Origin: Cryobacterium sp. M96
Lineage (GTDB): Bacteria; Actinomycetota; Actinomycetes; Actinomycetales; Microbacteriaceae
Direction: 5' to 3'
Assembly: GCF_002929845.1 (NCBI RefSeq)
Contig: NZ_PJJS01000042.1
Coordinates: 1 to 64,000 of the forward strand
DNA: 64,000 bases
A program made the translations under genes and the position numbers. Shown in pieces: positions 1 to 64,000 of the stretch (its first letter is position 1; every line of letters begins with the position of its first letter). The notes under the pieces are model-generated. The model was given only the letters and a program-made list of their open reading frames with translations. It ran no database searches and was not told where the DNA came from.

Positions 1-2
1 TC

Positions 3-53
3 GCCATGCTCAGCCTCGGCGGCCACAAACCAGTGCTCCCCGGCCGGGATTAA
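3..53 (+). CDS. Possible C-terminal end of an upstream gene (partial)
   Basis: Reading from base 3, an open frame of 16 codons ends in TAA at 51-53. It could be the tail of a gene entering the window from the left. The fragment is too short to recognise, and codon use is its only support. The next 114 bases up to the MFS gene hold no gene. Confidence 0.22.
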   Translation, partial: AMLSLGGHKPVLPGRD

Positions 54-78
54 CCCACAGAAGCAGCAGGAGAGCCAG

Positions 79-96
79 AATCTCCGTCGAATTCGT
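79..96. repeat. Single arm of the dispersed palindromic element
   Basis: These 18 bases match the right arm of the inverted-repeat elements at 2715-2799 and 61604-61693 (core TCTCCGTCGAATTCG). No matching left arm is visible in the preceding 78 bases, so this is a lone arm, or its partner is degenerate or outside the window. It lies about 70 bp upstream of the MFS start. Confidence 0.6.
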
Positions 97-167
97 TCGG
101 GTCGAAGCTGCCGTAAGGGTGCGGACTCGAAACACCAACACCCGCCCGGGGATAACATCGACAAGCC

Positions 168-1439
168 ATGAGTAACGCCGACCGCCCCTTCCAGATGCGT
201 TCCGTCGCACTCGCCGCGTTCCTGCCGACCCTCCTGTTCTCGATCGGCGAGGGCGCGATCATCCCGCTGATCCCGATCGTGGCCAACGACCTGGGTGCCA
301 CACTCGCGATCGCAGGGTTCATCGCCGCCATGATTATGGTGGGTGAACTGGCCGGGGACATCCCCAGCGGCTGGGTGGTCTCCCTCATCGGGGAGCGCAA
401 CGCCATGATCTGGGCATCCTTGCTCACGATCATCGCCGTCCTGATCTGCATCGTCGCTCCCAACCCGCTCGTGCTGGGCATCGGCATCTTCCTGATCGGC
501 CTGGCCACCGCCGTGTTCGCCCTGGCCCGCCACGCGTTCATGACCAGCTACGTGCCTCTGGCCTACCGGGCCCGGGCGCTGTCGACCCTCGGCGGCATCT
601 TCCGCGCCGGCTGGTTCATCGGCCCGTTCATCGCCGCCGCCCTGCTCAGCCTCACCGACAGCACCGAGTCGGTGTTCTGGGTGTTCGTGGTCTGTTGCCT
701 CGGCGCGGCCGCGATGCTGCTCCTGCTGCCCGATCCCGAGAGCACTTTCGGTGGCCCGCAACTGGTGAAGGCGCCCGACGGATCTGTCATGCCGGCCGGG
801 CGGGAGCTCGCGGCCGAGGAATCCCAGGGGCTGTTCCGCACCATCTGGGGCCACCGAGCTGTGCTCCTGCGCCTTGGCACGGGCGCGGGCCTGATCGGGG
901 CGATGCGCGCCTCCCGCACGGTGCTGCTCCCGCTCTGGGCGGTCAGCATCGGCATCAGCGTCCCCGACATCGCCCTCATCATCGGCATCGCCGGCGCGGT
1001 CGACTTCGCCCTCTTCTACGTCAGTGGCCAGATCATGGACCGTTTCGGCCGCCTGTGGACCGCCATCCCGTCGATGATCGGCCTGGGTGCCGGGCACCTC
1101 ATTCTCGCGTTCACACACGACTTGCCCGGCAACGTGGAGTGGTTCGTCGCCGTGGCCATGATCCTGTCGCTCGCCAACGGCATCGGCAGTGGCCTCCTGA
1201 TGACGCTCGGCGCCGACCTGGCCCCGAAAAACAACAGCCCGGCACCGTTCCTGGGCGCATGGCGCTTCACCGCCGACCTGGGCGGGGCCGTCGCCCCCCT
1301 GGCCGTGGCCGGCCTGACCGCGGTCGCCACCATCTCGATTGCCAGCGTCGTGATGGGAGTGTTCGGACTGTTCGGCGCCGTGATTCTGGGCCGCTACATC
1401 CCCCGCTACGCGCCTCGCCGGCCGCGCATGCGTCCCTGA
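168..1439 (+). CDS. MFS transporter
   Basis: A 423-residue polytopic membrane protein of the major facilitator superfamily, which would move a small solute across the cytoplasmic membrane with an ion gradient. Length and hydrophobicity fit 12 transmembrane helices in two halves joined by a polar loop around residues 190-225. A motif-A-like loop ([10 protein letters not shown]) follows helix 2 near residues 65-75. The ATG at 168 is chosen because it directly precedes the first hydrophobic stretch. Upstream Shine-Dalgarno pairing is weak. The substrate cannot be read from the sequence; a drug or metabolite exporter is the usual role for this class. The gene is followed on the same strand by two small unrelated genes. 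Confidence 0.85.
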
Positions 1440-1507
1440 CGCTGCCTCGGCCCCAACGCGCTGAATCCGGGGGAATGGGAGTCCGACCGAGGGCGTTTAA
1501 TGGTCGT

Positions 1508-2008
1508 ATGCCCCTCATCGGAGAATACGAGCCCGGCACCCAGCAGTGGGTGCGCGACCAGGTCGACCTGTACGAAAGCTCCGGAGGCACGGAAGGCACC
1601 ACCCTGCGCGGGATGCCCGTCATCGTGCTCACCACCCTCGGGGCCAAGTCGGGCAAGCTGCGCAAGACCCCGCTGATGCGCGTGGAGCACGAGGGTGCCT
1701 ACGCCGCCATCGCCTCCCTCGGCGGCAGCCCGAAGAACCCCGTCTGGTACGGCAATGTGGTGGCCCACCCTCTCATCGAGCTGCAGGATGGCCCCAGCCG
1801 TCAGGACCTGCTGGCCCGCGAGGTCACCGGCACCGAACGCGCTGCGTGGTGGGAGCGGGCCGTGGCCGCGTTCCCCGACTACGCCGACTACGAAAAAAAG
1901 ACCGACCGGGTCATCCCGGTGTTCGTGCTGGAAGCGGTTCCCCCCGCCGCTCCCGCTGCCGGCGCTCCCGCCACTACTACTGCCGCCGCGGCTGCTCCCG
2001 TCTCCTGA
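1508..2008 (+). CDS. Nitroreductase/deazaflavin-dependent oxidoreductase family protein
   Basis: A 166-residue protein of the actinobacterial DUF385 (Ddn-like) family, small split-barrel proteins that bind the deazaflavin F420 and reduce diverse substrates. The core runs from about residue 5 to 140. Family features visible are [21 protein letters not shown] and [19 protein letters not shown] (shortened here to GAKSGK and NPVWYGNV). Residues 140-166 are an added Ala/Pro/Thr tail with no recognisable fold. The frame is open far upstream, but homology begins at the ATG at 1508, so this start is preferred. The stop is 2 bp before the next gene, which suggests co-transcription. The family assignment is firm; F420 use and substrate are inferred. 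Confidence 0.85.
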
Positions 2009-2010
2009 CG

Positions 2011-2667
2011 GTGGCACGCGCGAATACCCGCGGTCCCCGAATCGACCGAATCGTGTTGGCCGGCCTGACCGACTCCGACGGCAGCGACCTCCGCGCCGGT
2101 GACAGCCGGGAGGCCGAGCGCTTCAGCGCATGCGACCTGTCCGGCCGGGACCTGACCGGCATCGGCCTCCAGGAGTGCGAGCTGCGCGGAGTCTCCCTCA
2201 GCGACACGCAGCTGCGCGGGGCATCCGTCGCCGACTGCGTGGCCGGCGAGCTGCACGCGGCCGTCTTCTGCGCGCCCCGCTCGAGCTGGCGGGACGTCAG
2301 GGTGGAGCACTCCCGGCTCGGGTCGCTCGAGCTCTACGAGGCCACCCTGCGCTCGGTGCACATCGACGAGTCCAAGCTCGACTTCGTGAACCTGCGCGGG
2401 GCGACGCTGACCGATGTGCTGCTCTCCAACTGCATCATCGAGGAGCTCGACCTCGGAAGCGCCACCGTGCAGCGCTTCGAGATGCGCGACTGCCGCGTCG
2501 GCACCCTCGATGTGACCCGTGCCACCCTCAAGGACGCCGACCTACGCTCGAGCGACTTCAGTGCCATCCACGGGCTTGAGGGGCTGCGCGGCGCCACCAT
2601 CGATGACGCCCAGCTCAGCCTGCTTGCGCCCGTTTTCGCCGCACACCTCGGCATCATCGTCACCTAG
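2011..2667 (+). CDS. Pentapeptide repeat-containing protein
   Basis: A 218-residue protein built mainly of pentapeptide repeats of the A(D/N)LXX type. Examples are DLSGRDLTGIGLQECELRG near residues 38-56 and further turns through about residue 200. Such proteins fold as a right-handed four-sided beta helix; some mimic DNA and protect gyrase, but most have no known role. The GTG at 2011 is 2 bp after the upstream stop and is taken as the start, giving a tight two-gene unit. The longer open frame upstream is only the out-of-frame image of the previous gene. There is no signal peptide, so it is probably cytoplasmic. Confidence 0.8.
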   Translation: MARANTRGPRIDRIVLAGLTDSDGSDLRAGDSREAERFSACDLSGRDLTGIGLQECELRGVSLSDTQLRGASVADCVAGELHAAVFCAPRSSWRDVRVEHSRLGSLELYEATLRSVHIDESKLDFVNLRGATLTDVLLSNCIIEELDLGSATVQRFEMRDCRVGTLDVTRATLKDADLRSSDFSAIHGLEGLRGATIDDAQLSLLAPVFAAHLGIIVT

Positions 2668-2714
2668 CCGAGTCAGTCCCCGAGCCGCGGGCGCTGCGCA
2701 GATAGCCCGCCCCT

Positions 2715-2799
2715 AACGAATTCGACGGAGATTTTGCCGAAATCAGCCCCAGACCCGCTGAAAACAGGCCTTTGAGACAATATCTCCGTCGAATTGGTT
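2715..2799. repeat. Palindromic repeat element, diverged copy
   Basis: An 85-bp element with imperfect inverted arms at 2715-2735 and about 2777-2799, core CGAATTCGACGGAGAT and its complement. The roughly 40-base loop is unlike that of the copy at 61604. It lies exactly between convergent genes, the pentapeptide protein (+) and the EamA transporter (-). It could fold as a long hairpin on both transcripts and act as a bidirectional terminator or REP/MITE-like repeat. Confidence 0.7.
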
Positions 2800-2876
2800 C
2801 AACGCCGGGCAGCCGGCGACGGATGCCCGCACGCGCCCGATCGGAGAATCGCGCCCGGCCGGGGAATCGCGCCCGA

Positions 2877-3761
2877 TCAGGGAATCGCGCCCGCGATGAT
2901 CTCGAGTTCGGATTTCGACGTTTCGCGCTGGCTGGCGATGGCCGCGCCGGCCGCCACGCACACCACAAGGATGGCGATCTGCTGCTGCACCAGGAAGGTC
3001 TCCCCCAGTACCAGCGCGCCGAACAGCGCCGCGATCACGGGGCCGAAGCTGGTGATGATCGCGTAGAGGCGCGGGGTGATGCGGCGCAAGATGAAGGTGT
3101 CCAGCGTGTACGGGAACGCCGACGAAAGCACGCCGATGGCGAGCAGCAGCCCGATCACGCCCCAATTGAGGCTCGGCCAGTCGACCGTGAGCAGCGCGAA
3201 CGGCACCAGCAAAGTCAGGCTGACGACGCTGGCCACGGAAATGCCCTCAAGCCCGGGGAAGGTCACGGCCACCTTGCGGGTCAGCAGAATGTAGGCCGCC
3301 CATGACGCCGCCGCGGTCAGGGCGAAGAGGATGCCGAGCAGATTGAGTGCCCCGTCAGACCAGGTGAGCAGGAACACCCCACCGGCCGCCGCGGTGGCGT
3401 AGACGAAGTCGAGCAGGCGGCGCGACGAGGCCAGCGCCAGAGCAAACGGACCGAGGAACTCGATCGTGGCCGCGATGCCGAGCCCGAGCAGGTCGACAGC
3501 CTCGTAGAAGGTGAGGTTCATCACCGCGAGCACGACACCGAGCGCCAGCGCCGGCCACAGCCGACGCCAGCTGAGGCCGGCCAGTTTTGGCCGGTAAAAG
3601 GGCAGCACCGTGGCGGCCATCACCAGCTGCCGCACTGCGACGACGACGGGCGAGCCGACGAGCGGAATGGCCAGACCGGCGAGGGACGACCCGAAGTTGA
3701 TGCTCACCTCGGTCACGACCTGGGCGCCGGCACCGGTCAGGCGGTCGCGCTCGGCCGTCAC
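2877..3761 (-). CDS. EamA family (RhtA-like) transporter
   Basis: A 294-residue membrane protein of the drug/metabolite transporter superfamily with two tandem EamA domains and about ten helices, filling residues 15-285 almost completely. RhtA-type members export amino acids such as threonine and homoserine. The substrate here is not determined. The GTG at 3761 is preceded by a strong GGGGAGGAG ribosome site. It is convergent with the pentapeptide gene, with the palindromic element between them, and its start faces away from the end of the Tad operon. Confidence 0.85.
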   Translation of the reverse strand: MTAERDRLTGAGAQVVTEVSINFGSSLAGLAIPLVGSPVVVAVRQLVMAATVLPFYRPKLAGLSWRRLWPALALGVVLAVMNLTFYEAVDLLGLGIAATIEFLGPFALALASSRRLLDFVYATAAAGGVFLLTWSDGALNLLGILFALTAAASWAAYILLTRKVAVTFPGLEGISVASVVSLTLLVPFALLTVDWPSLNWGVIGLLLAIGVLSSAFPYTLDTFILRRITPRLYAIITSFGPVIAALFGALVLGETFLVQQQIAILVVCVAAGAAIASQRETSKSELEIIAGAIP

Positions 3762-3803
3762 GGTTCTCCTCCCCTGCGCCGGGTCAGGCGCGTTTCGCTA
3801 ACG

Positions 3804-4343
3804 CTAGCGGAACACCGAGCGCGCCACCGCCGTGACCTCCAGCGGCACCCCGGCCGGCAGCAGCACGGCCAGCACCGGCGGACGCCAATAGGCACTCAGT
3901 GAAACCGTGGCGCTTTGCCCGTCGACGGATGCCGCACCGCTCACCCTCAGTCCCTCCATCCGGCCATCCGGGGTGGCTGCGAGAAACTCTTCCACGGCCG
4001 TCCGTACTCCAGCAGACGACAGGGAGGGTCGCAACTCCGCGCCCGAGCCGTCGACCGTGACGGCCATCGCGCCCAGGTCGAACGCCTCGGCCCCGGCGAG
4101 CGCAGCGCCGTCCGCGAGGGTCAGCAGGCGTTTGCGCTCCAGGTACAGAGAGGTCGCGGCCACGACGACGAGGATCAGCAGCAGGGCGAGGAAGCCGTAG
4201 AAGATCGTGAGGATGAGCGTCGATCCCTTCTCGCCTCCGGGCCGGATCGGCAGCCGGCGCCGCCACCGCGCCGCCCGCGATCCCGATGGCGTGCCCGCGA
4301 GCGCTGCCGCGCAGGCGACCGCCGAGCCTCTGCCGCCGCTCAT
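3804..4343 (-). CDS. TadG-like / Rv3654c-type pilus-locus protein
   Basis: A 179-residue protein, last gene of the Tad operon. After a basic N-terminal leader comes GEKGSTLILTIFYGFLALLL near residues 35-55, a hydrophobic helix with the glycine-glutamate style seen in Tad pseudopilins. The motif DGAALAGAEAFD follows around residue 72, typical of TadG/TadE-like helicase-secretion-neighbourhood proteins in actinobacteria. The protein is expected at the membrane. The ATG at 4343 overlaps the preceding stop by 4 bp (ATGA), which decides the start and implies translational coupling. Function within the pilus is not established. Confidence 0.75.
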   Translation of the reverse strand: MSGGRGSAVACAAALAGTPSGSRAARWRRRLPIRPGGEKGSTLILTIFYGFLALLLILVVVAATSLYLERKRLLTLADGAALAGAEAFDLGAMAVTVDGSGAELRPSLSSAGVRTAVEEFLAATPDGRMEGLRVSGAASVDGQSATVSLSAYWRPPVLAVLLPAGVPLEVTAVARSVFR

Positions 4344-4834
4344 CCGGCCCGCCAGAAGCGGGACACCGTCTGCGTGGCCTGGGCCTCCAGGGGAACACTG
4401 GCCGACTCGCGCAGTGAGAGGAGGTCCGGCAGCAGCGGCAAGGCCACCCGGATGCGCACGGTGACCGTGACTGTGCTCTGCCGGGTCAGGCATCCGTTCA
4501 CACCGGCCTCGCAGGCCACGTTTACCTCGGCACCCGCAGGGTCGATGCCGTAGTCCGTGAGCCCGAACTGCACGGCCCGCTCGGCGCGGGCGTTCGCCGC
4601 GGCCTCATCGGGCGCCTGGACGTAGACGCGTGCGGCCTGGCGGGCTGCTCCCTCCACGGCGAGGGCGCCGCCCTGCAGCGCCGCCATCGCCAACACCAGG
4701 TAGACGAGCGGCGCCAGCAGGATCAGGCCGGCCGTGATGAACTCCAGCGAGGCCGAACCCTGCTCTCCGTTCGCCGACCACACACGCCAACGGCTGACTC
4801 GGCCCCCACTACCGCAGGGTCTCGACCGCCGCAT
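4340..4834 (-). CDS. TadE family pseudopilin-like protein
   Basis: A 164-residue protein with a short basic leader, then GEQGSASLEFITAGLILLAP near residues 24-43, followed by one hydrophobic helix. This is the prepilin-like N-terminus of TadE minor pilins: glycine before the cleavage point and glutamate at position +5-6. Two cysteines (ACEAGVNGC) may form a disulfide outside the cell. The ATG at 4834 overlaps the upstream tadE by 26 bp but has GGAGG 10 bp before it. A GTG at 4783 is the alternative. It is followed by a 4-bp overlap with the next gene. Confidence 0.75.
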   Translation of the reverse strand: MRRSRPCGSGGRVSRWRVWSANGEQGSASLEFITAGLILLAPLVYLVLAMAALQGGALAVEGAARQAARVYVQAPDEAAANARAERAVQFGLTDYGIDPAGAEVNVACEAGVNGCLTRQSTVTVTVRIRVALPLLPDLLSLRESASVPLEAQATQTVSRFWRAG

Positions 4835-5219
4835 GTCCGACCACCTCCAGCCCGCGATCGACGCCGAACAGGGCCAGCAGCGGCAGCGGCGCCACGACGC
4901 GCACCTGCACGCTCGGGAACCCGCCATAGTCCCCATAGCTGGCCTCCACATCGGTTGCATACGCGGGCCCGATCGACGTCGTGATCAGCTCGCGGGTGCG
5001 TGCCGCACCCTCACCCAGCCCGCTGTCGGCGAGCGCGGCGTACCGGGCTCCCTCGGCGGCGGCGTCAAGCACGGTGTTGCGCACGAGCAGGGTCAGCCCC
5101 AGCTGCATGACGCCGAGCGTCAGCGCGGTCAGCAGTGCGCCGACCATCACGAATTCGGCGGCCGCCGACCCCTCCTCACCACCGAGCGATCGGGTTCGGT
5201 TCCCCCGCGTGCGCGTCAC
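4809..5219 (-). CDS. TadE family minor pilin
   Basis: A 136-residue protein with the TadE signature. A basic leader (residues 1-14) is followed by GEEGSAAAEFVMVGALLTAL, then a transmembrane helix and an extracytoplasmic domain. TadE-type pseudopilins are processed by a prepilin peptidase and help initiate or anchor the Flp pilus. The GTG at 5219 lies 6 bp after the pilin stop. Both neighbours are Tad genes, so the role is well supported by context as well as sequence. Confidence 0.85.
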   Translation of the reverse strand: MTRTRGNRTRSLGGEEGSAAAEFVMVGALLTALTLGVMQLGLTLLVRNTVLDAAAEGARYAALADSGLGEGAARTRELITTSIGPAYATDVEASYGDYGGFPSVQVRVVAPLPLLALFGVDRGLEVVGHAAVETLR

Positions 5220-5225
5220 GGCCGG

Positions 5226-5414
5226 TCACATTCCGCTGACCCGGTCGATCGCCTGTTGGAACACGCCGCTCAACGCCGGACCGGCCAGACCCCAGATGAT
5301 CATGACCAGCCCGGCCGTCATCAGGGTGATGAGCACCCATCCCGGAACGTCGCCTCGTTCATCGCCCCCGGCATCGCTCCAACGGTCGCGCACACGTCGC
5401 TGCAGTGTCTTCAT
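5226..5414 (-). CDS. Small Flp-like pilin subunit candidate
   Basis: A 62-residue protein: about 17 polar residues, then DERGDVPGWVLITLMTAGL and a single hydrophobic helix, ending in a short amphipathic tail (FQQAIDRVSGM). Size, position between tadC and tadE, and the single N-terminal-half helix match the small actinobacterial Flp-like protein. This is the best candidate for the major pilin. It lacks the clear G-x4-E/Y cleavage pattern of proteobacterial Flp. The start ATG is at 5414, with a weak GAGAAAG upstream. The gene follows an unusual octamer repeat array. Confidence 0.75.
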   Translation of the reverse strand: MKTLQRRVRDRWSDAGGDERGDVPGWVLITLMTAGLVMIIWGLAGPALSGVFQQAIDRVSGM

Positions 5415-5460
5415 GATTGACTCACTTTCTCTCGTGGGGACAGTGGTTCTCTCGTGCGGC

Positions 5461-5540
5461 AGTGGTTCAGTGGTTCAGTTGTTCAGTGGTTCAGTGGTTC
5501 AGTGGTTCAGTGGTTCAGTGGTTCAGTGGTTCTGTGGTTC
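5461..5540. repeat. Tandem array of ten 8-bp units (AGTGGTTC)
   Basis: Ten head-to-tail octamers AGTGGTTC run from 5461 to 5540; the third unit (AGTTGTTC) and the last (TGTGGTTC) each differ by one base. A related, less regular duplication (CTCTCGTG...CAGTGGTT) extends left to about 5428. On the transcribed (minus) strand the array starts within the tadC stop codon and ends 46 bp before the pilin start. Because the unit is not a multiple of 3, copy-number change would alter the tadC end and the leader of the pilin. Confidence 0.95.
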
Positions 5541-6477
5541 AGAATCCGCTCTGCAGGATGAACAGGCCGGGGAAGATCGCGAACAGGATCGTCATGGGCA
5601 GAATCAGGAAAACGAGCGGCACGAGCATGGCCACCTCTTTCTTGCCGGCCACCTCGATCAGTTCGCGTTTGGCCTCGTCGCGGGCATCCTGCGCCTGGGC
5701 GCGCAGCACCTCCGCGAGCGGGGTTCCCCGGTCGAGCGCACCCGTGACCTGATCGACCAGCCGGGTCACCGCAGGCAGCGCGATCCGACGTGACAACGCG
5801 TGCAGGGCGGTGGCGAGCGGCACCCCGGTGCGCACATCCGCCACCACCCCCGCCAGCTCCCGCGACAATTCGCCCGTGCTCGTGCGCGAGACCCGGGCGA
5901 GCGCATCCAGGATGCCCTCCCCCGCCGACAGAGACAGCGTCATGAACTCGAGGACGGTCGGAAACTCGCTCTGCATGCGCGCGAGGCGGGCGGTGGCGGC
6001 GCGGCCGAGCATCCAATCGCGGGCCAGCGCGCCGCCCGCCGCGGCGACCACCGACAGAACGACCTGCACCAGCACCGGCATCGACCGAAACGCCGGCAGG
6101 GCAACCACCGCACCTGCCCCGACGAAGAGTCCAGCGAGCGCCCACACCACCTGCTCCGATCGATACTCGTCGGTGCCGCGGACCGACCCCGACTGCCGGA
6201 GCCGTCGGGCGATCGTCTCCGTGCCGCCGAGAACGGCGCCGAACGCTCGTTTGAGGGCGCCGAACACGGGCGCGAACAGGGTGCCGAGCACCGGCAACGG
6301 ATGCACCGTCGTGCGCCCCACGAATAGCCGCGCCTCCGCCGACACGTCGAGGATGTACGGCGCCAGCCTCTGCGCGAGGCGCGGCCGACTCAGCCGAGGC
6401 ACCAAGCTGGCGAGCGACCAGAGCCCCACGCCCAACGCGGTGCCGCAGAACAGCGCCCAGGCCTGCGCGGCGCTCAT
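5539..6477 (-). CDS. tadC: TadC-like type II secretion F family protein
   Basis: A 312-residue inner-membrane protein of the T2SSF family, the second of the paired platform proteins of a Tad pilus. The T2SSF domain lies about residues 150-280 (EFPTVLEFMTLSLSAGEG...LRAQAQDARDEAKRELIEVAG), with transmembrane helices at the N-terminus, in the middle, and at the extreme C-terminus. The ATG at 6477 overlaps the tadB stop by 4 bp (ATGA). A GTG at 6486 is an alternative. The stop codon is formed by the edge of the octamer repeat array, so the last codons border a mutable sequence. Confidence 0.85.
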   Translation of the reverse strand: MSAAQAWALFCGTALGVGLWSLASLVPRLSRPRLAQRLAPYILDVSAEARLFVGRTTVHPLPVLGTLFAPVFGALKRAFGAVLGGTETIARRLRQSGSVRGTDEYRSEQVVWALAGLFVGAGAVVALPAFRSMPVLVQVVLSVVAAAGGALARDWMLGRAATARLARMQSEFPTVLEFMTLSLSAGEGILDALARVSRTSTGELSRELAGVVADVRTGVPLATALHALSRRIALPAVTRLVDQVTGALDRGTPLAEVLRAQAQDARDEAKRELIEVAGKKEVAMLVPLVFLILPMTILFAIFPGLFILQSGF

Positions 6478-7331
6478 TTGAACCACCGGCGTTCCTCGGG
6501 CAGCCGTCCCAGCGCCACCATCAGGCGGTAGGCAACCACGGAGACGCCGAGGCCGCCGACGATCACGACGACACCGGCGGAGGTGTTGTAGGCAACCGCC
6601 GCCTCCGGCCGGGAGGCCAGGAGCAGCAGCACGATCCAGGGCGCGGCCACGCCCAGCCGCGCCGCGTTGACGATCCAGGACTGGCGCGCCTCGACCTCCG
6701 AGCGGATGGCGGCATCCTGCCGGAGCCAGGCCGCGAGGCTGCGCAGCACGACCGTGAGGTCGCTGCCGCCTACCTCCCGGGCCATGCGCAGCGTCTCCAG
6801 GATGCGGTCGGCCACCGGGTCACCCAGGGAGACCTTGAGCCCGTCGACGGCGGAACCGAAGTTGCCGGTCGCTTGATATTCCCGGGCGAACTCGGCGAAG
6901 GCGGGCCGCGTCGACAGCGGGCCAGCCCCTGCCAGGCTGCCGACGCTGTCCGGCAGGGCCAGGCCCGACCGCACCGCTGACACCAGGTGGTCAACGACGT
7001 CGGGCCAGACGGCGCGGTTCGCCCGCCGCCGGGCGCGCACCCGCCAGACGACCATCAGCGTCGGCAGCGACAGCCCGGCGAGCGCGGTGACGATCGACAG
7101 GGCAGCGATGCCCAGGAGGGCCTGGCTCAGCGCCGACACCGCCAGCCCCAGCACCACCGAGAGGGCGACGAAGGCCGGCAGCGGCAGGCTGCCGAGTCCG
7201 GCCTGGGCGAGGTTCGCCCGCAGCCGTCCCGGCGTGCGGGACCGGGCCTTGCCCCTGGTGCGCGGCCAGAGGAACGGCGCGGCGACCAGGAGCAGCCCGG
7301 TGCCGAGCAGAGCCCCGAGTGCGAGCGTCAT
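6474..7331 (-). CDS. tadB: TadB-like type II secretion F family protein
   Basis: A 285-residue membrane platform protein with a T2SSF domain at about residues 100-230 (SAVRSGLALPDSVGSLA; LRMAREVGGSDLTVVLRSLA). Hydrophobic segments flank it. TadB and TadC form the inner-membrane base on which the TadA ATPase acts. The start ATG at 7331 overlaps the tadA stop by 4 bp, so the two are probably translationally coupled. Confidence 0.88.
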   Translation of the reverse strand: MTLALGALLGTGLLLVAAPFLWPRTRGKARSRTPGRLRANLAQAGLGSLPLPAFVALSVVLGLAVSALSQALLGIAALSIVTALAGLSLPTLMVVWRVRARRRANRAVWPDVVDHLVSAVRSGLALPDSVGSLAGAGPLSTRPAFAEFAREYQATGNFGSAVDGLKVSLGDPVADRILETLRMAREVGGSDLTVVLRSLAAWLRQDAAIRSEVEARQSWIVNAARLGVAAPWIVLLLLASRPEAAVAYNTSAGVVVIVGGLGVSVVAYRLMVALGRLPEERRWFK

Positions 7332-8581
7332 ACGGCCCCGGCCCGCAGCACGATGGCCGGGTCGAGTCCGGCCGCGTGGAACTTGGCCAGCTTCGTCGGA
7401 TACCCCCCGGTCGGCTCAAGGGCGCCCCGCTGGGCCAGGAAGATCGGGCTGGCCTCGATCATCGCCCCTGACAGTTGGCCGCTCGGCGCAAGGATCTCCG
7501 TCACCCGGCGCCGTCCGTGCCGGTCGATCTCGCAGTGCACGACGATGTCGATGCAGCCGGCTACGGTCGGCAGCACGAACGAGGAGTCGATGTTGCGGCC
7601 CGCCAGAAGCGGCAGCGTGGACAGTTTGCCGAGCGCATCCCGGGCACTGTTGGCATGGATCGAACACATGCCCGGCAGCCCGCTGTTCAGGGCGATGAGC
7701 AGGTCGAGACTCTCGGCTTCGCGCACCTCGCCGACGATCAGCCGGTCGGGGCGCATCCGCAGCGACTCCTTGATCAGGCGGCGCAGGGTGATCTCCCCGG
7801 TTCCCTCGAGGCTCGGCTGGCGGCACTGCATCGCCACGACGTCGCGCGCGGCCAGGTCGAGTTCGAACGTCTCCTCCACCGTCACGATGCGCTCGTTCTT
7901 GCGCGTGGCCGAGAGCAGGGCGTTGAGCATGGTGGTCTTGCCGGTCTGGGTGGCACCGGAGACGAGGATGTTCTGCCCGGCCAGCACGCACATGCGCAGA
8001 AACTCGGACGATTGCTGCGTGAGCGACCCGAGCCCGACCAACTGGTTCAGGTCGCGGATGCGCCGGGTGAACTTGCGAATATTGACCGCCCAGTGCTGGC
8101 GCGTGATATCCGGGATGACCACGTGTAACCGCGACCCGTCGGGCAGAGAGGCATCGACGAACGGGGAGGAGAGGTCGACGCGGCGGCCGGAGGCCTGCAG
8201 CATCCGCTCGACCAGGTCGCGCACCTCCCGCGCGGTGAGCACCATGGTGGTCAGCTCGGGCACCCCGTCGCGGGCCACGAACACCCGGCTGGGCGCGTTG
8301 ATCCAGATTTCCTCGATGCCGGGATCGTCGAGGAACGGTTGCAGCGCCCCGAACCCGGTCAGTGAGGCCACGACCTCGCGCGCCGCCTGGCGCTCGTCGG
8401 CGATCAGCGGCAGGGAGTTGCCGAGCGCCCGCTCGGCGTAGCGCTGCACCTCGTCGCGCACGTACTGCTCGGCGAGCCCGGAGTTCGACGCCAGGTCGAC
8501 GCCGTCGCGACGCACCCGAGTGCGAACCTGCTCGGTGATGATGCGCACGGCTTCGCTCATTCCTGCATGATCGCCCATCAC
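7328..8581 (-). CDS. tadA: TadA/CpaF-type pilus assembly ATPase
   Basis: A 417-residue cytoplasmic secretion ATPase of the VirB11/TadA family that powers Flp pilus extension. Visible are Walker A GATQTGKTT near residue 210, an Asp-box/Glu region TVEETFELDL near 235, and Walker B RLIVGEVREAES near 280, followed by the HIS-box-like region MCSIHANSARDAL near 305. An N-terminal helical domain precedes them. The first in-frame codon is GTG 8581; ATG at 8578 or 8560 is also possible. It is the first gene of the operon. The usual neighbour TadZ/Ssd and a prepilin peptidase are not in the window. Confidence 0.93.
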   Translation of the reverse strand: MMGDHAGMSEAVRIITEQVRTRVRRDGVDLASNSGLAEQYVRDEVQRYAERALGNSLPLIADERQAAREVVASLTGFGALQPFLDDPGIEEIWINAPSRVFVARDGVPELTTMVLTAREVRDLVERMLQASGRRVDLSSPFVDASLPDGSRLHVVIPDITRQHWAVNIRKFTRRIRDLNQLVGLGSLTQQSSEFLRMCVLAGQNILVSGATQTGKTTMLNALLSATRKNERIVTVEETFELDLAARDVVAMQCRQPSLEGTGEITLRRLIKESLRMRPDRLIVGEVREAESLDLLIALNSGLPGMCSIHANSARDALGKLSTLPLLAGRNIDSSFVLPTVAGCIDIVVHCEIDRHGRRRVTEILAPSGQLSGAMIEASPIFLAQRGALEPTGGYPTKLAKFHAAGLDPAIVLRAGAV

Positions 8582-8716
8582 TCGCCGACCACGCCCGACT
8601 TATCCACAGCCACGCGCCCGGAGACGTGCCGATCTGGCCGACCCGTGCGGCGATGCGGCAGTGCGGTGGCCCCGGTGCCCGGTCCACAGAGGTGGCCAAC
8701 GCTCACGGGCGGGGCT

Positions 8717-8753
8717 CTCCCGCGAAGTACACTGGAAGCGCACTTCGCGGGAG
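8717..8753. repeat. Perfect 12-bp inverted repeat overlapping the tRNA-Leu 5' end
   Basis: CTCCCGCGAAGT at 8717-8728 is exactly complementary to ACTTCGCGGGAG at 8742-8753, with a 13-base spacer that includes a -10-like TACACT. The right arm contains the first 7 bases of the tRNA, the 5' acceptor strand. A transcript starting upstream could pair this segment with the leader rather than with the tRNA 3' end. Confidence 0.6.
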
Positions 8754-8828
8754 TGGTGAAATTGGCAGACACGCAGGATTTAGGTTCCTGTGCTTTCGAG
8801 CGTGGGGGTTCAAGTCCCCTCTCCCGCA
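8747..8828 (+). tRNA. tRNA-Leu (anticodon UAG)
   Basis: An 82-nt class II tRNA. The acceptor stem GCGGGAG (8747-8753) pairs with CTCCCGC (8821-8827), with discriminator A at 8828. The anticodon stem CAGGA/TCCTG encloses the loop TTTAGGT, giving UAG at 8781-8783. It has a long variable arm and a T arm with GGTTCAAGT. The CCA end is not encoded. A DedA gene begins one base after the tRNA. Confidence 0.95.
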
Positions 8829-8829
8829 C

Positions 8830-9513
8830 ATGAGTCACATCTCGGCCCTGGACGGCCAATTGAACGAACTGCTGGAGAGTACCAGCGTCGTGCTGTTCTA
8901 CCTGCTCGTTTGGGCCCTTGTCTTCGCCGGAACGGCGGTGTTCCTCGGGGTCTTCATCCCGTTCATCACCGGCGACTCCCTGCTTTTCGGCTCCGGCCTG
9001 GTGGCTGCATCCACACCGAGCCTGAGCATCGCCGTTCTGGCCGTCGGAACCGGCATCGCCGCGTTCCTGGGTGACCAGGTCGGTTTCCTGCTCGGGCGCC
9101 ACTTCGGCCGCTCCTACCTGGACCGCCACGGCGGCCGCCACACCCGCACGGCCATCGCCAAGACGGAGACCTTCTACCGCAAGTACGGCTGGTGGTCGGT
9201 GGTCATCGCCCGGTTCATGCCATGGGGCCGCGTCTTCGTGCCCGTGATCGCCGGCGTCGGCCGCATGAACTACTACACGTTCCTGACCAGCAATCTGGTC
9301 GGAGCCCTGGCCTGGGGCGTGGGTCTTACCCTGACCGGCTACTACGCGGCCGCCATCCCCGGCGTGAAGAGCACCGCCTATGTCATCGCCGGGGTCTTCA
9401 TCACCGCCTCAATCGTCTTCGGCATGCGCACCCTGCTGATGGATCGCGCCCAGAACCGGCTGGATGCCCGCAGCGCGCTCCTCGACGACCCGACAGTGGT
9501 CCAGGCCCCCTGA
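8830..9513 (+). CDS. DedA family membrane protein
   Basis: A 227-residue protein with the SNARE-associated/VTT (DedA) fold, a family linked to lipid-carrier flipping and membrane homeostasis. The conserved segment ARFMPWGRVFVPVIAGVG lies near residues 130-147, with re-entrant helices and EDGD-like loops before it (DQVGFLLGRHFG). The ATG at 8830 is the first start after the tRNA and gives the full family length. There is no leader for a ribosome site outside the tRNA itself, so a processed, nearly leaderless mRNA or a later start is possible. A second DedA gene follows. Confidence 0.85.
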   Translation: MSHISALDGQLNELLESTSVVLFYLLVWALVFAGTAVFLGVFIPFITGDSLLFGSGLVAASTPSLSIAVLAVGTGIAAFLGDQVGFLLGRHFGRSYLDRHGGRHTRTAIAKTETFYRKYGWWSVVIARFMPWGRVFVPVIAGVGRMNYYTFLTSNLVGALAWGVGLTLTGYYAAAIPGVKSTAYVIAGVFITASIVFGMRTLLMDRAQNRLDARSALLDDPTVVQAP

Positions 9514-9622
9514 CCCACTGCGAGCCCACGGCGCACTGTCGGAAAACCGCGTTAGCCTATATCAGAGCACACAGTGATCCCGCCGCCCGGCCGATCTGAC
9601 CGACGCCCACAGGAGTTTCTTA

Positions 9623-10402
9623 GTGATTCATACAGCCCTGCTTCCCACGGCAGTCATCCCCTGGCTCGACCCGGAAGTCCTGATCAACGGGTTCGGGCCC
9701 TGGGCCCTCTTGGGCGTCTGTGCAATCGTCTTCGCCGAGACCGGCCTGCTGGTGGGGTTTTTGCTTCCCGGCGACACCCTGCTGGTCATCACCGGCCTGC
9801 TGACCTTTGCCGGGGTCATCCAGATCGACATCTGGTGGGTGGCCCTGGCCATCGGATTCTCGGCCTTTTTCGGCGGAGAAGTCGGCTATCTGATCGGGCA
9901 CAAGTTCGGGCCCAGGGTCTTCGAGCGCAAAGAATCCGGTCTGTTCAGCATCAAGAACGTCGAGCGCACGAACGCGTTCTTCGTTCGCTTCGGCGGCGTG
10001 GCCGTCATCGTGGCCCGCTTCGTGCCGATCGTGCGCACCTTCGCCCCGGTCGCGGCCGGCGTCGGCCACATGGACTACCGCAAATACTCGCTGTACAACC
10101 TGATCGGCGCCCTCCTCTGGGGCACCGGCCTCACCTACTTCGGCTTCTTCCTGGGCTACATCCCGCCAGTCGCAGATTTCGTTCAGAACTACATCGACAT
10201 CATTTTGCTGGCCGCGGTCTTCATCACGCTCATCCCCACCGTTTTCCACTACCTACAGTCCGCGTCCAGAGCCCGCCGGGACGCACGCACCGGACGGACC
10301 ATCCAAACCGGAAGCCTCGTCCTCGACGCCGACGCCTTCGAGGACATCCACAAGCACACGCACGACGAGCACACGCACGACGAGCACAAGCACGACCTCT
10401 GA
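9623..10402 (+). CDS. DedA family membrane protein with His-rich tail
   Basis: A 259-residue DedA protein. The family motif ARFVPIVRTFAPVAAGVGH is near residues 130-150, with hydrophobic helices on both sides. The GTG at 9623 has AGGAG 7 bp upstream. The cytosolic tail ends in about 17 residues dominated by His, Asp and Glu (HKHTHDEHTHDEHKHDL), a plausible metal-binding segment absent from the neighbouring DedA paralogue. The gene converges on a CDF metal exporter. A metal-related role is inferred only from the tail and this neighbour. Confidence 0.88.
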   Translation: MIHTALLPTAVIPWLDPEVLINGFGPWALLGVCAIVFAETGLLVGFLLPGDTLLVITGLLTFAGVIQIDIWWVALAIGFSAFFGGEVGYLIGHKFGPRVFERKESGLFSIKNVERTNAFFVRFGGVAVIVARFVPIVRTFAPVAAGVGHMDYRKYSLYNLIGALLWGTGLTYFGFFLGYIPPVADFVQNYIDIILLAAVFITLIPTVFHYLQSASRARRDARTGRTIQTGSLVLDADAFEDIHKHTHDEHTHDEHKHDL

Positions 10403-10452
10403 GCTCAACGCAGTCGGACTCAACACAGTCCGGGCTCAACACAGTCCGGGCT
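10401..10452. repeat. Short direct repeats between dedA and the CDF gene
   Basis: The sequence CTCAACACAGTCCGGG occurs twice in tandem, preceded by a diverged third unit (CTCAACGCAGTCGGA). It lies in the 67-bp gap between two convergent genes, so it does not alter any protein. It is probably a slippage product. Confidence 0.6.
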
Positions 10453-10469
10453 GCTCCCGGCGGGTCACG

Positions 10470-11381
10470 CTACCGGTGCGGGTTCTCCTCGTGCGCCGCG
10501 TGCTCGGCCGGCTCGAGCTGGAACGTCGAGTGGTCCACATCGAAATGGTCGGCCAGACACGCGGAAAGCTCATCGAGAAGTGCGCCGGAGCCACCCGAGC
10601 CGAGCACCACAGGTTCGACCACGACGTGGGCACTGAAGACGTGGGCTCCGGAGGTGATCATCCACACGTGCACATCGTGCACCGCCACCACGCCGTTCGT
10701 TTCCAGCAGGTGCCGTCGGATCTCTGCGACATCCGTTGCGGCCGGCACCGATTCGCTCAGCACCCGCACCACGTCGCGCAGCAGCACGAGGGCTCGGGGC
10801 GCGATCATGCCGGCGATGACCAGCGACGCGATCGCATCGGCCTGTACAAAGCCCGTCACCAGGATGACCCCGGCCGCGGCGATGACCGCCACTGAGCCCA
10901 GGGTGTCCCCGAGCACCTCGAGGTAAGCGCCGCGCATATTGATCGACGACTCGGCCGCCGGGCGCAGCAGGAGCAGGGCCGCAACGTTGGCCAAGAGGCC
11001 GATCACGGCCACGACCAGCATGGGAGTTGCCCGCACCTCGCTGCCGCCGGCGTCGACCAGTCGGCCGACGGCGCCGATCACGACGGCGATGGCAACCCCC
11101 ACCAGGATGAGCCCGTTCAGCAGGGCACCGAACACCTCGGCCCGTTGGTAACCGAACGTCTGCCGGTCGGTAGCCGGCCGCGCGGCCACCACGGTGGCCG
11201 TCAGAGCGATGATCAGACCCGCGAGGTCGGAGAACATGTGGCCGGCATCCGCCAGCAGGGCCAGGGAACCGGTCAGCCAGGCGCCGACGACCTCCACCAC
11301 GAGCACCGCGGCGACAATCCCGATCGCCACCGACAGACGCGCACGGTTCGTCTGCGAGGTGTGCGCGTGATCATGGCCCAT
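10470..11381 (-). CDS. Cation diffusion facilitator (CzcD-like) metal exporter
   Basis: A 303-residue CDF family protein that expels divalent metals such as zinc in exchange for protons. There is an N-terminal HDHAH cluster, six helices, and transport-site motifs LLADAGHMFSD (helix 2) and an Asp/Asn-containing helix 5 (FVQADAIASLVIAGMI). The cytoplasmic C-terminal domain contains VHDVHVWMITSGAHVFSAHV, typical of the CDF dimerisation domain. The start ATG is at 11381. The gene faces the His-tailed DedA gene. Confidence 0.92.
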   Translation of the reverse strand: MGHDHAHTSQTNRARLSVAIGIVAAVLVVEVVGAWLTGSLALLADAGHMFSDLAGLIIALTATVVAARPATDRQTFGYQRAEVFGALLNGLILVGVAIAVVIGAVGRLVDAGGSEVRATPMLVVAVIGLLANVAALLLLRPAAESSINMRGAYLEVLGDTLGSVAVIAAAGVILVTGFVQADAIASLVIAGMIAPRALVLLRDVVRVLSESVPAATDVAEIRRHLLETNGVVAVHDVHVWMITSGAHVFSAHVVVEPVVLGSGGSGALLDELSACLADHFDVDHSTFQLEPAEHAAHEENPHR

Positions 11382-11473
11382 GCCTCCACGCTAGGGCCGC
11401 GGGCACCCGGCCGCCAGTTCAGCCGTCAGTTCGGAATGAGTGCCGTTCTCAGCAGTCGAGACGGATGCGCCAG

Positions 11474-12064
11474 TCAGGCTTCCAGCAGCGTCTCCAGCAC
11501 CGGAATCAGCTTGCCGAAGGCCCTCGCCCGGTGGCTGTGCTCGTTCTTCACGTTCGGGGTCAGCTCGGCGGCGGAGATCGCATAGCCGTCGGGCAGGAAG
11601 ATCGGGTCATAGCCGAAGCCGCCGGCGCCGCTCGGCTCGGTCAGGATCTGCCCGAGCCATTCCCCGGTCACGTGCCACTCCGTGCCGTCGGGCATGGCCA
11701 GCGCGGCGACGCAGGTGAAGTGTCCGCCACGGTGCTCGGCGGCCACATCGCCCAACTGCCAGAGCAGCAGCTGCAGGTTCTGGTCGGAGTCCCGGGCGGG
11801 CCCGGCCCAGCGTGCCGAGAAGATGCCGGGCGAACCGCCGAGGACGTTCACGCAGATGCCGGAGTCGTCGGCGATGGCCGGCAGACCGGTGTGCGCGGCG
11901 GCGGCGCGCGCCTTGATCAGAGCGTTCTCGGCGAAGGTGACGCCGTCTTCGACCGGCTCGGGGCCGTCGTAGGCCAGCACGTCGAGGTCGGGGAGCCGGG
12001 GGGCGAGGATGCGCCGCAGCTCCTCGACCTTGTGCTGGTTGTGGGTGGCGAGAACGACCTGCAC
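11474..12064 (-). CDS. rdgB: RdgB/HAM1 family non-canonical purine NTP pyrophosphatase
   Basis: A 196-residue house-cleaning enzyme hydrolysing dITP, XTP and ITP to monophosphates, keeping damaged purines out of DNA and RNA. The N-terminal THNQHKVEELRRIL, FAENALIKARAAA and IADDSGICV motifs (residues 7-80) form the phosphate and metal site, and GFGYDPIF near residue 145 is the base-recognition loop. It is the third gene of a murI-rph-rdgB operon, 4 bp after rph. This gene order is common in bacteria. Confidence 0.95.
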   Translation of the reverse strand: MQVVLATHNQHKVEELRRILAPRLPDLDVLAYDGPEPVEDGVTFAENALIKARAAAAHTGLPAIADDSGICVNVLGGSPGIFSARWAGPARDSDQNLQLLLWQLGDVAAEHRGGHFTCVAALAMPDGTEWHVTGEWLGQILTEPSGAGGFGYDPIFLPDGYAISAAELTPNVKNEHSHRARAFGKLIPVLETLLEA

Positions 12065-12068
12065 GGCC

Positions 12069-12803
12069 CTAGCGCCCCAGCGCCGTCGTCTGGAACTCGG
12101 TCAGGGAGATCGTCCCGGCCAGCGCCAGGTCGAGCAGAGAATTAAGTTCGGTGCGGTCGAACGGCGCGGCCTCGGCCGTGCCCTGCACCTCCACGAAAAG
12201 GCCGCGGCCGGTTACGACCACGTTCATGTCGGTCTCGGCCCGGGAGTCTTCGGTGTAGGCAAGGTCGAGCATGGACTCACCGCCCACGATGCCCACGGAG
12301 ATGGCCGCGACGCTGTCGATCAGAGGCTGGGCCTTCTGGCTGAGGAACTTCTTCTCCCTGCCCCACTCGAGGGCGTCGGCCAGAGCCACGTAGGCTCCCG
12401 TGATAGCCGCGGTGCGGGTGCCGCCATCGGCCTGGAGCACGTCGCAGTCCAGCACAATGGTGTTCTCGCCGAGTGCTTTCATGTCGACCACGGCGCGCAG
12501 GCTGCGTCCGACCAGGCGGCTGATCTCGTGGGTGCGCCCGCCGATGCGGCCCCTGACCGATTCGCGGTCCATTCGAGAGTCGGTGGAGCGCGGCAGCATG
12601 GAGTACTCGGCCGTGACCCAGCCCTTGCCCTTGCCGGCCATCCAGCGGGGTACGCCGTTGGTGAACGAGGCCGTGCAGAGCACCTTGGTGCGCCCGAACG
12701 AGATCAGGGCCGACCCTTCGGCCTGGTCGCTCCAACCGCGCTCGATCGTGACGGGGCGCAGCTGGTCGTTCGTTCGTCCGTCTACGCGCACGGTGTCGGT
12801 CAC
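12069..12803 (-). CDS. rph: Ribonuclease PH
   Basis: A 244-residue phosphorolytic 3'-5' exoribonuclease that trims tRNA precursors. Near the N-terminus it shows the pattern [15 protein letters not shown]. Further on are [34 protein letters not shown] and [16 protein letters not shown], all diagnostic of RNase PH, with the phosphate-binding GTRTA segment intact. Length matches the family. Its start overlaps the murI stop by 4 bp (12800-12803), and rdgB follows. Confidence 0.96.
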
Positions 12804-13663
12804 GGGGTCTCCTTGGGGTTGGGATGCGATGCGGCGAACTCGGCAAGCTCGCTCAAACTGAAGGACCCGGTCTCGACCAGGTCGACACGACCGATTTCCG
12901 GCCCGATCAGCCGGTGAGCCAGGTGCAGAAAATCGTCGGCGCTGTCGCCGGTAGCCTCGTACCGGTAGCTGGGCGGCGCCTGCTCGGTGCGTTCCAGGCC
13001 CTGGCTCACCAGCAGCCGGTACACGTCGTTGGCCGTCTCAGTGTCGCTGGAGACGAGGGTCACGGTGTCCCCCATCACGTAGGAGATGGCACCGCGCAGG
13101 AAGGGGTAGTGCGTGCATCCGAGAACGAGCGTGTCGACTTCCGCGGCCCGCAGCGGGGCGAGATAGCCTTCGGCGACCGACAGTAGTTCGTCGCCCGTGG
13201 TGATTCCCGCCTCGACGAATTCGACGAACCGTGGGCAGGCCTGCGTCAGGAGCTGGATGTCGGTGGCCGCGGCGAACGCGTCGTCGTAGGCGCGCGATTT
13301 GACTGTGCCCAGTGTTCCGATCACGCCGACCCGGTTGTTGCGGGTGGTGCGCACGGCACGGCGCACAGCCGGTTGGATGACCTCGACCACGGGAACGCTG
13401 TAGCGCTCACGGGCATCCCGGAGCATCGCGGCCGAAGCAGTATTGCAGGCGATGACCAGCATCTTCACATCTTGGGCAATCAGGTCGTCGAGAACGTCAA
13501 GGGCGAAACCGCGCACATCCGCGATCCTCTTCGGGCCATACGGAGAATGCGCAGTGTCTCCGATATAGAGGATCGATTCATTCGGCAGTTGATCCTTGAT
13601 TGCCCGGGCGACAGTCAGGCCGCCCACTCCGGAATCAAAGATTCCAATCGGTGCATCCGTCAC
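12800..13663 (-). CDS. murI: Glutamate racemase
   Basis: A 287-residue enzyme making D-glutamate for peptidoglycan. It has [14 protein letters not shown] at the N-terminus, the first catalytic cysteine in ACNTASAA near residue 75, and the second in [10 protein letters not shown] near residue 185. The GTG at 13663 puts the conserved start right at the N-terminus; the longer open frame upstream has no homology. It is the first gene of the murI-rph-rdgB operon. The C-terminal 20 residues are a variable tail. Confidence 0.95.
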
Positions 13664-13808
13664 GACAGTTGAGCCTAGTCGGAATCCCTGACCCCCACCC
13701 GTGTACGCGCGGCACCCGGTCCGGCGCGGCCGGAGATCACCTCTCGGACAGGAAGATTGACGGCATGTTCCCAGTCTCGCCCCGGTAGCGTCAGCACGTT
13801 CCATTCGG

Positions 13809-13841
13809 GGAATATGGCCGTAACTACACTCGGAATATGGC
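13809..13841. promoter_or_regulatory. Direct repeats upstream of fabF, possible promoter/operator
   Basis: GGAATATGGC occurs at 13809-13818 and again at 13832-13841, 23 bp apart (about two helical turns), with a -10-like TACACT between. This lies 66-98 bp before the fabF start. It could be a regulator site; no family is recognised. Confidence 0.35.
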
Positions 13842-13906
13842 TCCCGCCAACCGACGGACGCCGCAACAGAATGACGTCACATTCGTTGTTTGAGGAGATG
13901 ATCGCC

Positions 13907-15139
13907 GTGAATGATCGAGTCGTAATCACCGGGCTGGGCGCCTTGACGCCCCTGGGCAACAATTGGCGCGACACGTGGTCGGGTCTCACCGGCGGCCGCA
14001 GCGGCGTAGCCCGGATCACCCAATTCGATCCCGCCGGTCTGCCGACGCAGATCGCCGGCGAGGTGAAGAACTTCATTCCGGCCGAGCGGATGACCGTGAA
14101 GCAGGTTAAGCGCGCATCCCGAGCCTCGCAGCTCGCGATCGCCGCAGCCCGCGAGGCGGTGGCTGACGCCGGTTTCGGCGCCTCCATGGAAGGCATCGAC
14201 ACGGCGGTCGTCGTCAACAGCGCCGTGAGCGGCTTCGCGGAGATCCAGGAAGCCACCGAGCTCGTCAACTCCGGCGACTCCCGGCGCATCCCGCCGCGCT
14301 TCGTGCCCTCCGCCCTGTTGAACATGGCCGCCTGCGAGATCGCGATCGACCTCGGCGTCCACGGACCGGTCAACGCGAGTGCCCTTGCCTGCGCCAGCGG
14401 GGCCTACGCACTCCTCGAGGCACGCACCATGCTCGTCATGGGTGACGCCGACGTCGTCATCGCCGGCGGGGTCGAGGCTGCGATCACGCCCGTCATGTTC
14501 GCGGGCCTGAACGCCATGCACGCGGCCTCCAAGAACAACGATTCCCCGGCCGAGGCCTCTCGGCCGTTCGACGCCGACCGCAACGGACTCGTCTTCGGTG
14601 AGGGAGCGGTCATCTTCGTGATGGAGCTGCTCTCCCACGCCCGAGCCCGCGGCGCCCAGATCTACGCGGAGGTGCTGGGCGGCGCCCTCACCAGCGACGG
14701 CCACAGCATCGTCGCGCCCGAACCCACCGGCAAGTTCGCGAGCCTGGCCATGACCCGCGCACTCATCAAGTCGAAGTTGAACCCGAGCGACATCGACATG
14801 ATCTGCGCCCACGGCACGTCCACCCAAGCCAACGACCGGGCCGAGACCTCGGCGATACGCCAGGCACTCGGGCACGCTGCCGATTCCATCGCCGTCACCG
14901 CCCCCAAGTCGATGACCGGCCACATGATCGGCGCCGCGGGTGCCCTCTCCGGCCTGCTCTGCGCCCTGTCGGTCCGAACCGGCATCATCCCGCCCACCAT
15001 CAACTACACGACCCCGGACCCGGATTGCACGCTCGACTACGTGCCGCGGGTCGCCCGGGAGAAGCCGGTGAAGTTCGCCCTGGCGAATGCGTTCGGCTTC
15101 GGCGGGCAGAACTGCATCGTCGCCTTCGGGGCGCTGTAG
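13907..15139 (+). CDS. fabF: Beta-ketoacyl-ACP synthase II (FabF-type)
   Basis: A 410-residue condensing enzyme of fatty-acid elongation, matching the usual FabF length. It opens with RVVITGLGALTPLGNN. The active-site cysteine is in the ACASGAYAL region near residue 165, and the two histidines are in CAHGTSTQAND near residue 300 and KSMTGHMIGAAGAL near residue 335. The GTG at 13907 has GAGGAG 9 bp upstream; earlier in-frame starts lack this. There is no fabD, fabH or acpP beside it, so it may be a second, stand-alone KAS II rather than the main one. Confidence 0.9.
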   Translation: MNDRVVITGLGALTPLGNNWRDTWSGLTGGRSGVARITQFDPAGLPTQIAGEVKNFIPAERMTVKQVKRASRASQLAIAAAREAVADAGFGASMEGIDTAVVVNSAVSGFAEIQEATELVNSGDSRRIPPRFVPSALLNMAACEIAIDLGVHGPVNASALACASGAYALLEARTMLVMGDADVVIAGGVEAAITPVMFAGLNAMHAASKNNDSPAEASRPFDADRNGLVFGEGAVIFVMELLSHARARGAQIYAEVLGGALTSDGHSIVAPEPTGKFASLAMTRALIKSKLNPSDIDMICAHGTSTQANDRAETSAIRQALGHAADSIAVTAPKSMTGHMIGAAGALSGLLCALSVRTGIIPPTINYTTPDPDCTLDYVPRVAREKPVKFALANAFGFGGQNCIVAFGAL

Positions 15140-15191
15140 GCCTTCTGCTCCGACAAGAACACGTATCGGGCCGGGCGGATAAGCTTTCCGG

Positions 15192-16514
15192 GTGACCGAA
15201 ACCTCAGCATTCCGCACCGACCGGTACGAACTCACCATGGTGGACGCCGCGATCCAAAGTGGAACCGCCGCACGAGAGTGCCAGTTCGAGGCCTTCGCCC
15301 GGCACCTCCCCTCCGGCCGCCGCTACGGCATCGTGGCCGGCACCGGGCGGCTGCTCGATCTCATCCGGGCCTTCCGGTTCACGGATGCCGAACTCACCTG
15401 GCTGAGAGACAACCGTGTGGTGCGCGAGCCCACCATCGCCTGGCTCGCCGACTACGCCTTCCGCGGCACCATCTGGGGCTACCGGGAAGGCGAGGCCTAC
15501 TTCCCGGGCTCGCCCCTGATCACGGTGGACGGCACCTTCGCCGAATGCGTCATCCTCGAAACCCTGATTCTCAGCGTGCTCAACTACGACAGCTCCGTCG
15601 CCAGCGCGGCCGCACGGATGGTCTCGGTCAGCCTGGGCCGCCCCCTCGCCGAAATGGGTTCGCGCCGCACTGGCGAGTACTCCGGGGTCGCCGCCGCCCG
15701 GGCCGCCTACATAGCCGGTTTCGCCTCGACCAGCAACCTGGAGGCCGGCCGCAGCTGGGGCGTGCCCACCATGGGCACCGCCGCCCACTCCTTCACTCTC
15801 CTGCACGACAGCGAGGAAGACGCCTTCCGTGCCCAGATCGCGGCCTTCGGACCGGCCACCACTCTGCTCGTGGACACCTTCGACGTCGCCGCGGGCATCG
15901 AACTGGCCGTCAGGGTGGCCGGACCGGCGCTCGGGTCGATCCGGATCGACTCCGGCGACCTGCCGACCAGGGTGGCGGAGGCCCGCAGCCAACTGGACTC
16001 GCTCGGTGCCGTCAACACGCACATCACCGTCACCAGCGACCTCGACGAGTTCTCCATCGCCGCCCTGTCCGCGTCGCCCGTGGACGCCTTCGGCGTGGGC
16101 ACATCGGTGGTGACCGGTTCGGGCTCCCCCGCCGCCGGGATGGTCTACAAACTCGTCGCGCACCGCGACGACGCCGGAGACTGGGTGCCCGTCGCCAAGA
16201 CCTCACCCGCGAAGAGCTCGGTCGGCGGCCGAAAGCGGGCCGTGCGCCGGCTCGACTCCGCCGGGATCGCGCGCGCCGAGGTCGTCCTGATCGGCGAGGA
16301 TCCGGCCGACTCCACTCCGCCCGCAGAGCCTTCGGGCCGGGACCGCGTGCTGCTGGTGCCTCTGATCACCGACGGCGTGATCGACGAAAGTTACCTCGGG
16401 GCGGCCGGCACGACCCGCGCCCGCGCGCACCACGCAGCCGTCATGCAGGAATTGCCGATCGAGGCCTTCCGCCTCGGGCGCGGCGACCCCGTCATCCCGA
16501 CCCTGTACCGGTAG
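15192..16514 (+). CDS. pncB: Nicotinate phosphoribosyltransferase
   Basis: A 440-residue enzyme converting nicotinate and PRPP (with ATP) to nicotinate mononucleotide, the salvage entry to NAD. Motifs: FRTDRYELTM at the N-terminus, GTAAHSFTLLH with the histidine that is phosphorylated in the family near residue 197, RIDSGDL near 255, and FGVGTSVVTGSGSPA near 300. The GTG start is 52 bp after fabF. It complements the de novo NAD operon at 39-45 kb. No copy of the GTCAnnnTGAC operator is seen in its short leader. Confidence 0.94.
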   Translation: MTETSAFRTDRYELTMVDAAIQSGTAARECQFEAFARHLPSGRRYGIVAGTGRLLDLIRAFRFTDAELTWLRDNRVVREPTIAWLADYAFRGTIWGYREGEAYFPGSPLITVDGTFAECVILETLILSVLNYDSSVASAAARMVSVSLGRPLAEMGSRRTGEYSGVAAARAAYIAGFASTSNLEAGRSWGVPTMGTAAHSFTLLHDSEEDAFRAQIAAFGPATTLLVDTFDVAAGIELAVRVAGPALGSIRIDSGDLPTRVAEARSQLDSLGAVNTHITVTSDLDEFSIAALSASPVDAFGVGTSVVTGSGSPAAGMVYKLVAHRDDAGDWVPVAKTSPAKSSVGGRKRAVRRLDSAGIARAEVVLIGEDPADSTPPAEPSGRDRVLLVPLITDGVIDESYLGAAGTTRARAHHAAVMQELPIEAFRLGRGDPVIPTLYR

Positions 16515-16529
16515 CGCTCAACCGGCAGG

Positions 16530-16820
16530 TCAGGCCTTCATCTTCTCGTAGATGGCCTTGCAGGCCGGGCAGACCGGGAACTTCTCCGGGTCGCGTCCGG
16601 GCAGCCACTTCTTGCCGCAGAGGGCGCGCACCGGCTTGCCGGAAATAGCCGATTCGAGAATCTTGTCTTTGGGCACGTAATGCGAAAAACGCTCGTGGTC
16701 GCCCGGCTCGATGTGCTCCTGGTTGAGGAGTTGCTCGAGCTCACGGTCGAGCGTCGAGGTGCCGCCGCCGCTGCCGGGGTTTCCGGGTTCTGCGATGCTC
16801 GCGCGAAAGTGATCAGTCAT
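16530..16820 (-). CDS. DUF3039 domain-containing small protein
   Basis: A 96-residue protein of the actinobacterial DUF3039 family. A flexible Gly/Ser N-terminus is followed by HERFSHYVPKDKI and a likely zinc-binding set of cysteines (ALCGKKWLPG...FPVCPACKAIYEKMK). The role is unknown in the family; a small zinc-ribbon protein that binds nucleic acid or a partner is a guess. It converges on pncB with a 15-bp gap. Confidence 0.85.
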   Translation of the reverse strand: MTDHFRASIAEPGNPGSGGGTSTLDRELEQLLNQEHIEPGDHERFSHYVPKDKILESAISGKPVRALCGKKWLPGRDPEKFPVCPACKAIYEKMKA

Positions 16821-16930
16821 GCACTCAGTCTAAACAACCCGCGGGCACACCGGCAGGCCTGCCGATCCTGCCCGCGAGCCGGAGCCCGGAGGATACCGCG
16901 AGCGAGTCGCGCGGGAGCTGCGCCCCTCCG

Positions 16931-16984
16931 CGCGTGGCGTGCCGGCGGCGCAGCGGCGCAGCGGCGCAGCACGCGCGCCACGCG
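16931..16984. terminator. GC-rich hairpin with internal octamer repeats
   Basis: CGCGTGGCGTGC (16931-16942) pairs with GCACGCGCGCCACGCG (16969-16984). The loop consists of three near-perfect copies of an 8-bp unit (GGCGCAGC). It sits about 14 bp beyond the stop of the minus-strand permease gene (stop at 16998) and could end its transcript. There is no T-run, so intrinsic termination is uncertain. Confidence 0.4.
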
Positions 16985-16997
16985 AACGTCAGGACGC

Positions 16998-18572
16998 CTA
17001 GGCCCGCACGGCGGAGGCGATCATCTCCGGCCCGCGCCGTTCGAACGCGAGCGAACCCAGAAAGACCCCGCCCACGAGCGTGATCAGTCCGCTGGCGACG
17101 CCCAGCACGAGCGCCGGAATGTTCCAGACCGGGTCGACGAAGACGCCGAGCAGCGCGCAGGCGAGAGCCGGGAGCGAAAGCAGGATCGACCCCGCAAAGG
17201 TGAACGACTGGATCAGCGCGGCCGCCGTGTCCGACGCCTGAGGCTGAGCGAAAGGGCTGTCTCCCGGCTTGGTAGCCGGATAGGGGAAGCGCGCCGATGA
17301 ATAACTCGAGAGCCCGAGCCCGGTCAGCAGGATGCTGGTGCTCACCCCCAGGATGGACGGCATCACCGCCCAGTCGCCGTAGACCGACACGCTGATCGCC
17401 GACCCCGCCGCGATCATCGGGATCCCCACGAAGAGTGCGGGAACCAACCGGCCCATCCGGTCCTCGAATCCGCGGGTGCCGGAGGCCACGTGCAGCCAGA
17501 CCGCGGTGTGGTCCAGGGCGACGTCGTTGTGCAGGGTCCAGCCCAGGAACACACTCATCAACGGCACCGCCAGAAGAGCGAGGTAGGAGATCGGCAACCC
17601 CGCGAACGACAGCGGCAAGATGACGATCAGAGGAATGACCGGGATGACGATCACCGACATCCAGTACCGGGAGTCGCGGCGCCAGTAGGTGAGGCTACGG
17701 GCCGCAATCGCACCCATCGGAGTGTGCGGCATGCTGTCGAACCACCCGAGCCCGCCGTACTGGCGGGCCTGAGCCTCGCGGCCGGGCGTGACGAGCATCC
17801 GTGCCACCAGTCCCTGCCAGGCCAGCCACAGCAGGTACGTCGTTGCCGCGGCCATCGAGAGCTTGAGCACGGCCGCACCCCAGAGCCCGGTGGAGGCATC
17901 CCCGGGAACGGCCCAGGCCGCACCGAGGGGCGTCCAGCCGAGGATGCCCGCCAGCCCGCCGATCAGGTCGAGGCCGTAGCGACCCCAATCGAAGTTGAGC
18001 GCCAGAAGCACGACGGGGGCGATCATCACCAGAAGAAGCACCCCGATGATTCCGGTGAATTCCCGGGATCGACGCGTTGCCAGCAGGAACGCCCCCAGCG
18101 ACGTGCTCACCCGGGACACGAGCATGCAGGTGGCCAGCAGCAGGGTGGCGGAGGCGAGGGCGAGCACCGTCACTAAGAGGCCGCGGGACCAGGTCACGAC
18201 CGTGCCGAGCAGCACGACCGAGAGCACGAACGCGGGCACCCCGACCAGAGAGGACAGCGCCAGACCGAGCGAAAGCCTCCGGCTAGGGATGCCCATGGTC
18301 GCGAATTTGCGCGGGTCCATGGTGTCGTCGATCCCGAAGACCAGCGGGAACAGCAGGAAGCCGAGCACGACGAGTGATCCAGCGACGACCAGGCCGTCGC
18401 GAATGGCGACGGGATCTCCCGTGAAGCGCAGCCCGACGAGCACTACGAAGAGGCCGACGGCCAGGGCGAGGCCGTAGAGCAGGCCGATCACGATGCCGGC
18501 GACCTGCCAGGGGCTGCGCCGGAACAGATTGGCGAGCAGGCGGACTTTCAGTCCGAGAAACTGTGCAACCAC
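16998..18572 (-). CDS. ABC transporter permease (ABC-2 type, large)
   Basis: A 524-residue protein with about 12 hydrophobic helices, the membrane partner of the ATPase encoded directly upstream; the two genes overlap by 25 bp (18548-18572). The first half begins with a short cytoplasmic segment (QFLGLKVRLLANLFRRSP) typical of ABC-2 exporters. Substrate is unknown. The fused-length permease suggests a single polypeptide replaces a dimer of two smaller ones. Confidence 0.8.
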   Translation of the reverse strand: MVAQFLGLKVRLLANLFRRSPWQVAGIVIGLLYGLALAVGLFVVLVGLRFTGDPVAIRDGLVVAGSLVVLGFLLFPLVFGIDDTMDPRKFATMGIPSRRLSLGLALSSLVGVPAFVLSVVLLGTVVTWSRGLLVTVLALASATLLLATCMLVSRVSTSLGAFLLATRRSREFTGIIGVLLLVMIAPVVLLALNFDWGRYGLDLIGGLAGILGWTPLGAAWAVPGDASTGLWGAAVLKLSMAAATTYLLWLAWQGLVARMLVTPGREAQARQYGGLGWFDSMPHTPMGAIAARSLTYWRRDSRYWMSVIVIPVIPLIVILPLSFAGLPISYLALLAVPLMSVFLGWTLHNDVALDHTAVWLHVASGTRGFEDRMGRLVPALFVGIPMIAAGSAISVSVYGDWAVMPSILGVSTSILLTGLGLSSYSSARFPYPATKPGDSPFAQPQASDTAAALIQSFTFAGSILLSLPALACALLGVFVDPVWNIPALVLGVASGLITLVGGVFLGSLAFERRGPEMIASAVRA

Positions 18573-20257
18573 TCCATGCCCTCCGCCACCTTGCGTCCAC
18601 CGGCCAGCTCGATGAACCGTTCCTCGAGCGTTTTCTCGCCGCGAACCTCGTCGATGGTGCCGGAGGCCAGCACCGCACCCTCCACGATGATGGCGACACG
18701 ATCGCAGACGCGCTGGATCAGATCCATTCCGTGGCTCGACAGCACGACCGTTCCACCGCTGGCGACGTATTTCTGCAGGATCTCCGTGACGTTGACGGCG
18801 GAGACCGGGTCGACGGACTCGAACGGCTCATCGAGCACGAGCAGTCGCGGCGAATGGATCATCGCGCAGGCGAGTGCGATCTTTTTCGTCATGCCGGCCG
18901 AGTAGTCGGCGACGAGGCGATTAAGCGCGTCTTCGAGGCCGAAGGCGGTTGCCAGGTCGGCCGCGCGCTGCCGCACGGTGACGTCGTCGAGACCCCGGAG
19001 CACCCCGGAGTAATAGAGCAGCTGGGCTCCGGTCAGGCGGTCGAACAGGCGCAGTCGATCAGGCAGAACGCCGATGATGCGCTTGGCGGCCATCGGGCTC
19101 CCCCAGACGTCGATGCCGTTCACCGTGACGGTGCCCGCATCCGGCCGGAGCAGCCCGGTGACCATGGAGAGCGTCGTGGTCTTGCCGGCGCCGTTGGGCC
19201 CGACGATCCCGAAGAACGACCCCGCGCGAACCTCGAGGTCGATGCCCGATACCGCCACGGTCCGGCCGAAGCTCTTGTGCAGACCGCTGACCGCGAGCAC
19301 AACCGGCGGGGCGAGATCGAGCGCAGTCGGCGCAATCACCGGGGCGCGCTTGCGGGAGGCCCGTTTCACGACGGGCGGTTCCGCGGCAGCGGGGGCGGCG
19401 GCAGGCAGCAGCTCCGTTTCGGCGGACCCAGGCAGCTGCACCGGTACGGGCACCAGTTCGATGCCTGCCGACACGGATGCGTCGGCACCGGATGCGTCGG
19501 CACCGGATGCGTCGGCAGCGAATGGCCGGGGCACGGACAGCGCGGCGACCAGGACCGGCTCGGCCTCCTCGCCCGGCGACGGGATGAACTCCGGCAGAAC
19601 CTGCGTGGCGGGCTCCGCGTCAGGTTCGACACTCTCAGAGTCAGTAGTGAGAGGCTCAGAGACAGGTTCGACTGACCTCGCGTCAGGTTCGGCGACGGCG
19701 GCCGCGGCCGCAGCCAAGGTCGCCGCCCGGATGGCCGCAGCCCGCGCTGCGCTGGCCTTGGCCGCACTGGACCGGGCCGCGCCGGTTTTCGCGACGGACT
19801 CAGATTTCGCCGCTGCCGTGCGCGCGGCCGTGGCCCGTACTGACGTCGTGCGAGCCGACGTCGTGCGAGCCGCGGTGATGGGAGGAGTGGCGAGTGTCGG
19901 GGCGTCGGCCGTCGGCGACGTGCCTTCAGAGTCAGACTCCGGCGCTGCGACGGGCCTTTTCGGAGCCGGTCTCGGTGCGGGCTTTGGGCTGGCCCTGGCC
20001 GCGGGTTTCTTCGGAAGGGGCGCCCTGGGGGTGCCCTCCCTCGCCTCTGCAGCCGCTTTTTCGCGGGCCGTACTCGGTCGCCCGGCGGCCACACGGGGGG
20101 TAGCCTTCGTGCGCGGCGGCGCCTTGGGGACAGGGGCCTTGCGCACCGGGACGGTGCGCACAACAGCCGGCGTCGTGGCCTGTGTTTCAGCAGAATCTAG
20201 CGCAGAAGAGGGCACCTTCTGCTCGTCGGGCTCGGATGTCGGGGGCGCTGGAGTCAC
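18548..20257 (-). CDS. ABC transporter ATPase with long disordered N-terminal extension
   Basis: A 569-residue protein. Residues about 318-550 are a standard ABC-2 ATPase: Walker A GPNGAGKTTT near 354, signature DYSAGMTKKIALA near 452, Walker B LLVLDEPFESVDP near 475, H-loop LSSHGMDLI near 515. Residues 1 to about 315 are low complexity, rich in Ala, Pro, Thr, Lys and Arg and then in acidic residues. They include Thr/Ala/Arg-rich stretches and three tandem DASGA units encoded by 15-bp repeats at 19474-19518. The GTG at 20257 has GGTAGG 8 bp upstream; a much later start cannot be excluded. It partners with the downstream permease. Confidence 0.85.
   Translation of the reverse strand: MTPAPPTSEPDEQKVPSSALDSAETQATTPAVVRTVPVRKAPVPKAPPRTKATPRVAAGRPSTAREKAAAEAREGTPRAPLPKKPAARASPKPAPRPAPKRPVAAPESDSEGTSPTADAPTLATPPITAARTTSARTTSVRATAARTAAAKSESVAKTGAARSSAAKASAARAAAIRAATLAAAAAAVAEPDARSVEPVSEPLTTDSESVEPDAEPATQVLPEFIPSPGEEAEPVLVAALSVPRPFAADASGADASGADASVSAGIELVPVPVQLPGSAETELLPAAAPAAAEPPVVKRASRKRAPVIAPTALDLAPPVVLAVSGLHKSFGRTVAVSGIDLEVRAGSFFGIVGPNGAGKTTTLSMVTGLLRPDAGTVTVNGIDVWGSPMAAKRIIGVLPDRLRLFDRLTGAQLLYYSGVLRGLDDVTVRQRAADLATAFGLEDALNRLVADYSAGMTKKIALACAMIHSPRLLVLDEPFESVDPVSAVNVTEILQKYVASGGTVVLSSHGMDLIQRVCDRVAIIVEGAVLASGTIDEVRGEKTLEERFIELAGGRKVAEGMEWLHSFSD
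19474..19518. repeat. Three tandem 15-bp repeats inside the ABC ATPase gene
   Basis: The unit CGGATGCGTCGGCAC occurs three times head to tail (last unit with one change), encoding repeated Asp-Ala-Ser-Gly-Ala on the minus strand. The length keeps the frame, so copy number can vary without loss of the protein. Confidence 0.9.
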
Positions 20258-20521
20258 CTCGCTAACCTACCAAGGACCGTCTGACATCGCAGGCTTCGGG
20301 GGTCACCCGGAAACACAGTCAGGCGCTGCCCAGCCACGGGCGCCCGGGTCACGAAAGCAACACGGAAAGGAGTCCGCTCTTCCCCCCAACCGAGGGCGTA
20401 GGGTACTCTCGAGTTGGCATAACGGTGTGTCTATACGTGAACGTACAAGTGAACCCTAGACAAACTCGATCTGAATCTGAGGGAGTCTCGGTCACTCGAA
20501 TTCTTTTCTGAGGAGACAATC

Positions 20522-21214
20522 GTGACCACCCAGGTAGTCATTTTGGCAGCAGGTATGGGCAGCAGACTCGGACGTTCGCTTCCGAAGCCGCTCACCGAAC
20601 TCAACGACGGTCGAACAATCATGCAGCAGCAGTTCGACAACATCGCGCACGCCTTCGGCAAGAAGGCGAAAGTTACCATCGTGGTCGGTTACAAGCTCGA
20701 GCACATCATCGAGGCCTTCCCGCAGGCATCCTTCGTTTACAACGAAGAGTATGACCAGACCAACACCTCGAAGAGCCTTCTGCGCGCTCTCCAGGCGTCC
20801 ACCACCGGCGGTGTGCTCTGGATGAACGGTGACGTCGTCTTCGACCCGGCCATTCTCGACCGCGCTGCCGCGATGGTCGCTCGCGACCAGTCCTTCGTCA
20901 CCGTCAACACCTCCAAGGTGTCCGACGAGGAGGTCAAGTACACGACCAGCGCCGAGGGCTACATCAAAGAACTCTCCAAGACTGTCAAGGGCGGGTTGGG
21001 CGAGGCAGTGGGCATCAACTACATTTCCAGCGCGTACAAGGCTGTACTGGTCCACCACCTGACGAAGGTCGCCGACCAGGACTACTTCGAGCGCGGCATC
21101 GAACTCGCGATCGAGAAGAACAACCTGTTGGTCGAGCCTCTCGACATCTCCGATTTCTACGCGGTCGAGGTCGACTTCGCCGAGGATCTCGAACGGGCGA
21201 ACCTCTTCGTCTAG
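20522..21214 (+). CDS. Sugar/alditol-phosphate nucleotidyltransferase
   Basis: A 230-residue NTP-transferase fold protein that would activate a phosphorylated sugar or alcohol with CTP or another NTP. The nucleotide motif VILAAGMGSRLGRSLPKPL is at residues 5-23 and the metal-binding LWMNGDVVF near residue 100. Size and sequence style resemble LicC-type cytidylyltransferases. The GTG at 20522 has GAGGAG 7 bp upstream. It begins a plus-strand unit with the TagG/TagH-type exporter. Together with the CDP-alcohol phosphotransferase downstream it suggests CDP-activated precursors for a wall polymer. The exact substrate is not known. Confidence 0.8.
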   Translation: MTTQVVILAAGMGSRLGRSLPKPLTELNDGRTIMQQQFDNIAHAFGKKAKVTIVVGYKLEHIIEAFPQASFVYNEEYDQTNTSKSLLRALQASTTGGVLWMNGDVVFDPAILDRAAAMVARDQSFVTVNTSKVSDEEVKYTTSAEGYIKELSKTVKGGLGEAVGINYISSAYKAVLVHHLTKVADQDYFERGIELAIEKNNLLVEPLDISDFYAVEVDFAEDLERANLFV

Positions 21215-21260
21215 CGGCGCCTTTCGCGGGGGCGCGCGCCGCGCCCCTACGATAGAGCGC

Positions 21261-22061
21261 GTGAGTAGATATGCGGAAGTGCGCCCTGAGCAGCGCACGT
21301 CTTTCGCCAGGTACCGTCATTCCCTCTGGTTGCTCACGCAGCGGGATCTGCGGGTGCGCTACTCGACGTCGCTGCTCGGTTACTTCTGGTCGATTCTCGA
21401 CCCTCTGGTCATGGCCGGTATCTACTGGTTCGTCTTCACCCAGGTTTTCCAGCGCACGGTGGGCAACGAACCGTATATCGTCTTCCTGCTGTCGGCGCTG
21501 CTGCCGTGGATGTGGTTCAACGGCACCGTGTCCGACTGCACGCGCGCGTTCCTGCGCGAAGCGAAGCTGATTCGGTCCACCCGAATACCCCGCACGATCT
21601 GGGTGAACCGGCTCGTGCTGTCCAAGGGCATCGAGTTTGTGGCGTCCATCCCGGTGCTTCTGCTGTTCGCACTCATCTCCGGGGCTGAACTCAGCGCGGG
21701 TGCGGCCCTCTTCGCCCTCGCGATCCTGCTTCAGACGATCCTGACCGCAGGGATCGGGCTGATCGTCGCTCCCCTCGTGGTCTTCTTCCGCGACCTTGAG
21801 CGGGCCGTGAAGCTCATCCTCCGCTTCCTGTTCTACGCATCGCCGATCATCTATGGCACCGCGGACCTGCCCACGGAACTGCAGTTCTGGGCCGGCTTCA
21901 ATCCGCTCAGCGGCCTGTTCAGCCTGTACCGGGCCGCGTTCTTCCCCGAGCAGCTCGATTGGAATCTCGTGCTGATCAGCGCGCTGATGTCGGTCCTCTT
22001 TCTTGTCGCCGGCCTGGTTGTCTTCACGCGCACCGAGCGCGCCGTCCTGAAGGAGATCTAG
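21261..22061 (+). CDS. Polysaccharide/teichoic acid ABC exporter permease (TagG/Wzm-like)
   Basis: A 266-residue integral membrane protein with six helices of the ABC2 polysaccharide-export family. It opens with a cytosolic segment (LLTQRDLRVRYSTSLLGYFWSILDPLVMAGIY, here cut to RDLRVRYSTSLLG) diagnostic of TagG/RfbA/Wzm permeases. It would form the channel that moves lipid-linked wall polymer across the membrane. The stop shares one base with the start of the ATPase gene (TAGTG), so the two are translationally coupled. Confidence 0.9.
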   Translation: MSRYAEVRPEQRTSFARYRHSLWLLTQRDLRVRYSTSLLGYFWSILDPLVMAGIYWFVFTQVFQRTVGNEPYIVFLLSALLPWMWFNGTVSDCTRAFLREAKLIRSTRIPRTIWVNRLVLSKGIEFVASIPVLLLFALISGAELSAGAALFALAILLQTILTAGIGLIVAPLVVFFRDLERAVKLILRFLFYASPIIYGTADLPTELQFWAGFNPLSGLFSLYRAAFFPEQLDWNLVLISALMSVLFLVAGLVVFTRTERAVLKEI

Positions 22062-22807
22062 TGTCGGCACCGGTGATCACCCTCACGGGTGTCGGCATCC
22101 GTTTCCGCCGCAATCGACGCGGTCGGCGCTCGTTCAAGGACCTGTTCGCCGCCCGGAGGCGGCGCATCCGCCCGAACGAATTCTGGGCGCTGCGGAACGT
22201 TGCGTTCACGGTGCAGCGCGGCGAGGCGATCGGCGTGGTCGGTCGCAACGGGCAGGGCAAGTCGACCCTGTTGAAGCTGGTCACCGGCGTCGTGCTGCCC
22301 GACGAGGGCTCGGTGCGCGTGACCGAGGGTGTGGCCCCGCTGATCGAGATCACGGGTGGCTTCGTGGACGACCTCACTGTGCGCGAGAACGTCTACCTGA
22401 CCGCGGGCCTGCACGGGATGACGAAGAAGCAGATCGCGGCGCGCTTCGACGAGATCATCGCCTTCGCGGAGATCGCCGACTTCGTCGACACGCCCTACAA
22501 GCACCTGTCCAGTGGTATGAAGGTGCGCATCGCGTTCGCCGTGATTTCCCGGCTCGAGGAGCCCATCCTGCTCGTGGACGAGGTGCTCGCCGTCGGCGAC
22601 AAGGCGTTCCGGGAGAAGTGCTACCGGCGGATCGAGGAACTGCTCGCCGGTGGGCGAACTCTGTTCTTCGTGTCCCACAACGAGCGGGACCTCAAGCGCT
22701 TCTGCACCCGAGGCCTCTACCTTGACAAGGGTGCGCTGGTTCTGGATGCCCCCATCACCGAGGTGCTGGCGCTCTACAACTCGCAATACGGGATCAAGCC
22801 GGCCTAA
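22061..22807 (+). CDS. Polysaccharide/teichoic acid ABC exporter ATPase (TagH/Wzt-like)
   Basis: A 248-residue ATPase with Walker A GRNGQGKSTLL near residue 65, signature HLSSGMKVRIAFA near 150 and Walker B PILLVDEVLAVGD near 167. The VDEVLAVGD form is typical of TagH/Wzt exporters. There is no C-terminal carbohydrate-binding domain as found in many Wzt proteins. The GTG at 22061 overlaps the permease stop. Its end overlaps by 4 bp with the convergent XRE gene. Confidence 0.92.
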   Translation: MSAPVITLTGVGIRFRRNRRGRRSFKDLFAARRRRIRPNEFWALRNVAFTVQRGEAIGVVGRNGQGKSTLLKLVTGVVLPDEGSVRVTEGVAPLIEITGGFVDDLTVRENVYLTAGLHGMTKKQIAARFDEIIAFAEIADFVDTPYKHLSSGMKVRIAFAVISRLEEPILLVDEVLAVGDKAFREKCYRRIEELLAGGRTLFFVSHNERDLKRFCTRGLYLDKGALVLDAPITEVLALYNSQYGIKPA

Positions 22808-23097
22808 CGGGCCGAGGCCATCACGGCATCCGGATCTTCCAGGCCGTCCCGGGAGGGCGGCAGTTGAGCGGAATTGAACCCGGTCATCAGATCGCCCGGC
22901 TCAATGCCGAGCACTGTGGCAAGCCGGATCAGGGTATGGAAAGTGGGGTTGCCAAGTCCCCGGTCGATCCGCGCGTAGTTGGACACGTTGAGGCCGGCCA
23001 GGTGGGCGACGGCCTCCTGATTGAGGGACAGCTGGCGCCGCCGACGACGCAGACGAACACCGAGGATTCGGGATGCTTCTGACTTCGGCTCAGGCAT
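22804..23097 (-). CDS. XRE-family helix-turn-helix regulator
   Basis: A 97-residue DNA-binding protein. The HTH spans about residues 12-68: ILGVRLRRRRRQLSLNQEAV, then AGLNVSNYARIDRGLGNPTF and LIRLATVLGIEPGDLM. The ATG at 23097 follows AAGGAG closely. An open frame extends further upstream but opposes the next gene and lacks homology. The gene is tail to tail with tagH (4-bp overlap) and divergent from the EcsC-like gene, so either could be its target; this is inferred from position only. Confidence 0.85.
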   Translation of the reverse strand: MPEPKSEASRILGVRLRRRRRQLSLNQEAVAHLAGLNVSNYARIDRGLGNPTFHTLIRLATVLGIEPGDLMTGFNSAQLPPSRDGLEDPDAVMASAR

Positions 23098-23187
23098 TCT
23101 CCTTGTATAGGCGCGCACCGAGTTTTCCGCCAGTGGCACCCAGCCGGGGCACGTAAACTCATCGGGACACTGACGGAGGGCACTCTG

Positions 23188-24075
23188 ATGGCCAAAAAAA
23201 CCAAGCCGATTATTTCCGAGACGGGTGGCCTGCCGAAAGGCGGCCAGCTCCCCACCGGGATCGTCACGGGCTTCGACCGCGTGATGGCGATTCACCGTCC
23301 TGCCGTGCTCGCGCACATCCGTTCCGTGCGCCGCCGTTCCCCACAGGCGTCGCCCGTGGAGATCATCCGGATCCTGGAGCGGCGCTACCTCGCCGCCGTC
23401 ACCACCGGGGGTGCCGCGGTCGGCGCGACGGCGGTCATCCCGGGGGTCGGCACCGCCGTCACCCTGGCCATCTCCGGCGTGGAGACGGCCGGGTTCCTCG
23501 AGGCCACCGCCCTGTTCACGCAGTCTGTGAGCGAGGTGCACGGCATCACGGTCGAGGACCCCGAGCGGGCACGCGCTCTGGTGATGACGATGATGCTCGG
23601 CCGCGAAGGCTCAGACCTGGTGCGCCAGCTGGCCGGCCAGGTCTCCGGCTCCGGCGTCCCGCGCGCCGCTTACTGGGGCGAACTCATCACGACCAGCATT
23701 CCCCGGGCCATCATGGGACCGCTGACCGATCGGCTGAAGAGCAGCTTCATCCGGCAGTTCGCCGCCAGGGGCGGCGCCAGCTTCATCGGCAAGGCCCTGC
23801 CGTTCGGTGTGGGCGCCATCATCGGGGGTGCGGGCAACCACATCCTGGGCTCGCGGGTCGTTCACTCGTCGCGGCTCGCGTTCGGCCAGCCGCCGGTCGG
23901 TTTCCGCGAGGAACTGGACCCCCGGGTGCGGATCGTCGTTCGGGAATCGCCGGCCCGCCGCATCCCGGGGATCACCCGGCTGTCCCTGACCGGCCTGTCC
24001 GGCCGGCTGTCCCCCCGGCGACGGATGCCCGGAGCACCGCACCCGACAACGCCGACACCGCCCCGTGCAGACTAG
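23188..24075 (+). CDS. EcsC-like hydrophobic protein
   Basis: A 295-residue protein with two glycine-rich hydrophobic segments (near residues 70-105 and 185-225) separated by an amphipathic region including HGITVEDPERARALVMTM. This arrangement resembles the EcsC family, membrane-associated proteins of unclear role. The match is by eye and moderate. The last 45 residues are basic and Pro-rich. It sits inside the wall-polymer locus but on the strand opposite to the downstream glycosyltransferases, with which it overlaps by 4 bp at its end. Confidence 0.55.
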   Translation: MAKKTKPIISETGGLPKGGQLPTGIVTGFDRVMAIHRPAVLAHIRSVRRRSPQASPVEIIRILERRYLAAVTTGGAAVGATAVIPGVGTAVTLAISGVETAGFLEATALFTQSVSEVHGITVEDPERARALVMTMMLGREGSDLVRQLAGQVSGSGVPRAAYWGELITTSIPRAIMGPLTDRLKSSFIRQFAARGGASFIGKALPFGVGAIIGGAGNHILGSRVVHSSRLAFGQPPVGFREELDPRVRIVVRESPARRIPGITRLSLTGLSGRLSPRRRMPGAPHPTTPTPPRAD

Positions 24076-25373
24076 AGCTTCTCGACGTCGCTGACCTCGT
24101 CCGTCGGAGCGTCGATGGCTGGTTCGACCACTTCCAGGCTCACGGCCTGCGGGTGGGATGTGTCGAAGCGCTCCCACTCGTCCATCAGGTGCGCCACAGC
24201 GGCGTGGAAACGCTCCGTGGCGACTCCGGGACCGGTGTCGCCGAAGTAACGCTCGACCCAGATCTTGAGCCGGTCATGGGCCTCGCTGTCATGGGTGAGA
24301 TCGTCGAGCACGCCGAGGATACTTCCCGCATCGTCGACGTTCAGCCACTCGCAGTCGGAGAGATAGCCTCCTGAGTCGATCTGAGCGGCCGGGTCGACCG
24401 GGCGGGTCACCATCAGGGCCTTGCCTGAGGCCAGACGGTCGTAGACCATCGCCGAGATGTCGACGATGGCGACATCCGCTGCCGACAACTGCCAGCCCAG
24501 GTCGGGGCTCGCGTCGTAGATGTGCCGGGCCGAGGCATCGCGCGCATTCGCCGTCGCGATGGCCGCGATGATGGTCTTGTTCGCCGCGCCGTACTCGCTG
24601 CTCACCACGCCGCTGCGGGGGTGCGGGCGGTAGATCACGCGGTGCCGGCCCGAGGCCAGCAGTGACGTCACCAGGGCAACGCCGTGGGACGCGATCGAGC
24701 CGTAGGCGGCGGCTGGCCGGTCGCCTTCCCAGGTCGGAGCGTAGAGGATGACCTGGCGCTCGTCCGGGGCAAACGGCGTCGCGCCGGAGTAGAAGTCGGC
24801 CTGGGGGCGGCCGATCTTCAGGGCGCGCTTGTCGAAGTCGTAGTCCCAGAGCACCTTGTCGAGACGGGCGATCGCGGCATCGCCGGCGACGAAGGCGTAG
24901 TCGTAGGCCTTGATCTGGTTCGTGACCATGTACATTTTGTCGCTCTCACCGTGGTTGATGAAAACGTGCCAGCGGCCCCCGTAGCGCATCATTTGGAAGT
25001 TGCGGGTGTTCTGGTTCACGTAGAACACGATCCGGATGTCCTGCTGGGCCAGCACCTGCTCGAGGTCGACGACCCGGCGAACGTAGGCAACCGGGAGCGG
25101 GGACTCATCGATCAGCGGCAGGGCACCTGCCCCACTGCGGCTCAACACCAGGACGGGCCAGGTCTCGGCGAGCTTCGCGAGCGGCTTGTACCACTGCCGC
25201 ATCTGGTACAGATTGACGTCGCCGTCGGCGAAGTAGACCGCGATCTTGAAGTGATTCCGGGGCAGCGGCTCACGCGTGGACAGCCGCCCGTTCAGCAGCC
25301 GCTGTGCCTTGCGGGACGCCGTGACGTCCCTGACCAGCTTGAGCCCAAGCCTGACGTCTCGTTGAATACCCAC
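24072..25373 (-). CDS. CDP-glycerol glycerophosphotransferase family protein (TagB/TagF-like)
   Basis: A 433-residue enzyme of the family that transfers glycerol- or ribitol-phosphate from CDP-alcohols to growing teichoic acid. Conserved features: FINHGESDKMYM near residue 140, YAPTWEGDRP near 213, YRPHPRSG near 250 and AIVDISAMVYDRL near 308. All the histidine-containing catalytic elements of the family appear present. It is the last gene of a minus-strand unit of four wall-polymer genes. The alcohol transferred is not determined. Confidence 0.88.
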   Translation of the reverse strand: MGIQRDVRLGLKLVRDVTASRKAQRLLNGRLSTREPLPRNHFKIAVYFADGDVNLYQMRQWYKPLAKLAETWPVLVLSRSGAGALPLIDESPLPVAYVRRVVDLEQVLAQQDIRIVFYVNQNTRNFQMMRYGGRWHVFINHGESDKMYMVTNQIKAYDYAFVAGDAAIARLDKVLWDYDFDKRALKIGRPQADFYSGATPFAPDERQVILYAPTWEGDRPAAAYGSIASHGVALVTSLLASGRHRVIYRPHPRSGVVSSEYGAANKTIIAAIATANARDASARHIYDASPDLGWQLSAADVAIVDISAMVYDRLASGKALMVTRPVDPAAQIDSGGYLSDCEWLNVDDAGSILGVLDDLTHDSEAHDRLKIWVERYFGDTGPGVATERFHAAVAHLMDEWERFDTSHPQAVSLEVVEPAIDAPTDEVSDVEKL

Positions 25374-25446
25374 CCATCAAGAGTACCGACGATGCCACTC
25401 GACCGAGCGCCTCTGGCCCCCCGAAGGGGACGTGACGACGGAATCG

Positions 25447-26346
25447 TTAGACGATGGGCGGCCGTCCGGCCAGCGTCATCCGCCACACCGTGCGCGCCCT
25501 GAGGGGACGCCGCTCCCCCGGGTCGGTGGTCCACCCCTCGCGGAAACCGGTGAGCCAGGCGCGCAGCGCGCCCGGATTTCGAGCCCAGCGCAGTACCTGG
25601 ATCAGAAGCCAGGACCCGGCGTAGACGGGCACGAGCAGGACCGGAAGGTTGCGGCGGGCCAGCCAGACCCGGTTGCGGGCGTTCAATCGGTAGTAGTCGG
25701 CGTGCCGGGTGGGCGCGATCACGGGATGATTCGCTTCCAGCTCGCCGGCGTACCAGGCGCGCAGGCCCAGGTCCCAAACACGCCAGGCCAGCTCGATGCC
25801 CTCATGGGCGTAGAAGAACGGCTCGGCCCAGCCCCCGGTGGCGTCGAAGGCGGCCCGGGGTAGCAGCACGGCACCCTCCCAGACCGAGAAGACGTTGCTG
25901 GAGTGGGTGGCTTCGCCCTTGCGGATGCGCGGAATCCAGCGTCTCGGCGACACGATCCCGGCCGGGTCGACCACTCGGGGCTGCAGAAGGCCGATGGTCG
26001 AATCCGCCCGAAGCACGCCGATGGCATCTCGCAGAAAGTGCGGGTCCGGGATGCTGGCGTCGTCGTCGAGGAAGAAGAGAAACTCTCCCGCGACGCGGGA
26101 GACCCCGCGGTTGCGGCCGGCCGGAATGCCCAGGTTCTCGGGCAGGCCGAGCGTCTTCACCTGGTCCGGCAGCCCGGTCGGCTGCCAGCCATTGCCCACG
26201 CACACGATGTCCAGGAGAACTCCCTGCTGGGCCAGCAGACTGCGGATGCCGCGGGCAAGGTCGTCGGGACGGGTGCCCTGGGTGAGCAGCACGACCCCCA
26301 CTGTCGGCAGGGCGGGCCCGACCGGTGAAGCGCTAGGACCGGACAC
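25447..26346 (-). CDS. Family 2 glycosyltransferase
   Basis: A 299-residue GT-A type transferase. The nucleotide-binding N-terminus (VGVVLLTQGTRPDDLARGIR) is followed by LGIPAGRNRGVSRVAGEFLFFLDDD. LDDDAS near residue 95 is the metal-binding DxD. A mixed C-terminal part contains the acceptor region EGIELAWRVWDLGL. The GTG at 26346 overlaps the CDP-alcohol transferase stop by 14 bp. It probably decorates or builds the polymer exported by the TagGH pair. Confidence 0.87.
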   Translation of the reverse strand: MSGPSASPVGPALPTVGVVLLTQGTRPDDLARGIRSLLAQQGVLLDIVCVGNGWQPTGLPDQVKTLGLPENLGIPAGRNRGVSRVAGEFLFFLDDDASIPDPHFLRDAIGVLRADSTIGLLQPRVVDPAGIVSPRRWIPRIRKGEATHSSNVFSVWEGAVLLPRAAFDATGGWAEPFFYAHEGIELAWRVWDLGLRAWYAGELEANHPVIAPTRHADYYRLNARNRVWLARRNLPVLLVPVYAGSWLLIQVLRWARNPGALRAWLTGFREGWTTDPGERRPLRARTVWRMTLAGRPPIV

Positions 26347-27145
26347 GCTTGGACGCCATGATGGCCACGAAGTGGCCCACCAGTGAGAGGAAGGCCAGCG
26401 GGACGAGCACGATCAGCACGAACCGGTCGACCGCCGGCTCGCCGAGGAAGCTGCCGACGACCGCGGCGACGAAGATCAGCATGGTCAGTTCGACCGAGTG
26501 GTACAGCCGGTGGAACGGGAGGAACCGGGCCAGGCGGCGGGCGCGGGCGATGAAGCTCGACGTCGGGGTCTGCTCGTGCTTGCGATCGGCGAGTTTGGTC
26601 AGGCCGGCGTTCGCGCGGGCCACGTGCACCATGTCGTTGAGGGCCTTGTTCAGCACGATGACGAGGGCGAGCAGCAGTGCGAGCGTGGTCCACAGGAAGT
26701 CGGCGGGGGCCTCGAACGGGTAGAAGGCGCACCGGATCCCGAACGCGATCGGGATGAGGGCCTCTGTCGTGTAGTGCCCAACCTTGTCGAGGAACACGCC
26801 GGCCGGGGAGGACTGCCGGCGCCAGCGGGCGACCTCGCCGTCGGAGCAGTCGACCAACATCTGCAGCTGCCCAAGCAGGAGGGCGAGCATCGCGCCCCAG
26901 ATGCCGGGAATGAGCAGCGCGGCCGCCGTGGACCAGCCGACCAGGATCATCAGGCCGGTGACGCCGTTCGCCGAGATGGAGGTCTTCAGAAGCATCCAGG
27001 TCAGATACGGGGAGATGTCGCGCAGGTAGAGCGACGCCGTCCAGTGCTCGGCGTTCGCCCGCAGCCGAACTTCCGGCGGCTGGGCCACGTGGCGCAGCTC
27101 GGCGATTGAGGAGGGTCGAGTCGCCGCGGGATTCGCTGACGTCAT
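26333..27145 (-). CDS. CDP-alcohol phosphatidyltransferase family protein
   Basis: A 270-residue membrane enzyme that displaces CMP from a CDP-alcohol with a second alcohol. The family motif is present as DCSDGEVAR then, after eight residues, G-VFL-D-KVG-H (near residues 93-116). The last catalytic aspartate of the usual D-x3-D is histidine here. The ATG at 27145 has GGAAGG 5 bp upstream and overlaps the glycosyltransferase stop by 4 bp. The acceptor is unknown; with the nucleotidyltransferase at 20.5 kb it may form a phosphodiester unit of the wall polymer. Confidence 0.85.
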   Translation of the reverse strand: MTSANPAATRPSSIAELRHVAQPPEVRLRANAEHWTASLYLRDISPYLTWMLLKTSISANGVTGLMILVGWSTAAALLIPGIWGAMLALLLGQLQMLVDCSDGEVARWRRQSSPAGVFLDKVGHYTTEALIPIAFGIRCAFYPFEAPADFLWTTLALLLALVIVLNKALNDMVHVARANAGLTKLADRKHEQTPTSSFIARARRLARFLPFHRLYHSVELTMLIFVAAVVGSFLGEPAVDRFVLIVLVPLAFLSLVGHFVAIMASKRVRS

Positions 27146-28203
27146 TGGTGCCTTCCGGTATGGGCCGTGATGTTGGTGGTGAATTTCAGAAACCCGAGCA
27201 GGAAGCCGATCCCCCAGCAGAAGTGAATGCAGGGCAAGACTACGAGAAACCACAGCCCGGCACGAAACCCGTCCGGCCGGGTCACCAGGGCCGTGGCCAC
27301 GGCGACGAGCCCCAGGTAGGCGGCGGGAATCAGAAAACCGAGCAGCAACCACGGGTTCGCCCCGGTGAGGAGCTGAACCAGGCCGGCCAGCCCGGCCAGA
27401 GTGCCGACAGTGACACCCAGGACCATGACGGGCGGGGCGAAGTAACGGATGCCGTTGTCCTCGGGATATCGGCGGGCGAGTTCCCCTCGCCAGAGGCCGG
27501 TGGACACCATCTGCCGGGCCAGCCGGGCCAGACTCGGCCGGGGCCGATAGACGACCCGGAGCCGAGGTGTGAACCAGACGATGCCGCCCTGGTCGCGCAG
27601 ACGGCGGTTGAGTTCCCAGTCCTGGCCGCGCTTGATGCCCTCGTCGAAGAGGCCGACGCGCACGATGCTGTCCATCCGAAAACAGCCCAGGTAGACGGTT
27701 TCCGCGGGGCCCTCCGGGCCGCCGATGTGCAGGGGAGTGCCGCCGAGGCCGATCTTCGTGCCATAAGCGCGCGCGACGGCTTTCTGGAACGGGCTCTCGC
27801 CCTGGGCGTCCATGACGCCGCCGACATTGTCGGCGCCGGTGCTCTCAAGGGTCTCCACGGCGATGCGGGCGTAGTCCGGCGGCAGCACCGAATGGGCGTC
27901 GACGCGAATGACGAACGCGTACTGCGAGGCACGGATAGCCGTGTTGAGGCCTGCCGGAGTGGAGCCGATCTCGTTCGCCACGATGCGGATGCGCGGATCG
28001 ACCGCGGCCATCTCCTCAACCAGTTCGGTTGTGCCGTCGATGCTCGGGCCGAGGGCCAGGGTGACCTCGAAGGGCCCCGAGTAGTCCTGGCGGAGCAGAC
28101 TGGTCACGGCGGCGCGCACATGGGTGACGTCATTCAGCACCGGCATCACATAGGAAACCCCGAGCAGGGATGCGGCTCCGGAAGAGGGATCCTGGCTGGT
28201 CAT
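27142..28203 (-). CDS. Family 2 glycosyltransferase, membrane-associated
   Basis: A 353-residue GT2 enzyme. The N-terminal catalytic domain (GVSYVMPVLNDVTHVRAAVTS; VRVDAHSVLPPDY with the metal-binding DAH near residue 97; RGQDWELNRRLRD near 195) is followed by two or three C-terminal helices (residues 255-345). This layout fits ExoA-like succinoglycan-type transferases. It is the first gene of the four-gene minus-strand wall-polymer unit, with a 4-bp overlap to the next gene. Confidence 0.87.
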   Translation of the reverse strand: MTSQDPSSGAASLLGVSYVMPVLNDVTHVRAAVTSLLRQDYSGPFEVTLALGPSIDGTTELVEEMAAVDPRIRIVANEIGSTPAGLNTAIRASQYAFVIRVDAHSVLPPDYARIAVETLESTGADNVGGVMDAQGESPFQKAVARAYGTKIGLGGTPLHIGGPEGPAETVYLGCFRMDSIVRVGLFDEGIKRGQDWELNRRLRDQGGIVWFTPRLRVVYRPRPSLARLARQMVSTGLWRGELARRYPEDNGIRYFAPPVMVLGVTVGTLAGLAGLVQLLTGANPWLLLGFLIPAAYLGLVAVATALVTRPDGFRAGLWFLVVLPCIHFCWGIGFLLGFLKFTTNITAHTGRHQ

Positions 28204-28275
28204 AGTTCCATTCTTCTGGCGGGATGTAAGAGCCTACCAGCCGGGTGTTTCCTGCCTGCATCGGGGCCGCAAACG

Positions 28276-28314
28276 ACAGCTGCGCCGCCGGTGGATCACC
28301 GGCGGCGCAGCTGT
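28276..28314. terminator. Perfect 18-bp hairpin terminator after the HtrA-like gene
   Basis: Bases 28276-28293 pair perfectly with 28297-28314 around a 3-base loop. The hairpin starts 24 bp beyond the stop of the minus-strand protease gene and lies before the start of the glycosyltransferase. A short T-containing stretch follows on both strands. It probably separates two transcription units. Confidence 0.75.
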
Positions 28315-28337
28315 TGTTCTCTGGAAGGAGCGAGTGG

Positions 28338-29918
28338 TCAGCTGGAGAGTGCGCCGACCGTGACGGATACCGTGGCCGACTTTCCATCGCGCACAAAGGT
28401 GAGGTCGGCCGTCTCGCCGGCCGCGAGAGCGCGCACCTGGGCGGTGAGGTCGTTCGCGTCGGTGATGGGTAGATCGTTGAGGTTGGTGACGATGTCGCCC
28501 TTTCGGAGTCCGGCCTTTTCCGCTGCACCGCCCGCCGAGACCTCGCTGATCAGGGCGCCGACGGTGGCGCTCTCCGGGCTGCCGGCAGCGCTGGTGACAC
28601 TGGCGCCGAGCAGACCGTGGCTGGCCGTGCCGGTGGCGATCAGTTCGTCGGAGATACGCTTGGCCAGGTTCGACGGGATGGAGAAGCCCACGCCGATGCT
28701 GCCGGCGGCCGCCGAGTCGCCGCCCGCGCTGGCGATGGCGACGTTGATGCCGATCAGCTCGCCCTTGGCGTTGAGCAGGGCTCCGCCGGAGTTGCCGGGG
28801 TTGATCGCGGCATCCGTCTGGATGACCGAGAGTGAGATGCTGCCGGTGGAGGGAGCCTGGGCCGCGCCGCCGTTCTGGTCGGGAAGGTCGAAAAAGAACG
28901 GGCTCTGCTCTTCGTCGGGTGCGGAGTTCTCGGGTGTCGACGGGGCAGCCGAGGAGGCGATGGAGATGCTGCGGTTCAGTGCACTGACGATGCCGTCGGT
29001 GACGCTGCCGGAGAGGCCGAGCGGTGCGCCGATCGCGATGGCGCTGTCGCCGACGTTGAGCTTGCCGGAATCGGCCCATTTGATCGGCGTCAGGCCGCTC
29101 GCACCGTCCAGCTTGATCACGGCGAGGTCGGAAACCGGGTCGGTGCCGACAATGGTGGCGGCGTAGAGCTTGCCGTCACTGGCGGTGACCTGAATGCTGG
29201 CGTCGGCGGCGGCGCCGTCGAGGGTGACGACGTGCGTGTTCGTGAGAATGTAGCCGTCTTCGGACAGGATGACGCCGGAACCGGTTCCGCCGGAGCTGCC
29301 GTCGGAGGCGGCGATGGTGACGACACTGGGCGTGGCCTTGGCGGCGACCGCCGTGATCTGGTTGACGCTGTCGGTGTTGTTGACCACGACCGTGCTGGGG
29401 CCGTCGGCCTGGCTGGTCGGGATTCCGGCGGTCTGGTTGGTGACCACGAAGGCCGTGACGCCGGCGCCGGATGCCCCTCCGACGAGAGCGCCGATGGCGA
29501 GGGCCGCGATCAGGGCGATATTACCCGAGCGGCGGGGCTGCGTGCGCGGGCCGCCGGGCCGGTCGGCGGCGTACCCGTTCTGACGGGCGGAGGACTGCGG
29601 CTGGGTATTCGGCGCGTAGGGATTCGAGGTGGTGTTTTCCGCGACCGGGCGACCGAAGGAATCCGTAGCGTGCGCGCGCGCGGGCCCGGCCGAGGCGGAG
29701 GCGGGCTGGGCCGCGGTCGGCTGGGCCGGCGACTGCTCAGAGGCGGAAACTGTGTCGGGGATGACCTCGGTCGGCTTCTCGTCGCCGGGGGCGTCGCCGG
29801 AGGAGTGATCCGCAGAGGGCTGGGCCGTGGCGGAAGCCTCGCCGGCCGCATTGACTTCGAATGGGACTGCGTCGTCGGGATCGGGAGTGGTGCCGGGTGC
29901 CTGCGGATTGTCGGTCAT
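28338..29918 (-). CDS. HtrA/DegP-like membrane-anchored serine protease with PDZ domain
   Basis: A 526-residue S1C protease. Residues 1-130 are a disordered cytoplasmic part, and 132-158 a transmembrane anchor. The trypsin-like domain has the triad His in NTHVVTLDG (near 250), Asp in DLAVIKLDG (near 285) and Ser in GNSGGALLN (near 380). A PDZ domain fills the C-terminus (GLRKGDIVTNLNDLPI). It would act outside the membrane in protein quality control or stress signalling. The ATG at 29918 has AAGGAG 7 bp upstream. A strong hairpin follows the gene. Confidence 0.93.
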   Translation of the reverse strand: MTDNPQAPGTTPDPDDAVPFEVNAAGEASATAQPSADHSSGDAPGDEKPTEVIPDTVSASEQSPAQPTAAQPASASAGPARAHATDSFGRPVAENTTSNPYAPNTQPQSSARQNGYAADRPGGPRTQPRRSGNIALIAALAIGALVGGASGAGVTAFVVTNQTAGIPTSQADGPSTVVVNNTDSVNQITAVAAKATPSVVTIAASDGSSGGTGSGVILSEDGYILTNTHVVTLDGAAADASIQVTASDGKLYAATIVGTDPVSDLAVIKLDGASGLTPIKWADSGKLNVGDSAIAIGAPLGLSGSVTDGIVSALNRSISIASSAAPSTPENSAPDEEQSPFFFDLPDQNGGAAQAPSTGSISLSVIQTDAAINPGNSGGALLNAKGELIGINVAIASAGGDSAAAGSIGVGFSIPSNLAKRISDELIATGTASHGLLGASVTSAAGSPESATVGALISEVSAGGAAEKAGLRKGDIVTNLNDLPITDANDLTAQVRALAAGETADLTFVRDGKSATVSVTVGALSS

Positions 29919-30037
29919 GGTGTGCTCCTTCCAAGCGTTTCCACCTTGACTCCTGAACCTGAACGAATGATCTGTGCAGCCTGGGAGCATTCAATGACGA
30001 CGCCACGACTTGAGCGGTGCCGGGTCGATCAACACAG

Positions 30038-30880
30038 TTAGCAACCCGGACCGGCCGGGTTTGTCGTGCACTCGCGGTTGACGAGCACCGTCTGGGCATC
30101 CCCCACGATCACGCCAAGCGGGCTGGCCGAGGTCGACAGCGTACCCTGCACCGGCCGCCAGGCAAGGCCCGCGAAGCGATACTCGGCCGAGTACACCACC
30201 GCGACGACCACGGCATAGCTTCCCGGACTGGCGAACGCGTGGCTGGTGGCGGTGTCGGAGAATTCCGGGAGGCCCAGTGCCGCCCAGGTCGCGCCGCCCG
30301 AGTTCGTGCTTGCCTGGGCACCGTCGCCGTAGGACCAGCGGTAGCCGACCGGGGTGAAATGAACCTCCGCCGGATATCCCAGCAAGGCGCCGGTACGGGA
30401 GTGCTCGGATGCCGACGCGATGAAGTTCGCGGGCAAACCCGCCACGCTCCAGCCGCGCGGTTCCATCGTCTGGGACGGCGCCGCGGGCTGGAAGTTGACC
30501 AGATCACTAACCCTCACCACGAGGTTCGGGTCGCACGGCGACCCCGGAATGCAGTTGACCGTGAAGTCGTCGCGCACGAACGCCAGCGGATCGACGACGG
30601 GTGCTGCACCGACTTGGCCGCCACCGGACCCGCCCGCCCCGGATCCCGCTCCGCCACCGGCTTCGTTCCCGGACCCCTGTCCCCCGCCGGTCTCGTACCC
30701 CGCAGAAAGGTCCACCCCGCCGTTGTTGATGGCCCCGTTAGCCTCCGGGCAGCTTTTGGTCGACTGTTCGAATTTTCCGCAAGTTGGATCTGCAAAGCTT
30801 GGATTTGGAGCTAACGGGATTAGTCCCACCGAAGCCACTGTAATTATCGCGAAAATCCAGACTCGTCGCTTTATCAACAA
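30038..30880 (-). CDS. Secreted protein with PKD-like region, function unknown
   Basis: A 280-residue protein beginning with a signal peptide (RRVWIFAIITVASVGLIPLA, cleavage near NPSFADP). A Gly-rich linker near residues 60-90 leads to a globular region whose GYRWSYGDGAQ and FASPGSYAVVVAVVYSAEYR pattern recalls PKD/immunoglobulin-like folds. There are several cysteines. The start is a TTG at 30880 or 30877, overlapping the upstream lipoprotein stop, with GAGG 9 bp before 30880; the frame opens at 30898. It pairs with the lipoprotein gene in an AT-richer patch. Confidence 0.7.
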   Translation of the reverse strand: MLIKRRVWIFAIITVASVGLIPLAPNPSFADPTCGKFEQSTKSCPEANGAINNGGVDLSAGYETGGGQGSGNEAGGGAGSGAGGSGGGQVGAAPVVDPLAFVRDDFTVNCIPGSPCDPNLVVRVSDLVNFQPAAPSQTMEPRGWSVAGLPANFIASASEHSRTGALLGYPAEVHFTPVGYRWSYGDGAQASTNSGGATWAALGLPEFSDTATSHAFASPGSYAVVVAVVYSAEYRFAGLAWRPVQGTLSTSASPLGVIVGDAQTVLVNRECTTNPAGPGC

Positions 30881-31449
30881 AAGTTCTCGCCTCGCCAAGC
30901 CGACCGATACTCGAGAATTAAACGAAGGCCCGCATCCATTTTAAATTGAACTTCGAACGGGGTGATGGGTTGGCGCGAGGCTAAAACCAACGAATTTCCG
31001 ACCGGATCAATCACGTCGAGGCCGGTCACGTTTTCGCAAACATAGAGCGAAATGGTCGTTTGCTCCGGTCTCAGATATGCCGCCGACTGCATGCCGTGAA
31101 CGATGAAGGTCGTCGCACCGACACTTCGAGCGTTTGCGTCCACAAAGCCTTGGAAGCCCTCCAGTTCAGACTGCAAGAGGCCTGAAGAAACCAGCGGCTC
31201 CATTCTTTCCGAACCCACCCCACCAGCGGCAGATATCTCATCGCTCGTTCGAAGATACGCCGCATAGGCTTCGGTGGCCGCAGCCAGAGCTTCCTCATCG
31301 GACGCGAAGACGGGGGCATCCGTCGGCGCGGTCGTCTCGGACGCCTGGGGCGCTTGGGGCACCGGTTCGGGCGTGCAACCGGTCAGCGCGAGTGTGCCGA
31401 GCAGCAGCAGCGGGCCCAGAACGAGGAGGTCGCGCTGCACGGTCCGCAT
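30874..31449 (-). CDS. Small lipoprotein, function unknown
   Basis: A 191-residue exported lipoprotein. A signal sequence ends in the lipobox LTGC (Cys near residue 25), followed by a Pro/Thr/Glu linker and a compact alpha/beta region. This region (EALAAATEAYAAYLRTSDEI; FIVHGMQSAAYLRPEQTTIS; VCENVTGLDVIDPVG) is common among hypothetical actinobacterial lipoproteins. The end overlaps the start of the secreted protein downstream, so the two are likely translated together. Confidence 0.75.
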   Translation of the reverse strand: MRTVQRDLLVLGPLLLLGTLALTGCTPEPVPQAPQASETTAPTDAPVFASDEEALAAATEAYAAYLRTSDEISAAGGVGSERMEPLVSSGLLQSELEGFQGFVDANARSVGATTFIVHGMQSAAYLRPEQTTISLYVCENVTGLDVIDPVGNSLVLASRQPITPFEVQFKMDAGLRLILEYRSAWRGENFC

Positions 31450-31527
31450 GCGGCCAACCTAGGGCATCCGGCGCAGCCCCGCTCGAACTTTCCACATGTC
31501 GTAGTTTGGAGCCATGCAGGTGACATC

Positions 31528-32727
31528 ATGACAATCTCCGGGGCCTGGCGACGCACGGCCCGTGGGGCCGGCCTGCTCGCCGCGGACGGCACCGTCGCCG
31601 CGAGCATTTTCGCGGAGATGAGTGCCCTCGCCCTGCGCACCGGCGCCATCAACCTCGGCCAGGGATTCCCCGACGAGGACGGCCCTACCGAGGTTCTCGA
31701 AGCCGCACGCCAGGCGATCTCCGACGGTGCGAACCAGTACCCGCCGGGGCGCGGCTTGCCCGTGCTGCGAGGCGCCATCGCTCGGCATCAGCACCGGTTC
31801 TACGGCCTGTCCGTCGATCCGGATACCGAGGTCCTGGTGACGGCGGGTGCCACCGAGGCGCTGGCGGCAACCATTCTCGCACTGCTCGACCCCGGCGACG
31901 AGGTTGTCACGCTGGAGCCGTTCTACGACGCCTACGGGGGCCTGATCGCGCTGGGCGGGGGCATCCATCGCACGGTGCGCCTGCGGGCGCCCGATTTCCA
32001 GCCGGACCCCGACGAACTGCGCGCCGCCATCACGGACCGCACCCGACTGATTATCGTGAACAATCCGCACAACCCCACTGGGGCCGTGCTGCCGCGCGAG
32101 ACCCTGGAACTCATCGTGTCCCTCGCACACCGTCACGACGCGCTCATCGTGACCGACGAGGTCTACGAGCACCTCACCTTCGGTGTCGCCCACGTGCCCG
32201 TCGCGACGATTCCGGGCGCGAGCGAGCGCACCATCACGATCTCCTCCGGTGGGAAGACGTTCAACACCACCGGCTGGAAGATCGGCTGGCTTACCGCCCC
32301 ATCCGCTCTTGTCACCGCAATCCTGGCCGTGAAGCAGTTCCTCACCTATGTGAACGGCGCGCCGTTCCAGCCGGCGATCGCGCGGGGCCTCGACCTGCCG
32401 GACACCTTCTACGCTGGTGTCGCCGCCGACCTGCAGGCCAAGCGTGATGTTCTCGAGAGCGGCCTGATCGAAGCGGGGTTCACGGTCAGTCGACCTCAGG
32501 GGTCGTATTTCATCGTGGCGGATGCCGCGCCGCTCGGCTACCCTGACGGCGCCGAGTTCTGCCGGGTGCTGCCCGATCTCGCCGGGGTGGTCGCGGTTCC
32601 GATCGGCGCGTTCTGCTCCGCCCGGCACCGGTCCGAGTATGCCTCGCTGGTGCGATTCGCCTACTGTAAAAAGGTGGACGTGCTTGAGCGCGCCGCCGCC
32701 CAGCTGGCCGGCATCATCGCCCGTTAG
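31528..32727 (+). CDS. Class I/II PLP-dependent aminotransferase
   Basis: A 399-residue aminotransferase of fold type I. Visible: GQGFPDEDGPTEVL near residue 40, NNPHNPTGAVL near 177, VTDEVYEHLTFG near 208, and the PLP lysine in SSGGKTFNTTGWKIGW near 240. It most resembles the kynurenine/methionine aminotransferase (YbdL/DapC-like) group. The ATG at 31528 has AGGTGA shortly upstream and is where homology begins. The amino-acid substrate is not determined. The gene stands alone between unrelated neighbours. Confidence 0.9.
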   Translation: MTISGAWRRTARGAGLLAADGTVAASIFAEMSALALRTGAINLGQGFPDEDGPTEVLEAARQAISDGANQYPPGRGLPVLRGAIARHQHRFYGLSVDPDTEVLVTAGATEALAATILALLDPGDEVVTLEPFYDAYGGLIALGGGIHRTVRLRAPDFQPDPDELRAAITDRTRLIIVNNPHNPTGAVLPRETLELIVSLAHRHDALIVTDEVYEHLTFGVAHVPVATIPGASERTITISSGGKTFNTTGWKIGWLTAPSALVTAILAVKQFLTYVNGAPFQPAIARGLDLPDTFYAGVAADLQAKRDVLESGLIEAGFTVSRPQGSYFIVADAAPLGYPDGAEFCRVLPDLAGVVAVPIGAFCSARHRSEYASLVRFAYCKKVDVLERAAAQLAGIIAR

Positions 32728-32767
32728 CAGCCCGGCAGCCGCCGCTTTGGAGGTGCCGACAGGGGTT

Positions 32768-33841
32768 CTAGTGCGCCAGTGCCGGGTAGTCCGTGTAGCC
32801 CTCGGCTCCGGCACCGTAGAAGGTAAGAGGGTCGGGAGTGTTCAGCGGCAGGTCCTTGAGCCAGCGCGACACGAGGTCGGGGTTGGCGATCACGGCACGG
32901 CCCACGACGACCGCATCCGCCAGTTCGTCGGCGATGATGGCCATCGCCTCGTCCCGGTCGGTGACCTCGCCGAAGCCACTGTTCACCAGGAGCGGCCCAG
33001 CGAAACGGGCACGCAGCTGCTGCACCAGTTCGCCGGCCGGCTCGCGGTGCAGGATGCTCAGGTACGCAAGGCCCTGCGGAGCGAGTGCGTCGGCGAGCGC
33101 GCCATAGGTGGCCATAAGGTCGGCGGCATCTGTTTCGAGGGCATCCTGGATGTTGTGCTCCGGCGAGACCCGGATGCCGACGCGGCCGGCGCCGATCGCC
33201 TCGGCCACCGCGGTGACGACCTCGACGACGAAACGGGCCCGGTTCTGCGGGGAGCCGCCGTAGATGTCGTCGCGCTGGTTGGAGGCCGGCGAGAGGAACT
33301 CGTGCAGGAGGTAACCGTTCGCGGAGTGAATCTCGACGCCGTCGAGTCCCGCGGCGATGGCGTTACGGGAGGCCTGCACGAAGTCCGCGATCACGCCGGG
33401 GAGTTCGTCGAGTGTGAGGGCGTGCGGTACCGGGTAGGCAGCCTTTCCCGCGTAGGTGCGGGTATCGCCCTGGATGGCGATGGCGCTGGGAGCCACGACC
33501 TCGTGGCCGCCGTTGGTGCCCTCGTGGGTGACGCGGCCCGCGTGCATTACCTGGGCGACCAGGCGCCCGCCGGCGGAGTGCACGGCGTCGGCGACGTTGG
33601 TCCAGCCGACGATCTGCTCGGGGGTGACCAGCCCTGGCTGGCCGGGGAAGCCCTGACCGGCGTGGCTGGGGTAGGTGCCCTCGGTCACGATCAAGCCGAG
33701 CGAAGCACGCTGCTTATAGTGCTCGACGACGAGGGGGCCGGGAACGCCCTCGATTCCGGACCGAACCCGGGTCAGCGGCGCCATGACGAGCCGGTTGGGC
33801 AGTTCCAGGTCGCCGAGGGACAACGGGGAGAAAAGATTCAC
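32768..33841 (-). CDS. Old yellow enzyme family alkene reductase
   Basis: A 357-residue FMN-dependent NADH:flavin oxidoreductase of the OYE family (NemA/XenB-like). It would reduce activated double bonds or nitro compounds. It has LFSPLSLGDLELPNRLVMAPL at the N-terminus, VAQVMHAGRVTHEG near residue 100, GVEIHSANGYLLHEFLSPA near residue 170, and the C-terminal FMN loop LVNSGFGEVT. Length matches the family. It is divergent from the alpha/beta hydrolase gene, with a shared 163-bp promoter region. Confidence 0.92.
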   Translation of the reverse strand: MNLFSPLSLGDLELPNRLVMAPLTRVRSGIEGVPGPLVVEHYKQRASLGLIVTEGTYPSHAGQGFPGQPGLVTPEQIVGWTNVADAVHSAGGRLVAQVMHAGRVTHEGTNGGHEVVAPSAIAIQGDTRTYAGKAAYPVPHALTLDELPGVIADFVQASRNAIAAGLDGVEIHSANGYLLHEFLSPASNQRDDIYGGSPQNRARFVVEVVTAVAEAIGAGRVGIRVSPEHNIQDALETDAADLMATYGALADALAPQGLAYLSILHREPAGELVQQLRARFAGPLLVNSGFGEVTDRDEAMAIIADELADAVVVGRAVIANPDLVSRWLKDLPLNTPDPLTFYGAGAEGYTDYPALAH

Positions 33842-34004
33842 GAATAGCTCTTTCTGTGGGTCAGGGTGTCGCCGGACGAAGCGTGCGCCGTCTCGGACAG
33901 GGGAAGAAGCTTCCCCCTGGGGCCAACGGCCCTGCTCTCCCGCGCATTCCCCTCACCCGTCACGGTCGGGCAATCCACAGGAGCCGACGCACCGAACCAA
34001 CATT

Positions 34005-35036
34005 ATGAGCACCATCGCCGAGACCCGGCCGACGACGTCGCCACGGAGCTTCCCGACCCCGGATGCACCGACCCGGGAGGACCCGGACCGCACCGGATAC
34101 TGCCCGTTCCCTCTGTCGTCCGACGCCCGGGCCTTCGGACTGACCACGAGCTCCATGCGGCTGCGCCAGGCAACGGTTTCGGTGCGGCACGGCCGCCGTA
34201 CCGGGAGCGAAACCGCGACCATCCTGCTGCACGGCGCCGCGGGATCCTGGACGACCTGGACGCCGCTGCTGGCCGCGGCCGAAGCCTCCGGTCTCGGCCT
34301 GACCGACCTGATCATCCCCGACCTGCCCGGCTGGGGGGACTCGCCGCTTCCGGCGGCGGGACCCTCTCGTTCCATCGAGGCAACCGCTGCGGTGGTGGCC
34401 GAGATCGCCTGGGCGCTCGGCTACCGCTCCTGGACCGTGATCGGCCACTCCCTCGGCGGCTTCGTGGCACTCGAACTTGCCGCAAGCGAGACCCGGTCGA
34501 CCGCGTTCGTCGGCCTCGTCTCGGCCACGACGTTCTCGGTGATCGACACCGTGCGGCACCCGGTCGCCCGGTTCGCCGCGCTGCCGGGGTACAGCGCCCT
34601 GCTGCCGGTACTGCGGGCCGTCGCCCGGGCCGGGCGCGCCGGCCACGGTCTGATCCGCCTGCTCCACCGCACCGGGCTGCTGCGCACGCTGGCGGCGCCG
34701 TTGTTCCGCCGACCGGAGCTGCTGCACGAGAGCGTCATCGGGGCCCTTGCGACCGAGCTGCGCCCGCAGGCGTTCGCCGTGGCATCCGACCTCGCCGGAA
34801 CCTACGACGCCAACCGCTGGGCCCGGATCGAGTGCGCCGTGCACGCAACCCAGGGTGACGCCGACATTTTCGTGGCGGCGACGGATGCGGCCAGGCTCCG
34901 CGCGGTCATCCGCGGCTTCGATCTGGTCACGGTGCCGGGCACCGGGCATTTCGCGCACGTGGAGAAACCGTATGAGACGCTGCTTCACCTGTTGCCGAAC
35001 GGATGCCTGCCCCGGTCAGGCGTGTTCCCGCAGTAG
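34005..35036 (+). CDS. Alpha/beta hydrolase
   Basis: A 343-residue alpha/beta hydrolase with oxyanion segment LLHGAAGSWTTW near residue 80, nucleophile elbow GHSLGGF near 150, acid residue in TQGDADIF near 290, and histidine in PGTGHFAHVEKP near 315. A helical cap lies between about 170 and 270. The ATG at 34005 follows the homology-free region, with ACAGGAG further upstream. The substrate is unknown; esterase or haloalkane-type roles are possible. Confidence 0.85.
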   Translation: MSTIAETRPTTSPRSFPTPDAPTREDPDRTGYCPFPLSSDARAFGLTTSSMRLRQATVSVRHGRRTGSETATILLHGAAGSWTTWTPLLAAAEASGLGLTDLIIPDLPGWGDSPLPAAGPSRSIEATAAVVAEIAWALGYRSWTVIGHSLGGFVALELAASETRSTAFVGLVSATTFSVIDTVRHPVARFAALPGYSALLPVLRAVARAGRAGHGLIRLLHRTGLLRTLAAPLFRRPELLHESVIGALATELRPQAFAVASDLAGTYDANRWARIECAVHATQGDADIFVAATDAARLRAVIRGFDLVTVPGTGHFAHVEKPYETLLHLLPNGCLPRSGVFPQ

Positions 35037-35183
35037 TAGTCGCTGTGTCCTGGACGATCCCGCGGCACGGCTGTTTCCCTTGTCAAGCGAGTTCATAGCG
35101 ACCAAACTGAGGAGCAGTCCTGAGATCTGGTCACCCTGTGCGGCCGGCCTCTGAACAGCCCCACCGATTGAAAGCGGCTCCCC

Positions 35184-35588
35184 ATGGGTTCGTTGACGTA
35201 TGACAGGGTCACGGTCGAATTCGACGACCGGATATTGGCGCATCTCCAGATCGTGATCGTACAGAAACTCCGCCGGGGCGAAAGCTTCCTGCTCTCGTGG
35301 CGAAACGCCGCCGAAGCCGGAAACGGTCGCAGTTCCGCGTGGCTGCACCCGGCCATTCCCCTGTATTTCAAGTTCTCCGGCGGTCAGCCGCCGAGCATCA
35401 ACCCGCTATGGCTCGCCCAGCTCACCCGTTCCGCTAACAGTTCCCAGGGTCTGGTGGCCACCGGCGAGGAGCGGGCGATGGGTGAACCCGAACATCCGGA
35501 GCGCACCGACCGCGGTCATCGCCCGGATCAGAAGTTCACGGTGCGCGCGGCGCCCGCCTCGCAGGACACCATCGCCACCGAACTCTGA
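35184..35588 (+). CDS. DUF7882 family protein
   Basis: A 134-residue protein of a family found widely in Microbacteriaceae and often misnamed ATP-dependent DNA ligase. It has the expected EFDDRILAHLQIVIVQKL, GESFLLSWRN and PAIPLYFKFSG segments, with a variable polar tail from residue 95. No enzyme motif is present and the function is unknown. The ATG at 35184 is the only sensible start. It is convergent with the amidase gene, 13 bp apart. Confidence 0.85.
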   Translation: MGSLTYDRVTVEFDDRILAHLQIVIVQKLRRGESFLLSWRNAAEAGNGRSSAWLHPAIPLYFKFSGGQPPSINPLWLAQLTRSANSSQGLVATGEERAMGEPEHPERTDRGHRPDQKFTVRAAPASQDTIATEL

Positions 35589-35601
35589 GCTGGCTGCACG
35601 C

Positions 35602-36477
35602 TCAGCGGGGCACGACCGCGAAGCGACGCAGGGCCAGCGATGGATTGCGGGCGCGCACGGCTGTGAGGCGCTCCGACAGCACCCAGGCGACGGCGACATC
35701 CGTTGTCTCGCCGATGGTGACCAGTTCCACGCCCATCGGGTCGACCACCATGCTGTTGCCGACGCCCACTGGCGGGGCGTGGTCGGCGGCCGCCACGTAG
35801 ACCGTGTTCTCCAGGGCGCGCGCTGTCAGCAGCGTGCGCCAGTGCTGTTCCTTCAACGGTCCCCGCACCCACTCGGCGGGCACCAGCACCAGTTCGGCCC
35901 CCGCGTCGACCAGGCGGCGCGTCACCTCCGGGAAACGGATGTCGTAGCAGGTCTGCAGTCCCACCCGCAGTCCCGCCACCTCGAACGTCTCGGGTTCCTC
36001 CACGGCGCCAGGCCGCACCCAGTCCGATTCACGGTCGCCGAAAGCGTCGTAGAGGTGCAGCTTGCGGTACTTCGCGACGAGTTCGCCGGCCGGATCCACC
36101 GCGACGAGGGTGTTGAAGAAGCGGCTCGGGTCATCCGTGGCCTCCAGCATGCCGGCCACGACATGCACGCCGAGTTCTACCGCGAGCGCGGCGAGGGCGG
36201 CCACGAAGGGGCCGTCCACAGGTTCGGCCGCGGCGGCGAAAGAGGGCCCCAGGACCGGTTCGAAGAAAGAGGAGTACTCGGGGAAGACGACCAGCCGGGC
36301 TCCGCGGCCGACGGCCGTCTCGGCGAGGGCACGCATGGCGGCGAGATTCACGGCCGGCTCGCGGCCGGGGGCGAACTGGGCCACCGCAACCCCCAGGGCA
36401 GCCACAGGGCAGGAGCCAGCGCCGGCAGCTGCAGCTGCAGCGGGAGCAGGATCGCGCGTCTCGAGGGGATCGATCAT
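35602..36477 (-). CDS. Nitrilase-superfamily carbon-nitrogen hydrolase
   Basis: A 291-residue amidase of the nitrilase superfamily with the Glu-Lys-Cys triad: Glu in VVFPEYSSF near residue 65, Lys in YRKLHLYDAF near 140, Cys in GLQTCYDIRFPE near 180. The first 25 residues are an Ala-rich extension. It would hydrolyse a small amide, with the substrate not determined. It is divergent from the glycosyltransferase gene at 36589. Confidence 0.9.
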   Translation of the reverse strand: MIDPLETRDPAPAAAAAAGAGSCPVAALGVAVAQFAPGREPAVNLAAMRALAETAVGRGARLVVFPEYSSFFEPVLGPSFAAAAEPVDGPFVAALAALAVELGVHVVAGMLEATDDPSRFFNTLVAVDPAGELVAKYRKLHLYDAFGDRESDWVRPGAVEEPETFEVAGLRVGLQTCYDIRFPEVTRRLVDAGAELVLVPAEWVRGPLKEQHWRTLLTARALENTVYVAAADHAPPVGVGNSMVVDPMGVELVTIGETTDVAVAWVLSERLTAVRARNPSLALRRFAVVPR

Positions 36478-36588
36478 GGCGTCAGCCTAGCCGCCGGCAA
36501 CGCGTCGGCCGGGGTCGCGGCATCCGTAGCCCTCGGTCCGTACCGGTCCTGGGTTCCAGGGTTCAGCGGGGTGGCCTAACGTATATGC

Positions 36589-38124
36589 GTGTCTCCCCCT
36601 CCGCTGGTCTCCCGCCTGGTTCGCCCCGAGGCGCTGACCCTGCCCCTGCGCCGAACCGAAGGACTGGCAGCGATCCTCGGGCTGCTCGGCCTCCTCGTCT
36701 CGGCGGCAGGATCGTGGCGGCCCTCGTATTGGGGCGACGAGGCGGCCAGCGTGATGTCGGCGGAACGTTCCCTGCCGGGGCTCTTCCGACTTCTGGACAA
36801 CGTCGACGCGGTGCACGGCGCCTATTATCTGCTGCTGCACGTCTGGATCGGCCTCTTCGGCTCTTCGGAGCTGGCGACTCGCGGGCTGAGCGCCCTCTTC
36901 GTCGGCTTCGCGACGGCCGGCACCTTCGTGCTGGCACGCACCCTGATCTCCCACCGGGTCGGCGTGCTCGCGGCCATCGTCTTCGCGCTGCTCCCCCGGG
37001 TCACCTACATGGGCGCCGAAGCCCGTTCGGCCGCCGTCGCCACGGCCGTTGTGGTGTGGCTGACCGTTCTGCTGGTGCACCTGCTGCGGAGCCGCTATCA
37101 GGATCGCGCCACCCGCTTCGCGCTCTGGGCGGCTTACACCGCGCTCCTGGCCCTGGGAATCTACTTCTTCCTCTTCGTGCTGCTGCTGATCCCGGTGCTC
37201 GGCCTCGCCGTGCTGCTGATACCGCCGGAGGGCGACAGGTGGGCGGGCATTCGCGCCTGGACCCTGGCCACGGCCTCCGGGCTCGCCCTGGCTGCCCCCG
37301 TGATGGCGGCCAGCCTTCAGCAGCGCGATCAGATCGCCTTCATCGGGCGGCGCCCGCCGATCGCCGTGCTCACCGCCGCAGTGCACCAGTGGTTCGGCAA
37401 CGTACCGCTGGCCGTTCTGGCGTGGGGTCTGATCCTGCTGGCGGTGGTGATGGTCTTCGCCGTGCGCGGGCGGCGGGCCGCACCAACAGCAAACAGGGCG
37501 GCCCTGGCGGTCATGCTGGCTTGGCTGATCGTGCCGAGCGCAGCGCTCCTGATCGGCACGCACCTCGTCACGCCGATGTACTCGCTGCGGTACCTGTCGG
37601 TGGGTACGCCGGCGGCGGCGATCGCGATCGCCATGGGGATCGCCTGCCTCCGGCCGCTCTGGCCGCAGGCCGCCGCGCTGGGCCTGATCACGGCTCTCAT
37701 GCTGCCCACCTATCTCGACCAGCGCGGCGAGTTCGGCAAGAACTACGGCAGTGACCTGCGCCAGGCGTCCGAGGTCGTGCGGGCCGGCGCGCAGCCCGGA
37801 GACGCGGTCGTTTTCGACGAGAGCGTGCGGCCCTCCCGCAAGCCCCGTCTCGCCCTGCGGCTCTACCCGGCCGCGTTCGAGGGCCTGCGGGACGTCACCC
37901 TCGCGGTACCGTTCGACGCCACCAACGACTTGTGGGACGTGGCTGTGCCGCTGGAGCAGGTGACCGACCGACTTTCCGGCACGAACCGGGTCTGGGTGCT
38001 GCTGAACCAGGCCAGCGGTGAGAATAGGCGGGGGGACAACATCCGCATCCTGCAACAACTCGGGTTCACGGTCGCCGAGTCGACCATGCTGAACCGCACG
38101 CAGATCATCGAAATGACAAGGTAG
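36589..38124 (+). CDS. Polyprenol-linked membrane glycosyltransferase (GT39-like)
   Basis: A 511-residue membrane protein with about 10 helices. The first extracytoplasmic loop carries YWGDEAASVMSAERSL near residue 47, the acidic site typical of GT-C enzymes, followed by HGAYYLLLHVWIGLFG. A soluble C-terminal portion runs from about residue 375. It probably transfers a mannosyl residue from polyprenyl-phosphate to an outer-surface acceptor. The next gene, 4 bp later, makes such a donor, which supports the role. The acceptor is unknown. Confidence 0.8.
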   Translation: MSPPPLVSRLVRPEALTLPLRRTEGLAAILGLLGLLVSAAGSWRPSYWGDEAASVMSAERSLPGLFRLLDNVDAVHGAYYLLLHVWIGLFGSSELATRGLSALFVGFATAGTFVLARTLISHRVGVLAAIVFALLPRVTYMGAEARSAAVATAVVVWLTVLLVHLLRSRYQDRATRFALWAAYTALLALGIYFFLFVLLLIPVLGLAVLLIPPEGDRWAGIRAWTLATASGLALAAPVMAASLQQRDQIAFIGRRPPIAVLTAAVHQWFGNVPLAVLAWGLILLAVVMVFAVRGRRAAPTANRAALAVMLAWLIVPSAALLIGTHLVTPMYSLRYLSVGTPAAAIAIAMGIACLRPLWPQAAALGLITALMLPTYLDQRGEFGKNYGSDLRQASEVVRAGAQPGDAVVFDESVRPSRKPRLALRLYPAAFEGLRDVTLAVPFDATNDLWDVAVPLEQVTDRLSGTNRVWVLLNQASGENRRGDNIRILQQLGFTVAESTMLNRTQIIEMTR

Positions 38125-38128
38125 CCCC

Positions 38129-38884
38129 ATGGCTCGGACTCTGATCATCATCCCGACCTACAACGAGCAGGGCAACGTCGCGTCGATCGTGTCCCGGGTG
38201 CGCGCGAGCGTGCCGGCGGCCGACGTTCTGGTCGTCGATGATTCCTCCCCGGACGGCACGGGGCAGTTGGCTGACGCGCTGGCCGCCACCGATTCCCAGG
38301 TGCACGCCCTGCACCGCTCCCGGAAGAGCGGCCTCGGAGCCGCCTATCTCGAGGCCTTCGCCTGGGGGCTCTCCCGCGGCTTCGACCGACTGGTGCAGCT
38401 CGACGCTGACGGATCGCACCTGCCAGAGCAACTGCCGACCCTGCTCGAGGCCGCGGAGACGGCGGATGTGGTGTTGGGCTCCCGCTGGGTCCCGGGCGGA
38501 ATGGTGCGGAACTGGCCGTGGCACCGGCGTCTGCTGTCGCGGGGCGGATCGGTCTACTCGCGCGTGCTGCTCCGGCTGCCCCAGCGAGACGTCACCGGCG
38601 GTTACCGCGTCTTCACGGCGCATGCCCTCCGGCGAATGGACCTCTCCGGCGTCGAGAGCCTGGGCTACTGCTTCCAGATCGACATGCTGCTGCATGCGGT
38701 TCGGGCCGGGCTCAGCGTTGTCGAGAAGCCGATCACGTTCGTGGAGCGCACCGTCGGTTCCTCGAAGATGAGTGCCGCGATCGTGGCCGAGGCGATGGCC
38801 CGTGTCACGATCTGGGGTCTCACCGGCAGGAACGCTCGCCGCGTTGCCGCGTCTGCACCGACATCCCTGCCGCGTGCCCGCTGA
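38129..38884 (+). CDS. Polyprenol monophosphomannose synthase
   Basis: A 251-residue GT2 enzyme of the DPM1 group that transfers mannose from GDP-mannose to polyprenyl phosphate. It opens with LIIIPTYNEQGN and has VLVVDDSSPDGTG near residue 33, LVQLDADGSHLPEQ near 87 (DAD metal site), WVPGGMVRNWPWHRRLLSRG near 117, and YCFQIDMLLHAVRAG near 180. There is no C-terminal membrane anchor; the neighbouring gene may supply it. It is in a two-gene unit with the GT39-like protein. Confidence 0.92.
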   Translation: MARTLIIIPTYNEQGNVASIVSRVRASVPAADVLVVDDSSPDGTGQLADALAATDSQVHALHRSRKSGLGAAYLEAFAWGLSRGFDRLVQLDADGSHLPEQLPTLLEAAETADVVLGSRWVPGGMVRNWPWHRRLLSRGGSVYSRVLLRLPQRDVTGGYRVFTAHALRRMDLSGVESLGYCFQIDMLLHAVRAGLSVVEKPITFVERTVGSSKMSAAIVAEAMARVTIWGLTGRNARRVAASAPTSLPRAR

Positions 38885-38911
38885 CCGGACCCGCAGGCCG
38901 CCCCATAGGGC

Positions 38912-38940
38912 GTGACTTCTGGTCAGAGTGACTATAAGAT
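38912..38940 (+). promoter_or_regulatory. Predicted promoter of the nrtR-nad operon
   Basis: A -35-like GTGACT at 38912-38917 is separated by 17 bp from a -10-like TAAGAT at 38935-38940. The first operator (38922-38932) lies in the spacer. The predicted transcription start would fall near 38947. Confidence 0.45.
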
Positions 38941-38969
38941 GAATCCATTCAGTTAGAGTCACAATGACC
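38921..38969. promoter_or_regulatory. Pair of NrtR-type operators (GTCAnnnTGAC)
   Basis: Two palindromes of the form GTCAnnnTGAC occur at 38922-38932 and 38958-38968, just before the nrtR gene. The blocks around them (38921-38937 and 38953-38969) are inverted copies of each other with 14 of 17 bases matching. Their centres are 36 bp apart. The first lies in the promoter spacer, the second just downstream of the predicted start, as expected for repression. Confidence 0.6.
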
Positions 38970-38987
38970 TTTACTTGGTGAATAACA

Positions 38988-39692
38988 GTGAATGCGCGAA
39001 TAAACACCCAGCTTGAGGCGGCCCTCGCCGTGTCGACAGTCATTTTCGCCCTGCGGCCGGATCCGGAATCCGGCCACTCGACCCTGTGGCTGCCGCTTGT
39101 ACGCCGCACCCGGGAACCCTACCTCGGTCAGTGGGCGTTGCCCGGCGGCGGCCTGCGGGCCGATGAGCGCCTGGCCGGCGCGGCCGCGCGCGCCCTGCGC
39201 GAGACCACGGGCCTGACCCCCAAGTACCTCGAGCAGCTCTACACCTTCGGGGATCCGGGGCGTTCCCCCGGCGGCCGGGTCGTCTCGGTCGTCTACTGGG
39301 CGCTCGTCGAGTCCGGTGAGGCGGCGCTGGCCGTCGAGGACGAGAACGTGCGGTGGTTTCCGGCCGACCACCTGTCGCCGCTCGCCTTCGACCACAACCT
39401 CATCGTGGAATACGCCCTCTGGCGCCTGCGCACCAAGGTGGAGTACTCCCGCATCGCGCACGCGTTCCTCGGCGAGACCTTCACGCTCGCGCAGCTGCGC
39501 GAGGTGCATGAGGCCGTGCTGCAGAAGGCCCTCGACCCGGCCAACTTCCGCCGCACGATCGAGGGGTCAGGCACCGTGGTCGACACCGGCCAGCGCGTAG
39601 CCGGCGTACCGCATCGGCCGCCCCGCCTCTACCGCTACAACGATTCCGTTCATGCCACCACTCCGGGTGCGCTCGAGCCGGCCATCGGCTGA
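38988..39692 (+). CDS. nrtR: NrtR-family NAD biosynthesis regulator (Nudix plus winged helix)
   Basis: A 234-residue protein. Residues 12-150 are a Nudix fold with GDPGRSPGGRVVSVVYWALV. The Nudix box is degraded: where GX5EX7REUXEEXGU is expected it reads RALRETTGL after the first Glu, so hydrolysis is unlikely. Residues 155-225 form the winged-helix part (TLAQLREVHEAVLQ; RVAGVPHRPPRLYRY) typical of NrtR. NrtR proteins repress NAD genes and sense ADP-ribose or NAD metabolites. The GTG at 38988 lies just after two operator palindromes, and nadA follows by 82 bp, which strongly supports this role. Confidence 0.9.
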   Translation: MNARINTQLEAALAVSTVIFALRPDPESGHSTLWLPLVRRTREPYLGQWALPGGGLRADERLAGAAARALRETTGLTPKYLEQLYTFGDPGRSPGGRVVSVVYWALVESGEAALAVEDENVRWFPADHLSPLAFDHNLIVEYALWRLRTKVEYSRIAHAFLGETFTLAQLREVHEAVLQKALDPANFRRTIEGSGTVVDTGQRVAGVPHRPPRLYRYNDSVHATTPGALEPAIG

Positions 39693-39774
39693 GCCTGACT
39701 CTTCCTCCCAGCACCCTCCTGCTGGCCACCGCTTGTCCGACTGTCGCTTTGTATGAATATCAAGGAGTAACCGC

Positions 39775-41085
39775 ATGACCATCGCATCGGTCGACCAGAC
39801 CATTCGACTCATCAGCACGGGAGCTGCCACCGGCAGCACGTGCAGCCCCGACCTGCTCACCGCTCCGTGGGAGTTTGATTCCGGCACGCCGGGCTATGGC
39901 CCGGGGTCGTCGATGGGCGATGTCATCCCCACCGGGTCACCGCGGCAGGGTGAGCTGCCCGAGGTCTACCGTCGCGCGTCGACGGAGGAACTCGGCGACC
40001 GCATCCGTACCGCCAAGGCCACGCTCGGCGACCGGGTCGTGGTCCTCGGGCACTTTTACCAGCGCGAGGAGGTGTTGGCGCACGCGGACTTCGTGGGCGA
40101 CTCCTTCCAGCTGGCGCAGGCCACGAAGAGCCGTCCGGATGCCGAGGCGATCGTCTTCTGCGGAGTGCACTTCATGGCCGAAACCGCCGACTTGCTTTCC
40201 ACGCCGGAGCAGGCGGTCATACTACCCAACCTCGCCGCCGGCTGCTCGATGGCCGATATGGCCGATATCGACTCCGTCACCGATTGCTGGGAACAGCTGG
40301 AGGACCTCTACGGCAGCGAGCAGGGCGTCGACGGCCGCGTGCCCGTGATCCCGGTCACCTACATGAATTCCTCGGCCGCGCTGAAGGCGTTCTGCGGCGA
40401 GCACGGCGGCATCGTCTGCACCTCCTCCAACGCCGAGACCGTGCTCGAGTGGGCCTTCGCCCGCGGCAGCCGCGTTCTCTTCTTCCCCGACCAGCACCTC
40501 GGCCGCAACACCGCCAAGGCGATGGGGGTGCCCCTCGAGCGGATGCCGATGTGGAACCCGCGCAAGGCCCTCGGCGGCAACACGGCCGAGGAGCTCGAGG
40601 CCGCCCAGGTCGTGCTCTGGCACGGGTTCTGCAGCGTGCATAAGCGCTTCACGGTGGACCAGATCACCGCGGCCCGCCAGTCGCACCCGGACGTGCGCGT
40701 GGTCGTGCACCCGGAGTGCCCGATGGGCGTCGTCGACGCCGCCGATTCCTACGGCTCGACCGACTTCATCAAGAAGGCCATCGAGGCAGCCCCGGCCGGG
40801 TCCACGTTCGCCATCGGCACCGAGATCAACCTGGTGCAGCGGCTCGCCGCACAGCACCCCGAGCACACCATCTTCTGCCTCGACCCGGTGGTCTGCCCCT
40901 GCTCCACCATGTACCGCATCCACTCGGGCTACCTGGCCTGGGTGCTCGAAGCGCTGGTCGGCACCGCGGACCGCGCGCCCGAGGTGCTCAATCGCATCCA
41001 GGTATCGGGCGAGGTTGCCGGCAACGCCCGCGTCGCCCTCGAACGGATGCTTTCCGCCAAGCCGCCCGTCTCCATCGAGGCCTGA
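39775..41085 (+). CDS. nadA: Quinolinate synthase
   Basis: A 436-residue enzyme condensing iminoaspartate with dihydroxyacetone phosphate to quinolinate using a [4Fe-4S] cluster. Candidate cluster cysteines are in VFCGVHFMAETA, GIVCTSSNAE and CLDPVVCPCSTMY. Other marks are GHFYQREEVL near residue 99, GCSMADMA near 158 and NTAKAMGVPLERM near 243. The first 55 residues are an extra leader seen in actinobacterial NadA. The ATG at 39775 has AAGGAG upstream. It is the first enzyme gene of the nad operon and should depend on the NifS-type desulfurase at its end. Confidence 0.96.
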   Translation: MTIASVDQTIRLISTGAATGSTCSPDLLTAPWEFDSGTPGYGPGSSMGDVIPTGSPRQGELPEVYRRASTEELGDRIRTAKATLGDRVVVLGHFYQREEVLAHADFVGDSFQLAQATKSRPDAEAIVFCGVHFMAETADLLSTPEQAVILPNLAAGCSMADMADIDSVTDCWEQLEDLYGSEQGVDGRVPVIPVTYMNSSAALKAFCGEHGGIVCTSSNAETVLEWAFARGSRVLFFPDQHLGRNTAKAMGVPLERMPMWNPRKALGGNTAEELEAAQVVLWHGFCSVHKRFTVDQITAARQSHPDVRVVVHPECPMGVVDAADSYGSTDFIKKAIEAAPAGSTFAIGTEINLVQRLAAQHPEHTIFCLDPVVCPCSTMYRIHSGYLAWVLEALVGTADRAPEVLNRIQVSGEVAGNARVALERMLSAKPPVSIEA

Positions 41086-41087
41086 CC

Positions 41088-42728
41088 GTGACCCGCGTGC
41101 TCGTCGTCGGCAGTGGGCTGGCCGGACTCATCGCCGCGGTGCGTGCGACGGATGCCGGCCACCAGGTCACCCTCGTCACGAAAGCGGCCCTGCCCGACAG
41201 CAACACCCGCTGGGCCCAGGGCGGGATCGCCGCGGCCATGTTCCCCGACGACTCGGTCAAGTCACACGTACAGGACACCCTGCGAGCCGGGGCCGGACTC
41301 TGCGACCCGGTCGCAGTGCACGTGCTCTGTTCCGAGGGACCGGCTCGGGTGCGGGACCTGATCCGGTTCGGTGTGGACTTCGACCGCGACGAGTCCGGGG
41401 TGACCCGCGGACTGGAGGCTGCCCACTCCCGCTCGCGGGTGCTGCACGCCGGCGGGGACGCCACGGGCGCAGCCATCGAGGCTGCCCTCGTGGCGACGGT
41501 GCGTGAACGGGCCGCCCGCTCGCTGCGGGGCGTGGGCGCCCGCCTGCGCGTGCAGGAACACACAATGCTGGTTGATCTGACCGTGCAGGACGGTCGCGTG
41601 ACCGGGGCTGTCCTCCTCGGGCCCGACGAAGCACTCCGCACGATCCTGGCCGACACGGTGATCCTGGCGACCGGCGGTGCCGGCGAGCTCTTCCCGCACA
41701 CCACGAACCCGGCTCTGGCGACGGGCGACGGCGTGGCCGCCGCGTGGCGCGCGGGGGCATCCGTCGCCGACCTCGAGTTCTACCAGTTCCACCCGACCGC
41801 ACTCGCCGTTCCCGGTACCCCGCTGGTCTCCGAGGCGGTGCGCGGGGAAGGCGCCGTGCTGCGAAATGCGTCGGGCCACCGCTTCATGCTCGACCTGCAC
41901 CCCGATGCGGAACTCGCCCCGCGCGACATCGTGGCCAGAGGCATCGCCCGAGAAATGACCAGCCAGGGCGGCGAACCGGTGCGACTGGACGCCACCGGTC
42001 TCGGCCGCGAACTTCTCGAGCGACGCTTCCCGACCATCACCGCGGCCTGCCGTGCTGCCGACCTGGACTGGGCCGTCGAATCGATCCCGGTCGCCCCGGC
42101 GGCGCACTACTGGATGGGCGGGGTGCTCACGGATATCTGGGGCCGCACCAGCCTGCCCGGCCTGTTCGCCGTGGGGGAAGTGGCCCGCACCGGCGCCCAC
42201 GGCGCCAACCGGTTGGCCTCCAACTCTCTGCTCGAGGCGGCCGTGTTCGCCGACCGGTCCGTGCGCGCGCTGCGCCTGCCGGTTCGGGTGTCGGCGGGGG
42301 TCTCGGTCGTGACCGGCTCGACCACCGGGGGGTTGCCTGCCGGCGTCGACCGTGACGCGGTACAGCAGCTGATGTGGGAGTGCGCGGGAGTGCTGCGGAG
42401 TGGGGAGAAACTCGCCGAGGCATCCGTCACCCTGGCCGACTGGGCCACCCGCCCGACGGGCCCGGACGAAACCACTGCACCTAATATGCGGGTTCGGGCA
42501 TATGAAGACACCAACCTGCTCGACCTGGCGCGGGTCACCGTGGCTTCCGCCCTGGCCCGGGAGGAATCGCGCGGCGCACATCACCGCTCCGACTACCCCG
42601 ACGGCCGGCCCGAGTTCGCCCGCACCGTCGCCTGGACCCGCGGCACAGCCCCGGACACAGCCGACGGCATGCGGAGCACCCTGAATCTGGACCACCCCAC
42701 TGAGGCCGAGGAGGCCATTGCATGCTGA
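41088..42728 (+). CDS. nadB: L-aspartate oxidase
   Basis: A 546-residue FAD enzyme oxidising L-aspartate to iminoaspartate for NadA. It opens with the dinucleotide motif LVVGSGLAGLIAAVRA, then NTRWAQGGIAAAM near residue 42, and HPTALAVPG near residue 235. A flavin-binding TGLFAVGEVARTGAHGANRL-like segment (LFAVGEVARTGAHGANR) is near residue 360. The GTG at 41088 is 2 bp after nadA. The end overlaps nadC by 7 bp, showing tight coupling. Confidence 0.95.
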   Translation: MTRVLVVGSGLAGLIAAVRATDAGHQVTLVTKAALPDSNTRWAQGGIAAAMFPDDSVKSHVQDTLRAGAGLCDPVAVHVLCSEGPARVRDLIRFGVDFDRDESGVTRGLEAAHSRSRVLHAGGDATGAAIEAALVATVRERAARSLRGVGARLRVQEHTMLVDLTVQDGRVTGAVLLGPDEALRTILADTVILATGGAGELFPHTTNPALATGDGVAAAWRAGASVADLEFYQFHPTALAVPGTPLVSEAVRGEGAVLRNASGHRFMLDLHPDAELAPRDIVARGIAREMTSQGGEPVRLDATGLGRELLERRFPTITAACRAADLDWAVESIPVAPAAHYWMGGVLTDIWGRTSLPGLFAVGEVARTGAHGANRLASNSLLEAAVFADRSVRALRLPVRVSAGVSVVTGSTTGGLPAGVDRDAVQQLMWECAGVLRSGEKLAEASVTLADWATRPTGPDETTAPNMRVRAYEDTNLLDLARVTVASALAREESRGAHHRSDYPDGRPEFARTVAWTRGTAPDTADGMRSTLNLDHPTEAEEAIAC

Positions 42729-43582
42729 CCATGAACGCCATCGACACCGTCGTGCGCGCCGCGCTCGAGGAGGACGCCCCCTGGGGTGACCTCACCTCAC
42801 AGGTGCTGATCCCCGCCGACGCCGCCGCGACCGCGCAGCTGGTCGCCCGGGAATCCGGCGTCTTCAGCGGTGGTGCCGTGTTCGCGGCGGCCTTCCGACT
42901 GACCGACGCGCGCATCGTCGTTCGGATGCTCGTGGCCGACGGCACCGTCTTCGACGCCGGTGACACCCTGGCGGAAGTGTCGGGGTCCGCCCGCGGCATT
43001 CTGCAGGCGGAGCGCATCGGCTTGAACTTCGTGCAGCGCATGAGCGGGATCGCCACACTGACAGCGCTCTACGTGGCCGAGACGGCCGGCACCCGCGCCC
43101 GCATCGTCGACACCCGCAAGACCACCCCGGGCCTGCGTGTGCTGGAACGTGCCGCGGTGCGCGACGGCGGCGGCCACAACCACCGCTTCAGCCTCTCCGA
43201 CGCGATCATGGCCAAGGATAACCACCTGGCCGTGCTAACCGCGGGCGGCCTGAACCTCACCGAGGCGCTCCGGCAGGTGCGCGACCGCATCTCCCACACC
43301 ACGCACCTCGAGGTGGAGGTGGACCGGATCGACCAAATCGAGCTTGTGCTTGCCGCCGGCGTCGACACGATCATGCTCGACAACTTCAGCCCCGACGACC
43401 TGCGCGAGGGCGTACGCCTCACGGGCGGCCGAGCACGCGTGGAGGCCAGCGGCGGCGTCTCTCTGCTGACCGTGCGCGGCATCGCCGAGACCGGCGTCGA
43501 CATCATCTCGGTCGGGGCTATCACGCACAGCGTGCGCTCCCTCGACCTCGGCCTCGACGTCGTCATCCTCACCGAGGGCTGA
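42722..43582 (+). CDS. nadC: Nicotinate-nucleotide pyrophosphorylase (carboxylating)
   Basis: A 286-residue quinolinate phosphoribosyltransferase making nicotinate mononucleotide. It has EDAPWGDLTSQVL at the N-terminus, DTRKTTPGLRVLE near residue 127, GGGHNHRFSLSDAIMAKDNHL near residues 146-165 (first twenty residues only considered) and VDTIMLDNFSPDDLR near 217. The ATG at 42722 lies inside the nadB end; an ATG at 42731 is the alternative. It is the third gene of the operon and completes de novo NAD synthesis to the mononucleotide. Confidence 0.96.
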   Translation: MLTMNAIDTVVRAALEEDAPWGDLTSQVLIPADAAATAQLVARESGVFSGGAVFAAAFRLTDARIVVRMLVADGTVFDAGDTLAEVSGSARGILQAERIGLNFVQRMSGIATLTALYVAETAGTRARIVDTRKTTPGLRVLERAAVRDGGGHNHRFSLSDAIMAKDNHLAVLTAGGLNLTEALRQVRDRISHTTHLEVEVDRIDQIELVLAAGVDTIMLDNFSPDDLREGVRLTGGRARVEASGGVSLLTVRGIAETGVDIISVGAITHSVRSLDLGLDVVILTEG

Positions 43583-43593
43583 CCGGTCCGGCC

Positions 43594-44739
43594 ATGATCT
43601 ATCTCGACAACGCCGCGACCACCCCGGTGCGACGGGAAGTTCTCGAGGTGCTCTGGCAGCAGCTCGCGGGCCGGTTCGGCAACCCGTCGAGCCACCACCG
43701 AGTGGGTGAGGCCGCGGCCGCCGCGCTGGCCGAGGCGCGGGCCATGGTCGCGGGCGTGCTCGGGTGTCGGTCGGCCGACGTTGTGTTCACGACCGGCGGC
43801 ACCGAGTCCGACAACCTCGCGATCAAGGGCATCGCCCTGGGCGCTCCACGCGGCCGTCACCTCATCACGACGCCGATCGAGCACGAGGCGGTACTCGAAT
43901 CCTGCGACTATCTGCGCCGCCTGCACGGCTTCGAGGTGACGCTCCTGGACCCGGATGCCTCCGGCCGGGTGGATCCGGAACAGCTCCGCGCCGTGATCCG
44001 CCCGGATACCACCCTCGTCTCGGTGCAATACGCCAACAACGAGGTCGGCACCGTTCAGCGGCTCGCGGAACTGTCAGCCATCGCCCAGGGCGCCCGCGTG
44101 CCGCTCCACACCGACGCCGTGCAGGCGGCCGGCTGGCTTTCGGTCGACGTGGGGGCTCTCGGCGTCGATGCCCTGAGCCTGTCGGGCCACAAACTCGGCG
44201 CACCTCCCGGCATCGGGGTGCTTTTCCTGCGCCGCCGCATCGCGGTCGAACCGGTGCTGCACGGCGGCGGTCAGGAGCGCGGGCGCCGCAGCGGAACGGA
44301 GAACGTGCCCGGGGCGCTGGCGCTGGCGACCGCACTGCGCCTCGCCGAGGCGGAACGCACGGAGGCAGCGCCCCGCATCACCGCGCTGCGGGATGCCTTC
44401 ATCACCACGGTTCTGAGCGGCACACCGTCGGCCCGGCTCACCGGCCACCCGACGGAGCGTCTGCCGGGCACCGCCTCGTTCGTCTTCCCGGGCACGAGCG
44501 GCGAGGCGGTGTTGCTCGAGCTGGAACAGCGCGGCATCGTCTGCTCGAGCGGGTCGGCCTGCGCGGCCGACAGTGACGAACCGTCCCACGTGCTGACCGC
44601 TCTGGGCATCCCGGCTGAGGTCGCCCAGACCGCCGTGCGGTTCACGCTGGCATCGACGACCACAGCAGCGGATGCGTCTGAAGCGGCCGCATCCGTTCAG
44701 GCCGCCGTGGGCACCGTCCGCAGTCTCGGCCGAGGCTGA
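43594..44739 (+). CDS. Cysteine desulfurase (NifS/IscS family)
   Basis: A 381-residue PLP enzyme that removes sulfur from cysteine. The PLP lysine is in LSGHKLGAPPGIG near residue 195, and the catalytic cysteine in CSSGSACAADSDEPSHVL near residue 312. The start ATG is 11 bp after nadC. In nad operons this enzyme supplies sulfur for the NadA iron-sulfur cluster (the NifS-like role). The last 20 residues are variable. A long GC-rich hairpin follows the gene at 44751-44801. Confidence 0.93.
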   Translation: MIYLDNAATTPVRREVLEVLWQQLAGRFGNPSSHHRVGEAAAAALAEARAMVAGVLGCRSADVVFTTGGTESDNLAIKGIALGAPRGRHLITTPIEHEAVLESCDYLRRLHGFEVTLLDPDASGRVDPEQLRAVIRPDTTLVSVQYANNEVGTVQRLAELSAIAQGARVPLHTDAVQAAGWLSVDVGALGVDALSLSGHKLGAPPGIGVLFLRRRIAVEPVLHGGGQERGRRSGTENVPGALALATALRLAEAERTEAAPRITALRDAFITTVLSGTPSARLTGHPTERLPGTASFVFPGTSGEAVLLELEQRGIVCSSGSACAADSDEPSHVLTALGIPAEVAQTAVRFTLASTTTAADASEAAASVQAAVGTVRSLGRG

Positions 44740-44750
44740 CCTGCCGGCGC

Positions 44751-44801
44751 TTCAGGCCCGGCTTCGCGCGCGTGACGCGCGCGTGCACGCGCGCGCCTGA
44801 A
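44751..44801. terminator. Long GC-rich hairpin after the nad operon
   Basis: TTCAGGC at 44751 pairs with GCCTGAA ending at 44801, enclosing several GCGCGC-type stems. It begins 11 bp after the desulfurase stop. No T-run follows, so it could be a terminator or a processed 3' end. Confidence 0.5.
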
Positions 44802-44818
44802 ACCGAACTTACTGCGAG

Positions 44819-44929
44819 TTGTCAGACAATTTCCGAAGGTTTCGTTCCTCGCGGCGAAGATGCCCCCGATCAGCTAATCTGCTGACGGTGACCGACCCTG
44901 GACCGCTGACTGCACGTCCCTCGACGTGC
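44819..44929. promoter_or_regulatory. Palindromes in the adhE leader region
   Basis: Two inverted repeats lie in the 264-bp gap before adhE: TTGTCAGACAA at 44819-44829, a perfect palindrome around one base, and GCACGT-N6-ACGTGC at 44912-44929. A -10-like TTATAA follows near 44954. Both may be regulator sites; neither matches the Rex operator pattern clearly. Confidence 0.4.
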
Positions 44930-45003
44930 GGCCGTCTGGCCAGCGCCCTAAGGTTATAAGTAAGAGGCGATAAGCCCAAGGTGGGCCGCCAAAAAGGGAC
45001 ACA

Positions 45004-47727
45004 ATGACAATAATCGACAAACCAGTCACCGAGTCACTTGCCACTCAAATTGACTCTCTGGTTAAAGCCGCTCAGGTCGCGCTTCTGGATTACGCGAACT
45101 TCACGCAGGAACAAATCGACCACATCGTTAAGAAAGCCTCGGTGGCTGCTCTCAGCAAACACGCCGAGCTTGCCGTTCACGCCGTAGCCGAAACCGGCCG
45201 TGGCGTATTCGAAGATAAGGCCGTTAAAAATCTTTTCGCATGCGAACACGTTACGAACTCGATGCAAAACCTTAAGACCGTCGGCGTTATCAGCCGAGAC
45301 GACATTACCGGCATTACTGAGATCGCTGAGCCGGTCGGCGTGATTTGCGGTGTGACCCCCGTTACGAACCCCACCTCGACCGCGATCTTCAAGTCGCTCA
45401 TCGCACTGAAGACCCGCAACCCGATTGTTTTCGGTTTCCACCCGGGCGCCCAGCAGTCCTCTGTGGCCGCAGCGCGCGTCGTGCGCGACGCCGCCATCCT
45501 CGCCGGTGCACCGGCAAACTGCATCCAGTGGGTTGAAACGCCGTCCCTCGAGGCCACCAGCCTGCTGATGAACCACCCGGGCGTCGCAACCATCCTCGCC
45601 ACCGGTGGCAACGCCATGGTCCGGGCCGCGTACTCCTGCGGCAAGCCCGCCCTCGGCGTCGGAGCGGGCAACGTTCCCGCCTTCATCGAGAAAAGCGCCA
45701 AGCTCAAGCGTGCCATCAACGACGTCGTGCTCTCCAAGTCTTTCGACTACGGCATGATCTGCGCGTCGGAGCAGGCCGTCATCATCGAAGAGCCGCTCTA
45801 CGCAGAAGCCATGGCCGAGTTCAAGATCCTGCACACCTACCTGGTCACCCCGGCCGAGAAGCTTCTCCTCGAGGACTACATCTTCGGAGTCCAGGCCAAC
45901 TCGACCAACTGTGGCGAGGCCAAGCTCAACGCCGCCGTCGTCGGCAAGTCGCCGGTCTGGATCGCCCAGCAGGCCGGATTCACCATCCCGGCCGACACAT
46001 CGATCATCCTGGTCGAGGTCGCCGGAGTGGGACCGAACGAGCCGATGACCCGCGAAAAGCTGGCACCCGTTCTCGCCGTGCTGCATGCCAAGGACGCTGA
46101 AGAGGGCATTTCGCTCTCCGAGCAGATGGTTGAATTCGACGGCCTCGGCCACTCGGGCTCCATCCACAGCGAAAACCCGGCCATCATCGAAGAGTTCGGA
46201 ACCCGCGTCAAGGCGGTCCGGATCATCACCAACGCTCCCAGCTCGCTCGGTGGTATCGGTGACATCTACAACGCGTTCATCCCGTCATTGACACTCGGCT
46301 GTGGCTCGTACGGACACAACTCCGTCTCGAACAACGTCTCCGCGATCAACCTCATCAACGTCAAGCGCATCGGCAGAAGGAACAACAACTTGCAGTGGTT
46401 CAAGGTCCCCGCCAAGACGTACTTCGAGCCGAACGCCATCCGTTACCTGGCGGACATGCGCAACGTCGAACGTGTCACGATCGTGACCGACTCGACCATG
46501 ACCCGCCTCGGTTTCGTCGACAAGATCCTCGACATCCTGAACCGGCGCGAGGGCCGCGTCGCACTGCAGATCATCGACAACGTGCTGCCCGAACCGACCG
46601 TCTCAGCGGTCGAAAAGGGTGCCGCCGAAATGCGGGCCTTCAAGCCTGACACCATCATCGCCCTCGGCGGCGGCTCGCCGATGGACGCCGCGAAGGTCAT
46701 GTGGCTGCTGTACGAACACCCCGAAATCGAATTCTCCGACATGAAGGAAAAGTTCTTCGACGTGCGCAAGCGCGCGTTCAAGTTCCCCGACCTCGGCGAA
46801 CTGGCCAAGCTCGTCTGCATCCCCACCACTTCGGGCACCGGTTCGGAAATGACCCCGTTCGCCGTGATCACCGACGAAGTCACCGGAGTCAAGTACCCGC
46901 TCGCGGACTACGCCCTCCTGCCGACCGTCGCGATCATCGACCCCGTGCTCACGGCCATGATGCCGTCGTTCCTGGTTGCTGACTCGGGTTTCGACGCTCT
47001 CACACACGCCACCGAGGCCTACGTGTCCGTCTACGCGAACGACTTCACCGACGGCCTCTGCCTGCACGCGATCAAGCTGATCTTCGAGAACATCGTGACC
47101 AGCGTCAACGGCACCACCGCCAGCACCGACGGTGAGGTCATCAAGGCCCGCGAGAAGATGCACAACGCCTCGTCGATCGCCGGGATGGCGTTCGGCAACG
47201 CGTTCCTGGGTATTTGTCACGCGATGGCTCACGTCACCGGCGCGCAGCTCCACCTGATCCACGGCCGGGTCAACGCGACCTACCTGCCGCACGTGATCCG
47301 TTACAACGGCCTCATCCCCACCAAGCTCACCAGCTGGCCCAAGTACGAGAGCTACATCGCCCCGGAGCGCTTCCAGCAGATCGCGAAGCACCTCGGCCTC
47401 CCGGCGTCGACCCCGGCGGAGGGCGTCGAGTCCTACGCCCTGGCCGTGGAGAAGCTGCGCGACCTGGCCGGCATCAAGCCGTCCTTCCAGGCGCAGGGTG
47501 TGCCGGAAGAGGACTTCATCAGCCGCCTCGACAGCCTGGCCATGGGTGCTTACGGTGACCAGTGCGCACCGGCCAACCCGCGCATGCCGATGCTCGACGA
47601 CATGCACACCATCATGGAGGCCGCGTACTACGGCACCTCTTTCAACGAGGTCCGCGCCGCTCGCGCGGCCGTCGAAGCAGTGGCACCGGCCGAAGAAAAG
47701 AAGTCGGCCCGCAAGGCAGGCAAGTAG
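45004..47727 (+). CDS. adhE: Bifunctional acetaldehyde-CoA/alcohol dehydrogenase
   Basis: A 907-residue fusion enzyme reducing acetyl-CoA through acetaldehyde to ethanol, regenerating NAD. The N-terminal aldehyde dehydrogenase (about 1-440) has the catalytic cysteine in DYGMICASEQAVI near residue 254. The C-terminal iron alcohol dehydrogenase (about 455-870) has GGGSPMDAAKVMW, DSGFDALTHATEAYVS and ICHAMAHVTGAQLHLIHG with the metal histidines. The final 20 residues are Ala/Lys-rich. Start ATG with AAGGGA upstream. Codon choice is more biased and the first 250 bases are AT-richer than neighbours, which suggests strong expression. It lies alone, with a terminator after it. Confidence 0.96.
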   Translation: MTIIDKPVTESLATQIDSLVKAAQVALLDYANFTQEQIDHIVKKASVAALSKHAELAVHAVAETGRGVFEDKAVKNLFACEHVTNSMQNLKTVGVISRDDITGITEIAEPVGVICGVTPVTNPTSTAIFKSLIALKTRNPIVFGFHPGAQQSSVAAARVVRDAAILAGAPANCIQWVETPSLEATSLLMNHPGVATILATGGNAMVRAAYSCGKPALGVGAGNVPAFIEKSAKLKRAINDVVLSKSFDYGMICASEQAVIIEEPLYAEAMAEFKILHTYLVTPAEKLLLEDYIFGVQANSTNCGEAKLNAAVVGKSPVWIAQQAGFTIPADTSIILVEVAGVGPNEPMTREKLAPVLAVLHAKDAEEGISLSEQMVEFDGLGHSGSIHSENPAIIEEFGTRVKAVRIITNAPSSLGGIGDIYNAFIPSLTLGCGSYGHNSVSNNVSAINLINVKRIGRRNNNLQWFKVPAKTYFEPNAIRYLADMRNVERVTIVTDSTMTRLGFVDKILDILNRREGRVALQIIDNVLPEPTVSAVEKGAAEMRAFKPDTIIALGGGSPMDAAKVMWLLYEHPEIEFSDMKEKFFDVRKRAFKFPDLGELAKLVCIPTTSGTGSEMTPFAVITDEVTGVKYPLADYALLPTVAIIDPVLTAMMPSFLVADSGFDALTHATEAYVSVYANDFTDGLCLHAIKLIFENIVTSVNGTTASTDGEVIKAREKMHNASSIAGMAFGNAFLGICHAMAHVTGAQLHLIHGRVNATYLPHVIRYNGLIPTKLTSWPKYESYIAPERFQQIAKHLGLPASTPAEGVESYALAVEKLRDLAGIKPSFQAQGVPEEDFISRLDSLAMGAYGDQCAPANPRMPMLDDMHTIMEAAYYGTSFNEVRAARAAVEAVAPAEEKKSARKAGK

Positions 47728-47750
47728 CCGTCACCGCCTGATTGACTGGG

Positions 47751-47784
47751 GAACGGCCCCGCACCTGTTGGTGCGGGGCCGTTC
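47751..47784 (+). terminator. Intrinsic-like terminator after adhE
   Basis: A 14-bp perfect stem (GAACGGCCCCGCAC with GTGCGGGGCCGTTC) and a 6-base loop begin 24 bp after the adhE stop, followed by TCTCGTGT. It also lies about 49 bp beyond the end of the convergent minus-strand gene, so it may serve both. Confidence 0.75.
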
Positions 47785-47832
47785 TCGTGTACGGCCCACC
47801 CTGTGGCAGGAGCGAGCCTGGTCACAGTCGGT

Positions 47833-48564
47833 TCAGAGCCAGCGCGCTGCCACGGGGGTCTCCCCCGCATCGGAAGTAACGCCCGATCGGGCACGGCCGG
47901 CGGCCCAGGCGGCCAGGTCGGCGAGCGACCCCGTGACCTGGTCGGCGGCATCCGGATCGCCGTAGCCTGTGTGCGTCGAATCCGTCGCGGTGAGCCGGCG
48001 GCCCGCGTCCCCCCGGGAGGCCCAGGCACCGACGATCTCGCCGAGAAGCCGGTCGAATGCCTCCTCCGGCAGGTCCCGGAAGCCGGCACCGTGGTTGAGG
48101 TCGACGGCGTGGATCCAGAGTTCGCGGGTGCGCATCCAGATCGTGTCCCGCAGCGGCACCATGGCACCCTGCCCGTTCCTGACCGGAACGACCCAGCGGT
48201 CGTCCGCCAGCGCCAGCCAGCGTCGGTCCAGGTCGGCGGCCGAGTCCGCCCAGGATTCACGGACCGCATCGGAACTGAGGATGCTGCCCGCGACGATCTC
48301 CGCATTCCGCGCCTCCATCGAGGCAAACATCACCGTCTCGGCTCCGGTGTCGGCCCACTGTGCCAGCCGTCCGATCGCACGGGTGTTGGACGCGACGTGC
48401 GCGACGACCTGGCGCCGGGTCCAGCCCGGCAGCAGGGAGTCCCCGTCGAGTTCATCGTCTGTGAGCCCCTGCAGTTCGCGACCGAAGAATTCCGTGCCCC
48501 GCCGGGCGAGGTCCAGCGTCAACCGGCGTGCAGAAAGCTCAAACGGATCGTGGGGTGCGCTCAT
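47833..48564 (-). CDS. Maleylpyruvate isomerase family mycothiol-dependent enzyme
   Basis: A 243-residue protein of the DinB-like mycothiol-dependent group. The N-terminal helical bundle has RRQVVAHVASNTRAIGRLA, giving one metal histidine. TRELWIHAVDLNHGAGFRDL near residues 145-165 gives two more, the expected metal-binding set. These enzymes use mycothiol, the thiol of actinobacteria, as cofactor. The ATG at 48564 with AAAGGGG upstream is chosen; the frame opens further upstream without homology. The reaction is unknown. Confidence 0.85.
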   Translation of the reverse strand: MSAPHDPFELSARRLTLDLARRGTEFFGRELQGLTDDELDGDSLLPGWTRRQVVAHVASNTRAIGRLAQWADTGAETVMFASMEARNAEIVAGSILSSDAVRESWADSAADLDRRWLALADDRWVVPVRNGQGAMVPLRDTIWMRTRELWIHAVDLNHGAGFRDLPEEAFDRLLGEIVGAWASRGDAGRRLTATDSTHTGYGDPDAADQVTGSLADLAAWAAGRARSGVTSDAGETPVAARWL

Positions 48565-48641
48565 GGGGCCCCTTTCTCGAGTCAACGCGTATGGTCCCCA
48601 CGCTACCCGGCGACCCACCCTCCCCAACGTTCCCTCGACGA

Positions 48642-48661
48642 TGGTCGAGCCTGTCGAGACC
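48642..48661. repeat. Dispersed GGTCGAGCCTGTCGAGACC motif
   Basis: This imperfect palindrome between two minus-strand genes matches a short intergenic sequence that recurs in many Micrococcales genomes (recalled, not searched). Only one copy is seen here. Confidence 0.4.
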
Positions 48662-48682
48662 GAGACCGTGACCAGGGACCCC

Positions 48683-49732
48683 CTATCCGTTTCCCCGTTC
48701 GACCGCGTCCGTCATCCGGGGGCGGGACTTGGTCTCATTCCGCCATTTGAGGGCCCCGGTCTCCAGCCAGGGTGGTGCCATGATCTGCACGGCGCCGCGG
48801 ACCATCCGGATTGCCCAGCCGGAGGCGGCGAGGTAGCGGTGATGCCACCAGCACAAACAGACGCCGTTGTCGGTGTGCGTCGGTCCGCCCTCGGAGTGCG
48901 GGATCACGTGGTGGATCTCGGTCATCCCGGCCGGGATTTTGCAGCCCGGGATGACGCAGGTGCCGTCGCGGAGCTGAATCGCCCGGCGTTGCGCGGCGGT
49001 GAAGCAGCGTTCGGGTGAGCCGAGGGCGATGATGCGTCCCTCGTCGGTGATGACGACTTTCTGCTGACCGCCGTTGCTGATCAGGTCCGTGACGGCGCTG
49101 ATCGAGATCGGGGTTTCGACGCCGTCGATCCAGCCGACGCCGCGGCCCTGACCGAAGTCCGCGTTCAGGTCCTGTTCCCGCACACTGACCAGAACCATGG
49201 CCGGGGCGCCGCCGATGGTCGGGGCCTCCCCGGCCCGGGAGACGACCTCGAGGATCACGGCGAGCACGTCGTGGCGCCGCTGGTCGGAACCCGTCGGGCG
49301 CGAGCACGGCCCTCCAGACCGCACCCTGCAACCGGATCTCATCCGCCGACGCCGGCACCGGGGTCTCGGAGCTGGTGCCGGTGGCCGAGGCGACCAGCTC
49401 GCTCTCGGCTGCCTGCACCGAGTCCAGGTCGGTGTACCGCAGCGTCGGCGTCAACGCGGTGAGAATCGCGTCGGCCGTGTCGACGCCGATCGCCCCGGCG
49501 GCCAGGCCGATGGCCGTGGCGGGGAAGGTGGGCGGCAGCGGTTCGCCACCCCGGGGAGCGGCCGGTGCGCAGCTGCGTGCCCAACCGCGTCCGTCGCCCC
49601 GCGGTCGGCCCGGAGACGAGCGTCAGACGCTCGAGTAGTTCTCCGGCGGTGCGGCAGCCCCGCGACCGCCCGAGCCGCCGCGGACAGGCCGTGCGCGGCA
49701 TCCGCTTCGGGCTGTTCCAGGAGGTTGGTCAC
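48683..49732 (-). pseudogene. DUF222/HNH endonuclease pseudogene, three frameshifts
   Basis: Homology to the actinobacterial DUF222-HNH nuclease family runs over four segments in successive frames. The N-terminus starts at a GTG at 49732 (TNLLEQPEADAAHGLS), then come a TAGELLERLTLVSG segment, a LTPTLRYTDLDSVQAAESEL segment, and finally HDVLAVILEVVSRAGEAPT through the end. Three frameshifts in the same direction separate them. The C-terminal HNH core is intact (RDGTCVIPGC, EIHHVIPHSEGG, CLCWWHHRYL). The total is about 350 codons, shorter than the usual 450-500, so there are internal losses too. A functional truncated product from an internal start cannot be ruled out. Confidence 0.85.
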
Positions 49733-49866
49733 GGGATAATTTTACCCTGACTAGAACCTGAAATTCAGAGTGACTCACCAATAACGCAAACTAGTCTAGT
49801 AGATGTATACGAATGAATCAGCGCCTTTCCACCGCCCGCGCGGCGACGGGGCGGCCATCTCAGGCC

Positions 49867-50661
49867 CTACGCACGCTCCAGTTCGTGGGCCAGCGCCTCA
49901 AGTTCGGCCCCTCCCGCCATCAGCGCGGTCATCTCTTCGATCGTGATCTCACTCTTGGCGAAATCACCCATACTGGTGCCGCGCTGCAGCAGCAGGAAAC
50001 GGTCGCCGACCGGATAGGCGTGGTGCGGATTGTGCGTGATAAAGACGACGCCGAGCCCGCGGTCCCTGGCCCGGGCGATGTACGAGAGCACCACCCCGGC
50101 CTGCTTGACCCCCAGGGCCGACGTGGGTTCGTCGAGAATGACGACCTTCGCCCCGAAATGCACGGCGCGTGCGATGGCGACGGATTGCCGTTCCCCGCCG
50201 GAAAGCGTTCCGATCGGCTGGTCCACGTCGCGTAGGTTGATGCCCATCCGGGCGAGCTCGTTTTTGGTCGTGGCCCGCATGCCGGTGACATCGAGGCGCC
50301 GCAGCGGGCCTCGGCCTCGGGTGAGCTCGGAACCGAGGAAGAAGTTGCGCCACACCGGCATCAACGGCACCACGGCCAGGTCCTGGTAGGCGGTGGCGAT
50401 GCCGAGGGAGAGCGCCTCCCGCGGATGCGCGAATCGGCGCTCCACCCCGAAGACGCGCAGGCTGCCCTCCGAGTGCTGGTGGGCACCGGAGAGGATCTTG
50501 ATGAACGTTGACTTGCCCGCGCCGTTGTCGCCCAGCACGCAGAGCACTTCCCCGGCGCCGACGGATGCCGACACGCCCGCCAACGCCCGCACCGAACCGT
50601 AGGACTTCCCGATGTCATGCACCTCGAGAATCGGCTCCGGACGGATCGGGGCCGGCGTCAT
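49867..50661 (-). CDS. Sugar ABC transporter ATPase, single domain
   Basis: A 264-residue ATPase of the carbohydrate uptake class 2 group. It has Walker [11 protein letters not shown] near residue 43, signature [13 protein letters not shown] near 150, Walker [14 protein letters not shown] near 170 and H-loop [10 protein letters not shown] near 203. Unlike RbsA it has only one ATPase domain, as in FrcA, so it would work as a homodimer. The start ATG overlaps the permease stop by 4 bp... in operon order it is the last gene, after binding protein and permease. The sugar is not determined. Confidence 0.9.
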
Positions 50662-51698
50662 GCGCGCACCCCGGACTGGCGGCGAACGAGCAGGTTTACA
50701 AGCACGGCGAGCAGCAGCATCCCGCCGAGAAATGCCTTGAGCCAATTGTTGTCCCACTGGGCGAACACGATGCCCTGCAGGGTCATCCCGTAGATCAGGG
50801 CTCCGAGGGCCGCGCCAATCGCCGATCCGTAACCGCCGGTGAGCAGGCATCCGCCCACGACGGCACAGATGATGTAGATGAATTCCTGACCGACCCCGGT
50901 CGTGGCCTGCACGGTCGACACGTCGAAGAGCTGAAGCATGCCGACGAGCCAGCCGGCACCGGCCGTGGTCATGAACAGCCCGAGCTTGACCTTGAACACG
51001 GGAACGCCGACCTGCCGGGAGCTCGTGACCTGGCCGCCGACGGCGAAGATCCAGTTGCCGGGCCGGGTGCGCAGCAGCACCCAGGTGGCCAGCGCGGTGA
51101 ACGCGATCCACCAGACGATCGAGATCTTGACGTCCATGCCCAGGAACGGGAACGAGGAGCCGAAGAAGACCTTGACCTGGTCGAACCCGGGCACCGCCCC
51201 CATCCCCTGAATGGCGACGCTGCCCGTGAAGAGTTTCGTCAACGCCAGGTTGCAGCCCTGCAGGATGAAGAAGGCCGCGAGGGTCACGATGAAGCTCGGC
51301 AGGCCGGTCTTCATGACGACCCAGGCGTTCCCGGCGCCGATCAGGAGGGCCACCGCGAGGGCCAGCACGAGGGCGAACCAGATGTTCAGCTCCCACTGAG
51401 TGGTGACCACGCCGACGATGAGCCCCGTGGTGCCCGTCATCGCGCCCGCCGAGAGGTCGAACTCCCCGCCGATCATGAGCAGGGCGACGGCCACGGCCAT
51501 GATGCCGAACAGGGAGGCCGAGTAGAGCCAGGTGGAGATGCCCGCGGGAGTCAGGAACGCCTGCGTGGAGAGCGAGAAGAAGAGGAAGATCGCCAGGGTC
51601 GCCACGAGTGCGCCGACCTCAGGCCTGCGCAGCAGGGTGGGCAGCGGATGCGCCCTCGTCGGCCGTTCATCGATCCCCGCGCCCACAGCGACGGTCAT
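50658..51698 (-). CDS. Sugar ABC transporter permease
   Basis: A 346-residue membrane protein of the ribose/fructose (BPD_transp_2) permease family with about ten helices and the motif [16 protein letters not shown] near residue 80. A conserved late segment [20 protein letters not shown] lies near residue 290. It is the middle gene of an operon with 4-bp overlaps on both sides. It forms the channel for the sugar delivered by the lipoprotein encoded upstream. Confidence 0.92.
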
Positions 51699-52657
51699 CT
51701 CGTGCCGTTCTCCGCGAACTTCGCGACCTGGGCCGCGTTGTCCTTCGTCACGAAGCCCGGGCCTGAATAGACCGGCAGCCCGCCGCCGACGACGTCGCCG
51801 TTGCGCTTCTGCAGGGTGAGGAAGGTCACGGGCAGGTAGCCCTGGGAGTACGGCTGCTGGTCGACCGCGAACAGTATCTTGCCGCCCTGGATGAGCCGGG
51901 TCACGTCGGCGGACACGTCGAACGTGGCCAGCGTGGCTGGGCTTTTCGCCTCGTCGATGGCCTGGCTCGCGGCCACGGCGACCCCGGTCTGCAGGGTGAG
52001 GACGGCGTCGATGGACGGGTCGGCCAGGAGTTTGCTCTTGATGGTGTTCTGGGCATCCGCGAGGTTGGCGACGTCGACCTGCACGTTGCTGACGTCCGCG
52101 CCGACCGTGTCGGCGGCACCCGTGCAGCGTTCTTCGAGCCCCGAGTTGCCGGCCTCGTGGATGATGCAGATCACGTTGGTCACGTCGGCGGCGGCCAGCT
52201 GTTCACCGGCTCCCTGGCCCGCGATGAACTCGCTCTGGCCGACGTGGGTCTGGGCGCCGAATTCGACGGACTTCTCCAGGCCCGAGTTGATGGTGATCAC
52301 TGGGATGCCGGCGGCAACGGCTTTCTCGACGGCGCTCTTCACGCCGTCGGGGTTCGCCATCGAGATGATGAGCCCGTCGGGCTGGGCCGCGATGGCCGCT
52401 TCGATCAGCTGGCTCTGCTTGACCGGGTCGCCGTCGCCCTGATACGTGACCGTGGCTCCGAGGTCGGTGCCTGCCTGCTCGGCGCCGCTCTTGACGACGT
52501 CCCAGAAGGAATCGCCCGCGGTGCCGTGAGTGACCACGGCGATGGTGACCGGCTCCCCTGCCGCTCCCCCGTCAGCATCCGTTCCCGTGGCGGTGCACCC
52601 CGTCAGCGCCAGCGACGCGACACCGAAAACGGCCAGCAGGCTGATCTTGAGCTTCAT
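51695..52657 (-). CDS. Sugar ABC transporter substrate-binding lipoprotein
   Basis: A 320-residue periplasmic-binding-protein type I (ribose-like) lipoprotein. The signal peptide ends in LALTGCTA with the lipid-anchored cysteine near residue 21. The mature fold has VAVVTHGTAGDSFW-like motif (IAVVTHGTAGDSFWDVV), GLIISMANPDGVKSAVEKA near 97, and NTINSGLE-like VITINSGLEKS near 120. First gene of a three-gene sugar uptake operon. Its 215-bp upstream region has repeated CGATTC hexamers (near 52752-52768) that may be a regulator site. Confidence 0.93.
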   Translation of the reverse strand: MKLKISLLAVFGVASLALTGCTATGTDADGGAAGEPVTIAVVTHGTAGDSFWDVVKSGAEQAGTDLGATVTYQGDGDPVKQSQLIEAAIAAQPDGLIISMANPDGVKSAVEKAVAAGIPVITINSGLEKSVEFGAQTHVGQSEFIAGQGAGEQLAAADVTNVICIIHEAGNSGLEERCTGAADTVGADVSNVQVDVANLADAQNTIKSKLLADPSIDAVLTLQTGVAVAASQAIDEAKSPATLATFDVSADVTRLIQGGKILFAVDQQPYSQGYLPVTFLTLQKRNGDVVGGGLPVYSGPGFVTKDNAAQVAKFAENGTR

Positions 52658-52835
52658 ATCTGAACTGTTCCCGACTGTCGTGCGGCGGCCTGAAACAGCG
52701 AGGTTTCGCCGGTGACCTGATGCATATCGAACTTACTGGACCGGGGGCCCGCTCGATTCAGATCGATTCGAACCAGTGGCATGAGTGACTCCTTCGTGAC
52801 GATTCGTTCGGCGCACAGCCACGTGTGCCTGACAC

Positions 52836-52870
52836 AAAAAAGCCCCCGGAACCGTGTGGTTCCGGGGGCT
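52836..52870 (-). terminator. Rho-independent terminator of tRNA-fMet copy 1
   Basis: A 13-bp perfect stem (52841-52853 with 52858-52870) and a GTGT loop are followed on the minus strand by a run of six T. It is 2 bp beyond the encoded CCA of the tRNA. Confidence 0.9.
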
Positions 52871-52872
52871 GA

Positions 52873-52949
52873 TGGTTGCGGGGGCAGGATTTGAACCTAC
52901 GACCTCTGGGTTATGAGCCCAGCGAGCTACCGAACTGCTCCACCCCGCG
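52873..52949 (-). tRNA. Initiator tRNA-fMet (CAU), copy 1, CCA encoded
   Basis: A 77-nt tRNA. It has the initiator hallmarks: an unpaired C1-A72 position at the acceptor end (5' CGCGGGG against CCCCGCA) and three G:C pairs next to the anticodon loop CTCATAA. The 3' CCA is encoded at 52873-52875. A promoter segment (GTGGTAAGTTT on the minus strand) lies about 20 bp upstream. Copy 2 at 55742-55818 is identical. Confidence 0.96.
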
Positions 52950-53064
52950 CTGCAAATACAAACTTACCACAGCCTCGGGTTGTGAAACGCATGGTCAGAC
53001 CTCAGAGGTGATGGCCACGCTCTGGGTACTCCTGAAACCGCTTTCGATAGAAAGAGATTCACCC

Positions 53065-53139
53065 GTGACCGTTCTCACAGAAGTCCTGTCCGACACCGCC
53101 GCTTATGCCGACGGCTTCGGCGACAAGTCCGGAAACTGA
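53065..53139 (+). pseudogene. Possible beta-carbonic anhydrase N-terminal stub
   Basis: A GTG start with weak AAAGAG upstream opens a 24-codon frame reading [20 protein letters not shown] before a stop at 53137. This resembles the N-terminus of actinobacterial beta-carbonic anhydrases, and the similarity ends abruptly where the catalytic cysteine region should begin. It would mark the left breakpoint of the inserted or deleted segment. Identification is by eye from a short peptide and is tentative. Bases 52950-53064 and 53140-53325 show no other gene. Confidence 0.4.
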
Positions 53140-53325
53140 TTCCGGACGTCCTGGGCGGCCGCGCGCGACGCTGTGCCGGGGATGTCGACGTTCGTCGAAT
53201 TGCTCTCCCCACACCCTTCCATTGACGGTGGATCTGGGTTTCTATCGACAGTGCCTGCACCTTCCCCCAGTACCCAACGAGTATTCCGCATGCGCCGCAA
53301 CCCGACTGCTGCCCGGCTTCTCGTC

Positions 53326-55560
53326 CACTCCGCTGCCGCGCACAGGGTGGACCGTGACCGCGAGTGACCAGGAAACCACAGGTGAGAACGGCGCAGCCGT
53401 TAATGTGCTCGACGGCAACGCCTCGACCTACTGGCACAGTGAGTGGAGCGGAACCGCGGTGCCGCTGCCCCATTCGATCACCATCGACATGTACAAAACC
53501 GACACCGTCGCAGCCCTGAAGTACCTGCCGCGCACATGCAGTTCGAATGGACGAATCGGCCGTTTCGAGATCCATGCCAGCCCGGATGGCACGAACTGGG
53601 GTGCCGCCGTCGCAACAGGAACCTGGGCCGAGAACGCGTTGGAGAAGACGACGGGATTCACCCCTGTGGCGACACGTTTCATCCGGCTGACCGCGATCAC
53701 GGAGGCAGGTAGCCGCGGCCCTGGACCAGCGCCGCCGAACTCCATCTGATCGCAGAAACAGGCACCACCCAGCCGCCCCCACCCGCGCCAGCGCCGACGG
53801 CGCTCACCCGGACCGGCTGGATAGTGACGGCGAGCGAGCAAGAGACAACCCGCGAAAGCGGCGGCGCCGCGAACATGCTCGACGGCAACCTCACCACGAT
53901 CTGGCACTCCCAGTACTCCCCCACATTGATCCCGTTTCCGCACAGCATTGTTCTCGACGTGCGGGCGATCAACGAGGTCTCCGGCTTCACCTACACCCCG
54001 AGGTCCGGCACGTCCCGGAACGGCGCCATCGGCCAATACGCCATCGCCGTGAGCTCCGACGGAACGAGCTGGAGTGCACCGGTCGCCAGCGGAATCTGGG
54101 CTGACAACAGCCAGGCGAAGGCCCTCACGTTCCCGGCTGTTCAGGCGCGATACGTTCGCCTGACCGCGACGACCGAGGCCGGCAATCGCGGACAGTGGAC
54201 CACGGCGGCAGCCCTCCTGCCCGGCAACAAAGTGCTCACCTGGTTCTCGTACTCCAACACGACCTTCGGCGGGGCCAACGGCAAGACCCAGACCGCCATC
54301 CTCGCTCTGAACACCGGCGTGGTCACCCCGCTTACTGTCGCTAATACGGGGCACGACATGTTCTGCCCCGGAGTGTCGATCCTCCCGGACGGCAGGATCC
54401 TGATCAGCGGGGGGAGCAACGCCGCCTCGTCGACGATCTACGACCCGGCGACCACACGTGGTCAGCCGCCACACCCATGAACATCCCGCGCGCCTATCAG
54501 TCGAACGTCACGCTCTGCAATAGGCAAGTGTTCCTTCTCGGCGGTTCCTGGGCGGGCGGCCAGGGCGGTAAGAACGGTGAAATCTGATCGACTAGCGCCG
54601 GGTGGCGCGGGCTGGCCAACGCGCCTGTCGCACCGATCCTGACGAACGACCCGCAAGGGGTGTTCCGATCCGACAACCACGCGTGGCTGTTCGCGGTGGC
54701 CGACGGGAAGGTGTTCCATGCGGCCCGAGCCGTCGGATGAACATGTACACGACCAGCAGCACCAGCGCTGTTCAGGATCTTGGTCTCCGGGCCGACAGTG
54801 GTGACGCGATGAACGGAATGCGGTCATGTACGACGTCGGCAAGATACTCACCCTCGGTGGCTCGCCCGCGTACCAGGACAGTGACGCGACCGCGCGGGCC
54901 TATGCAATCGACATCAACAATGGTGTCAAGGTGACGCGAACCGGCGACATGGCGGCGCGACGGGCTTTCTTGAACTCTGTCGTGCTGCCCGACGGACAGG
55001 TTCTGGCATTGGGCGGTCAGGCGTACGCGAAGCAGTTCTCGGACGCACCGGCCGCCATGGCGCCTGAGGTTTGGAACCCGGCGACAGGTAAGTTCACCGC
55101 GCTCGCGCCGATGACTGCGCCACGCACGTGTCACAGCGTGGGGCTACTGCTGCCTGATGCCCGGGTCTTCGTCGGCGTTGGCGGCCTCTGCGGCACCTGC
55201 ACGACCAACCACCCGGACGGGCAGATATTCACCCCGCCCTACCTGTTCAACGCCGACGGCACCGCCCGCCCTCGTCCATCGATCACCACGGCGCCTACCG
55301 CTGCGGTGCGGGGTTCCACCATCCACATAACGACGTCCGGGCCCACACCAGCGTTCCCCCTCATCCGCATGAGCACGGTCACCCACTCGATCAACACTGA
55401 CCAGCGTCGCATCCCACTCACGCCCACCGGCGTAACCGGTAATGTCGCATCCCTGACGATTCCGTCCGATCCGGGAGTCGTGGTCCCCGGGCATTATCTC
55501 CTGTTCGCCATGGACGTTAACGGGGTGCCGAGCGTCGCCCAGACGATCCGGATCGGGTAG
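53326..55560 (+). pseudogene. Decayed discoidin/galactose-oxidase-like (copper radical oxidase family) gene
   Basis: Two discoidin (F5/8 type C) domains, at about 53335-53750 and 53810-54190, are followed by a kelch-type galactose-oxidase-like region with a C-terminal DUF1929 domain ending at 55560. Reading must change frame near 53717, 54455, 54730 and 54820, and a TGA interrupts the frame at 54585. Family landmarks survive: GHDMFCPGVSILPDGR with the cysteine, IPRAYQSNVTL with the cross-link tyrosine, STVTHSINTDQRR with a copper histidine. The copper tyrosine before the other histidine is a cysteine here (PRTCHSVGLLLPD). The start and signal peptide are missing. The gene is dead unless the disruptions are sequencing errors. 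Confidence 0.85.
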
Positions 55561-55663
55561 TCGGACTACGGCCGTGATGAATGTGGAGTCAGGGCGATGG
55601 CCTCCCCGACACTTTCTCTGAAAAGTCCGGACATTCACTGGCTCCTGTGAGTTAAAGCAGAAA

Positions 55664-55692
55664 GACCGGTGCAGCATTTCTGCTGAACCGGC
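55664..55692 (-). terminator. Hairpin terminator of tRNA-fMet copy 2
   Basis: A 13-bp stem with one mismatch (GACCGGT-CAGCA type) encloses a TTTC loop, about 50 bp past the tRNA end. It is followed on the minus strand by CTTTCTGCTTTA, a weak T-rich tract. It may also end the plus-strand pseudogene transcript. Confidence 0.55.
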
Positions 55693-55741
55693 CCTTCTGT
55701 GTACGTGATGAAAATCACGGTGGCATTGCCTGAAACGCCCT

Positions 55742-55818
55742 TGGTTGCGGGGGCAGGATTTGAACCTACGACCTCTGGGTTATGAGCCCAGCGAGCTACC
55801 GAACTGCTCCACCCCGCG
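55742..55818 (-). tRNA. Initiator tRNA-fMet (CAU), copy 2, CCA encoded
   Basis: Identical over all 77 nt to copy 1 at 52873-52949, with the same initiator features. The similarity continues about 28 bp past the 5' end into the promoter (GTGGTAAATTT against GTGGTAAGTTT) and stops there. On the 3' side it stops at the CCA. Confidence 0.96.
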
Positions 55819-55983
55819 CTACAACGATAAATTTACCACAGCCTCCGGCGCGGTCCGACCACACGGGCTGCGGAACCGGCCGTCCCGGCCCGCGGAACGC
55901 GGATGCCGCGCCGTTCCGCGGGAGGCGTGCCCCCGGCTAAACGGCGCAGCACCCGCGCAGCGGATGAAGCGGCGAACGACTCG

Positions 55984-58899
55984 CTACTGGTCGAGCAGCA
56001 CCAGCATTTCGGCGATCGCATCGCTCAGCTTCTTGTCGGCTATTCCATAGGCGGTGAAGTCACCGGTCGTCAGGGCCGCCTGCTTCTCGGTGACGGCCAG
56101 CTTGGCCACGGCGAGGAGCGACTTCAGTTGAGCATCCGTCGCCGGGTCACCGGTCGACGTCGATGGGGTGGTTTCGCCCTCGGCAGGGGCCTCCCCCTCC
56201 ACGGGCGTCTCGGACGGCGGCACATCGGTGTCTCCGGCGCTGGCGCCGGAGTCGCCTCCGAAGAGCACGTCAAGCGCCTTGTCCAGCGTGTCCTCGAACG
56301 CGATCTGATCTCCGAAGGCGACGAGCACCTTCTGCAGCAGCGGGTAGCTGGTCTCACCCGTGGACTGCACGTAAACCGGCTGCACGTAGAGCAGGCCGCC
56401 ACCCACAGGCACGGTGAGCAGGTTCCCGTTGAGCACCTTCGACTGGCCCTGCTTCAGCAGGTTCAACTGTTGTGAGACGGTCGGGTCCGCGTTGAACTTG
56501 GCCTGCACCTGGCCGGGGCCAGGCACGGTCACGTCCTCCGGCAGGTTGAGCAGGCGGAGCTTCCCGTAGCCTTCCGCCCGCACCCCGTCGGTCGAACCGG
56601 CATCCGCGTCGACCGCGAGGTAGCCGGTCAGAACGTTCCGGCTCGTCGCGCCGCTCGCGTCCGGGATGAACGTGGTGTACAGCGAGAAGGATGGCTTCTC
56701 CTGGCCTGGAACCTGCATGGTCAGGTAGTAGGGCGGCTGTAGGGTCGTGTTCGTCGACGGCGACACCGGGTCGTTCGGCGTCGTCCAGGCGTCGTCAACC
56801 GAGTAAAAGGAACCCGGGTCGGTGACGTGGTACTTACCCAGAACCCGGCGCTGCACCTTGAACATGTCCGCCGGGTAGCGAACGTGGCTCATCAGGTCGC
56901 CGCTCATCTCGGTCATCGGCTTGATCGTCGACGGGAAGATCTTCTGCCAGGTCTTGAGCAGCGGATCCTCGTCGTCCCAGGCGTAGAGGGTGACCTCGCC
57001 GTCGTAGGCGTCGACCGTGGCCTTGACCGAGTTGCGCATGTAGTTGATGTTGTCGAGCGCGAATGGCTGCGGGGGCGTTTCCGTGTCGGCGATCGCGTCG
57101 CTCAGGCCCACGGAAGTGGAGTACGGGTAGTCGGCCGAGGTGGTGTAGCCGTCGACGATCCACTTGAGCTTACCGTCGACGATCGACGGGTAGGCGTCGG
57201 AGTCGAGGGTCAGGTACGGAGCCACCTTCTGCACCCGGGTGACCGGGTCACGGTCGTAAAGGATCTGTGATTTCTCGTTCACGGCGTTGGCCAGGAAGAT
57301 CTGCTCCGACTGGAACTTGAGCGCGTAGATCAGCTTGTTGAACGCGTTGTCGAGCTTCGGCCCACCGTCGCCCGTGAACGTCGTGTAGGTCTGTTGCGCC
57401 CCATCCGTGCCCGACGGGTAGTCGAGTTCGACCGGCTTGCTGTCCTTGGGCGCACCCACGATGGAGTACGGCGGCGACGTCTCGCCGAAGTAAATCCGCG
57501 GTTCGTATTCGGGCAGCGACCCGGTGGTCGGGATGCCGGACTCGAGGAACACGGGCTGGCCGGCGGCCGAGCGCTGGTTGCCGTAGGCCGCCACGACGCC
57601 GTAGCCGTGCGTGTAGACCACGGTCGAGTTGACCCAGGTGTTGCCGGCGTTCAAACCGGCCAGGTTGAGGTCGCGCACGGTGACCACTGTGTCCTGGGAC
57701 TTGCCGTCAATCGGGTACCGGTCGACGTCGAGGTTTTGCGGAAATTGATAATACTGCTTGAACTGCTCGAGCTGGGAGAACGCGTCGCTGACCAGAGCAG
57801 GGTCGAGAATACGGATGTTAGCGGTCGTCTCTGCGTCGGCGCGCAAGGCGCCGGGCGCGGCCGTCGTGATCGCGTTGTACGGAATCTCTTCCACATCCGC
57901 CAGGTCGTAGGCGTCGCGGGTGAGATCGATGTTGCGTTGAATATAGGGTTCTTCGAGCGTTTTGGCGCTCGGCACCACCTGGAAGCGCTGCACGACCCAC
58001 GGGTACAGCGAGCCGAGCAGGAGACTGCTCACGATCAACAGCGCGGTGCCGACAATGGGCAGGCGCCAGCGGCCGATGAAGGCCGTGAGGAGGAACAGGA
58101 TAGCGACGACGGCGGCGATTCCGGCCAGGATGGCGCGGCCCGGAATCGTGGCGTTCACGTCGGTGTAGCCGGCGCCGGTGATGATGTCGTTGGTGTTGGT
58201 CAGCGTGGAGTACTGGTCGAGCCAGATACTCACGGCCTGCAGCATCAGGTAAAGGGCTGCCGTGCTGGCAATCTGGATGCGGGCGGCCTTGGAAACCATG
58301 ACCTCGCGCCCGCTCACCCTGATCGAGCCATACAGGTAGCTCGTAGCCGCGGCGACGAGGGCCGAGATGAGCACCACGGCCGACGCGAAGCCGAGCACGG
58401 AGTGCAGGAAGGGGAGATCGAACAGATAGAACGAGATGTCCAGTTTGAATTGGGGGTCAACTCGGCCGGTGTCCGTGCGGTTCAGCCACATCAGAACGAC
58501 CTGCCAGCGGGTAGCCGCGGCGACGCCGGCGAACAGACCTAGCAGAGCCGGGATGCCGTACATGGCGAGGCGGCGCAGCGGCTCGATGACCTGCTGGTAG
58601 CGGTCGAGCTGCGAGTTGAGCTTCGCATAGACCGGCCGCAAGCGGTAAGCGATCTGGATGCTCGCCCAGACGGGGACCGCCATCGCTACGAACCCGATCA
58701 GAAACAGCACGGCACCGGCGAACCACTGCGTGGTCAGCACGGCTAGGAAGCCCAACTGGTCGAACCAGAGAACGTCGGCATATAGCCCGGCGAAAACGAA
58801 GAAGATGATCACCAGCCCCGCGATAATCGCTGCCGTAATGGCAAGGGGAGCACGGCTGCGCTGTGGCGCGGGAGCGCTTCGGGCTTGTTGTGACGTCAC
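55984..58899 (-). CDS. UPF0182 family large membrane protein
   Basis: A 971-residue protein of UPF0182. About seven transmembrane helices occupy residues 20-320 (LWFDQLGFLAVLTTQWFAG is a family landmark). A large extracytoplasmic domain (about 330-900) contains NTWVNSTVVYTHGYGVVAAYGN and PYLTLDSDAYPSIVDGKLKW. The tail is acidic, Pro/Thr-rich and low complexity around residues 885-925. The function is unknown in all members. It lies beside PDZ-Lon and DUF2342 genes, an order also known from mycobacteria (the Rv3193c-Rv3195 region, recalled). Confidence 0.93.
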   Translation of the reverse strand: MTSQQARSAPAPQRSRAPLAITAAIIAGLVIIFFVFAGLYADVLWFDQLGFLAVLTTQWFAGAVLFLIGFVAMAVPVWASIQIAYRLRPVYAKLNSQLDRYQQVIEPLRRLAMYGIPALLGLFAGVAAATRWQVVLMWLNRTDTGRVDPQFKLDISFYLFDLPFLHSVLGFASAVVLISALVAAATSYLYGSIRVSGREVMVSKAARIQIASTAALYLMLQAVSIWLDQYSTLTNTNDIITGAGYTDVNATIPGRAILAGIAAVVAILFLLTAFIGRWRLPIVGTALLIVSSLLLGSLYPWVVQRFQVVPSAKTLEEPYIQRNIDLTRDAYDLADVEEIPYNAITTAAPGALRADAETTANIRILDPALVSDAFSQLEQFKQYYQFPQNLDVDRYPIDGKSQDTVVTVRDLNLAGLNAGNTWVNSTVVYTHGYGVVAAYGNQRSAAGQPVFLESGIPTTGSLPEYEPRIYFGETSPPYSIVGAPKDSKPVELDYPSGTDGAQQTYTTFTGDGGPKLDNAFNKLIYALKFQSEQIFLANAVNEKSQILYDRDPVTRVQKVAPYLTLDSDAYPSIVDGKLKWIVDGYTTSADYPYSTSVGLSDAIADTETPPQPFALDNINYMRNSVKATVDAYDGEVTLYAWDDEDPLLKTWQKIFPSTIKPMTEMSGDLMSHVRYPADMFKVQRRVLGKYHVTDPGSFYSVDDAWTTPNDPVSPSTNTTLQPPYYLTMQVPGQEKPSFSLYTTFIPDASGATSRNVLTGYLAVDADAGSTDGVRAEGYGKLRLLNLPEDVTVPGPGQVQAKFNADPTVSQQLNLLKQGQSKVLNGNLLTVPVGGGLLYVQPVYVQSTGETSYPLLQKVLVAFGDQIAFEDTLDKALDVLFGGDSGASAGDTDVPPSETPVEGEAPAEGETTPSTSTGDPATDAQLKSLLAVAKLAVTEKQAALTTGDFTAYGIADKKLSDAIAEMLVLLDQ

Positions 58900-58994
58900 G
58901 AATTGGCCTCTTGATCTCGAAATCGGCGGTCATCGCCCATTCTAGACAGCCGCCGCGAACGAAAGCCGCACATTCGCTGGGCAGCGGCCCGGGG

Positions 58995-60098
58995 TTAGCC
59001 GAGTGCGCACTGCTCCAGTGCGTCGGTGTCCGAACCGGTGCGGATGGCGTCCAGCGCGGCCAGCGCGTCGTCGAGGGTGTCCACGGAAAAGACCGTCATC
59101 CCGTCGGGCACGTGACCGGTGACCTCGTCGCAGTTGTCGGCGGGCGCGAGGAACCAATCGGCGCCGCTTCGGTCGGCACCGATCAGCTTCTGTCGGATAC
59201 CGCCGATCTGACCCACCTCGCCGGCCTGGTTTACCGTGCCGGTGCCCGCGACATCCTCACCGCCCTGAATAAAGCCGGAGGTGAGCGTGTCGATGATGCC
59301 GAGGGCGAACATCATGCCCGCGCTGGGCCCGCCGACCGAGTCGAGTTCGATCGTGACGTCGAAGGGGAAGTCGTAGTCGCTCGTCACATTGATGCCCACC
59401 ACGACGGCGTCGCCCGATTCAACCGGGGTGACCTGCACCGTCTCGCTGGCGCCGTCCCGGATGATTCCGATGGAGGCGGCGTCGTCGACACCGTTTCGCG
59501 TCAGCGCGTCCCGCAGGGCCGTGATGTCGGCGACCTCTTCACCGTTCACCGAGACCACCTCGTCGCCGGCTTCGATGGCTCCCTCGGCGGGCGAGTCGCC
59601 CGGCAGGGAGACGACCGAGAGGATCGTCGGGTAGTCATAGTCGAGGCTGGTCAGAGCGGCGGCGATCGCATCCTGCTGCGAATTCACCATCTGCGCCTGG
59701 CTCTGCTCCTCGCGCTGCTTCGTGCTCACGTCGGGCGGGAACGCCGACTCGATCGGGATCACGGCCTGGTTCGGGTCGAGCCAGGCTGCGGCGACCGTCA
59801 GCCAGCTCGGCCGGTTGTCGGGGTTGCCCAGCAGCGACACGGTCAGCAGGTCGAGGCTGCCCTCGGTCGGGTAAACGGGTTCGCCGGAGATGGAGATGAG
59901 CGGCACCTGCTTGCCGTCCTGTTCGGCCGTGCCGATGGTGTTGTAGACCGGTCCTGGCTTCTCGATCACATACGGTGACGGCGTCACGGCGAGGATGAGG
60001 CCGATGACCATCGCGATCCCGAGCACCACCCAGCCTGTCCCGACGGCGCGCGCGGATCGGTCGGGCGGCTGTACTGGGTGATCGGTGAAGAGGGCCAC
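58995..60098 (-). CDS. PDZ and Lon-like (S16) membrane protease
   Basis: A 367-residue protein of the YlbL/PDZ-Lon type. One N-terminal helix (residues 20-45) anchors a PDZ domain (about 150-225; GAIEAGDEVVSVNGEEVADI) and a Lon-type proteolytic domain. The catalytic serine is in DSVGGPSAGMMFALG near residue 256, and the lysine in GGIRQKLIGA near residue 303. The active site is expected outside the membrane. The GTG at 60098 has AAGGAG 5 bp upstream. It is divergent from the DUF2342 gene and upstream of UPF0182 on the same strand. Confidence 0.92.
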   Translation of the reverse strand: MALFTDHPVQPPDRSARAVGTGWVVLGIAMVIGLILAVTPSPYVIEKPGPVYNTIGTAEQDGKQVPLISISGEPVYPTEGSLDLLTVSLLGNPDNRPSWLTVAAAWLDPNQAVIPIESAFPPDVSTKQREEQSQAQMVNSQQDAIAAALTSLDYDYPTILSVVSLPGDSPAEGAIEAGDEVVSVNGEEVADITALRDALTRNGVDDAASIGIIRDGASETVQVTPVESGDAVVVGINVTSDYDFPFDVTIELDSVGGPSAGMMFALGIIDTLTSGFIQGGEDVAGTGTVNQAGEVGQIGGIRQKLIGADRSGADWFLAPADNCDEVTGHVPDGMTVFSVDTLDDALAALDAIRTGSDTDALEQCALG

Positions 60099-60219
60099 CG
60101 GTCTCCTTCCAGGGAATGTGCTGGCTGTTCGCGGCAGGCGGACACCGGTTTACCAGCGTAGGTCATTTCCCAGTCCGCGCCGGGGATCTCCGGCTAGCGT
60201 AGGAGGACGCGACTGAGAG

Positions 60220-61593
60220 GTGCCTGAAGTGGCCGACGACGACTCCCGACCCGACGAGGGTCACAATCCCGAAGATGAGTTTCGGGACATGCTGCGCGAC
60301 ATCCTGAGTGGGAAGTCGTCCATCGACCCGAGCCAGCTGGCCGGCGCGGCGGGGCTTCCCAGCGACCCGGCGAGCATTTCCGCGCTGATGAATCAGTTGC
60401 AGGGTGCTCTGCGCGGCGGCGGCGACGGATCCATCAATTGGGATGCCGCCCTCAACCAGGGCCAGGAGCGCGCGGCCCAGAGTCAGCTCGACGTGACCTC
60501 GGCCGAACGCGCCGCCCTCGATCAGGCATTCCACATCGCCTCCCTCTGGCTGGACGAGGTGATCTCGGTCGCCGAGCTCACCACCCCTCCGCGCCTGATG
60601 ACCCGTAAGGAATGGGTCTCCGCGACCATGCCGCTGTGGACCCAGCTCGCCGAGCCCGTCGCGACCAGCATCTCCGACTCCCTGACCCGGGTGCTCACCG
60701 ATCAGGCCCCGGAAGAGCTCAAAGGCATGATGGCCGGTGCCGGCCAGGTGATGCGCAGCATCGGCGGCACCCTGTTCGCCATGCAGCTCGGCCAGGTCGT
60801 GGGTCAGCTGTCCAGTGAAGTCGTCTCCGGTGGAGACGTTGGAATCCCTCTGCTCAGCGACCAGCAGGCCGCTTTGCTCCCCCAGAACGTGGCCGCGTTC
60901 GGGGAAGGCCTCGACGTTCCCGCCGACCAGGTGCAGATCTACCTCGCGGTGCGGGAAATCGCCCACGCGCGCCTCTTCCGCCACTCCCGCTGGCTGCGCC
61001 TGCACCTGATCAGCTCGATCACCGACTTCGCCCGCGGCATCCACATCGACTCAAGCCGCCTCGAGCAGCTGGCCGACGGCTTCGACCCGGCCAACCCGGA
61101 AGAATTGCGCGCCGCCATGGTCGACGGCTCGCTGATCCCGCCGAAGAGCGAGGCCCAGCTGGCCGCGCTCTCCCGGCTCGAAACGATGCTCGCCCTGATC
61201 GAGGGCTGGGTCGATGTCGTCACCCTCGAGGCCACGAGCCGGCTGCCCCGCGCGGACGCGATCGCCGAGACGGTGAAGCGGCGCCGGGCATCCGGTGGGC
61301 CCGCCGAGTCGGCGTTCGCCACCCTGGTCGGGCTCGAGCTGCGCCCCCGGCGCCTGCGCGAGGCCGCCGCCCTGTGGCAGGCCGTGACGGATGCCGTGGG
61401 CAACGAGAAGCGCGACGAGCTGTGGGCCCACCCGGACCTTCTGCCCTCGTCAGCGGACCTCGACGACCCACAGGCCCTCGTGGCCCGCCTGACCAGCTCG
61501 GCGGCCGGGGTTGAGCCGGTCCTCGACGAGGTGGACCAGGCCCTGGAAGACTTGTTGCGCGACGACGACACCGAGCGGCCGCACGAGGCGTAG
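60220..61593 (+). CDS. Zinc-dependent metalloprotease family protein (DUF2342)
   Basis: A 457-residue cytoplasmic protein of the actinobacterial putative-hydrolase family (TIGR03624/DUF2342). The motif VREIAHARLFRHSRWLR near residues 245-261 gives an ExxH rather than a full HExxH, as is usual in this family. The body is alpha-helical and the C-terminus acidic. A GTG at 60220 opens the frame. The GTG at 60229 has the better ribosome site (GAGAGG 8 bp upstream) and may be the true start. It is divergent from the PDZ-Lon gene. The protease label comes from fold similarity; activity is not shown. Confidence 0.88.
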   Translation: MPEVADDDSRPDEGHNPEDEFRDMLRDILSGKSSIDPSQLAGAAGLPSDPASISALMNQLQGALRGGGDGSINWDAALNQGQERAAQSQLDVTSAERAALDQAFHIASLWLDEVISVAELTTPPRLMTRKEWVSATMPLWTQLAEPVATSISDSLTRVLTDQAPEELKGMMAGAGQVMRSIGGTLFAMQLGQVVGQLSSEVVSGGDVGIPLLSDQQAALLPQNVAAFGEGLDVPADQVQIYLAVREIAHARLFRHSRWLRLHLISSITDFARGIHIDSSRLEQLADGFDPANPEELRAAMVDGSLIPPKSEAQLAALSRLETMLALIEGWVDVVTLEATSRLPRADAIAETVKRRRASGGPAESAFATLVGLELRPRRLREAAALWQAVTDAVGNEKRDELWAHPDLLPSSADLDDPQALVARLTSSAAGVEPVLDEVDQALEDLLRDDDTERPHEA

Positions 61594-61603
61594 CCCGGCT
61601 GGC

Positions 61604-61693
61604 CCTGACGAATTCGACGGAGATTTTGGGGTTTTGAGGCCCGGAAGGCGGTTTTGCGCCGTTTTGGGCAAAATCTCCGTCGAATTCGTCAGG
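61604..61693. repeat. Palindromic repeat element with perfect 24-bp inverted arms
   Basis: Bases 61604-61627 are the exact reverse complement of 61670-61693 (core GACGAATTCGACGGAGATTTT cut to CGAATTCGACGGAGATTTT). The 42-base loop contains several GTTTTG words. It lies between the convergent DUF2342 and aldehyde dehydrogenase genes, 11 bp from each stop. A diverged copy is at 2715-2799 and a lone arm at 79-96. Confidence 0.9.
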
Positions 61694-61703
61694 CGGGCGC
61701 GGG

Positions 61704-62567
61704 CTAGATCAGGCCCTTCGTGTGCCAGATCGTCTTCGTTTCGGTAAACGCCAGGACGCGCGCCAGGGAGGGACTCGCGGCATCCGGACCGTTCTCGGGC
61801 TGCAGCACCCGGGTGAGGGTCTCGGCCGCGTCGATCTCGAGGTGGATCCAGTCGAGATCGCCGGCGCCAACCAGGTCGAGGGCGTTGACGTCGGCGTGGC
61901 TGGCCAGCCACGGCGCCATCTCGGCGGGAGACCCGGTGAGGATGTTGACTACGCCGCCGGGCACGTCACTAGTGGCGAGCACCTCGCCCAGGCTGATCGC
62001 CGAGAGCGGCATGGCCTCGTTCGCGACGACGACCACGGTGTTGCCTGAGACCAGCGCCGGGGCGACCGCGCTGACGAGACCGAGGAGGGAACCCCCGGTC
62101 TGCGGCGCGATGATGGCGACGACGCCCGTGGGCTCCGGCACCGAGAGGTTGAAGTAGGGACCCGAAACCGGGTTGGCGTTGCCGGCCACCTGCAGGTACT
62201 TGTCGGCCCAGCCGGCGTACCAGACCCAGCGGTCGATGGCCTCGTCGACCTGGGCGAATGCTGCCGCGGTGCTCACGCCTTCCGACTGCACGATTTCGGT
62301 GACGAACTGGGCCCGGCGCCCCTCGAGCAACTCCGCAATGCGGTAAAGCACCTGGCCGCGGTTGTAGGCCGTGGCGCCGGCCCAGCCGCCGAGGGCCGAG
62401 CGGGCGGCGACGACGGCGTCCCGGGCATCCTTGCGGCTGGCCTTCGCGGCGTTGGCGAGGAATTCCCCGTCGTGGGAACGGATCTCGTAGACCCGGCCCG
62501 ACTCACTGCGCGGGAACTTGCCGCCGAGGTAGAGCTTGTAGGTCTTGGGAACGGCGAGGCGGGTCAC
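61704..62567 (-). CDS. Short aldehyde dehydrogenase-like protein without catalytic cysteine
   Basis: A 287-residue protein covering only the N-terminal, NAD-binding part of the ALDH fold (YKLYLGGKFPRSESGR near residue 10; PEPTGVVAIIAPQTGG near 150; GGVVNILTGSPAEM near 205). It stops before the segment that holds the catalytic cysteine. Its gene overlaps the full-length ALDH gene by 4 bp. Such pairs occur near deoxyribose-phosphate aldolase in other actinobacteria (recalled), so it may be a partner subunit rather than debris. The frame is intact over its length. Confidence 0.85.
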   Translation of the reverse strand: MTRLAVPKTYKLYLGGKFPRSESGRVYEIRSHDGEFLANAAKASRKDARDAVVAARSALGGWAGATAYNRGQVLYRIAELLEGRRAQFVTEIVQSEGVSTAAAFAQVDEAIDRWVWYAGWADKYLQVAGNANPVSGPYFNLSVPEPTGVVAIIAPQTGGSLLGLVSAVAPALVSGNTVVVVANEAMPLSAISLGEVLATSDVPGGVVNILTGSPAEMAPWLASHADVNALDLVGAGDLDWIHLEIDAAETLTRVLQPENGPDAASPSLARVLAFTETKTIWHTKGLI

Positions 62568-64000
62568 TTGGCTGCCTTCTTTCGGGAAACGGGGGTCTTC
62601 TCCGCGGCCGGCGAAGCAACGGCCGGTGCGATGGATGCCGCGGGCGCGGCCGTCACGGTGCGCGCGGCCGCGCGACCGGCGGCGGGCTTGAGGTATGCGG
62701 CAAGCCCGTGGCGGCCGCCCTCGCGCCCGTAGCCGGACTCTTTGTAGCCGCCGAATGGACTGGCCGGGTCGAAGCGGTTGAACGTGTTCGCCCAGATCAC
62801 GCCGGCACGCAACTTGTCGGCGACGGCCAGCATCCGGCTGCCCTTCTCGGTCCAGATTCCGGCGGACAGTCCGTACGGCGTGTTGTTCGCCTTGGCGATG
62901 GCCTCGGCCGGGGTGCGGAAGGTCAGCACGGAGAGCACCGGGCCGAATACCTCGTCACGGGCGATGCGGTGGCTGGTGGAGACGTTGGTGAAGATGGTCG
63001 GCCTGAACCAGAAGCCGGCCTCGGGCAGCACGCAGTCCGGGCTCCAGCGCTCGGCGCCTTCCTGCTCGCCGATGTCGGTGAGCTCCCGGATGCGCGCCAG
63101 CTGCTCGGCGCTGTTGATGGCGCCGATGTCGGTGTTCTTGTCCATCGGGTCGCCGAGGCGCAGCGTGGACAGGCGCGCCTTGAGGCGGTCGATGACATCG
63201 TCATGGATCGACTCCTGCACGAGCAGGCGGCTGCCCGCGCAGCAGACGTGGCCCTGGTTGAAGAAGATGCCGTTGACGATGCCCTCGATCGCCTGGTCTA
63301 TGGGCGCGTCGTCGAAGACGATGTTCGCGGCCTTGCCGCCGAGCTCGAGGATGACCTTCTTGTCGGTTCCGGCGACCGAGCGGGCGATGGCCCGGCCTGC
63401 GCCGGTGGAGCCGGTGAACGCGACGAGGTTGACGCCGGGGTGCCCGACGAGGGCCTTGCCGGTGTCGCGGCCGCCCGTGACGATGTTGACAACGCCGGCG
63501 GGCAGGTCGGCCTGCTGCAGGATCTCGGCGAACAACAGCGCGGTCAGGGAGGTGGTCTCAGCCGGCTTGAGCACGACCGTGTTGCCGGCGGCGAGGGCCG
63601 GGGCGATCTTCCAAGCCAGCATCAGCAGGGGGAAGTTCCACGGGATCACCTGGGCGGCGACGCCCCGCGCGGACGGCGTGGGGCCGACCCCGGCGTGGTC
63701 GAGCTTGTCGGCCCAGCCGGCGTAGTAGAAAAACCAGGCGGCAACCAGAGGCACGTCGACGTCGCGGCTCTCCTTGATCGGCTTGCCGTTGTCGAGGGTC
63801 TCGGCGACGGCAAGCTCACGGGCCCGCTCCTGCACAAGGCGGGCGATGCGGAACAGGTACTTGCCGCGATCGCTGCCGGAGAGCTTCGACCAGGTCTTGT
63901 CGTAGGCGCGACGGGCGGCGGCCACCGCCGCGTCGACATCCGCCGCGTCGGCGTGGGCGATCATTGCGATCTGCTTCTCGGTGGCCGGGTTGATGCTCTG
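62564..64000 (-). CDS. Aldehyde dehydrogenase (partial, start outside window)
   Basis: At least 478 residues of an NAD-dependent aldehyde dehydrogenase, open to the right edge (reading QSINPATEKQIAMIAHADA at the edge, so the N-terminus lies beyond 64000). The catalytic glutamate is in VILELGGKAANIVF and the cysteine in FFNQGHVCCAGSRLLVQ. The C-terminus carries an Ala/Lys-rich tail of about 40 residues after the ALDH fold. It lies just upstream of and overlaps the short ALDH-like gene. Substrate not determined. Confidence 0.95.
   Translation of the reverse strand, partial: QSINPATEKQIAMIAHADAADVDAAVAAARRAYDKTWSKLSGSDRGKYLFRIARLVQERARELAVAETLDNGKPIKESRDVDVPLVAAWFFYYAGWADKLDHAGVGPTPSARGVAAQVIPWNFPLLMLAWKIAPALAAGNTVVLKPAETTSLTALLFAEILQQADLPAGVVNIVTGGRDTGKALVGHPGVNLVAFTGSTGAGRAIARSVAGTDKKVILELGGKAANIVFDDAPIDQAIEGIVNGIFFNQGHVCCAGSRLLVQESIHDDVIDRLKARLSTLRLGDPMDKNTDIGAINSAEQLARIRELTDIGEQEGAERWSPDCVLPEAGFWFRPTIFTNVSTSHRIARDEVFGPVLSVLTFRTPAEAIAKANNTPYGLSAGIWTEKGSRMLAVADKLRAGVIWANTFNRFDPASPFGGYKESGYGREGGRHGLAAYLKPAAGRAAARTVTAAPAASIAPAVASPAAEKTPVSRKKAAK

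Follow-up and report, generated by a model that had tools for sequence, protein, structure and literature searches.

The 64,000-nucleotide stretch of Cryobacterium sp. M96 DNA analysed here (the window) carries the genes nrtR, nadA, nadB, nadC and nifS in a row (Table 1). Family profile matches bore out this gene order, which an earlier note on this DNA had proposed, and the same holds for NrtR as the first gene. The protein that starts at 38988 combines a Nudix-like domain (PF00293, residues 35-132, 59.1 bits against a cut-off of 21.1) with an NrtR winged helix (PF21906, 62.5 bits against a cut-off of 27). Compared by eye with the Nudix signature (PMC4666351; all papers cited by PMC number are represented by excerpts), its Nudix box reads G-GLRAD-E-RLAGAAA-RALRETTGL, in which two glutamates of the REUXEE motif are replaced. 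The closest solved relative by sequence is the Shewanella oneidensis NrtR (SoNrtR, 3gz5/3gz6, E 8.3e-31). The top NCBIfam match reaches 115.9 bits, for which the cut-off is 400; this low score likely reflects a narrow model and would count against that equivalog, not against the Pfam-defined family. The genes follow the NdnR-type order nrtR-nadA-(nadB)-nadC-nadS, as they do in relatives, and nrtR forms a cluster with NAD genes that have a palindromic operator in common, as used to recognize NrtR NAD regulons.

Table 1. Features of the nrtR promoter and the NAD gene cluster (positions in the window)
Feature	Position	Strand	Remarks
-35-like element GTGACT (weak)	38912..38917	+	17-bp spacer to TAAGAT; position weakly conserved in 68 dual promoters
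Operator 1, TTCTGGTCAGAGTGACTATAA	38917..38937	none	In the -35/-10 spacer; 1 mismatch to 21-bp palindrome; conserved
-10-like element TAAGAT	38935..38940	+	TA[TA]GAT nearly invariant across 68 dual promoters
Operator 2, TTAGAGTCACAATGACCTTTA	38953..38973	none	Directly past the inferred transcription start; 1 mismatch to 21-bp palindrome
nrtR	38988..39692	+	GTG start; degenerate Nudix box in a Nudix-like domain, then NrtR winged-helix domain
nadA	39775..41085	+	Quinolinate synthase; PF02445; NF006884 and TIGR00550 above cut-off
nadB	41088..42728	+	L-aspartate oxidase; GTG start inferred; TIGR00551 above cut-off
nadC	42722..43582	+	Nicotinate-nucleotide diphosphorylase; TIGR00078 above cut-off
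nifS/nadS-like gene	43594..44739	+	Cysteine desulfurase; PF00266; TIGR03402 the top NCBIfam match, below cut-off

Upstream of nrtR the core GTCAnnnTGAC occurs twice without mismatch, at 38922-38932 (GTCAGAGTGAC, centre 38927) and at 38958-38968 (GTCACAATGAC, centre 38963). The 36 bp between the two centres agree with the earlier description, and 19 bases separate the end of the second palindrome from the GTG of nrtR. The mirrored 17-bp blocks that had been reported exist as well, with 14 of 17 positions identical between 38953-38969 and the reverse complement of 38921-38937. The operator that had been proposed, GTCAnnnTGAC, is indeed present as a palindrome, but its extent of 11 bp did not hold: sequences of relatives revealed a longer unit, the 21-bp palindrome TTAnnGTCAnnnTGACnnTAA.

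The predicted promoter is anatomically plausible, judged by the conservation of TA[TA]GAT in the promoters with two operators. GTGACT-17 bp-TAAGAT matches 8 of 12 consensus bases, and a promoter scan detected no promoter here at its threshold. The right arm of operator 1 coincides with the first three bases of TAAGAT. Transcription likely starts near 38947, and operator 2 would therefore lie directly downstream of the start, which fits the idea that the palindromes straddle the promoter, one in the spacer and one after the start. Between the operators lies a perfect small palindrome, TGAATCCATTCA, at 38940-38951, and some relatives carry similar ones (TGGTGCCACCA, TGGGTTCACCCA). The longest stems in 54 distinct but related inter-operator intervals averaged 2.98, compared to 2.36 in shuffles, an excess too weak to claim this palindrome as a real element.

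We compared these sites with the background of the genome. The 11-bp core is over-represented in the 3.3-Mb genome, with 81 exact copies versus 17 of the reversed control pattern, and in the window it occurs four times exactly and 38 times with at most one mismatch (25.6 expected). The core alone is consequently weak evidence, and statistics based on it were discarded as proof of operators. Since GTCA and TGAC are so common, the palindromes could have arisen by chance. The extended motif argues against this: with at most one mismatch, the 21-bp palindrome TTANNGTCANNNTGACNNTAA was found at two places in the genome only, operators 1 and 2. At up to three mismatches the genome holds 21 copies and the control 20, so that the remaining matches are background. 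Furthermore, the genome has a single exact core pair whose centres lie 29-41 bp from each other. Together with the conservation in genus and family and the empty randomised regions described below, this makes a chance origin extremely improbable.

NrtR was found in 55 of 57 Cryobacterium genomes and in 196 of 299 genomes sampled from the family. The exact pair pattern was recovered in 33 of the 57; sorted by eye, 29 of these represent the same promoter, while the matches in G015, G028, G047 and G049 lie elsewhere and look like chance. Scoring the region upstream of nrtR in the 55 genus members, M96 included, yielded 48 dual, 6 single and one below threshold. For 46 other genera of the family, represented by one genome each, the numbers were 20, 14 and 12, and Markov-randomised upstream regions scored by the same criteria gave neither a dual nor a single site in 505. 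Thus, a dual or single site precedes nrtR in 54/55 genus members and 34/46 other genera, and the dual criterion fails in 7/55 and 26/46, respectively. The earlier note had named absence of the motif upstream of orthologous operons as grounds for giving up the prediction; the motif is present in most genus members and many of the family genera examined. The best match had 3 mismatches in 12 of the 13 genomes below threshold and 4 in the other one, and the genus member among them (G037) holds both sites with 3 mismatches each. G049 (L126), counted as single, has three copies with operator 1 duplicated in tandem. In G025 operator 1 is retained and operator 2 is poorer, and four genus members (G012, G022, G023 and G046) kept operator 2 and show no operator 1 within 4 mismatches.

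The spacing of 36 bp had been taken to suggest cooperative or looping binding of dimers, which would give a sharp switch. Pairs were sought at centre distances of 30-40 bp. The pair is kept across genera, and its spacing is limited to 33-36 bp in the genus, 32-38 bp in the family and 34-38 bp in Corynebacterium pairs. A dimer of the NrtR-family protein AraR covers 25 bp (PMC4666351), a coverage that would leave neighbouring dimers 7-13 bp apart, and both sites could therefore be occupied together. However, the spacings seen (32, 33, 34, 35, 36 and 38 bp) span 3.05 to 3.62 helical turns of 10.5 bp each, a drift over half a turn that leaves no fixed helical face. The commonest ones (34-36 bp, 56 of the 68 dual promoters) amount to 3.2-3.4 turns, which likewise speaks against helical phasing. 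In addition, a 36-bp DNA loop formed by small dimers is mechanically implausible on general grounds, and the four genus members with operator 2 alone do without a partner site. We therefore rejected looping, for which the 68 dual promoters show no helical phase; helically phased cooperation is likewise not supported. A cooperative or looping switch as a whole seems unlikely. In the preferred reading two dimers would act independently, and cooperation by direct contact is conceivable.

A wider survey covered 80 loci, in which sites were scored at up to 2 mismatches to the 21-bp palindrome. Pairs were found in nine loci (L001-L004 and L009-L013), from Cryobacterium, Leifsonia, Agromyces, Corynebacterium, Lumbricidophila and Occultella. 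Single sites were detected in four Micrococcaceae loci (L015, L017, L018, L026) and in seven of the eight Bifidobacterium loci. Several stretches from Bifidobacterium, Micrococcaceae (Glutamicibacter/Arthrobacter) and Corynebacterium hold the palindrome without any mismatch. In a Microbacterium locus where nrtR comes last (L019), the single site follows the operon: it has 2 mismatches and is located about 135 bp upstream of the nadA match. At this threshold no site was found in L005-L008, L014, L016, L021, L027 and L030. These include Microbacterium (L016, L021, L027), Plantibacter (L014) and MAGs (L005, L007, L008) in which nrtR precedes nadA, as well as L006, which has a pair with 3 mismatches in each site. 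Among the 50 loci L031-L080, none of them titled Actinomycetota, five had a site, located more than 4 kb from nrtR in L035 and L043 and within the nrtR match itself in L039, L048 and L067. The copy on the Bdellovibrionota contig L043 (1430-1450) has one mismatch to the operator and lies about 4.5 kb before nrtR.

NrtR matches were present in 34 of 151 Corynebacterium genomes, two of them (G439, G358) with in-frame stops, and sites were scored in L011 and 20 others. The arrangement of sites differed with the NrtR type: 10 of 11 strains whose NrtR is 64-68% identical carry the dual arrangement and the remaining one (G395) has one site, nine with 44-52% identity have one site each, and G410 (42%) has none. 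In an NrtR tree of 37 rows (our own and L001-L036) the dual label clusters, requiring 4 changes compared to a mean of 9.7 after shuffling; labels were set by hand, and L006 was labelled dual despite the 3 mismatches in each of its sites. A single origin of the dual label is not shown by this 37-row tree.

The actinobacterial rows of the same set share the stretch D[PLV][ASG]N[FY]RR in the winged helix, including eight rows that lack a site at threshold, while six rows from Chloroflexota, Ectothiorhodospiraceae and one archaeon read DKRNF and have no operator site. Binding of the Mycobacterium smegmatis NrtR (MsNrtR) is lost on changing D167, T169, N170, R173, K179 or R196 (PMC6800001), and the first four of these residues appear to fall within the same stretch. 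The winged-helix residues fit a reading of the motif by NrtR, a correspondence that is confounded by phylogeny. Both sites might instead be bound by another regulator, for which there is a precedent in WhcA, reported to repress the C. glutamicum operon in addition to NdnR (PMC11995493). This is quite improbable, since the motif accompanies the operon and the NrtR type across relatives and, as a local autoregulator would predict, occurs at up to one mismatch nowhere else in the genome.

An autoregulated NAD operon, as the earlier note had predicted, is strongly supported by NrtR as first gene and by the conserved operator pair. Both palindromes are thus very probably NrtR operators, bound by the 38988 protein, through which nrtR-nadA-nadB-nadC-nifS, presumably expressed as one five-gene transcript, would be autorepressed at high NAD and released at low NAD. 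A dimer on operator 1 would fill the spacer between the -35 and -10 elements together with the beginning of the -10, and polymerase would be blocked. On operator 2, at roughly +6 to +26, a dimer would block initiation or escape. While NAD is plentiful the operon would stay repressed by its own product, and a fall in NAD would release it. Candidates for the effector, by analogy, are NAD as corepressor, as in C. glutamicum, and/or ADP-ribose as the releasing ligand, with NAD no less probable than ADP-ribose. More speculatively, Microbacteriaceae and some Corynebacterium may share a distinct NrtR lineage with a conserved two-operator promoter. Operator 2 would be essential in such promoters, and operator 1, which shares bases with the -10 element, would be an accessory that tightens repression or steepens the response to NAD without a fixed helical phase. 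This proposal is possible but rather doubtful.

The earlier note had suggested a search of other nad and pnc genes of relatives for the motif. In this genome, pncB (nicotinate phosphoribosyltransferase) and two nadE-like loci carry no operator, with best matches of 6 and 5 mismatches, respectively. The pncB gene lies within the window at about 15192-16514; a PF04095 search missed it (a false negative), and it was located by TIGR01513, above cut-off, and PF17767. The idea of a strain devoid of nicotinate salvage was dropped with this finding. Two places with 2 mismatches (C21:19996 and C31:47132) have no evident NAD gene among the open frames of their 3-kb flanks, inspected by eye. Since pncB and nadE have no operator and no further place with at most one mismatch exists in the genome, the regulon appears to consist of the nrtR-nadA-nadB-nadC-nifS operon alone. 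Among some 18 places with 3 mismatches, the one in the window (44993-45013) was inspected. It overlaps the start codon of adhE, scores the same in L001 and drops to 6 mismatches in L002, and is probably a chance match tied to the coding start.

The nearest gene order among described systems is that of the C. glutamicum operon ndnR-nadA-nadC-nadS, which likewise begins with an NrtR-family repressor followed by nadA, nadC and a NifS-type desulfurase. Judged from its published description, it differs by nadB, which is present in Cryobacterium. In C. glutamicum, NdnR represses ndnR-nadACS and NAD serves as its corepressor (PMC11995493), NAD strengthens NdnR binding (PMC11995493, PMC6800001), and the NAD operon is induced at pH 6 (PMC2807442; for NdnR see also Teramoto 2012, via PMC11995493, PMC4666351, PMC6800001 and PMC2807442). 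The paired sites of Cryobacterium recur in other Corynebacterium strains whose NrtR is of the close type. MsNrtR is an autorepressor of nadA-nadB-nadC that was freed from DNA by 50 mM ADP-ribose, and it shares with the system described here the NAD genes concerned and the degenerate Nudix box (PMC6800001). In contrast, its site spans 23 bp, GTTTTCGA-N7-TCGAAAAC, and the available part of that paper describes one palindrome (PMC6800001). Searching about 38601-39100 for this 23-bp site gave a best match with 6 mismatches.

SoNrtR (3gz5/3gz6) has the same domain order as the 38988 protein. Its motif and its regulon are different from those of the Cryobacterium NrtR. DNA binding of SoNrtR is suppressed by ADP-ribose (PMC4666351). 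Bacteroides AraR, also of the NrtR family, similarly has two tandem 21-bp sites upstream of a target operon, which were bound in gel shifts, but there the sites are 3 or 42 nt apart and the effector is L-arabinose (PMC4666351). A literature search beyond Rodionov 2008, Huang 2009, Teramoto 2012 and RegPrecise revealed no title on the 21-bp motif and no paper with both Cryobacterium and NrtR. Autoregulation by NrtR is a known kind of control, of which the Cryobacterium pair is a conserved new example, and the general picture of bacterial NAD control is unchanged. The analysis gives a precise and checkable 21-bp predicted NrtR operator for Microbacteriaceae, and promoters that differ naturally in spacing (32-38 bp) or have lost operator 1 provide material for testing a joint action of paired operators. 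While other actinobacterial NrtRs, as in most of the Bifidobacterium and Micrococcaceae loci, go with one site, Cryobacterium has a pair, and one-operator and two-operator promoters thus coexist among related NrtRs.
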